From Planctomycetota bacterium (GTDB lineage: Bacteria; Planctomycetota; Phycisphaerae; UBA1845; UTPLA1), in assembly GCA_016235815.1 (NCBI GenBank), contig JACRIM010000048.1, forward strand, positions 1-64,000: a stretch of DNA of 64,000 bases. The letters run 5' to 3'. This document shows positions 1 to 64,000 of the stretch, in pieces. Under the pieces are notes generated by a model. It saw only the letters and a list, made by a program, of their open reading frames with translations, searched no databases and was not told where the DNA came from. Every line of letters starts with the position of its first letter. Position 1 is the stretch's first letter. Made by a program: the position numbers and the translations under genes.

Positions 1-198
1 CTTCCAAATCCCACCATTCACGCGACCGACGTCACGCCCCAACCACAAAACGATGCGACATCCCTGACCATTCCACCACGGCAACCGGTTCGCCCTGCAA
101 AACCCGCACCCGCCGCGACGCCAACCCTCACCCGCCAAACGCCTTATCAAAAAAATCACACCCGCCTGAAACGACGAGCAAGATTGATCGGTGTATGA
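1..198 (+). CDS. C-terminal end of an unidentified protein (partial)
   Basis: Frame 1 is open from the first base of the window to a TGA at 196-198, about 65 codons. The translation is rich in Pro, Thr, Gln and Ala and ends in a basic tail (RLKRRARLIGV), which looks like a low-complexity C-terminal tail of a longer protein. No domain is recognisable and the start lies outside the window. A chance open frame in GC-rich DNA cannot be excluded. Confidence 0.3.
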   Translation, partial: LPNPTIHATDVTPQPQNDATSLTIPPRQPVRPAKPAPAATPTLTRQTPYQKNHTRLKRRARLIGV

Positions 199-484
199 AC
201 AAAACCCCGGAGATTCCGCGCCCCAGACTTTCCGGACCAGGATAGGAGCCAAGCCCTTGCCCCGTGACAACCGCCTTCCGATTTCGCTATTCGACATTCT
301 GCATTCCCGCCGTCCCACCTAATCCCACCTTTTTCGTTCGGGAAACTGGGATTCCGCGCCGGCACGATCCACCATCGCGATCATCAGACAAAGTACCGTA
401 ATTCCCCCCCCAGAGAAAATCCTTCCGCCCCAACCCGCCCCCGGGCCGCGACTTACGAACCTCAAAAATAATTTCAAAATCCCC

Positions 485-512
485 TTGACCCCGCCCGCCC
501 ATGGACTATATT
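485..512 (+). promoter_or_regulatory. Sigma-70-like promoter
   Basis: TTGACC (485-490) and TATATT (507-512) are separated by 16 bp. A strong ribosome-binding site AAAGGAGG (548-555) and an ATG (562) follow at suitable distances. The 96-codon frame from that ATG does not look like a real protein, so this may drive a leader peptide, a small RNA or a decayed gene. Confidence 0.35.
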
Positions 513-689
513 AGTTAGGTATCTGTTAGTGTTGTCGCGGCGTGCACAAAGGAGGCCCAACATGCTCCCCAACACCCATTCCCCTCGCGCCCCTTCGCTG
601 CGCAGAAACCACTCCCTCCTCTTGATCCCCAGCTTCTCGGCCCACGGTTTCGACCTTTCATCGCGAAGTTCACCCCCCGAGGCAGGATG

Positions 690-720
690 TTTCGACTTTT
701 CGACTTTTCGACGTTTCCAC
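690..720. repeat. TTCGACTTT-type tandem repeat, copy 1
   Basis: Short tandem units of the form TTCGACTTT. The same unit recurs at 9391-9434, inside a DUF11 coding sequence, and at 39582-39648, upstream of mgtE. Translated in one minus-strand frame it gives Lys/Val/Glu/Ser runs (KVEKS). Confidence 0.7.
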
Positions 721-889
721 CGCTCGATCTGCCGCCCCAAGCGCCTCATACCCGCAACAACTTGCACTTTCTTGCGGCCAAAAACCCCGATTTGCGGCTA
801 TTTGCGGGTGCTTCCATTTCCGGGGAAATCGCCCGGCGGAGACCGCCCATGATTCGTGATCCACTGCGCCACCCAGTAAATTACCCCCC

Positions 890-1744
890 ATGCTCGCCGC
901 CCACGCCTACCGCCTCCACCTCCTCCGCCACTGGCTCGCCGGGCGGCGCAACGGCGTCGGCCTGCTCGATCTGCTCACCGTCGCCCTCGACCCCACGCTC
1001 GGCCGCAAGGCCCGCCGATACATCGAGCGAATCGACGACGAGCCGCCCGACTGGCGCGTCACGCTTCGCGGCCTCCCCCGCCCGCTCTTCTTCCCGACGC
1101 GCGTCGGCCGCTACATGCTCGAAATGCTCATCGTCGAACAATTCCACGCCCGCGACTGGCACTACTACCAGATCGAGCCGACCCGCCTGCGGCCGGATGA
1201 CATCGTCCTCGACTGCGGTGCAGCCGAGGGACTGTTCTCCTTGCAGGCCGAGCATCGCTGCAAGCGTGCCTACGCCGCCGAGCCGCTGCCGATGTGGATC
1301 GAGGCGATGGGCAAGACCTTCGCGGGCAGCGACCGATTCGAATTGCTGCCCTTCGCCCTCTCCGACGCGAATGGCGAACTCCAACTCTCCGACGGCGTCC
1401 TCGACTCCACCATCGTCGCCGCAGGCGATGCCACCGTCGGAGCTGCCAACGGCATCACCGTGCGGGCTAGTACCGTCGACTCGCTCTTCGCCGACCAGGG
1501 CCGCTCCCTCACCTACATCAAGGCCGATCTCGAAGGGGCCGAATTGAAAATGCTGGCCGGTGCCGAGCGAACCATCGCCGCCAACAAACCGCGCATCGCC
1601 ATCACGACGTACCACGAAGCCGACCACGCCGAGAAGATCACCACCATGCTCCGCCGCATCGACCCAAAATACCGCATCCTCACAAAAGGAATCGAACACC
1701 GCGCCGGCGCACCGGTGATGCTTCATGCGTGGAAGGAAGTATGA
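890..1744 (+). CDS. FkbM-family SAM-dependent methyltransferase
   Basis: 284 aa. The Rossmann SAM-binding motif I is IVLDCGAAEGLFSL (105-118), followed by the acidic end of strand 2 (AAEPLP, 129-134). The family-typical motif IKADLEGAE lies at 210-218. These features identify an FkbM-type methyltransferase, a family that usually O-methylates sugars or other small polar groups. The N-terminal 100 residues are a basic extension without a signal peptide, so the protein is probably cytoplasmic. The acceptor is unknown; a glycosyltransferase of family 9 lies convergently downstream, so modification of surface glycans is a reasonable guess. The ATG at 890 has no clear Shine-Dalgarno. Confidence 0.85.
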   Translation: MLAAHAYRLHLLRHWLAGRRNGVGLLDLLTVALDPTLGRKARRYIERIDDEPPDWRVTLRGLPRPLFFPTRVGRYMLEMLIVEQFHARDWHYYQIEPTRLRPDDIVLDCGAAEGLFSLQAEHRCKRAYAAEPLPMWIEAMGKTFAGSDRFELLPFALSDANGELQLSDGVLDSTIVAAGDATVGAANGITVRASTVDSLFADQGRSLTYIKADLEGAELKMLAGAERTIAANKPRIAITTYHEADHAEKITTMLRRIDPKYRILTKGIEHRAGAPVMLHAWKEV

Positions 1745-1861
1745 CGAATTACGAATTACCAATGAGCCATTCAGCATCCGCACTCGAAATTGGTAATTGG
1801 TAATTGGAAATTGGAAATTGGAAATTTGTAATTGGAAATTTGTAATTCGTCATTGGTCATT
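1742..1861. repeat. AT-rich AATTGGAAATTGG repeat between convergent genes
   Basis: Several imperfect units of AATTGGAAATTGG and AATTTGTAATTCG fill the gap between the methyltransferase and the glycosyltransferase. The repeat supplies the stop codon and the last residues (VSK) of the glycosyltransferase. Its composition is very different from the GC-rich neighbours. No good terminator hairpin is seen, so the repeat itself separates the convergent genes. Confidence 0.75.
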
Positions 1862-3077
1862 TACTTACCAGTGCTTCCCCTGCCCGGTAAACATCGACGA
1901 CGCCGATCCCCTTCAAACACTTCTCATCCCCACATCCGTTGTACGTAAAGCACGGCCAGCACGGCACCACATTCGACAAACACACGCTCCCCGGCCCCGC
2001 CCGCGGCGCCCAGTGCCGCCAATCCTGCATCCCGCCATAGATCGCAACCACCGGGCTGCCCACCGCGACGGCCACATGCCCCGCAGCCGTCTCCACGCTA
2101 TAGACCAACTCCGCCCCACGAATCATCTCCACCAGCCCCGCCCACGACAGGGCATCACACGCGTTGATGCAATTCGACAAGCCCGTCGCGATGTGTTCAA
2201 CAATGGCCCGATCGCGCGGCCCGCGACCCGTGAACACCAGCCGCCGCCCCTCGCGCGTCAGTCGTTCGACCAACGCCCGCCAACTCTCCACCGGCCAGTC
2301 GCGCACCGCCACACTCGCGCCCGCATGAACCACGCGATACGGCCCGCTCGTGTCCCCCAACACGCGCCGCGCCTCCGCCAGCCCCGACTCCGAAAGCGGC
2401 AGATGAAACGCCGCATCCTCGCGCTCGGCCTGCGAAACACCCAACGCCTCCAGCAAATCCGACTGCACCACGGTCTCATGCGCCCGCCGATACACAAACC
2501 GGCGTGGGTGCGTCAGCAGCGGGCCGAACCCGACCTTGGTGTATCCAATGCGCACGGGAATGTTGGCCAGGCGCAAGACGGGAATTGCGTTCGGTTTGTA
2601 GGCCCGCAGATCGATCGCCACGTCGTACCGCTCGCGCTCAATCTCGCGCGCCACGCGCAGGCAATCGCGCCAGTAGCGCGGCGCCTTCACAAACCGGCTC
2701 TCCGGGCCGCGATCCATGAACCAATGATCGACCACGTGCAGCCGCGAAATATCAGGATGCCCCTCCAGCACCGGCCGCGCCCAACTGCCAATGAGGAATC
2801 CAATCGTCGCCTCGGGAAATGCCTTCCGCAGAATCGAAAGGCACGGCGTGGACATCACGATGTCGCCGAGATGCCCAAAGTTGGCGAGTAGAATCTTCCG
2901 AGGACGCGGAATCGCCCGCCGCGTCGAACGCTCAATGACCGCGAGCATGGCGTCCACCAGCGCGGCCGCCGTGTCCGCAACACGATAGCGGCGTCGATGC
3001 CGCTGCAGGATGGATCGCTCGCTCGGCTCGGTCATCCCCCAATCATCGGCCCGATTCTGCGATCGGTCCACGCTCAT
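1857..3077 (-). CDS. Glycosyltransferase family 9 (heptosyltransferase-like)
   Basis: 406 aa. The N-terminal Rossmann domain opens with KILLANFGHLGDIVMSTP (61-78), the classic family 9 start. The donor-binding half carries VVHAGAS (249-255) and VETAAGHVAVAVGSPV (328-343). This is the ADP-heptose:LPS heptosyltransferase-like fold, which adds sugars to lipopolysaccharide or another surface glycan on the cytoplasmic side of the membrane. Unusual for the family is a C-terminal Cys cluster (C366, C373, C376, C382, C387) in a CxxC-like spacing, possibly binding metal. Start: the ATG at 3077 overlaps the stop of the LOG gene (ATGA), implying coupled translation; M15 is an alternative. Confidence 0.85.
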   Translation of the reverse strand: MSVDRSQNRADDWGMTEPSERSILQRHRRRYRVADTAAALVDAMLAVIERSTRRAIPRPRKILLANFGHLGDIVMSTPCLSILRKAFPEATIGFLIGSWARPVLEGHPDISRLHVVDHWFMDRGPESRFVKAPRYWRDCLRVAREIERERYDVAIDLRAYKPNAIPVLRLANIPVRIGYTKVGFGPLLTHPRRFVYRRAHETVVQSDLLEALGVSQAEREDAAFHLPLSESGLAEARRVLGDTSGPYRVVHAGASVAVRDWPVESWRALVERLTREGRRLVFTGRGPRDRAIVEHIATGLSNCINACDALSWAGLVEMIRGAELVYSVETAAGHVAVAVGSPVVAIYGGMQDWRHWAPRAGPGSVCLSNVVPCWPCFTYNGCGDEKCLKGIGVVDVYRAGEALVSK

Positions 3078-3853
3078 TCAAAATTCGTCCACTTCCGTCG
3101 GGAGCGTTTCCCGTAGCGTGTGCCCTCACCGCTGATCCGCTGCTCCTGAGGTATGGCCGCCTCCTCAACCGTGGTCGGGTGGCGAAGGGTGGCAATGGAA
3201 AGATCGACGCTGGTGCGCAAGTGCTCCACGGCATGATCCACGTCATCCGTCACCAGGAACAGGTCCATGTCTTTCTGCGAGATCGTTCGATACCCCTCCA
3301 GCATCGTCGTGCGCATCATGTTCACCAGCGGCGTCCAGAAGCGCGAATCGAACAGCACCACCGGATACGCGGGACTCTTGCCGGTCTGGATCAGCGTCAT
3401 CGCCTCGAAGAACTCGTCCATCGTGCCAAACCCGCCGGGAAAGCACACCATCCCGACGCAATACTTCACGAACATCACCTTCCGCGCGAAGAAGTAGTGA
3501 AACTCAATCCCGACGTTCTGATAGGGATTCGCCTCCTGTTCGTGCGGCAGCGTGATGTTCAGCCCGACCGAGGTGCCGCCCGCCTGGAACGCCCCCTTGT
3601 TTGCCGCCTCCATGATGCCCGGCCCGCCGCCGGTAATGACCGCAAACCCCTTCTTGACCAGCCCCGCGCCAAGCCGCTCCGCCGCCTGATACGCGGGCGC
3701 ATCGGGCGCCATCCGCGCCGATCCAAACACGCAGACGGCCTCGCCGACCTGGCTCATCGTCTCAAAGCCTTCGACAAACTCCGACATGATGCGAAAAAGC
3801 CGCCACGTTTCCTGCGACGGATCACGAAAGAGCGGACGGTTCGGCTGGTTCAT
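3074..3853 (-). CDS. LOG family protein (TIGR00730 Rossmann fold)
   Basis: 259 aa. Contains both signature motifs of the lysine-decarboxylase-like/LOG fold: GGGPGIMEAANKGA (75-88) and PGGFGTMDE (139-147). Characterised members release free base from cytokinin-type nucleoside 5'-monophosphates or hydrolyse related nucleotides; the true substrate here is unknown. The frame extends to a TTG at 3910, but the ATG at 3853 has GGAGG five bases upstream and is the better start. It lies between the SGNH hydrolase and glycosyltransferase in a tight minus-strand operon. Confidence 0.85.
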   Translation of the reverse strand: MNQPNRPLFRDPSQETWRLFRIMSEFVEGFETMSQVGEAVCVFGSARMAPDAPAYQAAERLGAGLVKKGFAVITGGGPGIMEAANKGAFQAGGTSVGLNITLPHEQEANPYQNVGIEFHYFFARKVMFVKYCVGMVCFPGGFGTMDEFFEAMTLIQTGKSPAYPVVLFDSRFWTPLVNMMRTTMLEGYRTISQKDMDLFLVTDDVDHAVEHLRTSVDLSIATLRHPTTVEEAAIPQEQRISGEGTRYGKRSRRKWTNFE

Positions 3854-3906
3854 GCGGACCTCCAGACAGCGCGGACGCGCCACACCATGATACCCGGGCC
3901 GTCGCT

Positions 3907-5193
3907 TCAACGGCCCAGGATAGACCGCACCACCGGCATCTGCTCCAGCTCAAGTGCCAAAAGCTCACCGGCGACGCGATGGCCCTCGACTGTGGGATGC
4001 GTAAGGTCTTTGCAAAACATGCGGTGCGACTCTTTCCGATCCGGATAGCGCCGTAGGTATTCCGGAAGCACGTCGACAAATGGAACCCCGTGCTGAGAGG
4101 CCCACGCCTTCAGCCTTGCCTGGCTCAGCGCGGAAGCGTTGGCGTCAAGGATTTGATCCGCAACAGGAAAGACAATCAGCAACAACGGGATTCCCGCTTT
4201 GCGGCACGTCGACTCGATGCGATCGAGCGACTTCATCGTCCGATCCCACGCGTCGCGCACGCGCGACGATTCCTGCCTCTTGAGCAACTCGGACACGCCG
4301 AACCACTCGACACGCGCCCCCTCCGCCAACAACCCCGTGGATGTCCGGGCAAGATGTTTCCATGTGTAGATCGCCCGCCCGATGCCGCTCCAGCAAAGCG
4401 GCGGGCCGGGGTGGATCCACCCGTTTGCGAATCGTTGCTCCCACAATTTGTCCGGGTTGAACGACGCGAAAACATCATTCAGACAAAACTGCAGCACGAC
4501 CACGCGCGGCTTCAACTTCAGGCCGATGTCCTCCAGCCAGTGCGCCTCCTGCGCCGTGTCATAGCCGGCCGTCGCCCCCAGGAGGGGGACAAGGTCACGG
4601 CCCGGATAACGCTTCTTTAGAATCTCGACCGCCTGCACGCCGAAGGCGTCGCGATAACGAACATGCCAGCCCTGCGAAAGTGAATCCCCGACAAAGAGAA
4701 TGCTCGGCCCATCGCCCGCGCGCTGCGTCGTCGGCGATTCTTCGTCGGTGCGCATCCCCATCGCATCCATGACGACGGGAATGCCGCTCTCAAGGCTGCG
4801 GCTTCCGGGCACATTCGTCCAGCCGCGCACGGGGTGATACATGAAGTTGTAAAGCTCCGGCTCCCACGGCGGAAAGCCAATCGCGACCAGGAGATCGCAC
4901 GACACGAGCGAAACAAGCAGCGACAGGGCGAGGAGGAGTTGGGGCAGGCGCGCCGGAAGATGAGCCGCGCGACGCACGACGACAAATGCAATCGCAAGCA
5001 GGAAAAGAGCGGCTGCATGAACCAACAGTGCAACTTGCCCGGCCCGTTGCTGCTGCGGCGCGAACTCGGCAATGCCCCACGGTGTCATGCTCGCAATCAG
5101 CAACGCAAGCACAACGATCGCGGCCGCCGCGAGATCGATGCGGAGGATGAGCAGACTGATCCGACGGAGTTTGTCCAACCCACCCGCCTCCAT
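3907..5193 (-). CDS. Membrane-anchored SGNH/GDSL hydrolase
   Basis: 428 aa. Three hydrophobic N-terminal segments (about 14-36, 52-74, 84-105) anchor a hydrolase domain. Block I is GDSLSQGWH (169-177) with nucleophile Ser171. A block III-like CLNDV gives the Asn. The C-terminal catalytic pair is in DLTHPTVEGH (Asp396, His399). Such enzymes are esterases or O-acetyl hydrolases/transferases, often acting on cell-wall or exported polysaccharides. The gene begins 14 bp after sat and is followed by LOG and the glycosyltransferase, suggesting a surface-glycan operon that sat happens to lead. Confidence 0.8.
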   Translation of the reverse strand: MEAGGLDKLRRISLLILRIDLAAAAIVVLALLIASMTPWGIAEFAPQQQRAGQVALLVHAAALFLLAIAFVVVRRAAHLPARLPQLLLALSLLVSLVSCDLLVAIGFPPWEPELYNFMYHPVRGWTNVPGSRSLESGIPVVMDAMGMRTDEESPTTQRAGDGPSILFVGDSLSQGWHVRYRDAFGVQAVEILKKRYPGRDLVPLLGATAGYDTAQEAHWLEDIGLKLKPRVVVLQFCLNDVFASFNPDKLWEQRFANGWIHPGPPLCWSGIGRAIYTWKHLARTSTGLLAEGARVEWFGVSELLKRQESSRVRDAWDRTMKSLDRIESTCRKAGIPLLLIVFPVADQILDANASALSQARLKAWASQHGVPFVDVLPEYLRRYPDRKESHRMFCKDLTHPTVEGHRVAGELLALELEQMPVVRSILGR

Positions 5194-5207
5194 GGTGACG
5201 CGGCGAC

Positions 5208-6464
5208 CTATTCCTTGTGCATCTTCGAGATCAGAATCTTCGCCGTCTCCGGCCGCATGATTCGCGGATCGACCATCTTGCCGGCGATCAGCATCTCGCG
5301 AATCTCACGGCCGCTGATGGAGACTGGCTTCTCATCCTTGTGGTTCTCCACGAGATCGACACGGCCGACCGATTCGTAAAACGCCGCGAAACCGACCTTT
5401 ACCGGTTTAATCGCCAATTCGCCCGGCAGCTTGTCGAAGATCCGCTGGGCATCGAGGCCGTCCCAGATGTCCTTGCCGTCGTCATACGGCGCATCGGCAT
5501 GTTTGCGACCAATGATGATGTCGGTGAAGCCGAAGTTCTGGCGATAGATGCCGTGCATCACCGCCTCCTTCGGACCCGCGTAGAACATTTTGATATCAAG
5601 GCCGAGCAGGATGACGCGATCGTGCAACGTGTAAGGCTTCGACTTCCATAGCGCCTCGTCGCTGTCCCCCTGTCCAAGGGCATTCTGATCGATCAGCGCC
5701 TTGTACGTCCGCATGCGCGTCGCAGCGTCCACATCATCGCTCTTGGTCTCGCCGATCAGCGGATTGAGCACCGCGCCCGCCGTGTCGCACTGTCGCACAA
5801 GCTGCTCCAACCCATACACCAGCGCGTACTCATGCGCCCGGTGCAGCGGGTTGCGAGTCTGAAAGGCCACCACCCGCGTCCACCCCTTTTTCGCAAACAA
5901 CGCCCGCGTCTCGCGCGGCGTCAGCACGTACTGGCCATACTCGGGGTGCTTCGGCTGCTGCAACACCTCCACCTCGCCGCCGACCAGCATCGTGCGAGGA
6001 TCGCCCATCACCATCTTGCCGCCCGGGTGATCGGTGCGCTCGGTCTGATACACGCCCTTGATGTACTTAGCCTTGTCATACGGAAACACGTCCGCCACGC
6101 GCAGAGTGCCAACCGTCGTGCCGGCCGAGTTGGCCAATCGCACAACCTGCCCCGGCTTCATCGATTTTGCCGTCGCATCATCCACCGGGAACGAAATCGG
6201 AATCGTCCATGCATAAGACTTGCCGTTGTGCTTGATGACGCCTTCATCCAGACTTCGATGCCACGCCTCGTGATTCATCGGGCCGGTCAACGGGCTGAGT
6301 CCGCCGTCGCCAAATCGATAGAGGCTCGACAGGTCCGCATCATCCACCGTCACCGTGACAGACGCGGATGATGCGTCCTTCTCAAACTCCCGAATGCGAT
6401 CCAGCTTAACGTGGCGATCCACCGGCTCGGCCAGTCCGCCGTGAACAGGTATCAATGAACTCAT
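5208..6464 (-). CDS. sat: Sulfate adenylyltransferase (ATP sulfurylase)
   Basis: 418 aa homo-oligomeric type. It activates sulfate with ATP to adenosine 5'-phosphosulfate, or runs in reverse in sulfur oxidisers. The nucleotide-binding motif [11 protein letters not shown] is at 202-212, and [10 protein letters not shown] (295-304) and GRKHADAP (319-326) complete the active site. No APS kinase domain is fused. The frame reaches a TTG at 6476, but the ATG at 6464 is preferred. No APS reductase or sulfate transporter is adjacent; cysE and a cysteine desulfurase lie about 28 kb away, so an assimilatory role is likely but not shown. Confidence 0.93.
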
Positions 6465-6666
6465 GGATGGTTCCAATCGTGCTTTGTGGTGTACATTCCC
6501 CGCGGCGACGCCGTGGCAGTGAGATTGCGGATTGTCCGGCCTCTTGTCGCGTTCATCAATGGCCGCTGCAACCGCTTATGGGGCCGCCGCTTGACCCCCG
6601 CGCGCCGATGCTGGATAGTGAAAGACTCGCTGTTCGACCCCGTCCGCCGGGGTTTTGGAGCGCATT

Positions 6667-7776
6667 GTGACAAGCCTTCCGTTATCCGCTTCGACGCCCT
6701 TCGACGATCCGCCAAAGCCGCTGCTGCAAATTCCGACTTTTCGCAACTGGGTCCGCACGCTGATCTGGACACTCATTATCGTCGGCATCTGCGGAACGGT
6801 GTACTGGTTCGATAAGTATGAGGGTTGGTTCGAATTCACCACCCGCCGCGACCCGAACTATCGCCTGCTGAAAAACCCCGCCACCTTCGCCATGCGGGCC
6901 TTCGGCATTCCACACTTCACCATCGCCTTCATGTTCGCACTTTCATCGCGCCGCATGAAACAGACGCGAAACAAAGTGCTCTTCGCCTTGCTCGCCGTCG
7001 CCTCGGTCGGTGTGTGCTACCTTTTCTATCGCTGGGGCGCCCACACCAGCCCGTTCGCCATCTTCCTTTTCTACTTCTACTTCATCATCCACGGCTTCCG
7101 CGATGATTCGTTTTTCTACAAGACTTACGGCGACATGCCCGAGATCGCCCGCGCCACGCACGAGCGCATGATGAAGGTGCTGGAGTGGCTCAGCGTCGGC
7201 CTGCTCTTTTCTTTTCTTTGGCCGGCCTACGCCCAACTCGCATCAACCAACGCGAAATACGCCGACCCCGTACTCGGCAATTTCTTTCCGGCCGATTGGC
7301 CCTTCGTCATCCGGCTAACATCAATGTTCGTTCCCATGCTGCTCATTGCGATCGCCGTGCTGTACCGCATGGCGGGCGGTTTCCCCGGCGGGGCGCGGGC
7401 CTTCTGGCGCACCCATCGGCCGGTTCTTTCCATCTACATGCTGACGATGGGGATCATCCTGCTCGCGCCGGCCATCGGACCGTGGACCTTTGATCTGTAC
7501 ATCCTCATGCACTTTGTGGGGTGGTTCCTGATCGCCTTGTACCTGATCAAGCGATTTCCACCGGCTCAGCCGCCGACAACATGGTGGGGTTGGATGCGAC
7601 AAACCCGCGCAGGATTCATCACCCTGCACTTCGCGCTCGTCGCCATTACGGTCGGATTGTTGGCTGTGTCAACGTATGCCTACGGAAAGACGGGGCCGAT
7701 CGAATTGCTCATCGGTGTGCCGGGCTTCTACTACTGGACACTGGTTCACGTGACGACGAGTTTCGTGCCGCGGTAG
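6667..7776 (+). CDS. Polytopic membrane protein of unknown function
   Basis: 369 aa with about ten hydrophobic segments spread over its length and a cytoplasm-like N-terminus of 30 residues. Conserved-looking polar positions lie in or near membrane segments: His in IPHFT, IIHGFRDD, LMHF, TLHF and LVHV. Several intramembrane His residues suggest a metal- or heme-linked membrane enzyme, but I do not recognise the family. Start: GTG at 6667 has GGAG six bases upstream (6657-6660) and is preferred to the TTG at 6655. It is transcribed divergently from sat and converges on the DUF11 genes. Confidence 0.65.
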   Translation: MTSLPLSASTPFDDPPKPLLQIPTFRNWVRTLIWTLIIVGICGTVYWFDKYEGWFEFTTRRDPNYRLLKNPATFAMRAFGIPHFTIAFMFALSSRRMKQTRNKVLFALLAVASVGVCYLFYRWGAHTSPFAIFLFYFYFIIHGFRDDSFFYKTYGDMPEIARATHERMMKVLEWLSVGLLFSFLWPAYAQLASTNAKYADPVLGNFFPADWPFVIRLTSMFVPMLLIAIAVLYRMAGGFPGGARAFWRTHRPVLSIYMLTMGIILLAPAIGPWTFDLYILMHFVGWFLIALYLIKRFPPAQPPTTWWGWMRQTRAGFITLHFALVAITVGLLAVSTYAYGKTGPIELLIGVPGFYYWTLVHVTTSFVPR

Positions 7777-7892
7777 GGATTGAATGTTGTGGGATCGCAA
7801 TCGGAAAACCGACCATCCACTTCCGAAGTCAGCGCCCCGCTGGCTTGCGCTGCGCGGCTCTGATTACGTCGCGCGTGTCCGACGACTAGCCC

Positions 7893-7927
7893 CTTTGTGC
7901 CTTCGTGCCTCAGTGCCTTTGTGCCTC
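7893..7927. repeat. CTTTGTGCCTTCGTGCCTC repeat, copy at 3' end of DUF11 gene
   Basis: Units of TTGTGCCTTCGTGCCTC abut the stop codon of the DUF11 gene at 7927. A related copy (9644-9670) lies just before that gene's start codon, so the gene is bracketed by the repeat in the same orientation. Confidence 0.6.
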
Positions 7928-9630
7928 TACTTATACACGTGCGTGCTTTCGGTCTCTTCGACCGGCACCTTCGACTGATCGCTGGTCATGCTGATTTTGA
8001 ATCGAACGTCGCCAACGTCCTTGCCCTTCACCGTGACGCGATAGGTCGCCTTCGTCCGTTCCGGCAGCTTCGCCAGCGGTGCAAAGGTGATCGTCTTTTC
8101 ATTCTCATTGAACGACACCGGGCCGACCGCTGAGACAAACTCCATCTCCTCGGGAAGCGTCGCGACGACTGCAATATTCGTGCCCTCGGCCGAACCTTGA
8201 TTCGTCACGACAATCTCATACGTCGTGTTCGCGCCGACTTCAATCGGATCCTCCACGTCGAGCACCTCCAGCAGTATCGCGGGGATGCCCATCACCTTCG
8301 TCGTGCTCTCGGCCGCTGCATCGCAGCAGTAGCCCTTCGCCTCGACCGCGTTCTTCACCACGCCCTTCACCAACGGCTTCAACGCCACGCTCACCGTGCT
8401 CGATGCGCCCGGCGCGATCGTGCCCAGCTTCCACGCCACGCGACTGCCCATCACGGAACCTCCCGCCGTGGTCTCCAATAGCTGCGTTCCCGAGGGCAAA
8501 TCATCCGTCAGCACACAATCATTCGCGGGCGCATCGCCGTTGTTCGTCACCGTTATTTCATACTTCGCCGGCCGACCGATGTAGCGCGTTTCGGGACCGG
8601 TCTTGGTGACGGCCAACTCCGGCTTCATCACCGCCACCGTCGCCGATGCGTCAGCCGTCAGTCCGCCGTCTTCGATCGCATTGCCCGTCGCCGTGAACGA
8701 ACCCTTCATCGCCGCCTTGAGCGTCGCCGACACTTCGCGCATCTGTCCCGCCGCCAGATCACCGACGGCAAAGGTCAGCGGCGCATCCGTCGTCAAACCC
8801 GACGGCAACGACGCCGTAATGCGAACATTCCTCGCCACGCCCGAGCCTGAATTGCGAACCACCATCGTCATCGGAATCGGATCACACAAGATCACCTCCG
8901 GCGGGAGCGTGATCGCCAGTTGCAACACCGGCTCCACCACCTTCACCGCCGAACAGATATCCGTGCGGAATGTCACCGTCGCGCACGACTCCACCTGCCC
9001 GGTCGTCTTTGCGCTGCCGCTGATCGAGACGGTCTTCGTCTCGCGCGGGCTGAGCTTATCCCACGACCACTTCAGATTCGGGGCCGACCCGCCGTCGGGG
9101 TTCGTGCCCTTCAATTCAAACGCCTCCGCCAGATGCTCCACCAACTGCACCTCGGCCAGCGTCAGGCCGGTCATGTTCGTAATCTTGATCTCATAGGAAT
9201 ACGGTTCACCCCGCCGCACTTCGGCCGGGCCTTGTCGTTCGAGCAACACCGCGCTCGCGTTTCGATCGCCGGATGGGAAATAAAGCTGAGTCAACCCCGG
9301 CATAGAAGTCTTGAGGCCTGAGCCTTGAGGCTTGAGGGGGCCTGCCGCGTCCGCGTTGCGGTCCGGAGTCATGTTGCCATGCTGAGAGTCCGAGTTTTCG
9401 ACTTTTCGGTTTTTCGACTTTTCGACTTTTCCACCCTTCGGCCCGCCATCCGAGGCGTCGGCGACAAGCGACATCTCGCCGTCATCCACGCGCTTCATCA
9501 CCGGCTCATTAGCCACCGGTTTCATCGGCTGCGAAACGCCACGCACGCGCCCTGCATCCTGCGCACTCGCACTCGCAAACCCCAGGACCGGAAGGACCAA
9601 GAGCACCATTGATATGTGTCGCTTACTCAT
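7927..9630 (-). CDS. Secreted DUF11-repeat protein (second of a tandem pair)
   Basis: 567 aa. A signal peptide (about 1-23, ending ASAQ) is followed by a linker of roughly 100 residues and then four beta-sandwich repeats of the DUF11 type. These carry phrases such as YEIKITNMTG, KYEITVTNNGDAPA and TYEIVVTNQGSAEG. DUF11 proteins are large exported or wall-associated structural proteins. The linker is built partly from dispersed DNA repeats: residues 68-80 (KVEKSKNRKVENS) come from the TTCGACTTT repeat. The start is the ATG at 9630 rather than the upstream TTG. The C-terminus (EETESTHVYK) matches that of the neighbouring paralogue. Confidence 0.8.
   Translation of the reverse strand: MSKRHISMVLLVLPVLGFASASAQDAGRVRGVSQPMKPVANEPVMKRVDDGEMSLVADASDGGPKGGKVEKSKNRKVENSDSQHGNMTPDRNADAAGPLKPQGSGLKTSMPGLTQLYFPSGDRNASAVLLERQGPAEVRRGEPYSYEIKITNMTGLTLAEVQLVEHLAEAFELKGTNPDGGSAPNLKWSWDKLSPRETKTVSISGSAKTTGQVESCATVTFRTDICSAVKVVEPVLQLAITLPPEVILCDPIPMTMVVRNSGSGVARNVRITASLPSGLTTDAPLTFAVGDLAAGQMREVSATLKAAMKGSFTATGNAIEDGGLTADASATVAVMKPELAVTKTGPETRYIGRPAKYEITVTNNGDAPANDCVLTDDLPSGTQLLETTAGGSVMGSRVAWKLGTIAPGASSTVSVALKPLVKGVVKNAVEAKGYCCDAAAESTTKVMGIPAILLEVLDVEDPIEVGANTTYEIVVTNQGSAEGTNIAVVATLPEEMEFVSAVGPVSFNENEKTITFAPLAKLPERTKATYRVTVKGKDVGDVRFKISMTSDQSKVPVEETESTHVYK
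9305..9434. repeat. Dispersed repeats inside a coding sequence
   Basis: Two repeat types lie side by side within the DUF11 gene. One is a CTTGAGGCCTGAGCCTTGAGG-like stretch (about 9310-9341); the other is the TTCGACTTT repeat (9391-9434) shared with 690-720 and 39582-39648. Both keep the frame and encode a low-complexity linker. Confidence 0.6.
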
Positions 9631-9643
9631 TGCATTTACCCTT

Positions 9644-9670
9644 CGCGCCTGTGTGCCTTCGTGCCTCAAT
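9644..9670. repeat. GTGTGCCTTCGTGCCTC repeat, copy at 5' end of DUF11 gene
   Basis: Second copy of the repeat at 7893-7927. It fills the 35-bp gap between the two DUF11 genes and overlaps the stop codon of the upstream one at 9666. Confidence 0.55.
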
Positions 9671-11936
9671 AAAGATGCGTACTCTCGGTTTCCTCAACCA
9701 CGGTCGTCGTCTGATCCGTCTTCATCGTCGCACGGAATCGCACGTCGCCCGCTCGCAGCGCCTTCACCGTCACGCGGTACGTCAGCACGCCGCCCGGCGA
9801 CACGCTCGGCACCGGGTCGAACGTAATCGTCTGCCCCGCGCCAACGCCGCGACTCGGTCCGTCCGCCGAGACAAACTGCAACTCGCCCGGCAGCGAACAC
9901 GTCAGCAGCACATTTGTGCCGTTCGCCGATCCCTGGTTCGTCACTTTGATCTCATACACAAGATTCTGACCAATCTCGATCGGGTCGCTGGTGTCGATGA
10001 CCTCCAGCAACACGGCCGAAATGCCCTGCACATTGGTCACGCTCGAAGCCGACGCCTCACTGCAATAGGCCGACGCGGTCGCCGTGTTGTGCATCGCGCC
10101 GATACCGCTCGCCTGCAGCGTCACATTCACCGTGCGTGACGCCTGCGGGGCCAGCGTGCCGAGACTCCATGTGAGCTTGCCGGCATTCGGGGCCGCGCCG
10201 TCCGACGCACTGATGAACTTCATTCCCGGAGGAATCGTGTCCGTCAGAACCGTGTTCCGCGCCGGAGCATCGCCGCTGTTAGAAACGGTGATCTGATAGT
10301 TCGCCGGCCGACCGAGATAGCGGTTCTCCGGACCGGTCTTACTCACCACGAGCATCGGCTGCGTCACGCGCGACTGGCACTGCGCCTGCGCGTGCAATCC
10401 ACCCTCCGCAATTGCCGACGCCACCACGGTGTACGTGCCCGAGCCGCTCGCCTTCACGTTAAACATCGCCTTCTTCGAAGCGCCGGCCTCCAGCGTGCCC
10501 GCGTTAAACGTCAGCTTGGTCTGGCCCGCCTCGGTGGTGAGGCCCGACGGCAGATCAGCCGTCACCACCACATACTGTGCCGGCGCATCGCCGCAATTCG
10601 CCACGCGAAGGGTGTACGGCAGCGGATCGCAAACGATCGCCTCGCCGACGCACTGCAATTCAACCGTCAGATGCGGCTCGATCACTTCCGTGTCGGCGCA
10701 GTCGCGGGCCGAAAGACCCATCGCCGCGACAACCTCGGCACAATTCGTGTATCGCCCCTTCTTCTGCGCCCGCACGGCGACCTGGATCGTCTTCTTTCGC
10801 CGCGACGAAAGCCGGTCAAAGGTCCACGATAGAACGCCGTCCTTGCTCTCCGCCTTGGGGTTCGTCGAAACAAGTTCGATGCCCGCCGGCAGCGGATCGG
10901 TCACGACGAGTTGCGTCGCATCGACCGGCGACGGATTCGTCACCACGATCGTGTACGCGAACGATTCGCCCATCAGCGCCGTCGTCGGGGCGACTTTATC
11001 AATACCAATGCTCGGTGCCAGCCATTCCTTCGTCGTCTGGCCCGTGGCGATGTGGCCGCCGGGTTTGCAGCAGTGATCGTTGTCCGGCCGCACGACGTCG
11101 ACCTGAATGTGATTGATGCCCGCCGCGGGATCGACCTGGTTCAACGTCGCCCGCGCCACGCCCGCGCCATCGGTTCGCACGGAGATCGTTTCCGCGCCAC
11201 CGTTGTCGAACTTGCCGGGAGGCCCGTCGAGCAGCTTGTAATTCACGATCCAGTTCGCCAGCGGCGTATCATCCGACCGCTTGAAGATGCGAGTGATCAA
11301 CTCATGCGGCGTGCCGGTCGGATTCACCGCGGGCGGTGGGAACTCCCACCGCACGTCGTACCAGTGCTTCACCGCAAAGACCTTGTGCTTGCTCCAGTCA
11401 AAGATGGCCGGGCAATAGGTCGTGATGTAGGTGTCGCCTTCAATCGGCGAAGTAATCACGCACCAGGTCTGCCCCGGTTCGAGGTGCAGATCGTTCGACG
11501 GATCGTCATCGCCGCGCGTGATGGTGTGAACATAGTTGTTGGTGTGCGAGACGGCGAAGTGATTGGTGATCTTCATGCCGCGGCTGGCGCGGAAGCCGGA
11601 TTCATCCACTTCCACGATGTCCCCGACGCTGCCGTCGGAGATGATCCACTCCACGCGGCGATTCGGCAGCGGCTGCCCGTTCTTGTCGCGCACGGTCGCA
11701 ATGAGCACGTGCTGCGTCTTCACCGGGTTCACATCGTCGGCCGGTGTGATCTCAATCGATCCGGCAAACGGATCCCAGTCGGTGTAGTACCCGCCCTCGG
11801 GAGGCTTCGGGTGCGTCTTGATCTCGTCACCGGTCGCCGGCCACGTCGCCGAGTGCGGCATGGACTCGCGGCAACCGGCAGAAGTCGCCAGCACGAGCAA
11901 TAGGAATGAAGCAGTGAGGGTGATTGTCCGTCTCAT
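9666..11936 (-). CDS. DUF11-repeat lipoprotein (first of a tandem pair)
   Basis: 756 aa. The lipoprotein signal peptide MRRTITLTASFLLLVLATSAGC has its lipobox Cys at 22. The first 350 residues contain Ig-like segments (for example QHVLIATVRDKNGQPLPNRR). At least four DUF11 repeats follow (AYTIVVTNPSPVDATQLVV, NYQITVSNSGDAPA and YEIKVTNQGSANG). It is probably anchored to a membrane and exposed at the surface. The frame extends upstream through a palindromic repeat array to 12182. The ATG at 11936 is preceded by GGAGG nine bases upstream and begins a proper signal peptide, so the extension is rejected. Tandem paralogue of the gene at 7927-9630. Confidence 0.82.
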   Translation of the reverse strand: MRRTITLTASFLLLVLATSAGCRESMPHSATWPATGDEIKTHPKPPEGGYYTDWDPFAGSIEITPADDVNPVKTQHVLIATVRDKNGQPLPNRRVEWIISDGSVGDIVEVDESGFRASRGMKITNHFAVSHTNNYVHTITRGDDDPSNDLHLEPGQTWCVITSPIEGDTYITTYCPAIFDWSKHKVFAVKHWYDVRWEFPPPAVNPTGTPHELITRIFKRSDDTPLANWIVNYKLLDGPPGKFDNGGAETISVRTDGAGVARATLNQVDPAAGINHIQVDVVRPDNDHCCKPGGHIATGQTTKEWLAPSIGIDKVAPTTALMGESFAYTIVVTNPSPVDATQLVVTDPLPAGIELVSTNPKAESKDGVLSWTFDRLSSRRKKTIQVAVRAQKKGRYTNCAEVVAAMGLSARDCADTEVIEPHLTVELQCVGEAIVCDPLPYTLRVANCGDAPAQYVVVTADLPSGLTTEAGQTKLTFNAGTLEAGASKKAMFNVKASGSGTYTVVASAIAEGGLHAQAQCQSRVTQPMLVVSKTGPENRYLGRPANYQITVSNSGDAPARNTVLTDTIPPGMKFISASDGAAPNAGKLTWSLGTLAPQASRTVNVTLQASGIGAMHNTATASAYCSEASASSVTNVQGISAVLLEVIDTSDPIEIGQNLVYEIKVTNQGSANGTNVLLTCSLPGELQFVSADGPSRGVGAGQTITFDPVPSVSPGGVLTYRVTVKALRAGDVRFRATMKTDQTTTVVEETESTHLY

Positions 11937-11977
11937 CAGTGAAGACCTCCGGGAAGTACTAATGGAAGCAACGCGCG

Positions 11978-12112
11978 AGCCTGTGGCGCCGGTTCTCGAC
12001 ATAATGCCTGTGGCACGAGTTCTCGGCATATTGGCTGTGGCACCGGTTCTCGGCATATTGCCTGTGGCACCGGTTTCCAACCGGTGAGCGGTAGCACAGG
12101 TTTTCAACCTGT
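11978..12112. repeat. Array of about 29-nt units with CACCGGTTTCCAACCGGTG palindromes
   Basis: Three degenerate units (CTGTGGCACCGGTTCTCGGC...) are followed by two clear palindromes (CACCGGTTTCCAACCGGTG and CACAGGTTTTCAACCTGTG). The array lies in the presumed 5' leader of the DUF11 lipoprotein gene. The same family forms the larger array at 61243-61436. Confidence 0.75.
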
Positions 12113-12493
12113 GCATGAATTGACCAAAAGGTTCCCGCACATCCTTGTGCATGTCGCGCATCCTTAGGCGGCGAATCAGCACGCCGCACCACGCGACCCA
12201 TCGCGCAGCGCAAGCGCTCAGCGAGCCTCAATGCCATTGAGACTCATCCCCTTCTTCGCTCCGAGAATGCGCAGACTGAAGATAGAAACGATTCGCGCAA
12301 GACCTGCGCGGATGAGCGGTTGCTATGGCAACGAGTCTCCCGAAGGCCGCTAGGCCTTCCGGCAAGGGTTAAGACTGAGAGCGGATTATTCCACGCGATC
12401 GCGGAATCTCTCGCAGCGGTTACTGAACTGGGGATTCACCAGAAATGTTGCAATTCATGCGAGGCACGACATTTGCGCGATTATCGGGTTTTG

Positions 12494-12509
12494 TGGCACG
12501 CGAATTGCT
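12494..12509 (+). promoter_or_regulatory. Sigma-54 (-24/-12) promoter
   Basis: TGGCACG-CGAA-TTGCT matches the sigma-54 consensus TGGCACG-N4-TTGCW at every defined position, with exactly 10 bp between the GG (12495-12496) and GC (12507-12508) elements. The first downstream gene on this strand is the PEP-CTERM-like gene at 12759, which would have a leader of about 240 nt. RpoN control of PEP-CTERM protein genes is known in floc-forming bacteria. Confidence 0.55.
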
Positions 12510-12702
12510 GGTGTGTTCGCCGACATACCTGTGTGGTGACGTGGACCCTTGCGTCCGGTCGTCACCGCGCAACAGGGCATTCGAGTTCGGGCGAATGAGA
12601 AAGAGGGGTTGAAGCGCATGCGTGATCGGTGCGCGCGGCGCGCCGATGCGGACCGTGGGCGATGCGCGCCTTAGTTGGACGAAGTGAAGCCATCTGGTGG
12701 GC

Positions 12703-12708
12703 TATAAT
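12703..12708 (+). promoter_or_regulatory. TATAAT -10 box upstream of the PEP-CTERM-like gene pair
   Basis: Perfect TATAAT 50 bp before the ATG at 12759. No good -35 at 16-18 bp: TTGGAC sits 22 bp upstream. It may be a second, sigma-70 promoter for the tandem pair. Confidence 0.35.
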
Positions 12709-12758
12709 AGGAGTAATTGCACCGCTGTGCCTGCCGAATTTGTTGGCGGAGTTGCCCA

Positions 12759-13454
12759 ATGAACCTGAATCGTCAAACAGTCGTACTTGCCATTCTGTAC
12801 ATGCTGACTGGCGCACCGGCCGGTGCTGATGTCATCGTCGAGCAACTGCCCATCCTCACTGGTGGTTTTGCCAGCGATACCGATTTCATCGACATGCTCG
12901 GCCGCCGACTCTGGCAGCGCGAGGCCGACAACATCCTATTAACACAAGATGCGACGGTGCGCCGCATCACATGGTGGGGCTTCTATGGCGGCTCCGGCAC
13001 GCCGGCCACGCCGCCGCCGGCCACAGAGACCATCCAGATTCGCATCATGGGCGCGCGTGCCGGCGATGGCCTGCCCGATGAGAGCGTCGTTCTGATGGAT
13101 GAGACCTTTTTCAATCCGAGCCGAATGCCCACCGGGCGGATTATCGGTGTCGGCGGGGCACCGATTGAGCAGCGATTCACCGTCGACCTTACGGTGCCCG
13201 TGAATCTACAGTCCAACATTCCCTACTGGCTCGAAATTGTTCAATTGGGGGATGTAAATACCATGTTTCGATGGGAGGACGGAAGTGGATTGTTGACCGG
13301 ACATTCTTTTTCGAATCCACTGACGAACGGATGGCTCTTGAGCGGGGGTAGTCTTTCGTTTCAGCTTTCTGCAATTCCTGAACCCACTGCATTCACTGGT
13401 GTACTCGTTTGCATTACAGCATTGATGCGACCCAATTGTCGCCCGCGGAGGTGA
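12759..13454 (+). CDS. PEP-CTERM-like secreted protein (tandem copy 1)
   Basis: 231 aa. The N-terminal signal peptide runs to about residue 23 (ending APAGA). The body is beta-rich (RITWWGFYGGSGTPATPPPA, IQIRIMGARAGDGLPDE, YWLEIVQLGD). The C-terminus IPEPTAFTGVLVCITAL plus a basic RPRR end has the PEP-CTERM layout: PEP motif, short hydrophobic stretch, Arg cluster. Such proteins are processed by an exosortase and delivered to the surface or exopolysaccharide matrix; no exosortase gene is in the window. The start at 12759 has GGAG seven bases upstream. The next gene is a same-length duplicate. Confidence 0.75.
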   Translation: MNLNRQTVVLAILYMLTGAPAGADVIVEQLPILTGGFASDTDFIDMLGRRLWQREADNILLTQDATVRRITWWGFYGGSGTPATPPPATETIQIRIMGARAGDGLPDESVVLMDETFFNPSRMPTGRIIGVGGAPIEQRFTVDLTVPVNLQSNIPYWLEIVQLGDVNTMFRWEDGSGLLTGHSFSNPLTNGWLLSGGSLSFQLSAIPEPTAFTGVLVCITALMRPNCRPRR

Positions 13455-13459
13455 TCGTG

Positions 13460-14155
13460 ATGAAACATGGATTTACACTTTCCTTTCTCGTGCTGACCCT
13501 ATTAACGGGGAGCGCCTCCGCCCGCGCGGATATCATCGTCGAGCAACTGCCGGACCTATTAGGTGGTCCGTACAGCGATACTGATTATCTCAATATGTTC
13601 GGGCAGCCGCGGTGGCAGCGCGAGGCAGACAACATCCTGTTATCACAAGATGCGATTGTTCGCCGAATTACGTGGTGGGGCTTTTACGGCGGCTCCGGCA
13701 CGCCTGCCACACCGCCGCCGGCCACGCAGTCTATCCAAATTCGCATAATGGGAGCGCGTGGAAGCGATGGCCTGCCGGACGAAACCGCCGTACTAATGGA
13801 CGTGACGTTTTACAATACGAGTCGAATTTCCACGGGACGGATCATTGGCGTCGGCGGGTCGCCCATCGAACAACAATTCAGCGCGGACCTCACAATGCCT
13901 GTTAGTTTGCAATCAGGAGTGGCATACTGGCTGGAGATCGTACAATTGGGGGATATAAACTCCGGTTTACGCTGGGAGTCGTCATTAGATAGCGTTCCTA
14001 ATCACGCCTTTATCAATCCGCTAACCCCGGGGTGGGTTTCCGCGGAAGGGGGACTTGCATTTCAACTATTGGATGTACCGGAGCCTGCAGGATGCACTGT
14101 AATACTCATGAGCGCTACCGTCGTGATACGATTTGGACGCAGAGTTAGGAGGTGA
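13460..14155 (+). CDS. PEP-CTERM-like secreted protein (tandem copy 2)
   Basis: 231 aa, exactly the length of its upstream neighbour, to which it is clearly homologous along the whole sequence; the block around RRITWWGFYGGSGTPATPPP is identical. Signal peptide about 1-23 (ending SARA). The C-terminus VPEPAGCTVILMSATVVI plus GRRVRR is again PEP-CTERM-like. The ribosome-binding site GGAGGTGATC (13447-13456), a near-perfect anti-SD complement, overlaps the stop codon of copy 1, so the two are cotranscribed. The copies differ mostly in the signal peptide and the last third, suggesting an older duplication under divergence. Confidence 0.75.
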   Translation: MKHGFTLSFLVLTLLTGSASARADIIVEQLPDLLGGPYSDTDYLNMFGQPRWQREADNILLSQDAIVRRITWWGFYGGSGTPATPPPATQSIQIRIMGARGSDGLPDETAVLMDVTFYNTSRISTGRIIGVGGSPIEQQFSADLTMPVSLQSGVAYWLEIVQLGDINSGLRWESSLDSVPNHAFINPLTPGWVSAEGGLAFQLLDVPEPAGCTVILMSATVVIRFGRRVRR

Positions 14156-14282
14156 TTGTTTATGCCCTCATTTAGCATCTGAGTGGCCGCTCCCATTCAT
14201 CACGGGGGTCGGGCCACGTATCGTTCTCGTTACGAATACATCATTCTCAAACCATTAACACCCCCTTTCAAGGAGAATCCTC

Positions 14283-16550
14283 ATGTTTCTCTACGTAGAT
14301 TCTGCGCGCCGTATTGGGCAGCTGCCATTCCGCCTATGTGCTGTATTGGCCATCTTGTCGTGTGCGGCACCCCGCCCCATCACGGCCCAATGTTCCAATC
14401 CGCCGCCTAATGCACTCGTCGAATCCCTGGTTTCATCCGGAAGTGGAGCCGGAGAGGCTACGCTCGGAATGGACGCGCAGGGCCGTTTCGTTATCGCATT
14501 GAAAACAAATGTGGCCGCAAACCCACCATGCACAGAGCCCACTGCTCTTTACGACGCAGTTGATATCGCGGTTCGCCATTATTGCATGGACGGAACGCCG
14601 GTCACTGGGTTGGTTCGACTCACGGCGCAATGCCATCCTGTTGAGACGTTCTTCGATCGACCGTCCATTGCCCTACGCCCTAACGGTGATGCGCTGGTTG
14701 GTTTCATCGGCAGTAACGTGGATTACCACTATCGCGATTGGGCAACCACCTATTTCAACGCATTTGCTTTCGGGAATCCTCCCGTAGCGACGGTCGGAAT
14801 ACCGAGTTACGACCCAAACGATCCCAATCCCGATCTGCAAGACTGGAACTACGACCAATTCGACATTGGCCCATCCGTAGGGGCCTCTCCTTCACTGTGG
14901 CTCGGAGTTTGGGCGCGCGGGGACACTTCGAGCAGCACTCCGCAAGGCCTTCCCTGTGCCACCACCTTTGATGTTGACGATTGGTTCACATTGGCTAAGC
15001 AATGCGGAATCAGCGATAATTGTCACTATTCCGTGTATCAGCCGTGTATGGCGATGCGTCCCAGTGACGGGTATTTCGCCGTGGCATACGCAGAGTCTGA
15101 GTCACCATTTGAGGATCCGCCTTCGTTTAATATAGGAATCAAGGTCTTCGATCCGAATGGAAACATCGTTGCACAACTCACCGGGCCAGACCGCAACGAT
15201 CCCGCACAATGGGTTAATAACCCAAGTTTGGAAGATCCAAGCCTTGCTCAGAACTCCGACCAATTCTCCCCTTCCATCAGCTTCGTCGGCGACAACATTG
15301 TTGTGACATGGCTTGGCCCAGCGCTCGCGGGACAAAGCACGCCGAGCACGCGCCACGTCTATGCCCGCCGCTTCAAATTCGACCCAATCGCGTCGCCGGG
15401 ACAGAAGCTGCGAGATCCCAACGGCACGACCGAAGGGCGAGCGGGACTCATCACGGTCGATCATGATCCCAATGTTCGGCTGGATCAGGATACATCCAAC
15501 GCCGTCGTCGCCCTCACCCAGGCCACCGATCAGAACGCCGGCAAGTTCTTCATCGCCTGGAACGTCCAAGACCCCGACGTACCGTACAACCACTTTGAGA
15601 TTCGCGGACAATACTTCGACGCCAACGGCATGCTCGACGGCGCCGAATTCCGCGTGAATCAGGACAACTCGGCCACCGAAGTTGACGGAGTCTCTCGCTA
15701 TCGCCTGCTCGCCGAAAGTGCCCAACACACCTTGGCCTACTCGGCCGCCGGTACCGTGGTCACGACGTGGAATGAAGGACTCAACTCCGACGCCGTGTAC
15801 TTCACGATGCTGCCGCCAGGCTACGCCAGCAACCAAAGTTGCTGCAAGGGAGATATGGACGGTGACGAAGACATCGACGGGGACGACACGATTCTCTTTA
15901 TTACGATAATCCTCGGCGGTCAACTAAACCCACCGCATGACTACTTGGTGGATTTCTGCCGCGCGGACATGAATGCCGACGGCATACTCGACACCCACTA
16001 TGACATTCTCTATTACGCGGAGACGGCGTTGTCGGGGACACCATGTCCGAATCTCAGTTACATCGAGCGAGCGTTTGATTGCAACGACAACGATATCCCA
16101 GACTACGAGGAAATCGCGACCGATCCTAACCTCGACTGCAACCATAATGGTTTCCTTGACGTGTGCGATACTGACTTGGGGCCGCCATGGGGCGCGACTG
16201 ATTGCAACGAGAACCACGTCCCCGACGAGTGCGACGTGGCGAGTGGGACCAGCCCCGATTGCAACCAGAACGGCATCCCCGATTCCTGTGACATCGCCAG
16301 CGGCCACAGCCCCGATTGGTCGCCGCGCGGCGGTGACGGCATTCCCGATGAATGCGCGTTTGAAAGGCCATCGATGATGAACGAAGGCGCATTGGACTGC
16401 GAGCCGGCGGAAAATCTCGACGCCGCCTGGCTTGCGTTCTACGAATGGTCGCTCCAGCAATGCTGGGGATCGAACTGCCCGCTCAACGGAGCCGAGCAGT
16501 ATCAAGCCATCGTGGATAAGAAGTGTGAGTTAGGGTTGCCGATACCGTAA
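14283..16550 (+). CDS. Large secreted protein with dockerin-like and Cys-rich calcium-binding repeats
   Basis: 755 aa. A signal peptide (about 1-36, ending PITAQ) is followed by about 480 residues of beta-propeller-like sequence. From 523 a pair of dockerin-like EF-hand loops appears (GDMDGDEDIDGDD and ADMNADGILD). Residues 599-690 are Cys/Asp/Asn-rich repeats (DCNDNDIPDYEE, DCNENHVPDECD, DCNQNGIPDSCD) typical of secreted Phycisphaerae proteins and expected to bind calcium. The last 60 residues are a non-repeat tail. AGGAGA stands just ahead of the ATG. The ligand or substrate is unknown. It follows the PEP-CTERM-like pair and probably belongs to the same surface programme. Confidence 0.8.
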   Translation: MFLYVDSARRIGQLPFRLCAVLAILSCAAPRPITAQCSNPPPNALVESLVSSGSGAGEATLGMDAQGRFVIALKTNVAANPPCTEPTALYDAVDIAVRHYCMDGTPVTGLVRLTAQCHPVETFFDRPSIALRPNGDALVGFIGSNVDYHYRDWATTYFNAFAFGNPPVATVGIPSYDPNDPNPDLQDWNYDQFDIGPSVGASPSLWLGVWARGDTSSSTPQGLPCATTFDVDDWFTLAKQCGISDNCHYSVYQPCMAMRPSDGYFAVAYAESESPFEDPPSFNIGIKVFDPNGNIVAQLTGPDRNDPAQWVNNPSLEDPSLAQNSDQFSPSISFVGDNIVVTWLGPALAGQSTPSTRHVYARRFKFDPIASPGQKLRDPNGTTEGRAGLITVDHDPNVRLDQDTSNAVVALTQATDQNAGKFFIAWNVQDPDVPYNHFEIRGQYFDANGMLDGAEFRVNQDNSATEVDGVSRYRLLAESAQHTLAYSAAGTVVTTWNEGLNSDAVYFTMLPPGYASNQSCCKGDMDGDEDIDGDDTILFITIILGGQLNPPHDYLVDFCRADMNADGILDTHYDILYYAETALSGTPCPNLSYIERAFDCNDNDIPDYEEIATDPNLDCNHNGFLDVCDTDLGPPWGATDCNENHVPDECDVASGTSPDCNQNGIPDSCDIASGHSPDWSPRGGDGIPDECAFERPSMMNEGALDCEPAENLDAAWLAFYEWSLQQCWGSNCPLNGAEQYQAIVDKKCELGLPIP

Positions 16551-16589
16551 GGTCCCTTGCGCAGGTAACGAATGCGTTGATCCAAAGCA

Positions 16590-16620
16590 AACCGGCGCGG
16601 GTAATACGCCCGCGCCGGTT
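16590..16620. terminator. Bidirectional intrinsic terminator
   Basis: A perfect 12-bp inverted repeat (AACCGGCGCGGG / CCCGCGCCGGTT) with a 7-nt loop sits between two convergent genes. It is followed on the plus strand by a T-rich stretch (16621-16632) and suits termination from both sides. Confidence 0.8.
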
Positions 16621-16654
16621 GCATTTATTTTCGACTGGCAAACTAAATCGACCC

Positions 16655-18310
16655 CTACGGCGTCGGATCAGCCGCTTCCGACTTCTCCGGCAACCCCGCG
16701 AAGCTGCTCTCGCTCTTCGCAGGCTCGCCCACAGGCCGCGCCTGGCGATCGGCCAGGAACAACCCGCGAAGCACCGGGTTGAGTTCCATGAACCGCGCCT
16801 GCGGCAGCATCCACACCGTGCGAATCGTCGTATCCGCCGCCCGGCCGAGCAGTCGCCACGGGTGCGTCATCGCCACTTGCGATGAACCCTCGGGCGCTTC
16901 CACGGTCGCCGGCATCGGCACCATCAGCGAATTGCCGTGCGTCACGTCGCCGGGCGCGCCGCCCTTCAGCGTCATCACCGCAAGATCATCATCCTCGCAG
17001 TTCACGCCGGGCCGCACATTGATCGATACCGGCTCATTCGCGGGCTTGTCCTTCGACTCAATCGGCTCGATCGGCGTGTAGCCGCCGCTCTCGGCCGGCG
17101 TCACTTCACGAATCTGGTTCTCCGACAAAGGCGCTTCAAGGTTGTATTGCGTGGCCGTCGTCTCCTCGGGCGAATCCGGGCTGATGGCCACAATCGTCCG
17201 CGACGGCGTCTTCACCGGGCTGCGTGCCATGTCCGTGGCATACGGCACCGTCCGCTTCGCCCCGCTCGCCGGCCTGCCTGCATCCGCCGCCGTTGGCTGG
17301 ATGTCTTCCTCAATGATCTCTTCCTCGACCGGCAGCCGCGCGGGTTCATTCGCCGCGACCTTCTCAATCACCACCGGCTCGGGCTGCCGCACGGGCTGCG
17401 GCTTCGCTTCTGCGAATGACTTCGCCACATCCGCGTTCTTCTGTGTCACCTGCTCATCAAGCTTCGGATCCTTCGGCTTGGCCTCGGCGGCTTCGACCGG
17501 ATCCGACACCACCTGCAACGCATGGGAATAGGTGATGCCCAGGTTCGTCGCCCGATCCATCGCATCCACGCGGAATCGAATCTCATGATTCAGCGCCTCG
17601 GGCGGAATCTTGTAAGTGATCGAACCTTCCTTCGCGAGATTCTTCTGCACTTCGATCGGCTTGCTCTCATCCGCCGAGAAATCCAGCATCGCCGTTACAT
17701 TCACCGGCGTCTCAATCAGGTGATAATCCTCGGCCGACCACGACACCGTCACGCTCTGGCCGACGTTGTACCAGGTCTGCTCCGGATCGACCGTGACCTC
17801 CACCTCGGGGATCACCGTATCGACGTGATACACGCGCTCGGGATACGCCGTCGCGTGCATGGCCTGCTCCTGGCCGGGGCCGACGAAGCGAATGCCGTAG
17901 TCGCCGTCATCGGGCGCTTCGAACGCGAAATATGCTTGCTGCCGACCAAAGAAGCCGGCCTTCTGCCAATGGAAGCCGTTGTTGTCGCTCCACCACACGG
18001 CGATGCGCGGCGTCTCCTCCGGCGTGTAGCCCGAGGGCTGGCGAATCAACACGACCTTCTCCTTCGTGAAGTAGTGCAGCGGATCGCCGGCCTTGGCCTT
18101 CGGCTCGGGCGTCAGCTCCGCGACCGGCCGGACATACTGCGGCTGATCGAAGGCCCACTCGGGATAGGTGTTCGGCGGGTCGAACGGCGCGTCAGGCTCC
18201 GACTTGGGAGTGCGATCGGCGACCTTAAACGGCGCGGGGCGTTCACACCCCGTCGCGCAGAGAGCCATGAGAATGAAAAGGGGAGACCACGTCCGTGCGG
18301 TTGAGAACAT
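16655..18310 (-). CDS. Lipoprotein of unknown function with Pro/Glu-rich middle
   Basis: 551 aa. The signal peptide MFSTARTWSPLFILMALCATGC has its lipobox Cys at 22. Residues about 60-280 look like tandem Ig/beta-sandwich modules, with WWSDNNGFHWQKAG, YGIRFVGPGQ and VSWSAEDYHLIETPV. The middle (about 280-400) is rich in Pro, Glu and Ala and probably unfolded. The C-terminal third has no recognised domain. The frame extends upstream to 18460, but only the ATG at 18310 starts a signal peptide, with AAGGAAG upstream. It is likely an envelope protein; I do not recognise the family. Confidence 0.7.
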   Translation of the reverse strand: MFSTARTWSPLFILMALCATGCERPAPFKVADRTPKSEPDAPFDPPNTYPEWAFDQPQYVRPVAELTPEPKAKAGDPLHYFTKEKVVLIRQPSGYTPEETPRIAVWWSDNNGFHWQKAGFFGRQQAYFAFEAPDDGDYGIRFVGPGQEQAMHATAYPERVYHVDTVIPEVEVTVDPEQTWYNVGQSVTVSWSAEDYHLIETPVNVTAMLDFSADESKPIEVQKNLAKEGSITYKIPPEALNHEIRFRVDAMDRATNLGITYSHALQVVSDPVEAAEAKPKDPKLDEQVTQKNADVAKSFAEAKPQPVRQPEPVVIEKVAANEPARLPVEEEIIEEDIQPTAADAGRPASGAKRTVPYATDMARSPVKTPSRTIVAISPDSPEETTATQYNLEAPLSENQIREVTPAESGGYTPIEPIESKDKPANEPVSINVRPGVNCEDDDLAVMTLKGGAPGDVTHGNSLMVPMPATVEAPEGSSQVAMTHPWRLLGRAADTTIRTVWMLPQARFMELNPVLRGLFLADRQARPVGEPAKSESSFAGLPEKSEAADPTP

Positions 18311-18483
18311 CGTTCGCTTCCTTGCTGAATGTTCGTACTGCCGACGCATTCTACCGGTTCGTTCGATACTGTGAAGGCACCTTGCACCACATCGCGCGAA
18401 CCATGCGCCCGAAATAGTCCCACGCATATCGTCCCAGCCGATTCCGCCGCTTGATTGCAATCAGTAAGGATGCCACGAGGGCG

Positions 18484-19248
18484 TCACGCGAAATGTCGAA
18501 CGGCCCGCTGAAACAACTTCAGACCGTTCGTTTCAATACTGTTATCGCGGATGTGCTGCGGGAAGAGGCACGCATCCATGGCCCGCTCGGGGTGCGGCAT
18601 CAATCCGAGGATGCGACCGGTGCTGTCGATCAGTCCGGCCGCGTTTCCAATACTGCCGTTGGGGTTTTCATCACCCGTTGCCGCCGCGCCATCGGCCGCG
18701 ACGTATCTCAGTGCGATTCGGCCGGTTCGCTCGAACGCGGGCAGATTCGCCGCGCCGCCCTCGATGACGATCTTGCCCTCGCCATGCGCCACCGGCACAT
18801 CGAAGAACTCCCCCGCCTCCAGAAATGGGCAATTCGCCGCCTCGGCCCGCATCCGCACCCATCGATCGATGTAGCGCCCAGAGTCGTTGTGCGTCAGCGT
18901 CGCCCGCACCGGGCAATCGGCCCCGGGCAGCAGCCCCGCCCGCACCAGGACTTGAAACCCATTGCAGATCCCCAGCACCAGCCCGCCACGATCCACGAAT
19001 CCGCCAATCGCCTCGCCGAGATGATGGGCCAACTGATTCCCAAGGATGCGCCCGCTGGCGATGTCGTCGCCATACGAGAAACCGCCGGGGATGGTCAGGA
19101 TTTGATAATCGCTCAGCGTAGCGGGCGATTCAATGATGCGGCGAATGTGAATACGATCGGCCCGCGCGCCGGATCGTTCCCACGCATACGCAGTTTCCTC
19201 GTCACAATTAATCCCCGCCGCCCGCAAGACCAGCACTCGAACGCCCAT
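18484..19248 (-). CDS. purQ: Phosphoribosylformylglycinamidine synthase glutaminase subunit PurQ
   Basis: 254 aa. Class I glutamine amidotransferase that supplies ammonia to PurL for formylglycinamidine ribonucleotide synthesis, step four of purine biosynthesis. The oxyanion region is GGFSYGDDIASG (55-66). The nucleophile is Cys95 in GICNGFQ. His219 and Glu221 in MPHPERAM complete the triad. This is the separate-subunit form, which requires a PurL (and usually PurS) encoded elsewhere; neither is adjacent. The gene lies 28 bp downstream of the aspartic-protease lipoprotein in the same orientation. Confidence 0.93.
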   Translation of the reverse strand: MGVRVLVLRAAGINCDEETAYAWERSGARADRIHIRRIIESPATLSDYQILTIPGGFSYGDDIASGRILGNQLAHHLGEAIGGFVDRGGLVLGICNGFQVLVRAGLLPGADCPVRATLTHNDSGRYIDRWVRMRAEAANCPFLEAGEFFDVPVAHGEGKIVIEGGAANLPAFERTGRIALRYVAADGAAATGDENPNGSIGNAAGLIDSTGRILGLMPHPERAMDACLFPQHIRDNSIETNGLKLFQRAVRHFA

Positions 19249-19276
19249 CGACGCATTCTAGTCGTGATGCACTTCG

Positions 19277-20221
19277 TCACAACGCCGACAGAAACCAAAT
19301 CACGCTCGACCGTTGATCGATCGTCACACGAAACCGGCTCAGCATCCCCGCTCCCACGCTGGCGATCCCGCCGCCCACCGTCACCGACGGCTGCACAAAC
19401 GTCTGGCAACCCGTCACCACATCGCCATCGAGTACGCCCTTCGAGGTCTGCAGCGTCCCCGTCACCGTCGTCGCCGTCCCGATCTGCAGCGGGCCGACAA
19501 AGTCCAAATCCGAGAAACTCGATGGCAGCAGCAGAAACTCATTATTCCCCGTGTCGATCACCGCGAGCACCTCGCGCCCCGCCACCGTCATCGGCAGCGT
19601 CGGAAGATCCCCCGGGCCGCGCTGCGTGCGAATCACGCTGCACCCATCGGGCGGCGGCGCGCCCACCGTCCCGACGCGCACCTGATTCGCAGGGTAATCC
19701 ACCGTCAGCAGCAGATTCTGAAACAGCGGAATGCCGAGGATGCCGTCGATGAACACGACCTCACCGTTCACCACCGCCTTGATCGATGGAAGAATGGCTG
19801 CCTGAAACCGCTCGAACCGCGCCTCCCCCGCCGTGAGATGATCGATAAGGATGAACTTCGTGCTGATCGAATTCGGATCGACGTTGGACACGATCGACGT
19901 CGTGCCCGTAAAGACCTGCGGCAAATCCGCGGCGATGTCCGGCGACACCACGCTGATGCTCGCGCCCGTATCAAGGATGAACTTGTACGGCCCGGCGTCG
20001 TTGATCATCACATCGACTACGACATAGCCGCCAAGCGGCGTGAACGGAATCACCGCCTCGCCGCCGGGCAGATCAAACATCGCCGGAACATTGCTGAAGC
20101 CCGGCAACTGAATTGAAAAGCCGCCGCACCCCGCGCCGGTCGCGCAGACCGTCACGACCAGCCCCAGAACCCATCGATGTAGCGTGGTGCGAATGATCAA
20201 CCCCTCTTCCTTCATAACCAT
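19277..20221 (-). CDS. Lipoprotein with two retropepsin-like DTG motifs (aspartic protease)
   Basis: 314 aa. The signal peptide ends in ATGAGC with lipobox Cys32. Two aspartic-protease signatures are present: FILDTGAS (81-88) and VIDTGNN (221-227). Each is followed by the hydrophobic segment expected of a retropepsin lobe (ILGIPLFQNLLLTVDYPANQ after the first). Having both catalytic Asp residues in one chain suggests a self-contained pepsin-like protease or a tandem retropepsin. It is probably tethered to a membrane and faces the periplasm. It precedes purQ, with no functional link. Confidence 0.75.
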   Translation of the reverse strand: MVMKEEGLIIRTTLHRWVLGLVVTVCATGAGCGGFSIQLPGFSNVPAMFDLPGGEAVIPFTPLGGYVVVDVMINDAGPYKFILDTGASISVVSPDIAADLPQVFTGTTSIVSNVDPNSISTKFILIDHLTAGEARFERFQAAILPSIKAVVNGEVVFIDGILGIPLFQNLLLTVDYPANQVRVGTVGAPPPDGCSVIRTQRGPGDLPTLPMTVAGREVLAVIDTGNNEFLLLPSSFSDLDFVGPLQIGTATTVTGTLQTSKGVLDGDVVTGCQTFVQPSVTVGGGIASVGAGMLSRFRVTIDQRSSVIWFLSAL

Positions 20222-20347
20222 AGTCGCGCGCCGCCGCCCCGGTCAAACATCCGACGCACTTCTTTGACGCACACCGCCCGCTCGCCGAAGATAATCCCTC
20301 GTTTTCAGCGATTCGGCCGCCACTCGAACCTATCACCCGAGCGACCC

Positions 20348-21259
20348 GTGAGACCATCGTTCACCCAGACGCCGCTTCCCGCAATGGTCCTCGCGTGGAC
20401 CCTCGCGCTCGCCGGCTGCAACCCTGCCGCCCCGCCCACCCCCGCGGCGTCGCAACCCATCCCCACCCGTATCATCTGCATCGCGCCAAACGCCACCGAG
20501 ATGATCGGCGCGCTCGGCCAGGCCGACCGCCTCGTTGGTGTCAGCACCTTCTGCCTCTGGCCGCCCGAGGTGAAATCGCTCCCACGCATCGGCGGACTTT
20601 TCGACGCCAGCGCCGAGGCGATTCTGAAACTAAAGCCCGACCTGATCATTCTCCGCGGCGCGAATCGCGGCGTCGAACAAATCTGCCGCGACGGAAACAT
20701 CCGCCTCTATCGCGACAAGACCGAACGCTTCGATGACATCACGCGCACCCTCGACGAACTCGCCGCGATACTCGGTTGCCCCGAAAAGGCGCGCGAGGTG
20801 CGCGACACGATGAATGCCCGCCTCGACACAATTTCGCGTGCCGTCGCCGGAAAGCCCCGGCCGCGCGTTTTCATCACCCTTGCCCGGCGGCCCGACTCGC
20901 TCGGCGACCTCATGACCGGCTCGAAGCTCTCATTTATTCACGAAGTGATCACGCGCGCCGGCGGCGAGAATGTCTTCGCGACTATGTCGATGGACTACCC
21001 TCGTGTCAGCCTGGAAGCGATTCTTGCGGCCAAGCCTGATGTAATTCTCGAGGCCATGCCGGAAACGCCCGAGTCCGATTCACTTCTCCGGAGCGTGCGC
21101 GAACAGTGGGCACGCGTCGGCCCGATTCCCGCGGTACGAAGCAACCGCATTCATATCCTGCACGACGAGAATTGCCTGATCCCGTCGCCGCGCATCGTGG
21201 ATGTCATCGAGCGCATTGCACATCTCTTACACCCGGAGGCCGACCTTGCCCGACGCTGA
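20348..21259 (+). CDS. ABC importer substrate-binding lipoprotein (BtuF/FecB type)
   Basis: 303 aa from the GTG at 20348, which gives a normal signal peptide with an Arg near the N-terminus and lipobox LALAGC (Cys24). The ATG at 20384 would leave a signal peptide without a positive charge. The mature protein is a helical-backbone binding protein: IICIAPNATEMIGALGQADR near the start, GLFDASAEAILKLKPDLII in the middle and VSLEAILAAKPDVILEA in the second lobe. It captures cobalamin or a ferric siderophore for the importer encoded immediately downstream. No cobalamin riboswitch was recognised upstream, so the substrate remains open. Confidence 0.85.
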   Translation: MRPSFTQTPLPAMVLAWTLALAGCNPAAPPTPAASQPIPTRIICIAPNATEMIGALGQADRLVGVSTFCLWPPEVKSLPRIGGLFDASAEAILKLKPDLIILRGANRGVEQICRDGNIRLYRDKTERFDDITRTLDELAAILGCPEKAREVRDTMNARLDTISRAVAGKPRPRVFITLARRPDSLGDLMTGSKLSFIHEVITRAGGENVFATMSMDYPRVSLEAILAAKPDVILEAMPETPESDSLLRSVREQWARVGPIPAVRSNRIHILHDENCLIPSPRIVDVIERIAHLLHPEADLARR

Positions 21260-22058
21260 TCGACCTCTGCTTGCGACCCGCGATGTCTCGTTCGGATTTC
21301 CCGAACGACCGGAGTTTCTCAAACCGGTGACGCTCGAACTGCGCGCCGGCCAGTGCTGGGGCCTCATCGGTCCAAACGGCGCGGGCAAGAGCACCCTCCT
21401 TCGCCTGCTTGCAGGCCTCGCGTCGCCCAGTGGTGGCACGATGCAGCTCAACGGTATCGATCTCGCCACAGTTCCAATGCGCGAGCGCGCCCGGCGCATC
21501 GCCTTTCTGCCGCAGCACATGCCGCGCGATCTCGCCAACTCCGCGCTCGACGTCGTCCTCATGGGCCGTTACCCGCATCGCACGCTCGGCCTCTTTGAAT
21601 CCGCCGAGGACATTACCATCGCACGACGCTGCCTCACCCTCACTGACGCGGAGCCGTTCGCGGAGCGGCCGCTGGCCACGCTCTCTGGTGGCGAAGCGCA
21701 GCGCGTGCACCTCGCGGCCGCACTCGCCCAATCGCCGTCGATCCTGCTGCTCGACGAACCAACCGCCGCACTCGACCTGCGACACCAACTCACGATCTTC
21801 ACTCTGCTGAGGCAACTCGCACAGCGCGATGGCCTCGCGGTCGTCGTAGTCACACACGACCTCAACCTCGCCGCCCGATTTTGCACGCACGTACTCCTGC
21901 TCAACGACGGCCGGACCATCGCCACGGGCATCCCATCGGCCGTTCTAACACCCGCCGTGCTTGAACAGGTCTACGCCGTTCGAATTGCGCAAGTCTCAAC
22001 GCCGGGCGACGATCATTGTTGGCTGCTCCCGCTCGCGCCGACGGAGGACGTTCGATGA
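21246..22058 (+). CDS. ABC importer ATP-binding protein (BtuD/FecE type)
   Basis: 270 aa. Walker A GPNGAGKST (42-50), Q-loop FLPQ (87-90), signature LSGGEAQRV (146-154), Walker B LLLDEP (167-172) and H-loop His204 are all present. It powers the FecCD permease that follows. The start is a TTG at 21246, chosen because GGAGG (21235-21239) lies six bases upstream; it overlaps the end of the binding-protein gene by 14 bp. The upstream ATG at 21201 would add 15 residues absent from the family. Confidence 0.9.
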   Translation: MPDADRPLLATRDVSFGFPERPEFLKPVTLELRAGQCWGLIGPNGAGKSTLLRLLAGLASPSGGTMQLNGIDLATVPMRERARRIAFLPQHMPRDLANSALDVVLMGRYPHRTLGLFESAEDITIARRCLTLTDAEPFAERPLATLSGGEAQRVHLAAALAQSPSILLLDEPTAALDLRHQLTIFTLLRQLAQRDGLAVVVVTHDLNLAARFCTHVLLLNDGRTIATGIPSAVLTPAVLEQVYAVRIAQVSTPGDDHCWLLPLAPTEDVR

Positions 22059-23125
22059 CAACCCTCGCCGGCCCCGCAGCGACACTCTCGCCCGTCCGTT
22101 ACATCGCCTCGCTCGGTTTGTGCGCGCTCATGATCGGCGTTGTGCTGTTTCTCAGCCCCGGCATTGGCAGCAAGATCGAGATCGCCAGCCTGGGAAATGC
22201 ATGGAGGGCGTTCGCCTCCGGCGCGGGCGGCGGTGACGACTACGCCATCGCCTTCCGAATCCGTCTGCCTCGCACGATTCTCGCCCTTCAAGCCGGCATC
22301 ACACTCTCTCTTTGTGGTGCCGTCTTCCAAACACTCTTCCGCAATGCATTGGCAACCCCCTACACACTCGGCATCTCCAGCGGCGGCGCACTCGGTGCCC
22401 TCATCGCCATCCGCGCTGGGTTCGAAGTCGCCTTTTTCGGCATCTCCAGCGTCTCATTCTGTGCATTCGGCGGGGCGCTCGCGGTGGTCGGCGTCGTGTT
22501 TCTCTTCACCCGCGGCACCCGACGACTCACCACCAACGAACTGCTTCTCGCCGGCGTGACCGTGGGTATGTTCTGCTCATCGATGATGATGCTCGTGACC
22601 TACCTGTCCAACGCACGACAGACATTCGAAATCATCACATGGATGATGGGCTCGCTCGATCCCATCGGGAACATGGGCAACTCCCTGAGCTGGCCGCTGC
22701 TCATCCCTGCCTGGGCCGTGCTCATACTCTCCGCCCGCGCCCTGAATCAATACACACTCGGCGAAGACCTCGCCGCCACGCGCGGTGTCAATGTCGTCGC
22801 GCTGCAGGGTGTATGCATCTTGTTCGCCTCGCTTGCGACGGCAATTGTTGTCGCCTTCTGTGGTCCCATTGGCTTCGTCGGCCTTGTGGTGCCGCATCTG
22901 ACCGCGCTCATTGTCGGGCGCGATTGTCGCGTGCTTCTACCCGCAGGGGCCATGCTCGGAGGCGTCTTCCTCGCTGTTTGCGACTGGCTCTCCCAGCTTA
23001 CGATGCCGCTAGCCGGCTGGCTCACCGGGCGAGAGCTAGGTGGTATCGTCCTGCCCATCGGCGTCGTCACTGCCGTCCTGGGTGTTCCGATTTTTCTCGT
23101 TTTGCTCCATCGGCGAAAGGCATAA
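22055..23125 (+). CDS. ABC importer permease (FecCD/BtuC family)
   Basis: 356 aa, about ten membrane helices, usual length for the family. Typical segments are RLPRTILALQAGITLSLCG and ALATPYTLGISSGGALGA. Further on, GPIGFVGLVVPHLTALIVG is the conserved loop that couples to the ATPase. The ATG at 22055 overlaps the stop of the ATPase gene (ATGA), and GGAGG lies seven bases upstream. With the two upstream genes it forms a complete importer for a corrinoid or iron chelate. Confidence 0.9.
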   Translation: MTTLAGPAATLSPVRYIASLGLCALMIGVVLFLSPGIGSKIEIASLGNAWRAFASGAGGGDDYAIAFRIRLPRTILALQAGITLSLCGAVFQTLFRNALATPYTLGISSGGALGALIAIRAGFEVAFFGISSVSFCAFGGALAVVGVVFLFTRGTRRLTTNELLLAGVTVGMFCSSMMMLVTYLSNARQTFEIITWMMGSLDPIGNMGNSLSWPLLIPAWAVLILSARALNQYTLGEDLAATRGVNVVALQGVCILFASLATAIVVAFCGPIGFVGLVVPHLTALIVGRDCRVLLPAGAMLGGVFLAVCDWLSQLTMPLAGWLTGRELGGIVLPIGVVTAVLGVPIFLVLLHRRKA

Positions 23126-23149
23126 CGCAACGCCCCAACGCGCAAATCC

Positions 23150-23737
23150 ATGAACCGCAACCGATCGCGACTCATTATCCGCCTGCTCATCCTCGGCATC
23201 GTCATTGCCGGCGGCGGCTACACCTACTACGCCACAAAGCTCCCCAAACGCTTCGCCGTCGTCGACGAAGGCCGGCTCTACCGTTCAGCGCAGCCCTCCA
23301 TCCGCCAGCTCGATCACATGATCGACACGCTCGGCCTCAAAACACTGCTCATCGTCCGCAGCGGCAAGAGTTCGCGCGTCCCCAACGAGATCGAACACGC
23401 CCAGGCCCGCGGACTCACCGTCGTGCACATCCCCATCGAAAGCCGACAGCCCATCTCCGACGCCCACATCGCCGAGTTCTTCCGCAACATCGACGACCCG
23501 GCCCGCCTCCCCATCCTTATCCATTGCTCCGCCGGCCGTCATCGCACCGGCTATCTCTGCGCGCGATACCGCATCGACCGCCAAGGCTGGCCGCTCCAGC
23601 GGGCTATCGACGAACTGCTTTCTTTCGGGTTTGATGAGGAGGATCAGAGCGTCGTGCTCGACCAGATCAGGGCATACAAGCCCGCATCGAGCACCCCAAA
23701 AACTGCGAGTGGCGCGGCCACGCAATCGAAATCATGA
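23150..23737 (+). CDS. Membrane-anchored dual-specificity/tyrosine phosphatase-like protein
   Basis: 195 aa. One N-terminal membrane anchor (about 7-27) is followed by a compact phosphatase domain. The P-loop is HCSAGRHRTG (125-134), matching HCxxGxxRT, with nucleophile Cys126 and Arg132. The candidate general acid is an Asp in the preceding loop. It would act on phosphotyrosine, phosphoinositide or polyphosphate-type substrates at the membrane; the substrate is unknown. It lies 24 bp after the importer permease and overlaps the next gene. Confidence 0.85.
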   Translation: MNRNRSRLIIRLLILGIVIAGGGYTYYATKLPKRFAVVDEGRLYRSAQPSIRQLDHMIDTLGLKTLLIVRSGKSSRVPNEIEHAQARGLTVVHIPIESRQPISDAHIAEFFRNIDDPARLPILIHCSAGRHRTGYLCARYRIDRQGWPLQRAIDELLSFGFDEEDQSVVLDQIRAYKPASSTPKTASGAATQSKS

Positions 23738-24102
23738 CCAACACCTGGCTCATCATCGGACTTGCCTCGCACGGCGTGCTGGCCCTTTGCTTTGTCGGGC
23801 AGTTCATCGCCTTCCTGCGCACCGGAAAAATCGTGATCCCCCCGTCCTCCGTCGGGCTTGGACTCACCTGCACCATCGTCGGGCTGGTCTACGCCATCGC
23901 GACCGTCGACACTCCGCTCATCATTGTGGATGCGACCATTCTGGTTGCAGGCTGGCAGGTCCTCATGTGGCATCGCCGCACCGGCGGCCGCACCGCCTCC
24001 GACCGCCGACCCGGCCTCCCCGTCGTCGCTCCGCACGAAGCCGAACCGCGAAGCGGGGTATTCAAGCCCAGCAGTGGGAAGGAATCGAAAGCGGACGCAT
24101 AA
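23734..24102 (+). CDS. Small membrane protein, possibly LAB_N-like
   Basis: 122 aa with three hydrophobic segments (about 5-27, 38-58, 60-78) and a polar C-terminal tail. The arrangement VGQ...IVIPPSSVGLGLT...VYAI...DTPLIIVDA...W resembles the lipid-A-disaccharide synthase N-terminal (LAB_N) family only loosely. The start overlaps the stop of the phosphatase gene (ATGA), implying coupled translation and perhaps a shared membrane role. Function unknown. Confidence 0.6.
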   Translation: MTNTWLIIGLASHGVLALCFVGQFIAFLRTGKIVIPPSSVGLGLTCTIVGLVYAIATVDTPLIIVDATILVAGWQVLMWHRRTGGRTASDRRPGLPVVAPHEAEPRSGVFKPSSGKESKADA

Positions 24103-24302
24103 AAAGTTGAATCACCCCAACGATCCCCCTGCCGGCGGCACGCGCGGCGAACGCGTCAGCCCAAAGACCAGCACCACGTATAACTACCTATGGATTGGGT
24201 AGGCGCGGTGCCCGCAAAAGCATTTCTCTTAATTCGCGCACTAAGGTATGCCGAAGGATACGTCGGGCCGCTCATCTATCGAACGGCGATTCAAGGATTT
24301 TC

Positions 24303-25868
24303 ATGAATCGTTTACAGACAAAAGTTCTGCTGGTCGAGGACAACGACGGCGATGCCCGCCTTGTGCAACTGAGACTTGGAGAGTGTTGCAAGGACTGTTA
24401 TGAAATTCGTATCGCGAAAACCCTCGCCGAGGCATCCCAACAGCTCCACAGCGATCGCTTTGACGTCGCCCTGGTTGACCTGTCCCTCCCGGACAGCCAG
24501 GGGCAGAACACGCTGCGTAAGTTGCGTCGCGGTCATCCCCGCCTTCCGATCGTCGTACTGACCGGACTTCGCGATGATGCCACTGCGTTGGACGCGCTCA
24601 GCGGCGGGGCACAGGACTACCTCGTCAAGGGCGACGTATGCGGCGACTCCATCGACCGATCCATTCGGTATGCCATTGAACGCCAGCAGATCATTGACGA
24701 AAACGTGAACCTGGTAAACGACGCGATTACCGCCGCCGAACAGCTCAAAAAACAGAACACGCGGCTGGCGGAGCTTTATGACACCGCCCACCAATTCGTA
24801 GACAACGTGTCCCATGAGTTCCGCACGCCCTTGACGGTGATCAAGGAGTTCGCCTCCATCGTCCGTGACGGACTCGTCGGCCCCGTCAACGACGAGCAGG
24901 CCAACTGCCTGAGCATGGTGGCCGACCGGGTCGACGACCTGACCTACATGGTCAACGACATGCTGGACACCAGCCGTATCAAAGCGGGTCTCATGGGTGT
25001 GTGCCGTCGAAAGGCAACCGTCGCTGACATCATTGAGCACATCCGCCCGGTCCTGGAACGCAAGGCGCTGGCGAACAATATCGGCCTGGCGGTCGAGCTT
25101 GACCCGAACCTTCCAAATGTCCTCTGCGATCCTGAAAAGGTCGGGCGGATCATTGTCAATCTGACGGTCAACGCGCTGAAGTTCTGCAACGTGAAAGGGC
25201 AAGTCCGATTGGGGGCGCGGCCCGATGAAGATCCATCGCTTGTTCGCATCAGCGTTACCGACAATGGTCCCGGCATCAGCGAGGAGAATCTAACCGGCAT
25301 CTTTGAGCGTTTCCGACAGCTCGACAGCAGCCCGGCGGCCCAAAAACAGGGCTTCGGGTTGGGCCTGAACATCGTCCGTGAGTTGGTGTTTCTGAATCTC
25401 GGCGAGGTCACGGTCGAGAGCAAACTGGGAGAAGGCAGCACCTTCGCGTTCACCATTCCGGTCGCTAATTCGATTGCGCTGGTTCGCCGCTATCTCCGGT
25501 ATGTAAAAAACCTCCGTAATGGCGGCTCGTTTGGGCGCCTTGTATTCGCCCGGATCGACGACCGCGTGGAGTCGGCCCTCGCCGACGAAGTAAACTCTTT
25601 GATCCAGTCAAACATTTACCCCAGCGACCTGGCCCTGCACGAGGAGCCGCACGCCTGGATGCTCCTGCTGGCCTGCAACCGAACCGGCGTCCAGAAGTTT
25701 CATGGGCGACTTATCGACGCGATCGCCGCGGCCAATCGAAACCGCGTCGGAACACCCCTGCCAACCGTCGATCTTGAGGTCCGGGGCGACTGGCACTGCG
25801 GCGATGAGGCCGAGGAATTGTTTGAGAAATTCGCCAATCCGCAAACCAGGGAGTTGGTCCATGCGTGA
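24303..25868 (+). CDS. Receiver-histidine kinase (REC-HisKA-HATPase)
   Basis: 521 aa, no membrane segment. The N-terminal receiver has phospho-acceptor Asp59 (VDLSLPD) and Lys109. The HisKA helix carries His171 in VSHEFRTPL. The ATPase domain shows the N-box (around N286-N290), DNGPGI (320-325) and GFGLGL (350-355). About 120 residues after the ATPase domain match nothing I know. The REC-first order suggests a soluble kinase whose activity is set by an upstream phosphorelay. AAGGA (24292-24296) supports the start. First gene of a six-gene signalling cluster. Confidence 0.9.
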   Translation: MNRLQTKVLLVEDNDGDARLVQLRLGECCKDCYEIRIAKTLAEASQQLHSDRFDVALVDLSLPDSQGQNTLRKLRRGHPRLPIVVLTGLRDDATALDALSGGAQDYLVKGDVCGDSIDRSIRYAIERQQIIDENVNLVNDAITAAEQLKKQNTRLAELYDTAHQFVDNVSHEFRTPLTVIKEFASIVRDGLVGPVNDEQANCLSMVADRVDDLTYMVNDMLDTSRIKAGLMGVCRRKATVADIIEHIRPVLERKALANNIGLAVELDPNLPNVLCDPEKVGRIIVNLTVNALKFCNVKGQVRLGARPDEDPSLVRISVTDNGPGISEENLTGIFERFRQLDSSPAAQKQGFGLGLNIVRELVFLNLGEVTVESKLGEGSTFAFTIPVANSIALVRRYLRYVKNLRNGGSFGRLVFARIDDRVESALADEVNSLIQSNIYPSDLALHEEPHAWMLLLACNRTGVQKFHGRLIDAIAAANRNRVGTPLPTVDLEVRGDWHCGDEAEELFEKFANPQTRELVHA

Positions 25869-26307
25869 CAAACACCTGGTCCTGGTGGTCGATGACGATC
25901 ACCAGATCGTGGAAGGACTGACCATCCGTCTAAAGGCCGCGGGCTACGACGTGCTCAGCGCGAACGACGGGCAGCCGGGCATCGACGCCGCGATCCAAAA
26001 CCACCCCGACGCCATCGTCCTGGACATGCGCATGCCGGGGATGAACGGGCTGGCGGTCCTCGATGAGTTGCGCGCACGCAAGGAGACGCGCGACATACCC
26101 GTTGTCATGCTTTCGGCCAACGTCGCCGATCGCGCTGAGCGCCAGGCGTTGGACCACGGCGCCCGCTATTACCTCGAGAAACCTTACCAAGCCAAGGCCG
26201 TCATCGCCGCCCTCGAATCCGCCATGGCTCAACATGCATCCCGCGCGCCGTTTGCGGCCGATTCGCGCGAAAAAACCCAGAATGGAGTATGGAAGAATGC
26301 GAACTGA
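25861..26307 (+). CDS. Single-domain response regulator
   Basis: 148 aa consisting of one receiver domain and a short polar tail. The acidic pocket is VDDD (10-13), phospho-acceptor Asp55 in LDMRMPG and Lys107 in LEKPYQ. There is no DNA-binding or enzymatic output. The start overlaps the end of the upstream kinase gene by 8 bp. It likely acts as a phosphorelay intermediate or a stand-alone CheY-like effector. Confidence 0.9.
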   Translation: MRDKHLVLVVDDDHQIVEGLTIRLKAAGYDVLSANDGQPGIDAAIQNHPDAIVLDMRMPGMNGLAVLDELRARKETRDIPVVMLSANVADRAERQALDHGARYYLEKPYQAKAVIAALESAMAQHASRAPFAADSREKTQNGVWKNAN

Positions 26308-26734
26308 AAAGAAAACGATCCTCGTGGTTGATGATGACGTTGCCATCCTCCGCGCCCTGGACATGCGTCTGTCGGAGGCCGGCTTCCTCGTCCTCACCGC
26401 CGCCAATTCCGACGATGCGTTGGAACAGGCCGCTGAGCACAAGGTCGATGCCATCACCCTTGACGTGGACCTGAATGGAGACGTCGACGGCCTTCATGTG
26501 GCGAAGCTGCTTCACGAGGACCCGCATACCGCCCACCTGCCCATCCTCTTTGTCACGGGGACCGCCGACCAGCACTTCAAGCAACGGTGCCAGGATGTCG
26601 GCGCCAAGTATTTCGTGTCCAAGCCCTACGATTCCGACCTGCTCATTCGAACCCTCAACGCCATGCTCGCCGCCGACGAAATCGCCGAACTCCAGCGGAT
26701 CGGCAATGCCAAACGCCGACAGCCGACAAGGTAA
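26297..26734 (+). CDS. Single-domain response regulator
   Basis: 145 aa, a receiver domain with VDDD (11-14), Asp56 (TLDVDLNGD) and Lys109 (VSKPYD). The loop after Asp56 is one residue longer than usual (DVDLNGDVDGLH). No output domain. It overlaps the preceding regulator gene by 11 bp. The start at 26297 has GGAG nine bases upstream. Confidence 0.88.
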   Translation: MRTEKKTILVVDDDVAILRALDMRLSEAGFLVLTAANSDDALEQAAEHKVDAITLDVDLNGDVDGLHVAKLLHEDPHTAHLPILFVTGTADQHFKQRCQDVGAKYFVSKPYDSDLLIRTLNAMLAADEIAELQRIGNAKRRQPTR

Positions 26735-26792
26735 GCCCGCGCCGACCGACTCGCCACGACGACAACGATTATCAGAAGGGAACTGAGATTAC

Positions 26793-27761
26793 ATGAAGCC
26801 AAAAAAAGTTCTTATCGCCGATGACGATCATCACCTGGTCAGCGCCCTGACCCTGCGTTGCCAACACCTCGGGCTGGAGGTGGACAGCTCGCCGGACGGC
26901 CTGCACGCCTGGCTGAATCTGATCATGCCCAGCCCGCCGGATGTGGTCATCCTGGACATCAACATGCCGTTCACGAACGGGCTGCGGGTCTGCAAGAAGA
27001 TTGCCGACGACGAGACCCTTTCGGGCATTCCCGTGATCATCCTCACCGGCGAGACCGATCCCGCGACGATTGAGCAGTGTCGCCGGATGGGCGCTCATTA
27101 TGTCCTCAAGGGTGCCGATACCTGGGAGCGACTGGAGCCGCTGATCTGCCAGGTCCTGGGCTTGCCCTTTCATCCGCCCAAGCGAGTTACGGCGCCCACC
27201 ATCGACCAGAAGCAGGAGGATGAGCCTGCGCCGAAACGCAACGGCGCGGCAACCGTGCTGGTCATTGATGACGACCCCGCGATCTCAAAGGCCCTTCGCA
27301 TCGAGCTTCGGCAGTACGGCGTGGACGTCGTCCGGGCCTTTTCGGGCGAGCAGGGGTTTTTCATGGCCCTGCGTGAACTGCCGGATGTCATTATCAGCGA
27401 CTACTCCATGCCCGACGGTCAGGGCGACTACGTGTTGCGACGCCTGCAGGATCACCCCCTGACCAAGCCCATTCCCGTGATCATCCTGACCGGAAAGACC
27501 CTGTACGGCCAAAAGGACTGCGGGCTGGCCCGTCAGATGGCGAACCTCGGGGCCGTGGAGTTTCTTACCAAGCCCCCGGATACCCGTGTGCTTTTCGACG
27601 TTTTGCGCCGCTACATTCCGCTGCGAAAGGGGCCATCTCCCGTCGAATCGGCGCAGAGCTCCCAACTGGGGTTCCCGAGTTTGCCGACAACCAACGACGT
27701 CAGCCACGACGAACGACTTCAGACAGCCCAAGACCCGGATCGTGGCATCCCCTGGGGGTAA
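26793..27761 (+). CDS. Tandem double-receiver protein
   Basis: 322 aa with two receiver domains. The first has Asp55 (LDINMPF) and Lys106; the second has Asp203 (SDYSMPDG) and Lys260. They are joined by a charged linker (about 125-152), and a 50-residue polar tail follows. There is no output domain. Two intact phospho-acceptors in one chain suggest a role as phosphate sink, integrator or branch point between the two kinases of the cluster. The 59-bp gap to the preceding gene is the largest in this part of the cluster. Confidence 0.88.
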   Translation: MKPKKVLIADDDHHLVSALTLRCQHLGLEVDSSPDGLHAWLNLIMPSPPDVVILDINMPFTNGLRVCKKIADDETLSGIPVIILTGETDPATIEQCRRMGAHYVLKGADTWERLEPLICQVLGLPFHPPKRVTAPTIDQKQEDEPAPKRNGAATVLVIDDDPAISKALRIELRQYGVDVVRAFSGEQGFFMALRELPDVIISDYSMPDGQGDYVLRRLQDHPLTKPIPVIILTGKTLYGQKDCGLARQMANLGAVEFLTKPPDTRVLFDVLRRYIPLRKGPSPVESAQSSQLGFPSLPTTNDVSHDERLQTAQDPDRGIPWG

Positions 27762-27903
27762 TTCCTGGACGGGCCGCATACCCACACAACCGCACGTGCT
27801 GTAACCAAGGCCGGTCTCGCCTTGGACTGAAATCGATTGGCGGCTGCCGATGGCTCGCTCCGGCCCCGGTCATTGAACCGGACAAGAGAACGCGGATTCC
27901 TCA

Positions 27904-29862
27904 ATGAACAAAAGACCATTCGAATTCAGCATCTTTAAGCGCGCGTACTTGGGAATTGCGGCATGCGCGGCGCTGCTTCTGGCCGTGGGTGGCGTCACGA
28001 TCTGGAGTCACCTTAAGTCCACTGACGCCTTCAAGTGGGTGCGCCACACCCAGGAGGTCAAGCTTGCGATTTCGCGCCTCTTTTCCGTTATGCAGGACGT
28101 CGAAACCGGGGCGCGTGGATTTGTCCTGACTGGCCAGGATCAATTCCTCGAACCCTATGAGTCCGCCATCACACACATCAGGGACGACCTCAGGGAGTTG
28201 CGAAAAGCGACCGCGGACAACCCCCGCCAGCAAGATCGGCTGGATGCGCTGGAAGTTCTCGTCAACACCAGACTGACCACGGCACGCGAGTTAATCGATA
28301 CTCGTCGGAACATGGGGCTAGAGGCGGCAATGGAATGCGTGCAAACCGGCGCCGGCAAACGCGCGATGGATGACATCCGGCTGGCTATCCACGAAATAGA
28401 CTCAGAAGAATCTCGACTACAGGACTATCACGATCAATCGGCCAAGTCACGCGCGATGACAACGACGGTGTCGATGTGCATGGCGGTTGTGTTGATTCTG
28501 GCGAACGCGATCGGCGCCTTTGTGCGGATGAACCGGGACTTCAATTCGCTCCGACGGGCACACGACGAGCTTGAGCACCGCGTGGAGCAGCGAACGGCGG
28601 ATCTCGCCACAGCCAATCGCACGTTGCAGGCCGAAGTCGAAGAACGTGCCCGCAACGTGGCCGAATTGCGCGAACGGGAGTCGAGGTTCCGGGCGGTATT
28701 CGAAACGGCAACCGATGCGATTCTCACGATCGACGAGCGTGGAAACATCGAATCGGCAAACGCCGCCGCCCTCCAGATGTTCGGTTACTCGTCCGACCAA
28801 ATCATCGGACACAACGTGAAAAAGCTTATGCCGGAGCCGTTCCGATCCGAGCATGACCAGTACCTGGCCAACTACCGCTCCACCGGCCGTCGCCGAATCA
28901 TCGGCATCGGCCGCGAAGTCTCCGGTCGGCGATACGACGATTCCGTGTTCCCCATCGAGCTTGCGATCGGTGAAGCCAATCTGGGGGATCGCCGAATATT
29001 CACGGGAATCATTCGAGATGTAACCAAACGAAAGAGCGACGAGGAGGCCCTTCGGACGGCGCATGACGAGCTTGAACGCCGCGTGGAGGAGAGGACGGAG
29101 GAACTTGAGCGATCCAACCGCGACTTGGAACAGTTCGCCTATGTGGCGTCGCACGATTTGCAGGAGCCGCTCCGCATGGTGGCCAGTTATATGCAGCTTT
29201 TGGAGCGGCGCTACAAGGACCGGCTCGATGCTGACGCCGCCGAGTTCATTCAGTTTGCCGTGGACGGCACTGTCCGCATGAAACTTCTTATCGGCGACCT
29301 GCTGGCGTATTCCCGCGTTGGCTCGAAGGGAAAGGCTCCGGAGCCGACCGACTGTGAAACCGTCTTCGAACATGCCGTTGCCAATCTTGCGGCCGCGATC
29401 GCGGAGTCGAATGCCCGCGTGACCCATGACCCGCTGCCGACCGTCATGGCCGACGAATCGCAGCTCGTCCAGCTCCTCCAGAACCTCATCGGCAACGCCG
29501 TCAAGTACCGCGCCACCGATCGGACACCGGAGATCCATGTCAGCGCGCAGCGCCGTAACGACGAATGGCTGTTCGCGGTGCGGGACAACGGCATCGGCAT
29601 CGAATCCCAATACGCCGATCGGATCTTTGTGATCTTCCAGCGATTGCACGCCAGGAATGAGTATTCCGGCACCGGCATCGGTCTGGCCGTTTGCAAGAGG
29701 ATCGTGGAACGGCACGATGGAAAAATCTGGATGGAGTCGGAACCGGAGAACGGTGCAACGTTTTATTTCACTATTCCACAGGACAGGGAGATTTCCAATG
29801 AAGAATCAGAAGGAGCCTACCAACCCCATCGAGATCTTGTTGGTGGAGGATTCGCCCGGTGA
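27904..29862 (+). CDS. CHASE3-PAS sensor histidine kinase
   Basis: 652 aa. Membrane helices at about 13-35 and 186-208 bracket a periplasmic CHASE3-like domain ([16 protein letters not shown] at 62-77). Two coiled-coil stretches (about 215-258 and 381-410) flank a PAS domain (about 260-375; [16 protein letters not shown]). The HisKA has His417 in [12 protein letters not shown], the variant seen in phytochrome-type kinases. The ATPase domain has N531, DNGIGI (561-566) and GTGIGL (589-594). It overlaps the following Rcp1-like regulator gene by 65 bp. The PAS core resembles FixL, but no heme-ligand His can be assigned with confidence. Confidence 0.9.
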
Positions 29863-30301
29863 TGCGCGGCTGACGCTGGAGGGCTTCAAGGAAGCCAGGG
29901 TGCGAAACTCCATGCACGTCGCCAGGGACGGCGTGGAGGCCATGGCATTCCTCCGCAAAGAGGGCAAGTACGCGGACATGCCGCGGCCGGACCTGATCCT
30001 GCTGGACTTGAACATGCCGCGAAAGGACGGTCGAGAAGTGCTGGCTGAGATCAAGGGCGATGAAGACCTCAAGACCATTCCGGTGGTGATCCTGACAACG
30101 TCAGCCGCCGAATCGGACATTCTCAGGAGCTACGGCCTGCACGCGAACTCCTATATCACCAAGCCCGTGGACCTCGAACAGTTCATGATGGCGGTACGTT
30201 CGATCGAGGAGTTCTGGCTCACGATTGTCAGGCTGCCCGGACAGGTGTCCGCGGAGGCGCAACGTCGGAAAACAAACCGAATAGCCCCGGCCCGTGCCTG
30301 A
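29798..30301 (+). CDS. Rcp1-type response regulator
   Basis: 167 aa receiver domain: [10 protein letters not shown] (16-25), Asp70 ([11 protein letters not shown]) and Lys122 (ITKPVD). The long loop before Asp70 and the C-terminal [15 protein letters not shown] are characteristic of the Rcp1 family, which pairs with phytochrome-like kinases carrying the [10 protein letters not shown]-box. That is the H-box of the overlapping upstream kinase. No output domain. GGGAG (29786-29790) lies seven bases upstream of the ATG. The two genes form a recognisable cognate pair. Confidence 0.9.
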
Positions 30302-30457
30302 CTCACCTTCGCGAACGATGCAGAGCGTACGCTGGTTGAGTTTTGCATCATGGACTCTCCTGTCGACGACCAGGACAGCCACCTGTTCAATTGTCAAACC
30401 TGAACCATCGAAATCGCCCAGCCCCCCGCCGCGGTGGCGGATGCCTGTTGGCGTTCG

Positions 30458-32209
30458 TCAATACTCGCTCTCCTGCCGATCGCGCGTCTCTTCCACCGGC
30501 GCCTCTTCGCCTTCCTTCAGGCCTTCCGTCTGGAACTTCGCCGGAATGCTCTGCGCCTTCGTCAGCGTGTAGAGGATGTCCACGATCTCCGAATACGGCA
30601 CGGCCAGACCGCGAACCTTGCCGCCATCCTCCTCGTCGTCGCGCTTCATCGAATCGCCGAGGAATTCCACCAACTCGCCGACATTCATCGGAGCGGACAG
30701 TTGATCAGAGGTCTTGCCCAGCCGCTTGCCCTTGTAGATAACGGTGAGCGACTGATCGCCGGGCTTCGCGCTGATCTGCGTGAGCAGCCGTCGGCCGTCC
30801 TTGCGATCGCCGGGGAAGATGGCATCGTCGCGGCATTTGAGCTGCTTCCCAAAGATCGCGATGCGCGGTTCGCCAAGGCGCTGCACATAGATGAGATACG
30901 GCCCGCCCGTCTCGATCACATCGAGAATCAGATTGTCCTTATCCAGCACCTTGCTGGTGATGGCCGGGTGCGGTCGGCGGCGCAGCGACCGATAGGCCCG
31001 AATGCGCACCTCGTCGTCCGGGTCGTCCAGTAGTTTGCGCAGCGTCTCCCCCGCGCCATACATATTCGTCGCAAAGCCCAGCTCATCGATCGCCTGCAGC
31101 CGGAACTTGTTGTCCACCTCGTTCGCGAACGTGCTCAGCACCTCGGCCGCGGCGTTGTCGCCCATCCGAATTCCCGCCAGCGCCGCGTAATAGCGCGCAT
31201 CGGGCAGGGCGTGTTGATAAGTCTCCTTCAGATGCGGCAGCGCGATCTTCCCAATGGCCAGCCACGCCAGTGAGATCGCCTCGAAATCGACATCCGGCCC
31301 GTCGATCTCCTGCACCAGTTCGACGGCCCGCTTCTCAAGAATTGACGGGTTCTCATTCAACGTGGTGTGCGCCACCTGCTCCAAAAAGAGCCGCTTCCGC
31401 CACTTCCACTCATCCGGAATGTTGATATCCACATAGCTCGCGCTCTGGCCCACCGCGATGGGGTTGACCCCGCCATACCGCCCATTGATCCGCGCCACGA
31501 TCTGCTGCGTGATCGCATAGCGAGGATCGTTCAGCACGAATCGCACGCGCCGCGGCTCGGTCACGCTCCCGCCGCCCAGCACGAACCCCGTGCGAAGCAG
31601 GACGCTGCTCGTCGCGACGCCCTCCTGATCGAAGATCGATACGAACACCGGCCCCGTCGCCGTCGCCAGCGGCTTGCCCTCGATCACGCCCTGCGGCGTC
31701 TCGGCATAAAGCTTCAACTCGCCAAGCACCAGCCGACCGCCGACCAGCGACTTTGTCTGCGAACCCAGCGCCTTGACCACCACGTCAAACCGATCACCGC
31801 GCTTGGCCGCCGCGGGAATCAGCCCCGTGATCTCGACCATTGCCGCGTCGCGCCCCTTGAAGATTTCCTCGGTCGGGATACCCGGCGCGCCGATCTCCTG
31901 ATGCTTGCGAACCTGCTTGATGAGATATTTCTTGACTTCATCGGGTCCGTCCGCGCCGCCGGTGTCGACAAGATCGACCACCAGCCCATAGCCGCGAACC
32001 GACATGAGCTGCGTGCCCTCAATGGTCACGAGCGGCGCAATCGCCCCCTGCAGCGCCTTGGACTTCGACTTCGGCCGAGGCGTCGCCTCAGGCTGCGACG
32101 GCTTGTCCTTGCCGAAACTGTCCCCGAAGCGATCCCACTCCTCCTTGACGCAGGCGGACGCAAGGAACGCAAGGGCAAATGTAAAGACAGCAAGGCGCGG
32201 GCGATTCAT
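30458..32209 (-). CDS. Lipoprotein fusing a FlgI (flagellar P-ring)-like domain to HEAT-like repeats
   Basis: 583 aa. The signal peptide MNRPRLAVFTFALAFLASAC has its lipobox Cys at 20. Residues about 50-270 follow the FlgI pattern: QLMSVRGYGLVVDLVDTGG, then AAMVEITGLIPAAAKRGDRF, SLVGGRLVLGELK, and RVRFVLNDPRYAITQQIVAR. Residues about 310-420 are alpha-helical repeats of HEAT type. The last 160 residues resemble another small beta domain. No flagellar gene is adjacent, the protein is lipid-anchored and FlgI is not normally fused to HEAT repeats. A ring- or collar-like envelope role separate from flagella is an inference. The start is set by the signal peptide. Confidence 0.75.
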   Translation of the reverse strand: MNRPRLAVFTFALAFLASACVKEEWDRFGDSFGKDKPSQPEATPRPKSKSKALQGAIAPLVTIEGTQLMSVRGYGLVVDLVDTGGADGPDEVKKYLIKQVRKHQEIGAPGIPTEEIFKGRDAAMVEITGLIPAAAKRGDRFDVVVKALGSQTKSLVGGRLVLGELKLYAETPQGVIEGKPLATATGPVFVSIFDQEGVATSSVLLRTGFVLGGGSVTEPRRVRFVLNDPRYAITQQIVARINGRYGGVNPIAVGQSASYVDINIPDEWKWRKRLFLEQVAHTTLNENPSILEKRAVELVQEIDGPDVDFEAISLAWLAIGKIALPHLKETYQHALPDARYYAALAGIRMGDNAAAEVLSTFANEVDNKFRLQAIDELGFATNMYGAGETLRKLLDDPDDEVRIRAYRSLRRRPHPAITSKVLDKDNLILDVIETGGPYLIYVQRLGEPRIAIFGKQLKCRDDAIFPGDRKDGRRLLTQISAKPGDQSLTVIYKGKRLGKTSDQLSAPMNVGELVEFLGDSMKRDDEEDGGKVRGLAVPYSEIVDILYTLTKAQSIPAKFQTEGLKEGEEAPVEETRDRQESEY

Positions 32210-32451
32210 CAGGCAAAGACTCCGAGTGCTACAGAGTGTATCGGCAGGGCGGCGTGGCGTTCGGAGCACCGAGGCGGCGGGGTTGATATAGCAACTTCAG
32301 CATTATAGGCACGGCAGATTAGACCAGGAAATATTTGGCGGGGTGGTGTGGGCGAGGCCCTGCACCGTTGTAGCCGCCGAGTCGCCGCTGTACCGCCCCG
32401 GTCGCAGGGCGTTCTCGTTTCCATCTCGCGTCACCAATTGGCAAACGTGGA

Positions 32452-33678
32452 TTAGAGCGAAAGGACATCCTCCCAGGGCCAGCAATGAACGCCGCGCTGA
32501 ATCTCAAAGGCCTCGGACGCCTGAGAAATGATGCCCGAAACACCAATGGAATCGCCAAAGTCCGCACGAGCATGCACCAACGATGTTGCATGTTTCGGTA
32601 CCATGGTTGCACCGCTCTTGATTTCGAACAAATGAAGCTTGCCATCCATTTCCACAACGAGATCCACCTCCAGACCGTCCCGCGTGCGGAGGTAGTAGAT
32701 CGATGGAATTTGACCAAAAAGGTGGCAACGCTTCCAGAAGTCCATCACGATAAACGTCTCAAACAAATGTGGAAAGTGCGGGCTGCCACGTAAGGTGTCC
32801 GAATCGCGCAAGCCCAGGAGATAGCACGCCAGTGCCGTGTCGTTGAAATAGAGCTTCGGGCTTTTCACCAGGCGCTTACCCAGGTTGCGATAGTACGGAT
32901 AGAGCAGCACAACTTGATACCCCGTCTCCAGCATCGAAAGCCACCTACGCGCCGTTGGGACTGACACCCCGATATCTCGCGCGAGGTCGGAGACATTGAG
33001 AATCTGTCCGGTACGCGTCGCACACAATCGAAGGAATCGCTCGAATTGACCAAGGTCCCCCACCTGCGACAGATTTCGAATATCACGCTCAAGATAGGTG
33101 GTGATGTACGAACCGCACCAGAGGTCTTTATTGATGGATGGGCGGCTCGCTATCTCTGGATAATGTCCTCGCAGGATGAGTTGTGGCAGCGGTGGACGAC
33201 GCGCCGCGAACGGCTTGGCGTGCGGAAGACGCTTCAACAGCGCTGATAGGCTGATGGACTCGCCGCCTCGGTTCACGCGTTCCGCGAACGAAAACGGGGG
33301 AAGCGAAAGAACTGCCGCCCGACCAGCCAATGATTCACTGATGTTCTGCATCATGACGAAATTCTGCGACCCGGTCAGAATCCAGAACCCCGGCTTGCGC
33401 TTGTCATCGATTCGTGACTTGATCAACGGAAGCAGCTGCGGGGCATACTGGAATTCATCGAGAATGACCGGGCCCGTGCAGCCGGCCAGAAAAGTGCGCG
33501 GGTCGTCCGTCGCGCGAATACGCACATCCGGATCTTCAAGATTGATATATCGATGGGTACGTCGAAGCAGTGTTCGAAGAAGCGTGGTCTTCCCGGATTG
33601 CCGGGGCCCTGTTACGACGACCGCCGGGAAGGACTTGACCGCGGATTGCACCACTCGAGCCAGTACTCGACGCTTCAT
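32452..33678 (-). CDS. AAA ATPase with DUF4143 domain (copy A)
   Basis: 408 aa. Walker A GPRQSGKTT (24-32) and Walker B PVILDEFQ (70-77) belong to the N-terminal AAA domain. LTGSQNFVMMQ is the sensor-like strand. A winged-helix middle segment follows (ILNVSDLARDIGVSVPTARR). The C-terminal DUF4143 nuclease-like part has LRTRDGLEVDLVVEMDGKLH and LFEIKSG, an E-x-K pattern. The family is widespread, multicopy and of unclear function. The start is ATG 33678, closely preceded by a promoter and perfect palindrome (33692-33730), suggesting autoregulation. A second member lies at 48453-49604. Confidence 0.85.
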   Translation of the reverse strand: MKRRVLARVVQSAVKSFPAVVVTGPRQSGKTTLLRTLLRRTHRYINLEDPDVRIRATDDPRTFLAGCTGPVILDEFQYAPQLLPLIKSRIDDKRKPGFWILTGSQNFVMMQNISESLAGRAAVLSLPPFSFAERVNRGGESISLSALLKRLPHAKPFAARRPPLPQLILRGHYPEIASRPSINKDLWCGSYITTYLERDIRNLSQVGDLGQFERFLRLCATRTGQILNVSDLARDIGVSVPTARRWLSMLETGYQVVLLYPYYRNLGKRLVKSPKLYFNDTALACYLLGLRDSDTLRGSPHFPHLFETFIVMDFWKRCHLFGQIPSIYYLRTRDGLEVDLVVEMDGKLHLFEIKSGATMVPKHATSLVHARADFGDSIGVSGIISQASEAFEIQRGVHCWPWEDVLSL

Positions 33679-33685
33679 ACCCAGA

Positions 33686-33714
33686 ATTGTCACCCTGCAT
33701 ATTTAATATGTCAA
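33686..33714 (-). promoter_or_regulatory. Sigma-70 promoter of DUF4143 ATPase A
   Basis: Reading on the minus strand: TTGACA (33714-33709), a 17-bp spacer, then GACAAT (33691-33686). The expected start of transcription falls within a few bases of the ATG at 33678, so the mRNA would be leaderless or nearly so. The left arm of the palindrome lies within the spacer. Confidence 0.6.
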
Positions 33715-33730
33715 GTTAAATATGCAGGGT
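33692..33730. promoter_or_regulatory. 15-bp perfect inverted repeat (probable operator)
   Basis: ACCCTGCATATTTAA (33692-33706) and its exact reverse complement (33716-33730) are separated by 9 bp. The palindrome straddles the -35 box of the ATPase promoter. Its AT-rich core and position fit a repressor operator; it is not followed by a T-run and is not a terminator. Confidence 0.65.
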
Positions 33731-33756
33731 TCCCACCAGCCCCATCCCAGCCGCGA

Positions 33757-34737
33757 CTAAATCACAAAATCCCCGCCTTCAGCCCCGGCGCTCTTCGACT
33801 TCGGCGGACGCACGTTCAACTCCGGCGGGCTGGTCGTCACCGTGCACCCCGCCGGCGTGCTGGAGGTCAGGAACGTCGAGCCGCCGATCGTGCTGCCCTC
33901 GCCAAGCACGGTGTCGCCGCCGAGGATGATCGCGTTCGCATAAATCGTCACGTTATTTCGGACGGTCGGGTGTCGCTTGTAACCCTTCACCATTCGGCCG
34001 CGCTCATCCTTGAGGAAGGACAGTGCGCCAAGCGTCACGCCCTGATAGACCTTTACATAGTCCCCGATCTCCGCCGTCTCGCCGATGACCACGCCCGTGC
34101 CGTGATCGATAAAGAAGCTGCGCCCGATGGTCGCGCCGGGGTGAATGTCGATGCCGGTGCGCTGGTGCGCCCACTCGCTCATGGCCCGCGGCATCACCGG
34201 CACATTCATTCGATACAACTCATGGGCAAAGCGATACACCGAGATCGCCAACAAGCCCGGATACGTCATGATCACTTCATCCGTGTTCACCGCGGCCGGG
34301 TCGCCGTCATACGCGGCCTGTACGTCCAGCGCCAACATGGCTCGAACATCGACTATGCGATCGAGAAACGTCGCCGCCATCCCCCGCGCCTTCGTGTCGA
34401 TCGGCAGCGCCTGATCCGACGAGCCGTTGGGGTCGTAGTTCCCCTCGATCTCATTCTGATGGCAGAGCGAGCGAAAGATTTGCAGATAGACCGCTTGAGC
34501 CAAACGCGGCAACAATTCGCCGACGTGGTAGTACACATTCTTCTCAGAGAGATCCTGTCGGCCGAAGTAGCCGGGATACGAAATCTCCAACAGCATCTCG
34601 GTAATGCGAATCAACTCACTGCGGCTCGGCAGATAGCCGCGGCCGATGTGCTGCGTGCGATGGTCGCCGTTGTAGCTGTCGACGATGCGCTGGACGAGGC
34701 CCTGAATCTGTGGATCGAGATCGAATTCACCAAGCAT
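33757..34737 (-). CDS. cysE: Serine O-acetyltransferase (EpsC-type CysE)
   Basis: 326 aa. Makes O-acetylserine from serine and acetyl-CoA, the first step of cysteine synthesis. The helical N-terminal domain of about 180 residues is long, as in the EpsC subgroup. The left-handed beta-helix contains DIHPGATIG, FFIDHGTGVVIGETAEIG and VKVYQGVTLGALS, with the usual catalytic His residues and acetyl-CoA loop. The tail (PPELNVRPPKSKSAG) is longer than usual. A TATAAT box lies only 6 bp before the ATG (34744-34749), suggesting a leaderless mRNA. It is divergent from the cysteine desulfurase gene. Confidence 0.9.
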   Translation of the reverse strand: MLGEFDLDPQIQGLVQRIVDSYNGDHRTQHIGRGYLPSRSELIRITEMLLEISYPGYFGRQDLSEKNVYYHVGELLPRLAQAVYLQIFRSLCHQNEIEGNYDPNGSSDQALPIDTKARGMAATFLDRIVDVRAMLALDVQAAYDGDPAAVNTDEVIMTYPGLLAISVYRFAHELYRMNVPVMPRAMSEWAHQRTGIDIHPGATIGRSFFIDHGTGVVIGETAEIGDYVKVYQGVTLGALSFLKDERGRMVKGYKRHPTVRNNVTIYANAIILGGDTVLGEGSTIGGSTFLTSSTPAGCTVTTSPPELNVRPPKSKSAGAEGGDFVI

Positions 34738-34824
34738 GGCGGGATTATACGGAGGCGCGCCCGTGGGGCCACTCCCATTGTCGCGCCAGCGCCGCCCCGC
34801 AACACGCCGCTATAATTCCGAACA

Positions 34825-35997
34825 ATGCCGCCCATTTACCTCGATAACAATTCCACGACGCGCGTCGCGCCCGAAGTCCTCGCAGCGATGGAGCCCTACT
34901 GGCGCGAGCAATTCGGCAACCCCTCCAGCCTGCACCTCCTTGGCCAAGCCGCCCGCCACGCCATCGAGGTCGCCCGCGAACACGTCGCCGCCCTGATTGG
35001 TGCAACGCCCCGCGAAATCGTCTTCACCAGCGGCGGCACCGAATCCGACAACCTCGCCATCCTCGGCACGCTCGCCGCTTACCCGACAAAAAACCATGTC
35101 GTCACCACCGCCGTCGAACATCCGGCAATTCACTCGCTCTGCGAACGGCTGGCAGCACAAGGCGCCCGAGTCACCTTCGTCGGCGTCGACATCGACGGCC
35201 ATCTGAACATCGACGAATTCGCCGCCGCCCTCACCGACGGCACGGCCATTGCCAGCGTGATGTACGCGAACAACGAAACCGGCGTGCTCTTCCCAATCCG
35301 CGAAATCGCCGAACTGTGCAACGCCCGTGGAATTCCGCTCCACGTCGATGCAGTGCAGGCCGCCGGAAAACTGCCGATCGATGTCAAGACACTCGGCGCG
35401 AAGCTGCTCACTATCTCGGCCCACAAGATCCACGCCCCCAAGGGTGCCGGTGCGCTTTACGTCGGCCGGGGGGCGCGATTGCGCAGCACTCAGGTAGGCG
35501 GCCACCAGGAGCGCGACATTCGCCCCGGCACCGAAAATGTCGCCGCCATCGTCGGATTCGGCGAAGCGGCAAGACTCGCAAAGGAACGTCTCACGCGCGG
35601 CGACATGTCCCGGGTTGCAACCTTGCGCGATCGCCTCGATCGCGGCCTGTGTGAACGCGTTCCCTTCGCACGCGTCCTCGGCGACCCTGCGAACCGCACC
35701 CCCAACACCACGAGCATCGCCTTCGAATCGCTCGAGGCCGAGGCGATTCTGGTCGCTCTCAGCGAACGCGGCGTCTGCGCCTCCAGCGGATCGGCCTGCA
35801 GCAGCGGCTCCCTCGAACCATCTCACGTTCTCAAGGCGATGGGAATTCCACAGGCGCTGGCCCACGGCGCGATTCGATTCAGCTTGTCAGTGGAAACGAC
35901 GGACGACGAAATCGACGATGCGCTGCGCATCGTGCCCGAAGTCGCGCATCGGCTCGCCTCACTCACCGCGCGAACGGATTACGCCGCAAAGCGTTGA
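34825..35997 (+). CDS. Cysteine desulfurase (NifS/IscS type)
   Basis: 390 aa PLP enzyme that removes sulfur from cysteine for Fe-S cluster or thio-cofactor assembly. The N-terminal motif is IYLDNNSTT (4-12). His99 stacks on the cofactor (AVEHPAIHS) and Lys201 binds it (SAHKIHAPKG). The catalytic Cys325 is in ASSGSACSSGS, the flexible-loop form of class I enzymes. No iscU or nifU scaffold gene is adjacent. TATAAT (34811-34816) lies 8 bp before the ATG with no Shine-Dalgarno, so a leaderless transcript is likely. The divergent neighbour cysE makes the cysteine precursor. Confidence 0.92.
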   Translation: MPPIYLDNNSTTRVAPEVLAAMEPYWREQFGNPSSLHLLGQAARHAIEVAREHVAALIGATPREIVFTSGGTESDNLAILGTLAAYPTKNHVVTTAVEHPAIHSLCERLAAQGARVTFVGVDIDGHLNIDEFAAALTDGTAIASVMYANNETGVLFPIREIAELCNARGIPLHVDAVQAAGKLPIDVKTLGAKLLTISAHKIHAPKGAGALYVGRGARLRSTQVGGHQERDIRPGTENVAAIVGFGEAARLAKERLTRGDMSRVATLRDRLDRGLCERVPFARVLGDPANRTPNTTSIAFESLEAEAILVALSERGVCASSGSACSSGSLEPSHVLKAMGIPQALAHGAIRFSLSVETTDDEIDDALRIVPEVAHRLASLTARTDYAAKR

Positions 35998-36134
35998 TCG
36001 AGCAGATACAACGCCGTGATCACCGCCGCCGCCGTAAGCAGCATCACCAACGAGACACGAAGATCCGACGATTCAACGAGCCACTGCTCGAATCGCCGCT
36101 CATTGGAGTGCATGTCAGGCGCATGACCCGCCAT
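35979..36134 (-). CDS. Small single-pass membrane protein (51 aa)
   Basis: 51 aa. The polar N-terminal half (MAGHAPDMHSNERRFEQW) is followed by one predicted membrane helix (VSLVMLLTAAAVITALYLL) and a short DQRFAA end. GGGAG lies eight bases before the ATG at 36134. Its 3' end overlaps the 3' end of the cysteine desulfurase gene by 19 bp on the opposite strand. No homologue is recognised. The good ribosome-binding site and clean topology make it more than a chance frame. Confidence 0.45.
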   Translation of the reverse strand: MAGHAPDMHSNERRFEQWLVESSDLRVSLVMLLTAAAVITALYLLDQRFAA

Positions 36135-36296
36135 GGTTCCGACTCCCTACCCGGACCCCCAGTAAACTTATTATCGGCCGAAACATAGGCAGTCCGCTAG
36201 GGTTTCCACCTATGGCGTGTCCTTAACCTTTGGAGTGCCCCCCTGCAGACTCGCCTTTCGTTTGCCTACCCCACCCCGCACACGGATAATCCCACC

Positions 36297-37169
36297 ATGC
36301 CATCCACCCGCAATCGCCGGTTACGCGACCTCATCGCCGCCAAGACCGTCCAGATGCCCGGGGCCTTCAACGCCCTCGCTGCCCGCGCCATCGAGAAAGC
36401 CGGTTTCGAGGCCGTCTATGTCTCCGGGGCCGGACTTTCCAATGCGGTCTATGGCCTGCCCGATGTCGGACTCATTACTCTCACCGAGGCCGTCGCCCAT
36501 GCCAAAGCCATTTGTGCGGCCGTAACGGTCCCAGTCGTCGTCGATGGCGACACCGGTTTCGGCGAGGCCATCAACATGGCCCGCACCGTCGCGGAAATGG
36601 AGGCCGTCGGCGTTTCCGGCATTCACTTCGAGGATCAGGTCCTGCCAAAAAAGTGCGGCCACCTCGACGGCAAGGAATTGATTCCTGCCGAGGCCATGGC
36701 GGAAAAGCTCCGCGCGGCCTGCGCGGCCCGGCATGACAAAGACTTCCTTATCATCGCGAGGACCGATGCCCGAGGCGTCACGAATTTCGACGATGCCGTC
36801 GACCGCGCCAAGCGATACCTCGACGCCGGAGCGGATGCCATCTTCCCCGAGGCCATGCAATCAGCCGACGAACTGGCGGAATTCGCATCGAAGGTGAAGG
36901 CCCCGCTGCTGGCTAATATGACCGAATTCGGCAAGACGCCCCTGCTGCCACTGAAAGACCTGGAGCGCATGGGCTACCGCATGGTGATCTATCCCCAGTC
37001 GGCCCTGCGCGTGGCGTATGCCGCCATCGCGTCAATGTTGGCGGATTTGAAAAGCAAAGGCGACCAGAACGACTGGGTTTCGCGCATGCAGACGCGCAAG
37101 GAATTATACGCGTTGCTGGATTACGACGGACTCGACAAGATCGACAAGGCCGCCACGAAGCTGTCGTGA
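36297..37169 (+). CDS. prpB: Methylisocitrate lyase
   Basis: 290 aa. Cleaves 2-methylisocitrate to pyruvate and succinate in propionate catabolism. It carries the isocitrate-lyase superfamily signature KKCGH (118-122) with catalytic Cys120, and the Mg-binding VVDGDTGFG (81-89). The early motif MPGAFNALAARAIEKAGF is typical of PrpB. It forms an operon with the synthase that follows. A methylcitrate dehydratase (prpD or acnD) is not nearby. Confidence 0.9.
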   Translation: MPSTRNRRLRDLIAAKTVQMPGAFNALAARAIEKAGFEAVYVSGAGLSNAVYGLPDVGLITLTEAVAHAKAICAAVTVPVVVDGDTGFGEAINMARTVAEMEAVGVSGIHFEDQVLPKKCGHLDGKELIPAEAMAEKLRAACAARHDKDFLIIARTDARGVTNFDDAVDRAKRYLDAGADAIFPEAMQSADELAEFASKVKAPLLANMTEFGKTPLLPLKDLERMGYRMVIYPQSALRVAYAAIASMLADLKSKGDQNDWVSRMQTRKELYALLDYDGLDKIDKAATKLS

Positions 37170-37228
37170 GCCTGCAACAAAACAAAGTGGCGCGTGCACG
37201 CCAACGACCAGAACGGTTGGAGACACCA

Positions 37229-38374
37229 ATGAGCGAAGTAAAAGCCAAAGCCGGACTCGAAGGAATCGTCGCGGGCGACAGCGCCATCGCCGAGGTGACG
37301 CAACAAGGCCTGCGCTATCGCGGCTACGACATCGAAGACCTTGCCCGGAATGCGTGTTTCGAAGAAGTCGCGTATCTGCTCCTGCATGGCGAGCTGCCGA
37401 CCAAGGCGCAATTCGCCGCGTTCCGCTCGCGCGTGCAATCTGAGATGAAACTTCCGCCGCAAGTCGTTCGCGCCATTCAGGACATGCCGACGAGCATCCC
37501 ACCGATGGACATGCTGCGAAGCGCCGTCTCCCTCATGGGCCACTACGATGCCGACGCCCAGGACATGTCAAAGGCCGCGATGCTCCGCAAGAGCGAACGA
37601 CTGCTCGGCCAACTGCCGGTAGCCGTCGCGCTGTGGTGCCAGAAGACGGCGAAAGTCGCCGCCATGCCGCCCGACTCGAACCTCACCCTCGGCGCCAATC
37701 TTCTCAACATGATGCTCGGAAAAAAAGCCAGCCCGCTCGCCGGCAAGATCATGGATGGCACGCTCATCCTTTACGCCGAGCATGATTTCAATGCATCCAC
37801 ATTCACGGCACGCGGAATTACCTCCACGCTCTCCGACATGCACTCAGCCGTCACCGGCGCGATCGGCGCGCTCAAGGGTCCGCTTCATGGCGGCGCAAAC
37901 GAGGCCGCGATGAACCAATTCCTCGAAATCGAAAAGACCGGCAGCGCCACCAAGTGGTTCAACGACCTGCAGACACACAACAAAAATAACCCGAACAGCA
38001 AAAAACTCATTATGGGCTTCGGCCATCGCGTCTATAAGAATGGCGACCACCGCGCCGCCATGCTCCGCGAATGGTCCATGGAACTGTCCAAGGAAACCGG
38101 CCAGGGCAAATGGATCACCATGGCCGACGAGCTTCAGGCCCTCATGCTCAAGGAAAAGAACATCCACCCCAACCTGGATTACCCCGCCGCCCACGCCTAC
38201 TACCAGATGGGCATCCCCATCGACCTCTACACCCCGATCTTCGTCTGCAGCCGCATCACCGGCTGGTGCGCCCACATCATGGAACAGTTGGAACACAACC
38301 GCATCATCCGCCCCCTGTCCGACTACACCGGCCCGGCACTGCGAAAGGTCGTGCCGATGGCCCAACGCGGGTGA
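37229..38374 (+). CDS. prpC: 2-methylcitrate synthase / citrate synthase
   Basis: 381 aa. Condenses propionyl-CoA (or acetyl-CoA) with oxaloacetate. The catalytic residues correspond to His220 (GPLHGGAN), His266 (GFGHRVYK) and Asp317 (HPNLDYPAA). The short length and placement after prpB favour methylcitrate synthase, though such enzymes commonly also use acetyl-CoA. Start: ATG 37229 with GGAG six bases upstream; the frame also opens at a GTG (37166) overlapping the prpB stop. Confidence 0.87.
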   Translation: MSEVKAKAGLEGIVAGDSAIAEVTQQGLRYRGYDIEDLARNACFEEVAYLLLHGELPTKAQFAAFRSRVQSEMKLPPQVVRAIQDMPTSIPPMDMLRSAVSLMGHYDADAQDMSKAAMLRKSERLLGQLPVAVALWCQKTAKVAAMPPDSNLTLGANLLNMMLGKKASPLAGKIMDGTLILYAEHDFNASTFTARGITSTLSDMHSAVTGAIGALKGPLHGGANEAAMNQFLEIEKTGSATKWFNDLQTHNKNNPNSKKLIMGFGHRVYKNGDHRAAMLREWSMELSKETGQGKWITMADELQALMLKEKNIHPNLDYPAAHAYYQMGIPIDLYTPIFVCSRITGWCAHIMEQLEHNRIIRPLSDYTGPALRKVVPMAQRG

Positions 38375-38393
38375 TTTCCTCTGTTGCCGCTGG

Positions 38394-38413
38394 TATAATT
38401 AAGAGCCAGGAGA
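38394..38413 (+). promoter_or_regulatory. TATAAT box and ribosome-binding site of the toxin-antitoxin pair
   Basis: TATAAT at 38394-38399 lies 20 bp after the prpC stop. AGGAGA at 38408-38413 stands six bases before the TTG start at 38420. The -35 region is poor (GTGATT at about 17 bp). Confidence 0.45.
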
Positions 38414-38419
38414 ACTCCC

Positions 38420-38665
38420 TTGTACGAATATGGCGGCACAGCAAATGGAAAGCGAATCGACTTGGACGAGTCGGTTCCTTATGAAGCGGGCACCCGCGTA
38501 CGGATTCACATCTCCGCCGAAAACACGGACACGCCCCCGGCTGGATCACCGCAAGCCATCCTCGCCCTTGTCGGCACGATGAGCGAAGAGGAGGCCGAAG
38601 CGGTGCTTGCAACGTCCCGTGAGCTTCGGCGAATCGACCCCAAGCTCTGGTCTGATCGCCATTGA
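38420..38665 (+). CDS. Small protein preceding a PIN toxin, probable antitoxin
   Basis: 81 aa from a TTG start with a good ribosome-binding site. The first 30 residues (IDLDESVPYEAGTRVRIHI) resemble the beta-hairpin end of small antitoxin-associated proteins. The C-terminal half is acidic and helical (MSEEEAEAVLATSRELRRID) and could wrap a toxin. The stop codon overlaps the start of the PIN gene (TTGA), so the products are made together. No DNA-binding fold can be assigned by eye. Confidence 0.6.
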   Translation: MYEYGGTANGKRIDLDESVPYEAGTRVRIHISAENTDTPPAGSPQAILALVGTMSEEEAEAVLATSRELRRIDPKLWSDRH

Positions 38666-39075
38666 ATTATCTTCTCGATACAAACCACTGGAGCTTCCTG
38701 CAGCGCTCGAACCCTCGCGTTGTCAGCCGAATTTCTGCCCTGCCGCCGGATGCACGGATCTTCATGTCGGTCATCGTGCAGGCCGAATTATTGACGGGGA
38801 TCGAGCTAATCGGCGGCACAGCCCGCAAGCTTGAGCTGCGAAGCGCATACGAGACCGCGCTTAGGCAGTCGGCTCGAATTTTGCCAATCGATGCAGATGT
38901 CGTTCCCCGCTTTGCATCACTCTACGCTTACCTACGACGGATCGGGCAGCCCATCGGCGTCAATGACATGTGGATCGGCGCTACTGCCCTCACATACAAT
39001 CTCACCCTTGTGACCAGCGATCCAGATTTTGATCGCATTCCAGATCTCTCGCGTGAAAACTGGATAAAAGATTGA
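38662..39075 (+). CDS. PIN-domain ribonuclease (VapC-like toxin)
   Basis: 137 aa, whole-length PIN domain. The acidic metal-binding residues are all present: Asp6 (YLLDTNHW), Glu42 (VQAELLTG), Asp102 (NDMWIGATAL) and Asp120 (TSDPDF). VapC toxins cleave tRNA or rRNA until bound by their antitoxin. The start is a TTG overlapping the preceding stop codon, the tight coupling expected of a toxin-antitoxin operon. Confidence 0.82.
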   Translation: MNYLLDTNHWSFLQRSNPRVVSRISALPPDARIFMSVIVQAELLTGIELIGGTARKLELRSAYETALRQSARILPIDADVVPRFASLYAYLRRIGQPIGVNDMWIGATALTYNLTLVTSDPDFDRIPDLSRENWIKD

Positions 39076-39103
39076 TCTGGACTAGTGCGACCCCTTACAA
39101 CGC

Positions 39104-39550
39104 ATGGACGTCCGCTCCGCCATCCTCCAACGTATCAACGACCGATTCATGCGGTTCCGCGCCGCCTTTGAACGCTTCAACGATGAAGCCGCCGAGCGCG
39201 AAATGGTCGGCAAGACCTGGAACGTCCGAGACCTCGCCGGCCATCTCACCCATTGGACCGCCGAAGCCGCCGTTCGCATCCCCGAACTCGCCGCCGGCAA
39301 GCCCGCCGTCGCCTACGACTTCGACAAAGTCAACGCCGACGTCTATCGCAAGTACCGTCGAATGTCCTTCGTGATGCTCCTGCCCCAGCTCCGCGCCGCC
39401 GAGGATCGGCTGCTCGCCGCGCTGAAAACCGTCCCCGAGTCCCACTTCATCGGCGAAACCCCCGTTCGCGATTGGATCGACGAAGGCGTCATCGGCCACT
39501 ACGACCACCACTGGCCCGGCCTGATGACGGCAGCGCAACGGAACCACTGA
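39104..39550 (+). CDS. DinB-like four-helix protein
   Basis: 148 aa. The sequence reads as a four-helix bundle with His residues placed as in the metal site of the DinB/YfiT-like superfamily: LAGHLTHWT (around 45-53) and IGHYDHHWPG (near the C-terminus). Many members are thiol-dependent S-transferases or metal-binding proteins; this one cannot be assigned a substrate. It stands alone between the toxin-antitoxin pair and mgtE. Confidence 0.65.
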   Translation: MDVRSAILQRINDRFMRFRAAFERFNDEAAEREMVGKTWNVRDLAGHLTHWTAEAAVRIPELAAGKPAVAYDFDKVNADVYRKYRRMSFVMLLPQLRAAEDRLLAALKTVPESHFIGETPVRDWIDEGVIGHYDHHWPGLMTAAQRNH

Positions 39551-39581
39551 GACACGCCTTGTGGCCGAAGCCGGGCTGCCA

Positions 39582-39648
39582 TTTCGACTTTTCGATCTTT
39601 CGACTTTTCGACGTTTCGGCTTTTCACCCTCCAACGTTTTGACTTTTC
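39582..39648. repeat. TTCGACTTT-type tandem repeat, copy 3
   Basis: Several imperfect units (TTTCGACTTTTCGATC, TTCGACGTTTCGGC, TTTTGACTTTTCCC) in the gap between DinB and mgtE. The longest copy of the repeat seen at 690-720 and 9391-9434. No magnesium riboswitch structure was recognised around it. Confidence 0.65.
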
Positions 39649-39673
39649 CCCCAATCGGCGGTTTCCTTCCCGG

Positions 39674-41086
39674 ATGCTCGGCGACCTACTACAACCGGAG
39701 ATCGAGGAGTTGATTGAGGCGCGCGACTTCACCGCGCTACGCGAAGCCCTTGCCGACCTCCCGCCCGAAGACATCGCCGATCTCTTCTCCGATCTCCCGC
39801 CCGAGCATGTCGCCGTCATCTTTCGCATTCTTCCTCGCGACAAGGCCACCGATGTCTTCGCTCACTTGCCCGTGGAGTCCCAGGAATCGGCACTGAAAGC
39901 CCTCGGCCAGGAACAAGTCGCCGCCGTCCTCAACGACATGGCCGCCGACGACCGTACGGCCCTGCTCGAAGAAATGCCCGGCGAGGCGTCACAACGACTG
40001 ATCAATCTGCTCTCGCCTGACGAGCGAAAGATCGCCGTCAAGCTGCTCGGCTATCCCGAAGAATCCATCGGCCGCCGCATGACGCCCGAATACGTGTCCA
40101 TTCGCGAAGATTGGACGATCTCCCACGTCTTCAGCCATCTGCGCAACGTCGGCAAGGAAAAGGATTCGCTCAACGTCGTCTACGTCACCGATGCGAAGGG
40201 CCACCTCATCGACGACATTCGCCTGCGCGACATCGTCGTCGCCGACCCCAACGAGACCGTCACCGACATCATGGACGGCAACTTTGTCTTTCTAAAGGCC
40301 CACGACGACCAGGAAGAAGCAGTCCGAGCCTTTAAGAAATACGACCGCAGCGTGCTCCCCGTCGTCGATTCCGACAATGTCCTCGTCGGCATTGTGACCG
40401 TCGACGACGTGCTCGACGTCGCCGAACAAGAGGAAACCGAAGACGTCCAAAAGATGGCCGCCGTTGCCGCCCTCGATGCCCCTTATCTCGCCATCGACTT
40501 CGTCACCATGATGAAAAAGCGGGCCGGCTGGCTCATGGTGCTGTTCGTCGGCGAGCTTTTCACCGCCACGGCCATGGGCTACTTCGAACACGAGATCGAA
40601 CGTGTCATCGCCCTCACGCTTTTCATCCCGCTCATCATGAGCAGCGGAGGCAATGCCGGCTCGCAAGGGTCATCGCTGGTCATTCGTGCCCTGGCCCTCG
40701 GAGAAATCAATATCTCGGACTGGTGGCGGATCATGCGACGAGAAGTCATGTCCGGCCTCGTCCTCGGCTCCATCCTCGGCGTCGCGGCCGTGATTCGAAT
40801 TGTCTTCTGGCCGTGGCGCGTGGAACAATACGGCGAGCACTACGCCATGATCGGCTTCGCCGTGGGTACCAGCCTCGTTGGCGTGGTGCTGTGGGGAACG
40901 GTTGTTGGATCGATGCTGCCGGTTCTGCTTCGCCGTCTTGGCTTCGACCCTGCCGTCTCATCGGCTCCCTTTGTCGCGACGCTGGTGGACGTGACCGGCA
41001 TCGTCATTTACTTTCTCGCGGCCCGAATTATCCTGAGCCACACATTCAATTTCGCCGGCGCGCTGCCGACGACCATGCCATCATAG
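39674..41086 (+). CDS. mgtE: Magnesium transporter MgtE
   Basis: 470 aa. The N-terminal superhelical domain shows its internal repeats (LPPEDIADLFSDLPPEHVAV). Two CBS domains follow (about 135-255). Five membrane helices start at about residue 283 and include the pore signature LTLFIPLIMSSGGNAGSQGS. MgtE is a homodimeric Mg2+-selective channel gated by cytosolic Mg2+ through the CBS domains. Length and order are normal. The ATG has no obvious Shine-Dalgarno. Confidence 0.93.
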   Translation: MLGDLLQPEIEELIEARDFTALREALADLPPEDIADLFSDLPPEHVAVIFRILPRDKATDVFAHLPVESQESALKALGQEQVAAVLNDMAADDRTALLEEMPGEASQRLINLLSPDERKIAVKLLGYPEESIGRRMTPEYVSIREDWTISHVFSHLRNVGKEKDSLNVVYVTDAKGHLIDDIRLRDIVVADPNETVTDIMDGNFVFLKAHDDQEEAVRAFKKYDRSVLPVVDSDNVLVGIVTVDDVLDVAEQEETEDVQKMAAVAALDAPYLAIDFVTMMKKRAGWLMVLFVGELFTATAMGYFEHEIERVIALTLFIPLIMSSGGNAGSQGSSLVIRALALGEINISDWWRIMRREVMSGLVLGSILGVAAVIRIVFWPWRVEQYGEHYAMIGFAVGTSLVGVVLWGTVVGSMLPVLLRRLGFDPAVSSAPFVATLVDVTGIVIYFLAARIILSHTFNFAGALPTTMPS

Positions 41087-41233
41087 ATTCGCCGCCAAAA
41101 ACGCTAATACCGTCGCCCGATAGCTCTGCGTGTATTCCAACTGCCAAATCGCCCCGTCACGGGTTCACCCATCGGCCCCCAGGATTCAAACACGCACGCG
41201 GCGTTTGCCGGCCCCGCGAGCCTCCTCACTATG

Positions 41234-41896
41234 TCACGGCGCGACCGAGCCTTCCCGCTTCTTCGCCGCCCGCGCCCTGTAGAACTCAATCGCCATCGGC
41301 AGTACGGAAATGAAAATGATCGCGAGGATCACCAACTCGAAGTTTTTCTTCACGAATGGCAGGTTCCCAAAGAAATACCCCGCGAACAGGCAAATCGCCA
41401 CCCACGCGATGCCGCCAATCACGTTGTACGCAAAGAATCGGCTGTACGACATCGTCCCCACACCCGCCACAAACGGCGCAAACGTCCGCACGATCGGTAC
41501 AAACCGGGCAATGATGATCGTCTTGCCGCCATACTTCTCGTAGAAGGCGTGCGTCTTATCGAGATATTCTTTCTTGAAGATGCGGCTGTTCGGATTCTTC
41601 AGCACCTTCGGGCCAAGAAACTTTCCAATCGCGTAGTTCACGCCATCGCCGACCACCGCCGCAACGCTCAGCAGCAGAAAGAGCAGCCACGGATCAAGCG
41701 ACCCCTTCGCCGACATCGCCCCCGCCGCAAACAGCAGCGAATCCCCCGGTAGAAACGGCGTCACAACAAGGCCCGTCTCGCAAAAAATGATCGCGAGAAG
41801 GATCGCATACGTCCACGTACCATAGTTCCGGCACACATCATCAAGATGCTTGTCCAGGTGCAGGAAGATATCAACGGCCTGATGCAGGAGGTCCAT
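41234..41896 (-). CDS. DedA family membrane protein
   Basis: 220 aa. The family hallmarks are an acidic residue in the first amphipathic segment ([19 protein letters not shown]) and the motif [21 protein letters not shown]. About five hydrophobic segments and a basic C-terminal tail are present. DedA proteins are lipid scramblase-like transporters, several of them recycling undecaprenyl phosphate. The gene lies 90 bp beyond a three-gene minus-strand operon and may be part of it. Confidence 0.9.
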
Positions 41897-41986
41897 GCAG
41901 GGGTTGTCCTCTAATGTTGTAGGGGATGGATGGTAGGGCAGATGGGTGGACCGGTCGAGATAGTTGCGTCAAACAATAAAAAGTCA

Positions 41987-42829
41987 CTATCCCAGCAGCC
42001 GATCAATGGGTACCGGGCCCGCCGGATGCGTAGATAATGCTCCCATAAGAAGCGCCTCAATGAATTTGTACGGCTCGGAAATACCTCGGAGGTGAACTGA
42101 CTCATCTCGCCCATGAGAACATATCTCAACTTTTTCTTTGTCGAAGCGAACATGAATTCTCGCGTCCCTGAGGTTCCATCGAGAAAACAATCTGACCCGT
42201 TTCATCAACGGCGAGAATTGCATTATGTCTAATTGGCCGGGAATGATGCGATAGTAGGTCGGAGCCAGTAGAGACACACCCCAGAGAATCGGAATGCCGA
42301 GAAACGGCGCAAAGCCGCTAACGATCATGATTTCTCCTGCGACGGGTACAAACACGCTAATGATAGCAATGATGGCGGCGCCGACACAACAACCGAGGAT
42401 CCCCATGAGCCATACAGGGGCCCCTGCGTAACCTCGTTGAAAGATGATCGGCTCGAATGCAACGTTTTGCGGTACGGAGAGACGTCTGATCTCGCTTGGA
42501 TGCCCCGTGATAGAGATGCGAGCCCGATCGCTTGGCATCAGGGGCAGTGTTGGTTCCTTGACTTCTCTGCTGCCTTTTTGGGCGTATTGCATGGCGAAAA
42601 TGCCCACCAACGCATAGGCCACAAGCCCAATTAGAGTACCAACGTTGCAAAAAAAGTAATGCAGGAGCCCGAAGCTCAGCAAAATAAGAAGAAACAGGGC
42701 CAAGTTTAGGAATTCACGATGGGGCTTCTCTGGCAGTTGCGAGTATCGAATTACAGGAAAATATGAAATCGGCTCCACGTAATCAGGTGGCGTGTTGTCG
42801 CCTCCACTTCCCGCCTGCTGCTCGGACAT
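41987..42829 (-). CDS. Membrane protein of unknown function
   Basis: 280 aa with two pairs of membrane helices (about 42-80 and 139-190). Each is followed by a soluble, beta-rich stretch; the last 90 residues read like a small PH-like domain (RVRLFSRWNLRDARIHVRFD). Base composition is visibly more AT-rich than its neighbours, suggesting recent acquisition. GGAGG lies five bases before the ATG. The gene begins 17 bp after the redoxin/cytochrome gene, so it is the third gene of the XRE-S24 operon. No family recognised. Confidence 0.65.
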   Translation of the reverse strand: MSEQQAGSGGDNTPPDYVEPISYFPVIRYSQLPEKPHREFLNLALFLLILLSFGLLHYFFCNVGTLIGLVAYALVGIFAMQYAQKGSREVKEPTLPLMPSDRARISITGHPSEIRRLSVPQNVAFEPIIFQRGYAGAPVWLMGILGCCVGAAIIAIISVFVPVAGEIMIVSGFAPFLGIPILWGVSLLAPTYYRIIPGQLDIMQFSPLMKRVRLFSRWNLRDARIHVRFDKEKVEICSHGRDESVHLRGISEPYKFIEALLMGALSTHPAGPVPIDRLLG

Positions 42830-42846
42830 GAACGCCTCCTTGCCCC

Positions 42847-44643
42847 CTACCGCGCCTTCTCCACCTCAAACACCGCCATAAACGCCTCATCCTGCGCACG
42901 CGGGCCCATCTCCACCGTCGCCTCCGGATCGGGGTTCGACAAGTGCCCCTTCGAATTGTCCCACGCACACCCCACGCTGATGTGCATCCCCGCCGAGATC
43001 GGCAGCCCCTCGCCCCGCTCATACCGAATCGGCCACCGAAAATCGTACCGCTCGGCAAGGAAGATCAACTCCTCGCGCCCGTCCGGCCAGCCAATCGCAA
43101 TCTCCACCGATTTGCCGCGCGACCGCATATACGGCATCACCGATCGCATCACCATCGCCTCGTTCACCGTGAACGTGATGCGCTGCTCGAAGTGCCACTC
43201 CCCCGGCGTGATCTTCACGTCGCGCTCCGTCACCACCAGCGACGACACCACCGACACCGGCGGCTCCGCCGCAAACCGCATCGCCACACGCAGCCGCGAC
43301 CCCTTCGCCCGCCCCATCGGCCGCGCATACAAATCAACAACCAGCAACGACCCGGCCGGCAGTTTGCGCGCCGTGCCCGGCGCATAACGAATCACTCCCT
43401 GCGCCGGGCTGAACACACCAAGCAATTCCAAGTCCGTCGGCATCGCATCGAGCGCCGGGTACGTCGCCCCCGGCGGCAGGATCCACACCAGCGCATGATG
43501 CACCGTGTCGCGCTCCATCGGCCGAAACTCCACCGCGCTGATCCACTTCTCCTCGTCAACACCCGTCGGCACCACAAACCGCCCATACTGCAACGGCCCA
43601 TTCACCGGCAACACCAGCGGCGGCGTTGCCACGATCAAATCCGGATCGCCAATCAGCCACGTCCCCGACAGCGGCGGAATCACCGGCCCATCCGCGCGAT
43701 TCCCCGCCGGCCGTTCCGATTGCAACCACGCCAGCATCGCCGCACGATCCTCCTCCGAAAGCGCCGGATCATTCGTCCATGGGTTCGGCTTGCCCGCCTC
43801 CTGCTTCAACACATGCCCCGGCGGCATCAGCCGATCGCGCACCACGGCCTCGATCATCTGCACGCGCCCCTTCACCGACTCCATCGTCTCCAATGAAAAC
43901 GGTGCGACGCCGCCCTGCCGATGACACGACACACATTTCGCCGCCATGATGTGCGCCACGCGCCCGTAATACGTCAGCGCGTCCGCCGGCTTTGTCGTCG
44001 CCCGCTCGCGATCCAGCACACAGCCCGGCGCATACGTCGCCTGCACCGCCGGCTTTTTCCCGGCGATCACCGCATCGAGCGCCTCGCGAAGATACTGCCG
44101 CTTCGGCGCATCCTGTGCCACCCCCACGCCATACTGATCGTCGACCGCACCGCGATACACCAGCGTGCGCGCAGCATCCAGCACGAACACCTCCGTCGTC
44201 GTCCGCGCATCCAGCGCCCGGCGCACCGCGTGCTGCCGATCCGCCACGTACGGTCCATCAAAGCCCACCAGCCGGATCATTGCCTGCATCTCCGCCGCCT
44301 TTTCAGCATCGACGCAGTTCACAAACACAAACGCAATGCCGCGCTTGGCGTATTCGTCCTCGATGCCTGCCACCCGTGGCCCATACCGGATCGCCAGCGG
44401 ACACTCCGCGCTCGTCATGCAAATCGCGATGCCCTTGCGACCGCCCAGCAACTTCACAAAACTCGTCGCCGCGCCCCCCATCGGCTCAATCGCCATGTCC
44501 GGCACGACCCGCCCCACACCCAGCGCCTTGGCATCTTCCTCCCCCGTCGTCCGCCGCATCGGCGTGTCATCCGACTCCGCCGCAAGCGCCGCGACACCAA
44601 GCGCGCACGCCATCACCCAAAAACCGATCATCGTCTTCGTCAT
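42847..44643 (-). CDS. Exported redoxin - cytochrome c - copper monooxygenase-like fusion
   Basis: 598 aa. A signal peptide (about 1-23) leads a thioredoxin-fold domain with one candidate Cys (SAECPLAIRYGP, Cys81), so it lacks a CxxC pair. A cytochrome c segment has the heme motif CVSCH (237-241). From about 340 the sequence resembles copper type II ascorbate-dependent monooxygenases, with RDTVHHALVWILPP (His382, His383) and GMHISVGCAWDN. Comparable fusions occur in planctomycetes. The likely location is the periplasm, passing electrons from the heme to the copper site. The ATG overlaps the repressor stop (ATGA). The heme axial Met is not assigned. Confidence 0.75.
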   Translation of the reverse strand: MTKTMIGFWVMACALGVAALAAESDDTPMRRTTGEEDAKALGVGRVVPDMAIEPMGGAATSFVKLLGGRKGIAICMTSAECPLAIRYGPRVAGIEDEYAKRGIAFVFVNCVDAEKAAEMQAMIRLVGFDGPYVADRQHAVRRALDARTTTEVFVLDAARTLVYRGAVDDQYGVGVAQDAPKRQYLREALDAVIAGKKPAVQATYAPGCVLDRERATTKPADALTYYGRVAHIMAAKCVSCHRQGGVAPFSLETMESVKGRVQMIEAVVRDRLMPPGHVLKQEAGKPNPWTNDPALSEEDRAAMLAWLQSERPAGNRADGPVIPPLSGTWLIGDPDLIVATPPLVLPVNGPLQYGRFVVPTGVDEEKWISAVEFRPMERDTVHHALVWILPPGATYPALDAMPTDLELLGVFSPAQGVIRYAPGTARKLPAGSLLVVDLYARPMGRAKGSRLRVAMRFAAEPPVSVVSSLVVTERDVKITPGEWHFEQRITFTVNEAMVMRSVMPYMRSRGKSVEIAIGWPDGREELIFLAERYDFRWPIRYERGEGLPISAGMHISVGCAWDNSKGHLSNPDPEATVEMGPRAQDEAFMAVFEVEKAR

Positions 44644-45353
44644 AGTTCCCTGCTTACCAGACACACCGCCACCCCCTGCACCGAAAACTCCCGCGAATCA
44701 TCCACCATCGCCGGCGGCGTCCGCGGATTGTCGCCTCGAAGGATCACAATTCGCTCCCGGCCACGGCGCTCCACGCTCACGCGCTTCAGCGTCGGCCGCC
44801 CATCAACAAGGCATGCACAAATCCGCCCCTGAACAAACTCCGGTTCCACCCCGGGCCGATAGTCCACAAGAATAATGTCGCCCGGCTTCAGCGTCGGCTC
44901 CATCGAATCGAACTCACACCGCAGACAATACCGATCCGGCCGCCACAAATGCCGCAACACCGGAAACATCTCCAACTGTTCCTGCGAATCGCTCGGCGGT
45001 CCGTTCGGTATCGACCCAAACAGCGGCAGCTCACGCGTCTCCAGCGCCTGCGGCGCATCATGCCCCTCGCCTTCGCCCAGCAGCACCGCCTCCGGCACAC
45101 CCAGCGCGACGGCCAGCGCCCGAATCGTGCCCTTACTCGCCGTGCGATCCCCCCGCTCGATGGACGACAAGAACCCCTGATTGACGTTCGCCTTCGCCGC
45201 CAATTCGGACTGCGTCACCTCCAGGTCCCGGCGAAGCTTCCGAATCCGTGCCCCCACGCCAAGCGTTGGCCCGATCTCGTGGTCCAGTTGCCTGCTTCGA
45301 GTCGCCGACTTCTTTTTCGGTTGACGATCCGCTCTCCGAGCCATGAAATCCAT
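44640..45353 (-). CDS. XRE-family repressor with S24 (LexA-like) peptidase domain
   Basis: 237 aa. An XRE helix-turn-helix (about 34-90: RIRKLRRDLEVTQSELAAKA) is followed by a LexA/CI-type domain with nucleophile Ser150 (FDSMEPTLKPGDIILVD) and Lys190 (GRPTLKRV). The region where S24 repressors self-cleave at Ala-Gly reads LFGSIPNGPP, so the bond would be Asn-Gly. It may cut poorly or be a non-cleavable regulator. It is the first gene of an operon with the redoxin fusion and lies 8 bp from the divergent TrkH-like gene. The start could also be the ATG at 45344. Confidence 0.8.
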   Translation of the reverse strand: MDFMARRADRQPKKKSATRSRQLDHEIGPTLGVGARIRKLRRDLEVTQSELAAKANVNQGFLSSIERGDRTASKGTIRALAVALGVPEAVLLGEGEGHDAPQALETRELPLFGSIPNGPPSDSQEQLEMFPVLRHLWRPDRYCLRCEFDSMEPTLKPGDIILVDYRPGVEPEFVQGRICACLVDGRPTLKRVSVERRGRERIVILRGDNPRTPPAMVDDSREFSVQGVAVCLVSREL

Positions 45354-45361
45354 GATACCCC

Positions 45362-47053
45362 ATGAACCCCGCCGCCCTAACTCCACTTCAACTCGGCCTC
45401 ACGCTCCTCGCCTGCCTCGCGGCACTCGTGCGAGATGCCAACACGCAACCGCTGATTCCAGTCTGGATCACGACGCTCATTCAAGCACCCGCCCTCGCCT
45501 TCTGGTTGCACGCTCGCTGGGGCTGGTTCGGCCTCCGCATCCACGCCGAGCGCACGCATCACGGCCCGCTGACCGCACTCGTGTTCGCCGCCGCCGTCGG
45601 CATCGCCGTGTATCGCGGCTCGCTGGATCCATGGAACGTGGTCGTCGCCATCTATCTCGGCGGGCTCGCCTTCTTGGAGTGGGCCAAGCGGCGTTACGAA
45701 TCGCTCGAAGCCGCGATGGACAAACCCGTCGACGCGCTGCGTCTCATCATTCGCCCGTGGATCGTGTGCCTCATCGTCTTGACCATCGGCCTTGCACTCC
45801 CGCTCGCCACCAAATCAAGCGTCCCGGACTATCGCCACAACTTCCTGCTCCACATCCTCAACAGCGCCGTCACCGCGACGAGTTCCATTTGTCTCATCGG
45901 CACCAGCCCCTACAGCATCGCCGATGACTTCTCCCTCTTCGGCCACACCCTGATCATGCTCACCACCCTGCTCAGCGGCATGGCCCTCTCCGCGATCGGC
46001 CTCGCCATCGCCCGGCCGTTTCTCTCGCGACCGTTTTCGCTCAGCGCCATCTGGCAATGGATGATCGGCCTGCAGGCAATCGCAACGCTCGCCCTCGTAT
46101 TCGCATGGAGCACCACCGACGCACCGACCACCCTCGCGCGCCTTGCATGGAGCGCCGTCCACGTCGCCGACGCCACATGGAACACCGGCTACACCCTTCG
46201 CCCCAACGGGATGGCCGACTACCTCGCCAACCCATTCGTCTTCTCGATCATCACTACGCTCGCCATCATCGGTTCCATCGGAATGCCCATCGTCCTCGAT
46301 CTCATCTTGCCGCGGCGCCGAGATACAGACGCCGCGCCCTGGAAACCCTGGAAGCGCCTTCCCAATTGGGAGGCCGGCGCAGCGTTCCTCTTGCTGCTCG
46401 GCGTCGCCGGATTGCTCTTCCTTTTCGAAACGCGCGGATTCCTTCCGGAGAATCTCGCCTCCAGCCGCCCATTCGATCTCGGCTCCCCACAAGTGCCGCT
46501 CCGCGAAGAAGCGCAGCACGCCCCGCGCTGGCGCATGGCGGTCTTCGTCTCTGCCACGCTCCGCTCCACCGGTCTGCAGAGCATCCCACTGGTCGAAGGC
46601 ACCATCTCCTGGCCCAGCTACGCCGTCCTCCTCGTCGGCATGATCGTCGGCGGATCGGCCATGGGTGTCGCCGGCGGATTGCGCTCCAGCGCCTTCGTGC
46701 TCGGCGCACTGTGCCTCGTCCACCCGCGCCGAATGTGGAGCAATGAAGAAAACGCTGTCCGATGGCGAACACTACGAAGACTCGCGACATTAATCGTGGC
46801 ATATCTTCTGATCGCCGGCGCGGGCATCCTCGTCATGTATACATGCACCGCCGGCACCGCGCACGAACTCATCTTCGACACGATCGCCTCTTTCACCGGC
46901 GTCGGCCTCTCAACAAGCCTGTCGCTTCATTTGACGTGGATCGGTAGCCTGACGATGATCGGCCTGATGGTCGTGGGATGGTGGTATCCACTCCTGATCT
47001 GGTCGCGGATCGCCGACGATTTTGCATCGCTGTCGCCGCAAAGGAATTCATGA
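45362..47053 (+). CDS. TrkH-like cation transporter subunit (divergent)
   Basis: 563 aa, about twelve hydrophobic segments. Degenerate versions of the TrkH/KtrB pore segments can be seen: SAVTATSSICLIGTSPYSIA, SATLRSTGLQSIPLVEG, GGSAMGVAGGLRSSAF and IASFTGVGLSTSLSLHLTW. Some canonical Gly filter positions are replaced, so K+ selectivity is not assured. No TrkA/KtrA partner is adjacent. The ATG lies 8 bp from the divergent repressor's start and has no Shine-Dalgarno. The stop overlaps the next gene's start (ATGA). Confidence 0.75.
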   Translation: MNPAALTPLQLGLTLLACLAALVRDANTQPLIPVWITTLIQAPALAFWLHARWGWFGLRIHAERTHHGPLTALVFAAAVGIAVYRGSLDPWNVVVAIYLGGLAFLEWAKRRYESLEAAMDKPVDALRLIIRPWIVCLIVLTIGLALPLATKSSVPDYRHNFLLHILNSAVTATSSICLIGTSPYSIADDFSLFGHTLIMLTTLLSGMALSAIGLAIARPFLSRPFSLSAIWQWMIGLQAIATLALVFAWSTTDAPTTLARLAWSAVHVADATWNTGYTLRPNGMADYLANPFVFSIITTLAIIGSIGMPIVLDLILPRRRDTDAAPWKPWKRLPNWEAGAAFLLLLGVAGLLFLFETRGFLPENLASSRPFDLGSPQVPLREEAQHAPRWRMAVFVSATLRSTGLQSIPLVEGTISWPSYAVLLVGMIVGGSAMGVAGGLRSSAFVLGALCLVHPRRMWSNEENAVRWRTLRRLATLIVAYLLIAGAGILVMYTCTAGTAHELIFDTIASFTGVGLSTSLSLHLTWIGSLTMIGLMVVGWWYPLLIWSRIADDFASLSPQRNS

Positions 47054-48138
47054 CACGTCTCCGTTCATCTTCAAGACGCTTCGCGTTCGTCACACTCGCG
47101 CTGGCCGTGCTCACCGGCTGCCCCGCCAAGCCCGCCGATCAACCCACCGTTCGCGAGCGTTCGCGCGTCTCCATCGTCCGCGATCGGCCCGGCGACGTGC
47201 GCTGCGACGGCATCGGCCCCCTTCGCGGTTTCGCCAAGGGCCGGGACTGCACCTTCATGCACTGCCTCGAACTCGTCCTCGAAGCCTCAGGCCGCAAGAT
47301 CAACTACGACGAACTCATGGGCCTGTCCGGCATGGCCTTTCGCACCCAGTTCCGCACCGATCACTGGGATGTCGGCAACCCCGACCCGCTCGCCGGCGAA
47401 CCCGTCCTCGACATTCTCTTTCCCGCCATCGGTTGGGAGTACGAACTCCGCATCGTGAAGCAGGAAGACTACGCCGAGAAAGATGCGCTGTATCGCGCGG
47501 TCGCCAAGAGCATCGACACCGGTATCCCCGTCCTCGCCGCCAACATCATTCCACCCGAAGACTGGGGCCTCATCGTCGGCTATCGCGGCCCGCGCACCTG
47601 GCTCTGCCGTTCCTACAATGGCGACGCAGAAACCTCCGACAAACCCGCAACCGGCTGGCCGACTGCCACGCTTTTTCTGACAAGTAAAAAGTCTCGTCCC
47701 GACCCCCGCAAGATGCACTTCGAATCCATTCGCCGCGCGATTGAGATGTTCGATCGAAAGGCCGGTGGTTCGAACCTGATCGGCAAGAAAGCCCTCGAAG
47801 CCTGGGCCGAGGCCCTGCGCTCGCCGAAGGATCGCACCTACATCCACGCAAACTTCTGGACCTACGTCAGCCTCATCGATGCCCGCGGCGCGGCCGTGCG
47901 CTACCTCCGCATGATCGCCAAGGACTACGGCTCACGCGACCTTCACATCGGCATGGCCGCTGACTATTACGACAGCGAAGTCCGCCTCCTGCTCGACGGC
48001 ATGAACAACGTCCCCGCCGAACACACCTTCCCCGTCGGCCTCCCCCCCGCCGAATATCGCAGCAAACAAATCGACACCCTCCGCCAGGCAATCGCCCTCG
48101 AAGAAAAGGCCGTCGAGTCGCTCAAGAAGGCGCAATGA
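47050..48138 (+). CDS. Lipoprotein with BtrH/C39-like papain-fold region
   Basis: 362 aa. The signal peptide MTRLRSSSRRFAFVTLALAVLTGC has its lipobox Cys at 24. Residues about 72-220 (GRDCTFMHCLELVLEAS, DELMGLSGMAFRTQF, WGLIVGYRG) resemble the BtrH N-terminal/C39-like cysteine-peptidase fold. In that fold a Cys near the start of a helix and a later His act together. Here the Cys is in GRDCTF, and the expected His in the third motif is not evident, so catalysis is doubtful. The C-terminal 140 residues are helical. It is translationally coupled to the TrkH-like gene. Confidence 0.6.
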   Translation: MTRLRSSSRRFAFVTLALAVLTGCPAKPADQPTVRERSRVSIVRDRPGDVRCDGIGPLRGFAKGRDCTFMHCLELVLEASGRKINYDELMGLSGMAFRTQFRTDHWDVGNPDPLAGEPVLDILFPAIGWEYELRIVKQEDYAEKDALYRAVAKSIDTGIPVLAANIIPPEDWGLIVGYRGPRTWLCRSYNGDAETSDKPATGWPTATLFLTSKKSRPDPRKMHFESIRRAIEMFDRKAGGSNLIGKKALEAWAEALRSPKDRTYIHANFWTYVSLIDARGAAVRYLRMIAKDYGSRDLHIGMAADYYDSEVRLLLDGMNNVPAEHTFPVGLPPAEYRSKQIDTLRQAIALEEKAVESLKKAQ

Positions 48139-48183
48139 TCGCGCCGCCCCGTACCCCATTTTCTGCTTATCGAATGGAAAAAC

Positions 48184-48256
48184 AGCCGCCGATCGGACTC
48201 GAACCGATGACCTGCGGTTTACAAAACCGCTGCTCTACCAACTGAGCTACGGCGGC
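48184..48256 (-). tRNA. tRNA-Thr (anticodon UGU)
   Basis: 73-nt cloverleaf on the minus strand. The acceptor stem GCCGCCG/CGGCGGC is fully paired. The D arm has GTAGCTCAGTTGGTAGAGC. The anticodon stem GCGGT/ACCGC encloses TTTGTAA with anticodon TGT. The T arm contains GGTTCGAGTCC. The discriminator base is U and no CCA is encoded. Confidence 0.95.
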
Positions 48257-48410
48257 AAAGGTCACGCATCGCCCACAAGCGCCGGAAAGAGTTATCGGCG
48301 GAGTCGCGGAGTGTAACCAGCCACAACGCCAAAGCTTACACGCATTTCGGCACAGGTCAAGAATTGGAAGCGTCCGAAGGCAGTGGACGGGGCAGTGGCG
48401 ACTTATGAAA

Positions 48411-48440
48411 TATCGGAGACGACCTCCGAATTTTCCGATA
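48411..48440. promoter_or_regulatory. Inverted repeat upstream of DUF4143 ATPase B
   Basis: TATCGGA (48411-48417) and TCCGATA (48434-48440) form a 7-bp inverted repeat with a nested GGAG...CTCC, ending 12 bp before the preferred ATG (48453). Position mirrors the 15-bp palindrome ahead of ATPase A, but the match is much weaker. Confidence 0.3.
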
Positions 48441-48452
48441 CCATTCTACGTC

Positions 48453-49604
48453 ATGGTCCTCCGAGAACGAAACACCGTCACCGTCCAACAACTGCTTCGC
48501 CGGTTTCCCGTCGTCGCAATCCTCGGCGCCAGACAGGTCGGAAAGACGACGTTGGCACGGGATTTGATGAGACAATACAAAGGACCCGGCGAGCGATTCG
48601 ACCTGGAAGACCCGGCCGACCTCGCCCGACTCTCAGACATCAAGCTGGCGCTCAGTCCCCTCAGGGGACTAGTCGTCATCGATGAAATCCAAAGGCGACC
48701 CGACATCTTTCCGGTCCTTCGCGTCTTGGCGGACCGGCGCCCGATGCCGGCGCGCTTCCTGGTGCTCGGGAGCGCGGCGCCCGAATTGCTGCGGCAATCA
48801 TCCGAATCGCTCGCGGGGCGAATTGCATTTCATACGCTCGGCGGCTTCGACCTCGGCGAAGTGGGAATCACGAAGATCGAACCGCTCTGGCTTCGCGGTG
48901 GATTCCCCTTGTCATTTCTGGCGCGATCAAACGACGCCAGTTTCGAGTGGCGACAGAACTTCATCCGTACGTTTCTTGAGCGCGATGTGCCCCAACTGGG
49001 GATACGCGTGCCCGCCACAACCCTGTCGCGCTTTTGGTCGATGCTCGCGCATTATCATGGCCAGGTATGGAACAGTGCCGAATTCGCCCGCTCGTTCGGC
49101 GTCAGCGACAAGACCGTTCGGCATTACCTGGACACTCTGCACGCCGCACAAGTCCTGACGGTTCTTCAACCGTGGTTTGAGAATATTCGCAAGCGCCAGG
49201 TCAAATCGCCCAAAGTATACGTGCAGGACTCCGGCGTGCTGCACGGCCTACTCGACATCCGCAATAATCGCGACCTTGAAAGGCATCCAAAAGTCGGCGC
49301 GTCGTGGGAGGGCTTTCTCGTGCGACAAGTCATGGAGTTGCTTGGGGCATCCAGCCAGGAATGTCACTTCTGGGCCACACACTCAGGCGCCGAACTTGAC
49401 TTGCTTTGGATTCGAGGCCGTATGCGATGGGGCTTCGAGTTTAAGCGCACTTCCTCGCCCCAACTCACGCCGTCGCTCATCACGGCAATCGAAATGTTGA
49501 AGCTCCAGAAGGCGTTCTTGGTTCACGCCGGGGAGAAAACCTTCCGCTTGAATAAGCAAGTAACCGCCGTCGCCGCCACGCGCCTCCTGAGCGACATTGC
49601 CTAA
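48453..49604 (+). CDS. AAA ATPase with DUF4143 domain (copy B)
   Basis: 383 aa. Walker A GARQVGKTT (25-33) and Walker B LVVIDEIQ belong to the AAA domain. FLVLGSAAPELLRQ is the sensor strand and LAGRIAFHTLGGFDL is typical of the family. A winged-helix segment (NSAEFARSFGVSDKTVRHY) and the C-terminal nuclease-like part (SGAELDLLWIRG, WGFEFKR) follow. Distant paralogue of the gene at 32452-33678. The frame extends to an ATG at 48405, but family members begin close to the position of 48453. Its last 4 bp overlap the end of the convergent aldolase gene. Confidence 0.83.
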   Translation: MVLRERNTVTVQQLLRRFPVVAILGARQVGKTTLARDLMRQYKGPGERFDLEDPADLARLSDIKLALSPLRGLVVIDEIQRRPDIFPVLRVLADRRPMPARFLVLGSAAPELLRQSSESLAGRIAFHTLGGFDLGEVGITKIEPLWLRGGFPLSFLARSNDASFEWRQNFIRTFLERDVPQLGIRVPATTLSRFWSMLAHYHGQVWNSAEFARSFGVSDKTVRHYLDTLHAAQVLTVLQPWFENIRKRQVKSPKVYVQDSGVLHGLLDIRNNRDLERHPKVGASWEGFLVRQVMELLGASSQECHFWATHSGAELDLLWIRGRMRWGFEFKRTSSPQLTPSLITAIEMLKLQKAFLVHAGEKTFRLNKQVTAVAATRLLSDIA

Positions 49605-50326
49605 TACCGCTCATCACCCCGAACCACCCGCGTCGGAAGCACCGTCCCCGGCGGCAAACACGTCCCCGAAACATCCGACGCCTTCCCCAGCCCCAACTGC
49701 TCACGCAGCGCCGCCAGCTTGGCAATCTCCTCCGGCGGCAGATCGCGCGCCGTCCCAAGCTGATGCGCCATCAACATCACATGCGCCCCATGCTCCAGCT
49801 TTTCCAGCTTGAAAAATGCGTCCTTCAACGTCTTGCCCACCGTGATCGACCCGTGCCGATCCAGAACCAGCGCATCGAACTTCTTGATCAGATCGCGAAT
49901 CACCACCGCCCCCTCTTCCGTCGCCGGCGTCGCGTAACTCGTGATCGGCACCTGGCCAAACGCCAGAATCACCTCCGGCAATGAGCACTGCGAAAACGTC
50001 AGCCCCGCCACCGTGAACGCAATCACCGTCGGCGGATGCGCGTGAATCGCCGCCTGCACGCCCGGCCGCTCCGCATACGCCGCGATGTGCATCCATCGCT
50101 CGCTCGACGGCCGCCCCTGTCCGCCGATCGCCCGGCCCGCCATGTCGATCCGTACAAAATCGTTCGGCTCCAACATGCCAAGACACGAGCCGCTTGGTGA
50201 AATCAAAAACGTGTCGCCCTGCACGCGTGCCGAGATATTCCCATCCGTGCCCGCCACCAATCCGCGGTCATAGACGCGCCGCGCAATGTCGGCCAGCTCT
50301 CGACGAAGTTGATACTCGCTGCTCAT
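49601..50326 (-). CDS. Class II aldolase/adducin family protein
   Basis: 241 aa. Motifs of the fuculose-phosphate aldolase fold: VAGTDGNISAR near the N-terminus binds phosphate, AIHAHPP carries two zinc-ligand His residues, and VLDRHGSITVG supplies the third. A catalytic Glu candidate lies in the SLPEVIL region. It would cleave or epimerise a sugar phosphate (fuculose, ribulose or a methylthioribulose type); no pathway partner is adjacent. The frame extends upstream to 50365, but the ATG at 50326 fits the family length. Confidence 0.85.
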   Translation of the reverse strand: MSSEYQLRRELADIARRVYDRGLVAGTDGNISARVQGDTFLISPSGSCLGMLEPNDFVRIDMAGRAIGGQGRPSSERWMHIAAYAERPGVQAAIHAHPPTVIAFTVAGLTFSQCSLPEVILAFGQVPITSYATPATEEGAVVIRDLIKKFDALVLDRHGSITVGKTLKDAFFKLEKLEHGAHVMLMAHQLGTARDLPPEEIAKLAALREQLGLGKASDVSGTCLPPGTVLPTRVVRGDERY

Positions 50327-50377
50327 GAGTGTGGAAATGTCCTCGGACGATGGCGAACTGCCCACTATCTTACGGCC

Positions 50378-51040
50378 TCACCGCCGCCCGGCCAAAGTGT
50401 CGCGCCCCGCCGTCGCCGGGCTGGGCTGCATATACCATGCCATGCGATTCGGACAATCCCCCGGCGGCGGCGTGAAACCCGCATCGCGAAGACGATCCGC
50501 CGCCCATGTCGCGCAGTTCCGCCCATATTGCCAATTGCCTAATTGGTAGGCATCCGACTCGTGTGCCTTGATCGACCCCTCCAGCAGCGCGACGGTCTTC
50601 GGCGACGCTCGAAACCGTAAAACCCGCGAATACGGCCGCGTCGAATCATCCAGAACGAACCCTTCCACCGGGGCTGCCAGTGGATTCAAATAATCCAGCC
50701 GATCCACCTCCGAACACTTCGTTCGAAATCCCACCGCCATGTTCGGCGTCTTGATGAAAATGTGCCCGCCCTGTGCATCCGGCCCGGTCTGAGCCCGAAG
50801 TTCGACGCACATCAACTCCTTTGGTCTGCACAATCGACACGCATCGTCCCGTACATATCCCTTCGGCAACCCGCACATCCCGAGACTTCGCATCGGGCAA
50901 TCCTCGAACGGCAATGCCGGTTCATCCACCGGCGGCGGGCCATACAACTCATCAAATCCCACGATGACGAGCGAAAACGCAGGCGGAAACAGCGCGACAC
51001 TGAGCATCACGCTGCGAAGAGTATGAAAAAGAATGGCCAT
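50378..51040 (-). CDS. Exported protein of unknown function
   Basis: 220 aa. One N-terminal hydrophobic segment (about 8-30) is a signal peptide or anchor. Cys residues are frequent in the first third (PMRSLGMCGLPKG, DDACRLCRPKELMC). Near the C-terminus, QYGRNCATWAADRLRDAGF resembles the Cys-helix of papain-like or transglutaminase-like folds, with Cys in NCATW. A partner His is not obvious. No family assigned. Confidence 0.6.
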   Translation of the reverse strand: MAILFHTLRSVMLSVALFPPAFSLVIVGFDELYGPPPVDEPALPFEDCPMRSLGMCGLPKGYVRDDACRLCRPKELMCVELRAQTGPDAQGGHIFIKTPNMAVGFRTKCSEVDRLDYLNPLAAPVEGFVLDDSTRPYSRVLRFRASPKTVALLEGSIKAHESDAYQLGNWQYGRNCATWAADRLRDAGFTPPPGDCPNRMAWYMQPSPATAGRDTLAGRR

Positions 51041-51143
51041 GTCGATTCGCCCTGATGTCTCTCTACATCGGCCGACATGAGTGGACGATTCTGCCCCACC
51101 GTCTTCCTGCCGTGCGCGGAATTGATTCTCGGACGCGGGCGAA

Positions 51144-51899
51144 CTACTTCAACAACTTCTCGATCTCGGCCATCGTCTCCGCCGGATCGACGCGCAATTG
51201 CACGTGCGACGAGATATACCGCCACGCCACCTTCCCGTTCTTATCAATCAAAAAGTTCGCCGGCAGCGCAATCTCCCCGCGACCCATCGGTTCGTGAAAT
51301 AACAGGCCGTACTGTTTGATCACCTTCGCGCCTTCATCCGACACGATGTCGAACGGGATCTTGTATCGCTCCACCACCTTCTTCGAATCCTTCGTCGAGT
51401 CCGCGCTCACCGCGATCACCGCCCCGCCCGCATCCTTCAACTTCCGACTTACGTCTCCGAGACCCCGGAGCTCTGAGATGCAAAGCGGTCACCAATGCCC
51501 GCGATAAAAGACAAGCAACACCGGCCCCTTCCCTTTGTACGATGAAAGCGTCACCGGCACGCCGTCCTGATTCGGCAGCGTAAAATCAGGCAACAAGTCC
51601 GACGTCCGCGCAATCGCCTCCGCCTCCGGGAGCTTCATCAGTATCGTCAGCGATCCGATCAGCCCCAACCCGACAAACGCCGAAACCCCCGCGGCAATAA
51701 TCGTCCCCTTCGACCGCCGCTTCACCACGCCCCACACGGCCATCGCCATGCCAACGACCACCAACGCAATATTCGGCGCCGCCGTGTTGCGAATGAACGG
51801 AATATCCGTCAACAGAAAATACGACACCCCGCCCACTGCGGTAACGATCATGCCGTAGACACTGAGTTTGATGGAGGGTTTCTTAATGGGCTGATCCAT
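51144..51899 (-). CDS. Probable selenocysteine-containing redoxin (AhpC/TSA-like) with in-frame UGA
   Basis: 251 codons. Two membrane helices (about 11-60) precede a peroxiredoxin/thioredoxin-fold domain (LLPDFTLPNQDGVPVTLSSY). At LVFYRGHW the frame meets TGA (51491-51489) and continues in the same frame with PLCISELRGLGDVSRKLKDA, AVIAVSADSTKDS and LPANFLIDKNGKVAWRY. The TGA is residue 137, where homologues have the catalytic Cys (HWCPxC), giving U-x-x-C. Bases 51470-51455 form a SECIS-like hairpin. Sec incorporation is the simplest reading; a nonsense mutation is the alternative. The ATG at 51899 has AGGTG six bases upstream. A stand-alone start at Met 51440 would lack the active site. Confidence 0.82.
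51455..51470 (-). promoter_or_regulatory. Bacterial SECIS-like hairpin
   Basis: On the minus strand, CTCCG-GGGTCT-CGGAG gives a 5-bp perfect stem with a six-base loop GGGUCU. It starts 18 nt after the in-frame UGA, with the loop 23 nt away. E. coli fdhF has the loop AGGUCU at a similar distance, and the GU in the loop contacts SelB. Both loop sequence and spacing fit. Confidence 0.7.
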
Positions 51900-51968
51900 T
51901 GTTGCACCTCGCGCCGCGCCAAAACCTCGCGCACGTCTCGTCATTCATCGGACTCTAATGATATCGAC

Positions 51969-52058
51969 GGCCGGGCTTCAGCCGGCCAGTCTTTGCCACC
52001 AGCTTTAGCTGGTGGAAAGGGCCACCTTTGCACTTCTTCAGCCGGACTTCAGCCGGCT
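51969..52058. repeat. Cluster of three REP-like palindromes
   Basis: GGCCGG-GCTTCAG-CCGGCC (51969-51987), CCACCAGCT-TT-AGCTGGTGG (51996-52015) and AGCCGG-ACTTCAG-CCGGCT (52040-52058). The arm sequences differ while the CTTCAG/CTTTAG centre is kept. They lie between the divergent redoxin and CsaA-like genes. Confidence 0.75.
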
Positions 52059-52136
52059 TTGAAGCGTTGCCAATCGCATCATAGCGCCAAGCCCCGCCTT
52101 GTCGAACCAGCCTCCGCGCTCTACCCTGCCCCCATC

Positions 52137-52493
52137 ATGAGCGACCAACCCCCAGCCATCCCAGCAACGATTACCTTCGACGACTTCGCGAAAATCGACC
52201 TCCGCGTCGCCCGAGTCCTTGAGGCCAAACCGCACCCCAACGCCGACCGTCTGCTCGTGCTCAAAGTCGACCTCGGCACCGAACAACGCCAGATCGTCGC
52301 CGGCATCCGCGGCTACTACGAACCCGAAGCCCTCGTCGGCAAATCCGTCATCGTCGTGGCCAACCTCGCCCCGCGCACCATGCGCGGCGAAGTAAGCCAG
52401 GGCATGCTCCTCGCCGCCTCCAACGACGACCGCTCCCAAGTCATCGTCGTCACCCCCATGGCCGACATCGCCCCCGGCGCAAAGGTGTCTTAA
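52137..52493 (+). CDS. Stand-alone tRNA-binding (EMAP-II/CsaA-like) domain protein
   Basis: 118 aa. An OB-fold tRNA-binding domain over its whole length: FDDFAKIDLRVARVLEAKPH, ADRLLVLKVDLG, RQIVAGIRGYYEP and VGKSVIVVANLAPRTMRG, with SQGMLLAAS. This matches the C-terminal domain of methionyl-tRNA synthetase as a separate protein. It may act in trans with MetRS or as a CsaA-like chaperone. Confidence 0.85.
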   Translation: MSDQPPAIPATITFDDFAKIDLRVARVLEAKPHPNADRLLVLKVDLGTEQRQIVAGIRGYYEPEALVGKSVIVVANLAPRTMRGEVSQGMLLAASNDDRSQVIVVTPMADIAPGAKVS

Positions 52494-52507
52494 TTGTTCT
52501 CATTTAG

Positions 52508-52525
52508 CCGGCGGGCTTGCCCGCC
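52508..52525. repeat. REP-like palindrome CGGCGGGC-TT-GCCCGCCG
   Basis: Perfect 8-bp arms with a 2-nt loop, 14 bp after the stop of the CsaA-like gene. It could end that transcript, but no T-run follows. Same style as the palindromes at 51969-52058. Confidence 0.6.
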
Positions 52526-52555
52526 GCGTCGTGACACGTCGCGTGGATTGCGGCG

Positions 52556-52599
52556 CCTACGCCAACAAATCCAACATCTCCTCATTCATCCGATCCACC
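52556..52599. repeat. 44-bp direct repeat, copy 1
   Basis: Matches 53457-53500 with one mismatch in 44 bp. It corresponds to a duplicated 3' end (codons for VDRMNEEMLDLLA plus stop, minus strand) of the small gene at 53458-53712, here without the rest of that gene. Confidence 0.85.
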
Positions 52600-52637
52600 A
52601 TTACAAGTTCCAAATGATATGATATCCTCGGTGGCTC

Positions 52638-53507
52638 ATGATCTGCCGGGTTCCCCTTGACGCGTGTCCCGCATGTTCATATCTACTGCACGGCCTACCA
52701 ATCCCCGGCCGATGCCCGGAATGCGGTTTCAAGTTTGATACCGAGACGGTCGTCTTCAAAGCAACACGTTCGTGGAAAGCGTTTATCCCGCTCATATCCA
52801 TTACAACGTTTTGTTGCGGTGTCCTCGCCAGCCCGCTCGTGACGTTGCTTTCACTCGTAATGAAACCACGGTACGCAGCTCTCACAATCGCCGGAACGTG
52901 TTTCGCTACCATAATGGCAACGATTTCGTGGGCATTTTTTAGCAGACGACGCAATCGCTTCGTATCAGCCGGCCCTGATGGTCTGCTCATATGCAACACT
53001 GGGCAACCGAGGCTTCTGCCCTACGCAACGATTTGCGCCGTGGCAATTCACGACACGCCTCCGTGGATCAAGCAGCAAGGCAATGATGCGACGATCTCTC
53101 TCATTGGTGTCTTTGCAAGCCAACACGAGTCAACGGTCTTTCAACGTGTGATATCACTCCGCACGAGTGCGAAGAAAGTGGAGTCGGTGTTCGAGGAATA
53201 CGTTACAGTTGAGGCCCGAACTCGAGCGGAACGCTCAAGAGTGATTGCCCAATGCAGGCGTCAAAGGCAGTTGGGAGGCGTGCTGGTTCTCACCGGCGGC
53301 TTGGGAGCAATGTTTGCAGCAAGTCTTGGATGGATGAACTCACCTTTGATCGTCGTCGCCACACTCGGCCCGGTGTACGCGGGAATCGCCGCGTACCTCG
53401 TTGGGATCTATATGTCCGATCCAAGGCGGAAGAAACAGGCAAGCACTAGACTTGATCCTACGCCAACAAATCCAGCATCTCCTCATTCATCCGATCCACC
53501 GCCCTGA
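52638..53507 (+). CDS. Zinc-ribbon membrane protein of unknown function
   Basis: 289 aa. The N-terminal zinc ribbon CPACSYLLHGLP...RCPECG (about 10-30) is of the planctomycete kind. Two membrane pairs follow (about 48-68 and 80-102; 218-238 and 240-260), with a soluble beta-rich part between. The last 17 residues (DPTPTNPASPHSSDPPP) are encoded by the antisense of repeat copy 2 and are probably not native, so the original 3' end may be lost. Base composition is more AT-rich than its neighbours. The gene sits between the two 44-bp direct repeats, as if inserted. Confidence 0.7.
   Translation: MICRVPLDACPACSYLLHGLPIPGRCPECGFKFDTETVVFKATRSWKAFIPLISITTFCCGVLASPLVTLLSLVMKPRYAALTIAGTCFATIMATISWAFFSRRRNRFVSAGPDGLLICNTGQPRLLPYATICAVAIHDTPPWIKQQGNDATISLIGVFASQHESTVFQRVISLRTSAKKVESVFEEYVTVEARTRAERSRVIAQCRRQRQLGGVLVLTGGLGAMFAASLGWMNSPLIVVATLGPVYAGIAAYLVGIYMSDPRRKKQASTRLDPTPTNPASPHSSDPPP
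53457..53500. repeat. 44-bp direct repeat, copy 2
   Basis: Second copy, 901 bp from copy 1, in place at the true 3' end of the gene at 53458-53712. One base differs from copy 1. Confidence 0.85.
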
Positions 53508-53712
53508 TCACCGCCGCGTTCGCCGAATAGCTGACCTCGCTCAGCTTCAGCGCCACCATCTGCCGCACCAGATCAACGCCACCCGGCAACGTCGCCAGCT
53601 CACCCGTCACATCATCCACCGCCACCGATTCGCTCACCCCCTGCGCCGCGGTCTCCGCCGCCGCCTGCGCACGACTCAAGCCACCCGCCGCATTGTTGAT
53701 TGCCGAAATCAT
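53458..53712 (-). CDS. Small protein resembling a flagellar rod-protein C-terminus
   Basis: 84 aa, almost wholly helical. The C-terminal part (VRQMVALKLSEVSYSANAAV, AVDRMNEEMLDLLA) follows the pattern of the helical C-termini of FlgB/C/E/G-type rod and hook proteins. In those, a Met/Ala-rich helix with a central ANxxVI and a final LL sits at the core of the axial structure. It lacks any N-terminal rod signature and no flagellar operon is nearby. Its 3' 44 bp are duplicated at 52556-52599. Confidence 0.5.
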   Translation of the reverse strand: MISAINNAAGGLSRAQAAAETAAQGVSESVAVDDVTGELATLPGGVDLVRQMVALKLSEVSYSANAAVIRAVDRMNEEMLDLLA

Positions 53713-53819
53713 CGCAAGTTACCCCCAGGCCACCCATCGGCTCGACCGATGCCCAAGCCTACGATTCACCGGCAACTCACGCCCCTTCGACTGATAATCC
53801 CCACGCCTATCGCCCGAGT

Positions 53820-54482
53820 ATGATCCGATATATGCCTCCCGCCGATCCGCCCCCATCCCGAAAACTCTGCCCCAAACTCATCCTCGAAGGCACCCGCCTC
53901 ACCCTCAAAACCGATCTCGCCTTCGCCCTTAACGAACACCCCCGCATCGTCGGCCCTCGAAAATACCGCTACCACTCCCCCATTATCTCCGCCGAATGGT
54001 GCGCCTTCACCAACATCCCCTGGGGCCGCGGCCTCATCAACTTCGCCCCGCACGAAGAAGACCTCGCCATGGAAACCTACCGCACCTGGGCACGCCTCTT
54101 CGAATTGCAACGCTACTACTCGTGGATCGTCGACCGCTTCCACATCTCCACGCGCGTCCACCAACGCCGCACCATTGGCCGCGACCACGACTTCCGCTGG
54201 CTGGAGGATCGACTCGCGCCCCTCGGCTTCCGCATCATCTTCTGCACACGCTCACCCGACTCCTTCGCCGCCGCACGCGCCGAGCGCCTGAGAATCTCCG
54301 GCAACCCCCGCCAATACGACGACCTCGCCCCCTTCATCGCCGAACAGGAAGCCATGCGCTGCGCCATCGCCGAATCAACACTGCCGTCCCTCGAAGTGGA
54401 TATGTCGAGCAACAACATCCCCGCCGCCGCCGATCGAATCGCCGACTGGTTGGAATCCACTGGTGGATTGTATTTGGATTAG
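53820..54482 (+). CDS. P-loop nucleoside/thymidylate kinase-like protein with altered P-loop
   Basis: 220 aa. The opening LILEGTRLTLKTDLAFAL has the layout of a P-loop kinase of the deoxynucleoside/thymidylate group, but the Gly before Lys is Leu (GTRLTLKT instead of GxxxxGKT). Further on, YYSWIVDRFHISTRVHQRR matches the DR(Y/F)xxS acceptor-site region, and HDFRWLEDRLAPLGFRIIFC leads to a lid-like segment (RAERLRISGNPRQYDD). It may be a kinase relic or use a modified loop. The start is uncertain (53820 or 53832). Confidence 0.5.
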   Translation: MIRYMPPADPPPSRKLCPKLILEGTRLTLKTDLAFALNEHPRIVGPRKYRYHSPIISAEWCAFTNIPWGRGLINFAPHEEDLAMETYRTWARLFELQRYYSWIVDRFHISTRVHQRRTIGRDHDFRWLEDRLAPLGFRIIFCTRSPDSFAAARAERLRISGNPRQYDDLAPFIAEQEAMRCAIAESTLPSLEVDMSSNNIPAAADRIADWLESTGGLYLD

Positions 54483-54488
54483 CCCTGC

Positions 54489-56075
54489 CTACCCCTTCGG
54501 CCCCGCCGCCTTCACCTCGGCCGGCACCTCGGAGAACTTTTCGAAGTTCTTCGTGAACAGCGCCGCCAGCTCCTTTGCCTTCGCGTCATAGTTCGACGGG
54601 TTGTTCCACGACTTCTTCGGAATGAGCAGTTCATCCGCCACACCGGGCACGTGCGTCGGAATGTGCAACCCGAAGACCGGGTCCTGCGTCGTCGGCACAT
54701 CCGCCAGCTTGCCGGACAGCGCCGCCGTCACCATCGCCCGCGTCGCCGCCAGATCCATCCGATGCCCGACGCCATACGGCCCCGCGCTCCACCCCGTATT
54801 CACAAAGTAACACGTCGAACCATGCTTGCTGATCTTCTGTGCCAGCATATTGGCATACACCATCGCCGGCCGCGGCAAGAACGGAGCGCCGAAGCCCGTG
54901 CTGAACGTCGCCTGCGGCTCACTGCCTACGCCCGCCTCCGTGCCCGCCAGCTTCGCCGTGTAGCCGCTCAGGAAGTGATACATCGCCTGCTGCGTCGTCA
55001 GCCTTGAGATCGGCGGCAACACCCCGAACGCATCGCACGTCAGGAAAATCACCGCCTTGGGGTGCCGATCGGTCATGCCGCGAAGCAGGGCATTGCTGAT
55101 GTAATCAATCGGGTACGCCGCCCGCGTGTTTTCCGTGAACCGCGCCGAGTCGAAGTCGACCTCGCGCGTCTCCATCTCCATGTCCACGTTTTCCAGCACC
55201 GACCCAAATCGCAGCGCATTGTAAATCTGCGGCTCGCGCTCCTCCGACAGCTTGATGCACTTCGCGTAGCACCCGCCCTCGAAGTTGAACACCCCGCGCG
55301 GCGACCAGCCATGCTCGTCGTCGCCCAGCAGTCGCCGCTTCGGATCGGCCGAGAGTGTTGTCTTGCCCGTGCCGGATAACCCGAAGAAAAGCGCAACGTC
55401 ACTGTTGAAGTCGATATTCGCCGAGCAGTGCATCGGGAACACGCCGCGATCTGGCAGGATGAAGTTCATCACCGTGAAAATGGATTTCTTGATCTCACCG
55501 GCGTAATGCGTCCCGCCGATCAGCACCATCTTTCGCGAGAAGTCCGCCGCGATGTACGCCTCGCTGTTCGTGCCATCCTGCGCCGGGTCCGCCAGACAAT
55601 CAGGCGCACTGATCACCACCCACTCCGGCTTCGTCGTCACCATCTCCTGCTTGCTCGGCCGCCGGAAAAGCTGCCGCGCAAACATCGCATGCCACGCCTT
55701 CGTCGTGATCACGCGAATCGGCAGCGAGAACTCCGCATCGGCCCCCGCCCGCGCATCGGTCACCCACAGCTCGACCGTGTTCAGGTGATTCGCCGTCTTT
55801 CGGAACAGCTTGTCGAACGCCTCGGGCGTGATCGGCTTATTCGTCTTGCCCCAATCAACCGTTCCCTCGGTGATGGAGTCTTTGACGATGAACTTGTCAT
55901 TGGGCGATCGCCCCGTCCGCTTGCCCGTCAGACAGGCCAGCGCCCCCATATTCGTGAGCTGCCCCTCCCGCCGCGCGCACGCCATCTCCACCAACTGTGG
56001 AATGGAGCTATTCCAATGCACCGTCCGCGACGGCTCAAGGCCGTGATGTTCTACGCCGTATTCGTTTTTGATCAT
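54489..56075 (-). CDS. pckA: Phosphoenolpyruvate carboxykinase (ATP)
   Basis: 528 aa, usual family length. Interconverts oxaloacetate and phosphoenolpyruvate with ATP, the entry step of gluconeogenesis. Substrate loop TGKRTGRSPNDKF (50-62), phosphate loop GLSGTGKTT (232-240) and metal loop GDDEHGW (251-257). EIKKSIFTVMNF and VFPMHCSAN provide further active-site residues. It converges on the kinase-like gene with 6 bp between stops. The intergenic region upstream is long and AT-rich. Confidence 0.94.
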   Translation of the reverse strand: MIKNEYGVEHHGLEPSRTVHWNSSIPQLVEMACARREGQLTNMGALACLTGKRTGRSPNDKFIVKDSITEGTVDWGKTNKPITPEAFDKLFRKTANHLNTVELWVTDARAGADAEFSLPIRVITTKAWHAMFARQLFRRPSKQEMVTTKPEWVVISAPDCLADPAQDGTNSEAYIAADFSRKMVLIGGTHYAGEIKKSIFTVMNFILPDRGVFPMHCSANIDFNSDVALFFGLSGTGKTTLSADPKRRLLGDDEHGWSPRGVFNFEGGCYAKCIKLSEEREPQIYNALRFGSVLENVDMEMETREVDFDSARFTENTRAAYPIDYISNALLRGMTDRHPKAVIFLTCDAFGVLPPISRLTTQQAMYHFLSGYTAKLAGTEAGVGSEPQATFSTGFGAPFLPRPAMVYANMLAQKISKHGSTCYFVNTGWSAGPYGVGHRMDLAATRAMVTAALSGKLADVPTTQDPVFGLHIPTHVPGVADELLIPKKSWNNPSNYDAKAKELAALFTKNFEKFSEVPAEVKAAGPKG

Positions 56076-56760
56076 GATCGGCGTATTGTCAGCCGAGGCC
56101 CCAGACTCGGCAAGTTGGGCCCGATGATTTCAAGCAAGTTCCGATGCCTTCAATAGTTAGGGGCGAAGGACGAGTTGCCCAATCTTCAAGGCATACAAGT
56201 GTCCGCTACGAACGGTAAACGGCGGTACCGTGGATCAAAGCGACGGACTCGGTTGAATCGCTGCGGCAAGTCTGTGCAAAAAATACCCCCCGAAAAAAGC
56301 CGGAAAACCGGGTTGGCGCCCACAAAAACGCACAAACCGTTTGTGCGTTTTTGTGCTGCCAGGGCAGAAACAGCAGATTGAGTGAACAAGCCATGGCCCA
56401 GGAGCCAAGAGGAGGAGGCATCGCGGCGCTTGGGTACCGTGAAAAACATGCTGGGCGGGCCTCCGCTCGGGGCTTACGTAACATTAACCTAACAATTGTA
56501 GCGCACGGATCGGCGGGAGCAGGGAGAAAAGTTATTAAATTGCTCTCCGAGTCCTGTGAGGCGGCCTAACTAGCGTGTCGGACACGAGTTGGGGCCGAGA
56601 TTTTTTATTTTTCGGAATAGCAAGATTGTGAGCCGAAACGGATCGAACTATTATTATGTTGCGCATCATTTGCGAATAAGCGAAACCGGAGTGTAGAGTA
56701 AGAATACCCCTGCCCGCTCCACTGCCATCCGTAATTGTGTTCGCGTTACACTATGCTTCT
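56076..56760. other. Long AT-rich intergenic region before the restriction-modification genes
   Basis: No plausible gene. It contains the pckA leader and a perfect 16-bp palindrome (56321-56355). Strongly AT-rich stretches (56470-56700) have runs of T and A that may serve as promoters of the methylase gene. The change in composition here marks the left edge of the restriction-modification island. Confidence 0.5.
56321..56355. promoter_or_regulatory. Perfect 16-bp palindrome
   Basis: CACAAAAACGCACAAA and its exact complement with a 3-nt centre (CCG). It lies 246 bp upstream of pckA and 406 bp upstream of the methylase gene. As RNA it would make a tight hairpin, with TTTTTGTG on its right arm; as DNA it could be an operator. 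Confidence 0.5.
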
Positions 56761-57744
56761 ATGGCAAGAAGACGGAAGGGAATCGATACGGATGCAACGA
56801 CGATCATGGACGAACCAAGCGACGCCGTTCAATCCGCCACTCCAGGAAAACCTTCGTCTAAGCGCGGGGCACCCCCACCTATATCGCGACTTCAAACACG
56901 GCGAAAGCTGATCGCATTTGGCTGGTACGGAGGTAAGTTCTCACACCTCGACTGGCTGTTGCCATTGCTTCCGCAATGCCATCACTATTGCGAACCGTTC
57001 GCCGGGTCCGCCGCCGTGCTTCTAAACCGCGATCCTTCGCCCATCGAAACGTACAACGATGTTGACGGCGAAGTATGTAATTTCTTCCGTGTTCTAAGAA
57101 CACAGCGTGAAAAGCTCGCAAAGGCAATCGCATTAACGCCGTTCTCCCGCGAGGAATTCTCAATCGCGTGCGAACTCGATCCAAATCAGACTTCATTCGA
57201 ACGTGCAAGGAGATTCTATGTCCGAGCGCGTCAAGTGCGCACAGGACTTGCACAAACTGCCAGCCTTGGCCGCTGGGCAAACTGCAAAGATACAAGTCGC
57301 GCGGGAATGAGTGGAGTCATAAGTCGATGGCTGGGTGGCGTGGACATGCTTCCGGAGATCGGCTCTCGATTGCTTCGCGTACAAATCGAGAATCGACCCG
57401 CCATTGACGTGATCCGTCTGTATGACTCGAAGGAGACGCTTTTCTATTGCGATCCGCCTTATGTACACGAAACACGTGGCGACTCGAAAGCCTATTCATA
57501 TGAAATGACGGACGATCAACATCGCGAACTAGCGGACACGCTGAATGCTGCAAAGGGAATGATAGCCTTCTCGAACTACGACTGCGACCTCAACAACAAT
57601 CTCTATCCGCCGAATCGTTGGCGAAAGATTGTCGGTCCCGAGCGAACAATCCACTCCACCAAAGACGTCCGGGCAGAAGTTCTCTGGGTTAACTACGATC
57701 CATACAGAAAGAAACCCGGCGAAGTGCTTTGGGAGAATCCCTGA
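56761..57744 (+). CDS. DNA adenine-N6 methyltransferase (Dam/D12 class)
   Basis: 327 aa. Motif X FGWYGGKFSHLDWLLPLL (53-70), SAM-binding motif I EPFAGSAAVLL (78-88) and catalytic DPPY (231-234) are in the order of alpha-class N6-adenine methylases. Between motifs I and IV lies the target-recognition region. It overlaps the nuclease gene that follows by one base (TGATG), so it is the protective half of a restriction-modification pair. Codon use and base composition are more AT-rich than the surrounding genes. A GTG at 56737 would give a start 8 residues longer. Confidence 0.87.
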   Translation: MARRRKGIDTDATTIMDEPSDAVQSATPGKPSSKRGAPPPISRLQTRRKLIAFGWYGGKFSHLDWLLPLLPQCHHYCEPFAGSAAVLLNRDPSPIETYNDVDGEVCNFFRVLRTQREKLAKAIALTPFSREEFSIACELDPNQTSFERARRFYVRARQVRTGLAQTASLGRWANCKDTSRAGMSGVISRWLGGVDMLPEIGSRLLRVQIENRPAIDVIRLYDSKETLFYCDPPYVHETRGDSKAYSYEMTDDQHRELADTLNAAKGMIAFSNYDCDLNNNLYPPNRWRKIVGPERTIHSTKDVRAEVLWVNYDPYRKKPGEVLWENP

Positions 57745-58868
57745 TGGCCGGACCGCGCGAATTGCTCGACGCTGTGTTGGCGAGTGCCGTCAAACTTGGC
57801 AAGACCCCAGCCATTTCCGACAAAGACATTCTTCAACGAACTGACTATGTGTGTCGTTGCCTTACAAATCGCGCGGGGGTTCGCCTTCTTATGTCCTGCA
57901 TGCTTGCAAAGTTGGATCGCCCTGAGGTCGATCCCCGGAAGCCTTACACGGAGATTGGCAGCAAGGATTGCTTCTCCGGCCGAATGTACGACGAGCAATA
58001 CCTGACCGGCTTCATCACCATGCATCGACTTCCGTGCAACAACACGACCGCGTTTCTCACGCCTGCACTGAGGAACCAAACGACAACGCTAAAAGTCGGG
58101 ATGAATCTTTCTGGTCGGCCTCCGGAAGTCTATCAAAACACCCTTCAACTGTTGGACGATGTCGCCAAGGGTCGTGTGACGGCTGAACAAGTATTGACCG
58201 ATACTTTGCGAATTCTTGTTCTGGTGCGGGACGAAAAACAGGAGCGCATGAAGACTCAATTGGAGGCTCTTCAGCAGGGTGCGGGGGCCCTGCCACTCGC
58301 AACCGAGCAAATTGTGTCGCTGCTACGGCAACATCTCGCCTGTAAGAATAGTAGCCGACTTCCGGTATTGATGGTTGCGGCCGCATATCAGGCCGCAGCA
58401 GGTCAACTCGGCGAAAAGGCCGTACAACTACGCGGACATCTTGCCGCCGACGAACAAACAGGAGCGGGAGGTGACGTCGAGATTTGCCTTGTCAACGATG
58501 AGCGAGTCTGCACTATCTACGAAATGAAGTCGAAACGAGTCACGATGGACGATATCGATCGTGCCATTCAGAAAATCGTGATTCGCAAGCCTCGCATCGA
58601 CAACTACATATTCATTACAACCGACCTGATTGGGGAAGATGTCGCCGAATACGCTGACTCGATGTATGAGCAAACTAGCGGTACCGAGATTGCCATCCTT
58701 GACTGTGTGGGCTTCGTTCGCCACTTCCTCCACCTGTTCCATCGAAGACGCATCCAGTTCCTAGACGTCTATCAAGACCTGTTGCTCAATGAGCCAGACA
58801 GCGCCGTCAATCAGCCGTTGAAAGAGGCGTTTTTGTCGCTCAGGCTCGCGGCTGAATCCGACGAATAG
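57744..58868 (+). CDS. Type II restriction endonuclease, possibly SacI-like
   Basis: 374 aa. The C-terminal part contains a PD-(D/E)xK-like core: GDVEI around 243-247 and YEMKSKR (259-265; Glu260-x-Lys262). The N-terminal two thirds are helical and carry CMLAKLDRPEVDPRKPYTE and LPCNNTTAFLTPALRNQ. By memory these resemble restriction endonucleases annotated as SacI family, but I cannot confirm this. Direct overlap with an adenine methylase gene supports a restriction role. The recognition site cannot be read from the sequence. Confidence 0.65.
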   Translation: MAGPRELLDAVLASAVKLGKTPAISDKDILQRTDYVCRCLTNRAGVRLLMSCMLAKLDRPEVDPRKPYTEIGSKDCFSGRMYDEQYLTGFITMHRLPCNNTTAFLTPALRNQTTTLKVGMNLSGRPPEVYQNTLQLLDDVAKGRVTAEQVLTDTLRILVLVRDEKQERMKTQLEALQQGAGALPLATEQIVSLLRQHLACKNSSRLPVLMVAAAYQAAAGQLGEKAVQLRGHLAADEQTGAGGDVEICLVNDERVCTIYEMKSKRVTMDDIDRAIQKIVIRKPRIDNYIFITTDLIGEDVAEYADSMYEQTSGTEIAILDCVGFVRHFLHLFHRRRIQFLDVYQDLLLNEPDSAVNQPLKEAFLSLRLAAESDE

Positions 58869-59036
58869 AGCAAACCCCCTGAATAATCCGTGGTTTATTT
58901 CTACGCCCACATTGCAAAATAACCCCCTCACCTATATCCATTCGCCATTCTGCATTCGCCTCCTCCCCAGCTATACTACCCCCACAACCCCGCGCCCCAG
59001 TCCGCGCCGGGCGACTCGACGCGAGCGACACAACCC

Positions 59037-59624
59037 ATGAAACACCTCCGACTTCTCGCCCTCTTCTCCCTCACCCTCGCAGGCTGCTCCAGCCTCGAAG
59101 AACCCACCCCGGGCCGCGCCCGAAACGAGGGCTGGACCACCATCCGCATGCCCAACACCTCGCGCGCCGTCGCCTTCGACGCCGCCCAGCACGCCATGAA
59201 GCAGTTCTTCCGCATCGACAAGATCTCCAACTCCGACGGCCAGATCCGCAGCGTCACCGTCGAATACGACCAGCGCGGCGGCACCGACCGCATCCGCGAC
59301 GTGGTCAAAACCAAAAACCGCATGCGCCGCACCGCCACCCTCTTCGTGCAGGAACAAGGCCCCGACTGCATCGCTCGATGCATCGTCCGCGTCCAGCGTC
59401 TCGACACCTCCGACCATCGACTCAACCGCGACCAGAATCAATTCGTCGACTACCCCAACGAAACCCCCATCGACCGCGACGCCGGCATCACCGCGAGCCA
59501 GGATCAAGTCTGGACCGACATGCCCCGCGATCGCCGTCTCGAATCCGACATCCTCAGCGTACTGCGAGGCCGCCTCGGCCAGGGCGCGCCCACCAGCCGC
59601 CCCGCCGCCGCGACAAACTCATAG
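59037..59624 (+). CDS. Small lipoprotein of unknown function
   Basis: 195 aa. Signal peptide MKHLRLLALFSLTLAGC with lipobox Cys17. The body has a mixed alpha/beta pattern (RAVAFDAAQHAMKQFFRIDK, IRSVTVEYDQRG, RRTATLFVQEQG) resembling small periplasmic domains of planctomycete lipoproteins. The tail is Ala/Pro/Ser-rich. No family assigned. 97 bp before the PQQ-like gene in the same orientation. Confidence 0.65.
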   Translation: MKHLRLLALFSLTLAGCSSLEEPTPGRARNEGWTTIRMPNTSRAVAFDAAQHAMKQFFRIDKISNSDGQIRSVTVEYDQRGGTDRIRDVVKTKNRMRRTATLFVQEQGPDCIARCIVRVQRLDTSDHRLNRDQNQFVDYPNETPIDRDAGITASQDQVWTDMPRDRRLESDILSVLRGRLGQGAPTSRPAAATNS

Positions 59625-59680
59625 GATGGGCAACACGCATCGGCCACGCACGCGTAGGGTGGGTTTTTCCTGAACCCACC
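59622..59680. repeat. GGTGGGTT...AACCCACC hairpin element
   Basis: TAGGATGGGCAACACGC followed by TAGGGTGGGTT and a hairpin GGTGGGTT/AACCCACC (59658-59665 and 59673-59680). This type of GGGTGGGT element is a dispersed repeat in many genomes. It may also terminate the lipoprotein transcript. Confidence 0.5.
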
Positions 59681-59720
59681 TCACTCGATACGCTCGAACC
59701 CTCCACCACGGAGCTACGTC

Positions 59721-61043
59721 ATGACCGCCGCACGAAATGTTCAATGGAATGTCATCATCGCCGCGGCACTCATGCTCGCCGCGCCGCCCGCATCGAACGC
59801 CCAATGGACCCAGTGGGGCGGGCCGACCCGCGACTTCAAAGTCGACGGCGTAAAGCTTGCCGACGCATGGCCCAAGGAAGGCCCAAAGGTGAAATGGAGC
59901 CGCGAGCTAGGCCCCGGCTACTCGGCCATCCTCGTCGACGAAGGCATTGTCTATGCCATGTATCACACCACACAGGCCGCGGCGGAAGGCCCGCCCATGG
60001 ACCAAAGCACGAAACCCCCGGATACCGACAAAGGCGGCCGCGATCATGTCATCGCCATGGATGCCGACGATGGCCGCATCAAATGGGAATACGACTACGA
60101 AAACATCGCGGCGAAAGGGCAGGCCCTCGACTTCGGCAAGGGCCCGAACGCCACGCCGATCATCTTCGGCAAGCACCTCTACACCATCAGCTTCACCGGC
60201 CGGATGTTCCAGTTCAACCGGAACACCGGCAAGTCCGGCTTCATCAAAGACCTCGTCGGCGAGTTCGGCGGCAAGATGCAGGAGTTCGGCTACTCCGCCG
60301 CGCCGATCATGCACGGCAAAAATCTCATCGTCCTCGTCGGCGGCAAGGACGCCGGCGTCATCGCCATCAATACGGTCAGCGGGGATGTCGCATGGAAAAG
60401 CGCGGCCTACGACATCAGCTACGCCTCACCAATCCTGATCACGGTCGATGGCGACGATCAGATCGTCTTCATGACCCCCACCGAAGTGGTCGCCATCTCG
60501 GCGAAGGACGGCGCATTCCGCTGGAAGCACGAGCACGCCAACTCGTACAAAAACAACTGCTTCATGCCGATCTGGGATGCCGGGCGCAGGCTCCTCTTCG
60601 TCTCCTCGCACAGCGACGGCGGATCACGCACGCTCAAGATCGGCAAGGCCGGCGACACCTGGAAGGCCGAGCAGGTCTGGTTTGACAAAAAAACGCGAGT
60701 CTTCCATTCCTCCGGCGTGCTCGTCGGCGACACCATCTACGCCACCCTCAGCGATGAACCCCCGACATTCCTCGCTGCCGTGAACATCCTCACCGGCGAA
60801 GTAAAGTGGAAAGAGCGCGGCTTCAACAAGGCCAACGTCCTCCACGCCGACGGCAAGCTCATCATCCTCGACGAAGACGGCCAACTCGCCCTCGCCAAGG
60901 CCTCCCCCGAAAAATGCGAGATCCTCTCCAAGGTGCAACTGCTCGACAAAGTAGCATGGACCGCCCCTACGCTCGTCAAAGACACGCTCTACGTCCGCGA
61001 TCAAAAGAAAATCATGGCGCTAAGTGTGGGCAACCACAAATAG
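59721..61043 (+). CDS. Exported PQQ-like beta-propeller protein
   Basis: 440 aa. Signal peptide about 1-27 (ending ASNAQ), then WTQWGGPTRDF, the usual start of planctomycete PQQ-like propellers. Repeated blades such as HVIAMDADDGRIKWEYDYEN, GVIAINTVSGDVAWKSAAYD and AVNILTGEVKWKERG are present. Ca/PQQ ligands of the dehydrogenases are not evident, so this may be a scaffold rather than an enzyme. GGAG lies seven bases before the ATG. Confidence 0.85.
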   Translation: MTAARNVQWNVIIAAALMLAAPPASNAQWTQWGGPTRDFKVDGVKLADAWPKEGPKVKWSRELGPGYSAILVDEGIVYAMYHTTQAAAEGPPMDQSTKPPDTDKGGRDHVIAMDADDGRIKWEYDYENIAAKGQALDFGKGPNATPIIFGKHLYTISFTGRMFQFNRNTGKSGFIKDLVGEFGGKMQEFGYSAAPIMHGKNLIVLVGGKDAGVIAINTVSGDVAWKSAAYDISYASPILITVDGDDQIVFMTPTEVVAISAKDGAFRWKHEHANSYKNNCFMPIWDAGRRLLFVSSHSDGGSRTLKIGKAGDTWKAEQVWFDKKTRVFHSSGVLVGDTIYATLSDEPPTFLAAVNILTGEVKWKERGFNKANVLHADGKLIILDEDGQLALAKASPEKCEILSKVQLLDKVAWTAPTLVKDTLYVRDQKKIMALSVGNHK

Positions 61044-61560
61044 AGCGGTCTCCAAACCGACGGAAATAATGAAGATGGCAGGCGACAAAAAAATCGTCGC
61101 CCTAACTTCCGGCCCGGCCGGAACATGCAGGCTGCTTGAAGATACGCGCCAAGAAATTAATTTGCCTTTCTTGCGGCACGGGTTATTCTTGTTATTGAAG
61201 TGCTCGGGCTACCGGGGGAGTGCTTCGGGCCAATGTGTTGTGGCACCGGTCAAAGATCCGCCTGGGTGGATTTCCAACCGGTGAGTCAAGTGTGACACAG
61301 GTTCTCAACCGGTATGTCAGGTGTGGCACAGGTTTCCAACCTGTGAGTCTCTGTGGTACCGGTTTCCAACCGGTGAGTCTTTGTGGCACCGGTTTCCAAC
61401 CGGTGAATCAGGTGTGGCATAGGTTTCCAACCTGTGTGCATGGCTTATTGAAAGGAGCCTCGCAGATAAAAGTTGAATGACCCCGATTTCTCCCGACATT
61501 GCTAGGCCGGTTCGGCGGTGACTTTCCAGGTGTACCACTTATTGGCGTGCACCCTGGATT
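61044..61560. other. Intergenic region with a palindromic repeat array
   Basis: No gene. It is dominated by the repeat array at 61243-61436. The rest (61050-61230) has no recognisable feature. Confidence 0.55.
61243..61436. repeat. Array of about six palindromic units, roughly 30-nt period
   Basis: Units of CACCGGTTTCCAACCGGTG or CACAGGTTTCCAACCTGTG alternate with 11-12 nt such as AGTCTTTGTGG. Clear units start at 61327, 61357, 61387 and 61418; two degenerate units lie upstream. Arms covary (ACCGGT/ACCGGT and ACAGGT/ACCTGT) while the TTTCCAA centre is fixed. Same family as 11978-12112. Confidence 0.85.
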
Positions 61561-62376
61561 GTGGCAACCAACCAGAAGTACGGGCCCTTTGGGACCTATT
61601 ATATGACGTCTTGGCTTGATGATCGTGAAGGGTCAATTAGACACGTTTTTGTTGCCGCACAGGAGCTTAGTCCGGTGGTCGGTAGCACTGAGTATCTCGT
61701 TACAGAGATCAGCGGTCGTCCGTCACTATGGAGCGACCTTCTTTCCAGCGACGGAGACGCCATAATCAGACTTCGCGCGCTACTGATGTCGGTCCGTGCG
61801 ACCTCTCCTGCACAGTGGTTTCAGCCTCAGGTATTTGCCGACATAAACGTAACCGAAGAGATGGCACGGATCCTAGAGCGATTTGACTCGCTCAGGTGTA
61901 CACAGTTGGATTCCACTGTTCCAGATTACTTGGATGAGTCGCGACTTATGGATTACTGCCTTGTGGCAGTCGAGGATACAGTCTCCTCTCGCGCACTAAC
62001 GAAGTTCGCCGGGCAATGTGTAGACGAACTGGTATCGCGCGTTCGGCACTATGCTTTTCACCCACCAGGCCTACTGGAAAGGCTCCATCGTGACTGGGCA
62101 CGCGGCCTTGCACGGTCCTGGGCAGATCGGAAGAGCTTTGAAGCATACATAGAGCGGCTTTGTGCTGAACTCGCCGTCAAGAACTGGGCGATGGGAGCTG
62201 GGCCGTTGCAGCCGGGCGAGAAATACCAAATCCCTCGCGAGAACAGAGACTTTCGATTTCAAGAACTCACGTTCTCGTTATTATCTGATGGCTGTGTTTG
62301 GATCGATGCCCTATTCGATGGGAAGCCGTTAGAGTTCCGTGCAGACGACGACTGGCGTGATTGGGAATTATTCTAA
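61561..62376 (+). CDS. Orphan protein of unknown function
   Basis: 271 aa from a GTG at 61561 (ATG at 61603 is possible). It is soluble, mixed alpha/beta, with no signal peptide and no motif I recognise. The sequence is visibly more AT-rich and has less biased third positions than its neighbours, suggesting transfer. There is no close gene on either side: the repeat array lies upstream and an empty stretch downstream. Confidence 0.6.
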   Translation: MATNQKYGPFGTYYMTSWLDDREGSIRHVFVAAQELSPVVGSTEYLVTEISGRPSLWSDLLSSDGDAIIRLRALLMSVRATSPAQWFQPQVFADINVTEEMARILERFDSLRCTQLDSTVPDYLDESRLMDYCLVAVEDTVSSRALTKFAGQCVDELVSRVRHYAFHPPGLLERLHRDWARGLARSWADRKSFEAYIERLCAELAVKNWAMGAGPLQPGEKYQIPRENRDFRFQELTFSLLSDGCVWIDALFDGKPLEFRADDDWRDWELF

Positions 62377-62732
62377 GTTCGACTTTCGCATTTAGGGCAG
62401 AAAAGGGGGCCGAATAGGGGTCATTCAACATCGTTTGGGCGAAAAAGGGCAAGGTTTTTTCCGCCCTCCACGACCAGAAGTAGATCCCAGCGCTGAACAT
62501 CGGGAAATAGCGAAGTGTGTGCGCCGACGCTACACCTTCACCACCACAATCCCATACGGCGCACTCAGCCCCGTGCTCGGCCCGGTGATCGTGGTGACAG
62601 ACTGCACGGACAGAGACGGCGCCACACCCACCGTCGCCTACCTCCCTAGAGCGGAGCCTCGGGCGATCCAACAAAATCCTCTCGCCCGCACCGTTTTTTT
62701 TCACAACCACCCGGCGCGGTAAGATAACAACC
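62377..62732. other. Intergenic region without a recognised gene
   Basis: On the minus strand 62530-62640 reads as a short tail (TGPSTGLSAPYGIVVVKV then stop) that might be the relic of a secreted protein gene, but an in-frame stop lies just upstream. Otherwise nothing is seen. Confidence 0.4.
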
Positions 62733-63323
62733 GTGTTGGGCCAGACCACAACCCATGCCTCCCTCCTTGCACGCCTGTCGGCCGGTGCCGACAAGGGCGC
62801 CTGGGCCGAGTTCTTCGACCGCTATGCCGAGTTGATCCGCGGCTTCGCCCGGCGTCAGGGTGTACAGGCCGCCGAATGCGACGACGTGCTGCAAGACGTG
62901 CTGGTCTCCCTCTCCAGCGCCATGCCCGGTTTCGTCTATGACCCGGCCAGGGGAAAATTCCGCTCCTACCTCAAGACCGCCGTCATCCGCGTAATTTATC
63001 GAAGATCGTGTCAGAACAAGGGCGCCGTCAACCTAGAGGATATTGAGAACCTCACGGCCGCCGGTGCGACCGATGAGGCCATCGAGTCCCAATGGGAAGC
63101 CGAGTGGCGGCAATACCACCTGCGATTGGCGATGAAGTCGGTCGGCGCGGAGTTCAACAGCACCGACCTGAAGGCCTTCGAACGCTACGGCCTGGCCGGT
63201 GAGGATGCGAAGACCACCGCCGCGGCCCTCGGTATCACCGTCGAGCAGGTCTATCAGGCGAAGTCGCGCATCCTGAAGAGGCTCGGCGAAGTGATCGAGC
63301 AACAGGTGCGCGAAGAAGGCTGA
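62733..63323 (+). CDS. ECF-type RNA polymerase sigma factor
   Basis: 196 aa. Region 2 (AWAEFFDRYAELIRGFARRQ, CDDVLQDVLVSLSSAMPGF, KFRSYLKTAVIRVIYRR) and region 4 (LKAFERYGLAGEDAKTTAAA, TVEQVYQAKSRILKRLGEVI) are both clear. Such sigma factors in planctomycetes are often encoded next to a Ser/Thr kinase, as here. The start is a GTG. No anti-sigma factor gene is present; the adjacent kinase may provide control. Confidence 0.88.
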   Translation: MLGQTTTHASLLARLSAGADKGAWAEFFDRYAELIRGFARRQGVQAAECDDVLQDVLVSLSSAMPGFVYDPARGKFRSYLKTAVIRVIYRRSCQNKGAVNLEDIENLTAAGATDEAIESQWEAEWRQYHLRLAMKSVGAEFNSTDLKAFERYGLAGEDAKTTAAALGITVEQVYQAKSRILKRLGEVIEQQVREEG

Positions 63324-63352
63324 TCGCGCGATCCCCGGCACGAGTACCCGCT

Positions 63353-64000
63353 ATGTCATCCATCGGAGTCGATTGGTTCCGCGATGCCGATTCGCTCGTC
63401 GGCGAACTGCGCCGCGCCGGATACGGGCCGGCCGACATACCCACCATTCCCGGCTTCGACGACCTTCGCGAGATTCGCCGCGGCGGCCAGGGCATCGTCT
63501 TCTCCGCAACCCAGCGATCAACCCGGCGCCGCGTCGCGATCAAAGTCCTGCTCGATGGCGCACTCGCCTCCGTCACCGGTCGCCGCCGATTCGAGCGCGA
63601 GATCGACCTCGTCGCCGGCCTGCGCCATCCCAACATCGTCAGCGTGCACGACAGCGGCCAGACCCCCGACGGCCGTATGTACTTCGTCATGGAATTCGTC
63701 GACGGCGTGCCGCTCGATCAATGGCTCGCCAAAGAAGTGGGGCAAGCGCCCGCCGACCTCCCCCGCCTCCTGCAACTCATGATCCTCGTCTGCGATGCGA
63801 TCCACCACGCCCACCTTCGCGGCGTCATCCACCGCGACATCAAACCGGGAAACATCCTTGTGGACGAAGTCGGCATGCCCCACGTCTGCGACTTCGGTCT
63901 CGCAAAGGCCCTTGCCGGTTCGGCCGCCGAGCGCGACGACGACATCTCCATGAGCGTCACCGGCCAGTTCATGGGCTCACTTCCCTGGGCCAGCCCCGAA
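63353..64000 (+). CDS. Serine/threonine protein kinase (partial, 3' end beyond window)
   Basis: 216 codons are present and the frame is open to the edge. A Hanks-type kinase domain begins at about residue 35. Gly-rich loop RRGGQGIVFSA, Lys in RRVAIKVLL, catalytic loop GVIHRDIKPGN, DFG (CDFGLAKAL) and the APE-like WASPE at the very end are all in place. The C-terminal sensor or WD40/TPR region usual in planctomycete kinases lies outside. It follows the sigma factor by 29 bp, so the two are probably cotranscribed. Confidence 0.92.
   Translation, partial: MSSIGVDWFRDADSLVGELRRAGYGPADIPTIPGFDDLREIRRGGQGIVFSATQRSTRRRVAIKVLLDGALASVTGRRRFEREIDLVAGLRHPNIVSVHDSGQTPDGRMYFVMEFVDGVPLDQWLAKEVGQAPADLPRLLQLMILVCDAIHHAHLRGVIHRDIKPGNILVDEVGMPHVCDFGLAKALAGSAAERDDDISMSVTGQFMGSLPWASPE

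Follow-up and report, generated by a model that had tools for sequence, protein, structure and literature searches.

On the minus strand of the 64,000-nucleotide stretch of DNA analysed here (the window), a redoxin gene contains a TGA triplet at its active site, and the question was whether this codon is a stop or is read as selenocysteine (Sec). Translation from ATG 51899 to the TAG at 51144–51146 gives 251 codons with a single in-frame TGA (51491–51489), which is codon 137 in the context FYRGHW-U-PLC. Standard ORF calling splits the coding sequence in two: a 151-aa part that the TGA terminates, and a 98-aa part that begins at an internal TTG. The Pfam model AhpC-TSA (PF00578) was matched over residues 101–226 (E value 2.5e-33; 115.1 bits against a cut-off of 26), and this match runs through the TGA. 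A preliminary description had proposed a frame open on either side of one TGA, conserved redoxin sequence in both halves and a TGA within the HW-U-PLC of the redoxin active site; the translation, the Pfam match and the alignment of orthologues bear out these three points in turn. The features of the locus are collated in the table.

Features of the redoxin locus (positions in the window)
Feature	Positions	Strand	Basis
Selenoprotein coding sequence (assigned), 251 aa + TAG stop	51144..51899	-	translation, ORF calling, homologues
GAGGTG, Shine-Dalgarno-like, 5 nt before ATG 51899	51905..51910	-	sequence inspection
Predicted TM helix 1, residues 11-29	51813..51869	-	AlphaFold2
Predicted TM helix 2, residues 41-60	51720..51779	-	AlphaFold2
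Predicted TM helix 3, residues 64-87	51639..51710	-	AlphaFold2
AhpC/TSA (thioredoxin-fold) domain, residues 96-250	51150..51614	-	Pfam, AlphaFold2, Foldseek
In-frame UGA, assigned as the Sec137 codon of the W-U-x-x-C motif	51489..51491	-	conserved in 30/30 aligned orthologues
Cys140 codon, invariant partner of Sec137 (predicted selenenylsulfide)	51480..51482	-	alignment
Putative bacterial SECIS hairpin: CUCCG (51470-51466), loop GGGUCU (51465-51460), CGGAG (51459-51455)	51455..51470	-	synonymous constraint, pairing/covariation, folding

Homologues were collected at E ≤ 1e-20 from 101 genomes (the host's own and its relatives), of which 33 carried a homologue and 30 provided aligned sequences. 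Exactly one in-frame TGA occurs in all 33 homologue-bearing genomes, own genome included, and in each of the 30 aligned orthologues it falls in the identical alignment column; the 29 proteins aligned with the window protein are approximately 30–55% identical to it. Cys140, Trp136, Arg133 and Pro213 are invariant in the alignment, and W136-U137-x-x-C140 together with Pro213 is invariant across 31 sequences. Pairwise omega 3′ of the UGA was 0.07–0.29, indicating purifying selection, and was below the upstream value in every pair for which both could be computed. Beyond the near relatives, an active-site UGA was present in 26 of the 29 non-window loci fetched from a phylum-wide sample. UGA was described beforehand as an ordinary stop elsewhere, and several orthologues (L023, L024, L038–L040 and others) indeed have an active-site UGA in a gene that also terminates with UGA.

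The host genome (4.58 Mb in 60 contigs, 95% complete) was searched for the Sec machinery. All four components sought were found: a tRNA-Sec with the anticodon TCA (67.6 bits) and, by profile search, selB (309 bits, cut-off 242), selA (535 bits) and selD (378 bits). The proposal of recoding had been made to depend on selB and tRNA-Sec in particular, and both are present. The selD gene (contig C21:11582-12505; L018:1531) itself has one in-frame TGA (ANCAG-U-AGKLP) and probably encodes a selenoprotein, so that at least two genes of the genome would use the Sec system. The selB and selA genes adjoin on the window's own contig (C29:83776-87095; L009, L017), some 20 kb beyond where the window stops. 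Among near relatives selA is present in 32 of the 33 homologue-bearing genomes, but 89 of the 101 have it anyway, and the figure is uninformative when taken alone.

A hairpin with the loop GGGUCU had been placed 18 nt downstream of the UGA, and CUCCG-GGGUCU-CGGAG begins exactly there (51470–51455). The consensus for bacterial SECIS elements (bSECIS), as given in PMC13188914, comprises an apical loop of 3–9 nt, a G within the first two positions of the loop, a distance of 16–37 nt from the UGA and a minimum free energy (MFE) at or below −7.5 kcal/mol. The window hairpin, whose loop GGGUCU lies 23 nt from the UGA, agrees in loop size, G position and distance; its energy was −6.3 to −6.6 kcal/mol alone and −7.6 kcal/mol in a 63-nt context, and many relatives pass the −7.5 threshold. 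It is not the global MFE fold of the surrounding 63 nt, has a G27–U32 closing pair and contains GGGUCU versus AGGUCU in most close relatives; it is a slightly weakened copy of the relatives' hairpin. In an automatic bSECIS scan the window hairpin failed, and so did two others of the core set, those of L035 and L050. An Rfam scan of the window returned one tRNA only and no match to a SECIS family.

Constraint on the hairpin was evident at the codon level. Synonymous conservation peaks at codons +7 (CTC, z 6.8), +10 (CTC in 28 of 30, z 10.0) and +11 (GGA, z 6.5), with no other codon between −12 and +20 above z 4.1, and the three frozen codons are stem and loop positions of the hairpin. At codon +9 all glycines (29/29) are encoded by GGT or GGG and none by GGC, even though these genes most often encode Gly by GGC. 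Pairing of the hairpin was counted in 82% of cells, and its score for pairing plus covariation was above all shuffles (0/500 reach it), with the qualification that the shuffle ignores relatedness and that one slid register was near-equal (0.184 versus 0.186) with fewer paired cells. Compensatory exchange of C24–G35 for U–A occurred in two separate lineages (L026/L028; L047), and further relatives have A–U for G26–C33 (f85 family, L101) and G–C for C24–G35 (L101). The commonest hairpin loop among the homologues is AGGUCU; most close relatives share it, read in the identical frame (GGU CUN), with the SECIS element of E. coli fdhF, the window having GGGUCU. The family differs from fdhF in that its loop lies two codons further from the UGA (beginning at 23 nt versus 17 nt) and in that its stem is not that of fdhF. 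Synonymous constraint, compensatory changes and loss in Cys-containing relatives lacking selA (see below) support the assignment of the hairpin as a putative SECIS element.

In one subgroup (L041, L043, L046, L048–L050, L104, L108, L110, L111 and L113) the stem has moved 4 nt upstream (e.g. GGAGCUC-GUY-GGGCUCC), and the protein motif is mostly ELVGL (also ELVEL) in place of ELRGLG; in this subgroup the SECIS element appears to have shifted its place within the gene. RNAalifold gave a near-zero consensus for the unsplit alignment because of the upstream stem in the ELVGL/ELVEL members L041, L043, L046 and L048–L050, and the hairpin was scored by counting the pairs of a named structure in place of the RNAalifold consensus. 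Nine distant UGA members (L095, L098, L099, L100, L103, L106, L107, L109 and L115) match neither hairpin register; some, L098 and L099 among them, form other hairpins, and in others none is evident.

Exchange of Sec for Cys was followed in a phylum sample of 392 genomes, 86 of which match the family profile; 40 genomes were chosen from those matches. The selA gene was present in 24 of 26 UGA-form genomes versus 3 of 14 genomes in which the frame is uninterrupted (Fisher p 1e-5 for a non-random sample, relatedness being ignored and the Cys codon confirmed in fetched loci only). The two UGA-form genomes without selA are assemblies of 67% and 84% completeness. Within one genus (g206), G211 (L093) has the UGA, a perfect CUCCGAGGUCUCGGAG hairpin and selA, and G242 (L097) has UGC, with hairpin and selA both absent; in the tree they pair as sisters (SH-aLRT 99). 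The same loss was found in G403 (L096; Cys form without hairpin and selA; assembly 79% complete); among the Cys forms of f61, hairpin and selA have both been lost. Elsewhere, L051 encodes a full-length Cys form, and its genome has no SelB scoring above the cut-off; the L051 mRNA nonetheless forms another strong hairpin, probably by chance. The Cys homologues with which comparison had been proposed exist (L051, L096, L097). The association between Sec/Cys and selA is not absolute, since L105 (G153:C12:41805-42539) is a full-length Cys form despite selA in its genome; here Sec and Cys may have been exchanged with the machinery retained, or L105 may be another paralogue.

These observations weigh on the readings that involve no selenium. 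Were the UGA a real stop, the locus would hold a truncated membrane protein followed by a separate downstream ORF, or a decaying pseudogene, in keeping with the 151-aa and 98-aa ORFs of standard calling; given the shared UGA of the 30 aligned orthologues, purifying selection on both sides of it, a catalytic W-x-x-x-C and an invariant Pro that straddle it, and the UGC, not another stop or a deletion, that stands there in selA-less genomes, such a reading is very improbable. The chance that TGC or TGT was misread as TGA in sequencing or assembly is practically negligible: the window does come from a 60-contig assembly, but the TGA recurs in 30 independent assemblies, including the single-contig G002, G013, G014, G022 and G047, and its presence in 30 independent species disposes of the doubt previously attached to 51489–51491. 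Conservation of the UGA and low omega together mean, therefore, that neither a pseudogene nor a sequencing error can explain the gene. Decoding as Cys or Trp without selenium, by suppression or a variant code, draws on the fact that the frame alone is silent on the residue inserted; it deserves very little credence, as UGA terminates other genes, including members of the redoxin family, the genome encodes a UCA-anticodon tRNA-Sec with the full Sec machinery, relatives have, 3′ of the UGA, a hairpin of SelB type whose loop is that of E. coli fdhF, and the f61 Cys forms occur without hairpin and without selA. The selenoprotein interpretation of the preliminary description is supported by the Sec machinery, the conserved UGA and the SECIS evidence.

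A model computed by AlphaFold2 from the alignment (pLDDT 93.6, pTM 0.87) has three N-terminal membrane helices (residues 11–29, 41–60 and 64–87) instead of the two originally counted. That the protein is a membrane-anchored Sec redoxin holds; that this is unusual does not, the whole conserved subfamily having the same build. When charges were summed over 31 homologues, the TM2–TM3 loop contained 108 Lys/Arg versus 14 Asp/Glu, and the stretch after TM3 21 versus 29. From this positive loop and the positive-inside rule we infer an extracytoplasmic location for the redoxin domain.

The selenoprotein reading as a whole, which we hold to be very likely, comprises a Sec137 inserted by means of SelB and SECIS, a three-helix anchored redoxin on the outer face and Cys140 as the resolving residue. 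The frame, the conserved UGA, the full Sec machinery, the constraint on the hairpin and the link of Sec/Cys exchange with selA are established computationally; topology, reductase role, substrate and donor are its deduced parts. SelB carrying Sec-tRNA(UCA) would read the hairpin 18 nt past the UGA, and selenocysteine would be inserted at residue 137. The three N-terminal helices would anchor the protein in the cytoplasmic membrane with its AhpC/TSA-fold (thioredoxin-like) domain at the outer surface, where Sec137 would attack a disulfide or peroxide substrate, Cys140 would resolve the Sec137 adduct as a selenenylsulfide, and a donor would then reduce the Sec137–Cys140 selenenylsulfide.

The main rival on the enzymatic role is a selenoprotein that is a true peroxiredoxin (peroxide reductase) and not a thiol–disulfide oxidoreductase. 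Among solved structures the best matches are peroxiredoxins, 2cx3 being one of them; Foldseek retrieved BcpB, Bcp4 and AhpE (E 3e-12, target-normalised TM score approximately 0.73–0.87 for the top hits), and in phmmer alignments with 2cx3 and 2ywn Cys140 aligns with the peroxidatic Cys. The likeness to peroxiredoxins (BCP/PrxQ, AhpE) thus extends to the overall fold and to the Cys at this position, but in the same alignments the pattern PxxxTxxC with its catalytic Arg is replaced by RxxxUxxC with Pro213 for the Arg. Three of the four active-site residues differ (Arg133 for Pro, Sec137 for Thr/Ser, Pro213 for Arg), all three being invariant in the family, and the best-scoring NCBIfam model is ResA (NF002854; 65.6 bits versus a curated cut-off of 170). 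A peroxiredoxin role is possible on these grounds, yet rather unlikely. We favour a thiol–disulfide reductase role of the ResA/TlpA type, in which W-U-x-x-C (U137-P-L-C140) and Pro213, with ResA as the best NCBIfam model, would point to Sec137–Cys140 selenenylsulfide chemistry on exported disulfides. ResA/TlpA-type enzymes have a cis-Pro at the position matching Pro213. Shared with these oxidoreductases (NF002854 and others) are W-C-x-x-C there for W-U-x-x-C here, membrane anchoring, the invariant Pro213 at the cis-Pro-like position and probably an exported domain; the differences are three membrane helices, Sec and a score under the ResA cut-off. NF040769 (SelL-related redox protein), whose redoxin domain is related to a Sec redoxin, scored 51.3 bits versus a cut-off of 120, and no NCBIfam model reaches its cut-off for the window protein.

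Selenoproteins are routinely mis-annotated, the UGA being taken as a stop. The present family is widespread, is halved by ordinary gene calling and falls under every curated NCBIfam cut-off. Its Sec/Cys pairs within one genus (G211/G242) are natural material on which the advantage of Sec over Cys could be tested in an exported membrane redoxin. The RNA recoding signal constrains codons, and probably residues, near the active site, with a loop shared with distant E. coli. We consider it somewhat probable that the family is an uncatalogued subfamily across much of one phylum, consisting of a three-helix anchored extracytoplasmic W-U-x-x-C oxidoreductase in which an E. coli-like SECIS element has partly dictated ELRGLG and is lost with selA upon change from Sec to Cys.

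As to the literature, Prx-like PF00578 selenoproteins with UXXC instead of TXXU have been known since the Sargasso Sea survey (PMC1088965), and PF00578 UxxC selenoproteins also appear in PMC2398784 (Sargasso Sea/GOS surveys) and in the review PMC13188914. Selenoproteins and Sec machinery have also been described from genomes of planctomycetes (PMC4807772). The window protein resembles the Prx-like UxxC/UxxU selenoproteins in its AhpC/TSA fold, UxxC for TxxU, Sec/Cys exchange and a bacterial SECIS (PMC1088965, PMC2398784, PMC13188914), and is set apart by the three-helix N-terminal anchor as judged from these published descriptions only. The available text of the three papers mentions no three-helix anchored UxxC member, most subscription journals lying outside the search. 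The kind is therefore already known; the anchored subfamily is undescribed in the literature searched and may be merely a new member of it.

The neighbourhood was inspected for an operon partner or electron donor conserved across loci; no neighbour family occurred in more than 3 of 20 loci, leaving aside the two halves of the gene itself and a five-locus cluster at its own position. Positions 46978–48138 (+) of the window encode a 386-aa protein that matches no Pfam family, and two further genomes (L138, L140) have a homologue of it close to their redoxin gene; another two window neighbours are common to one or both of these loci.
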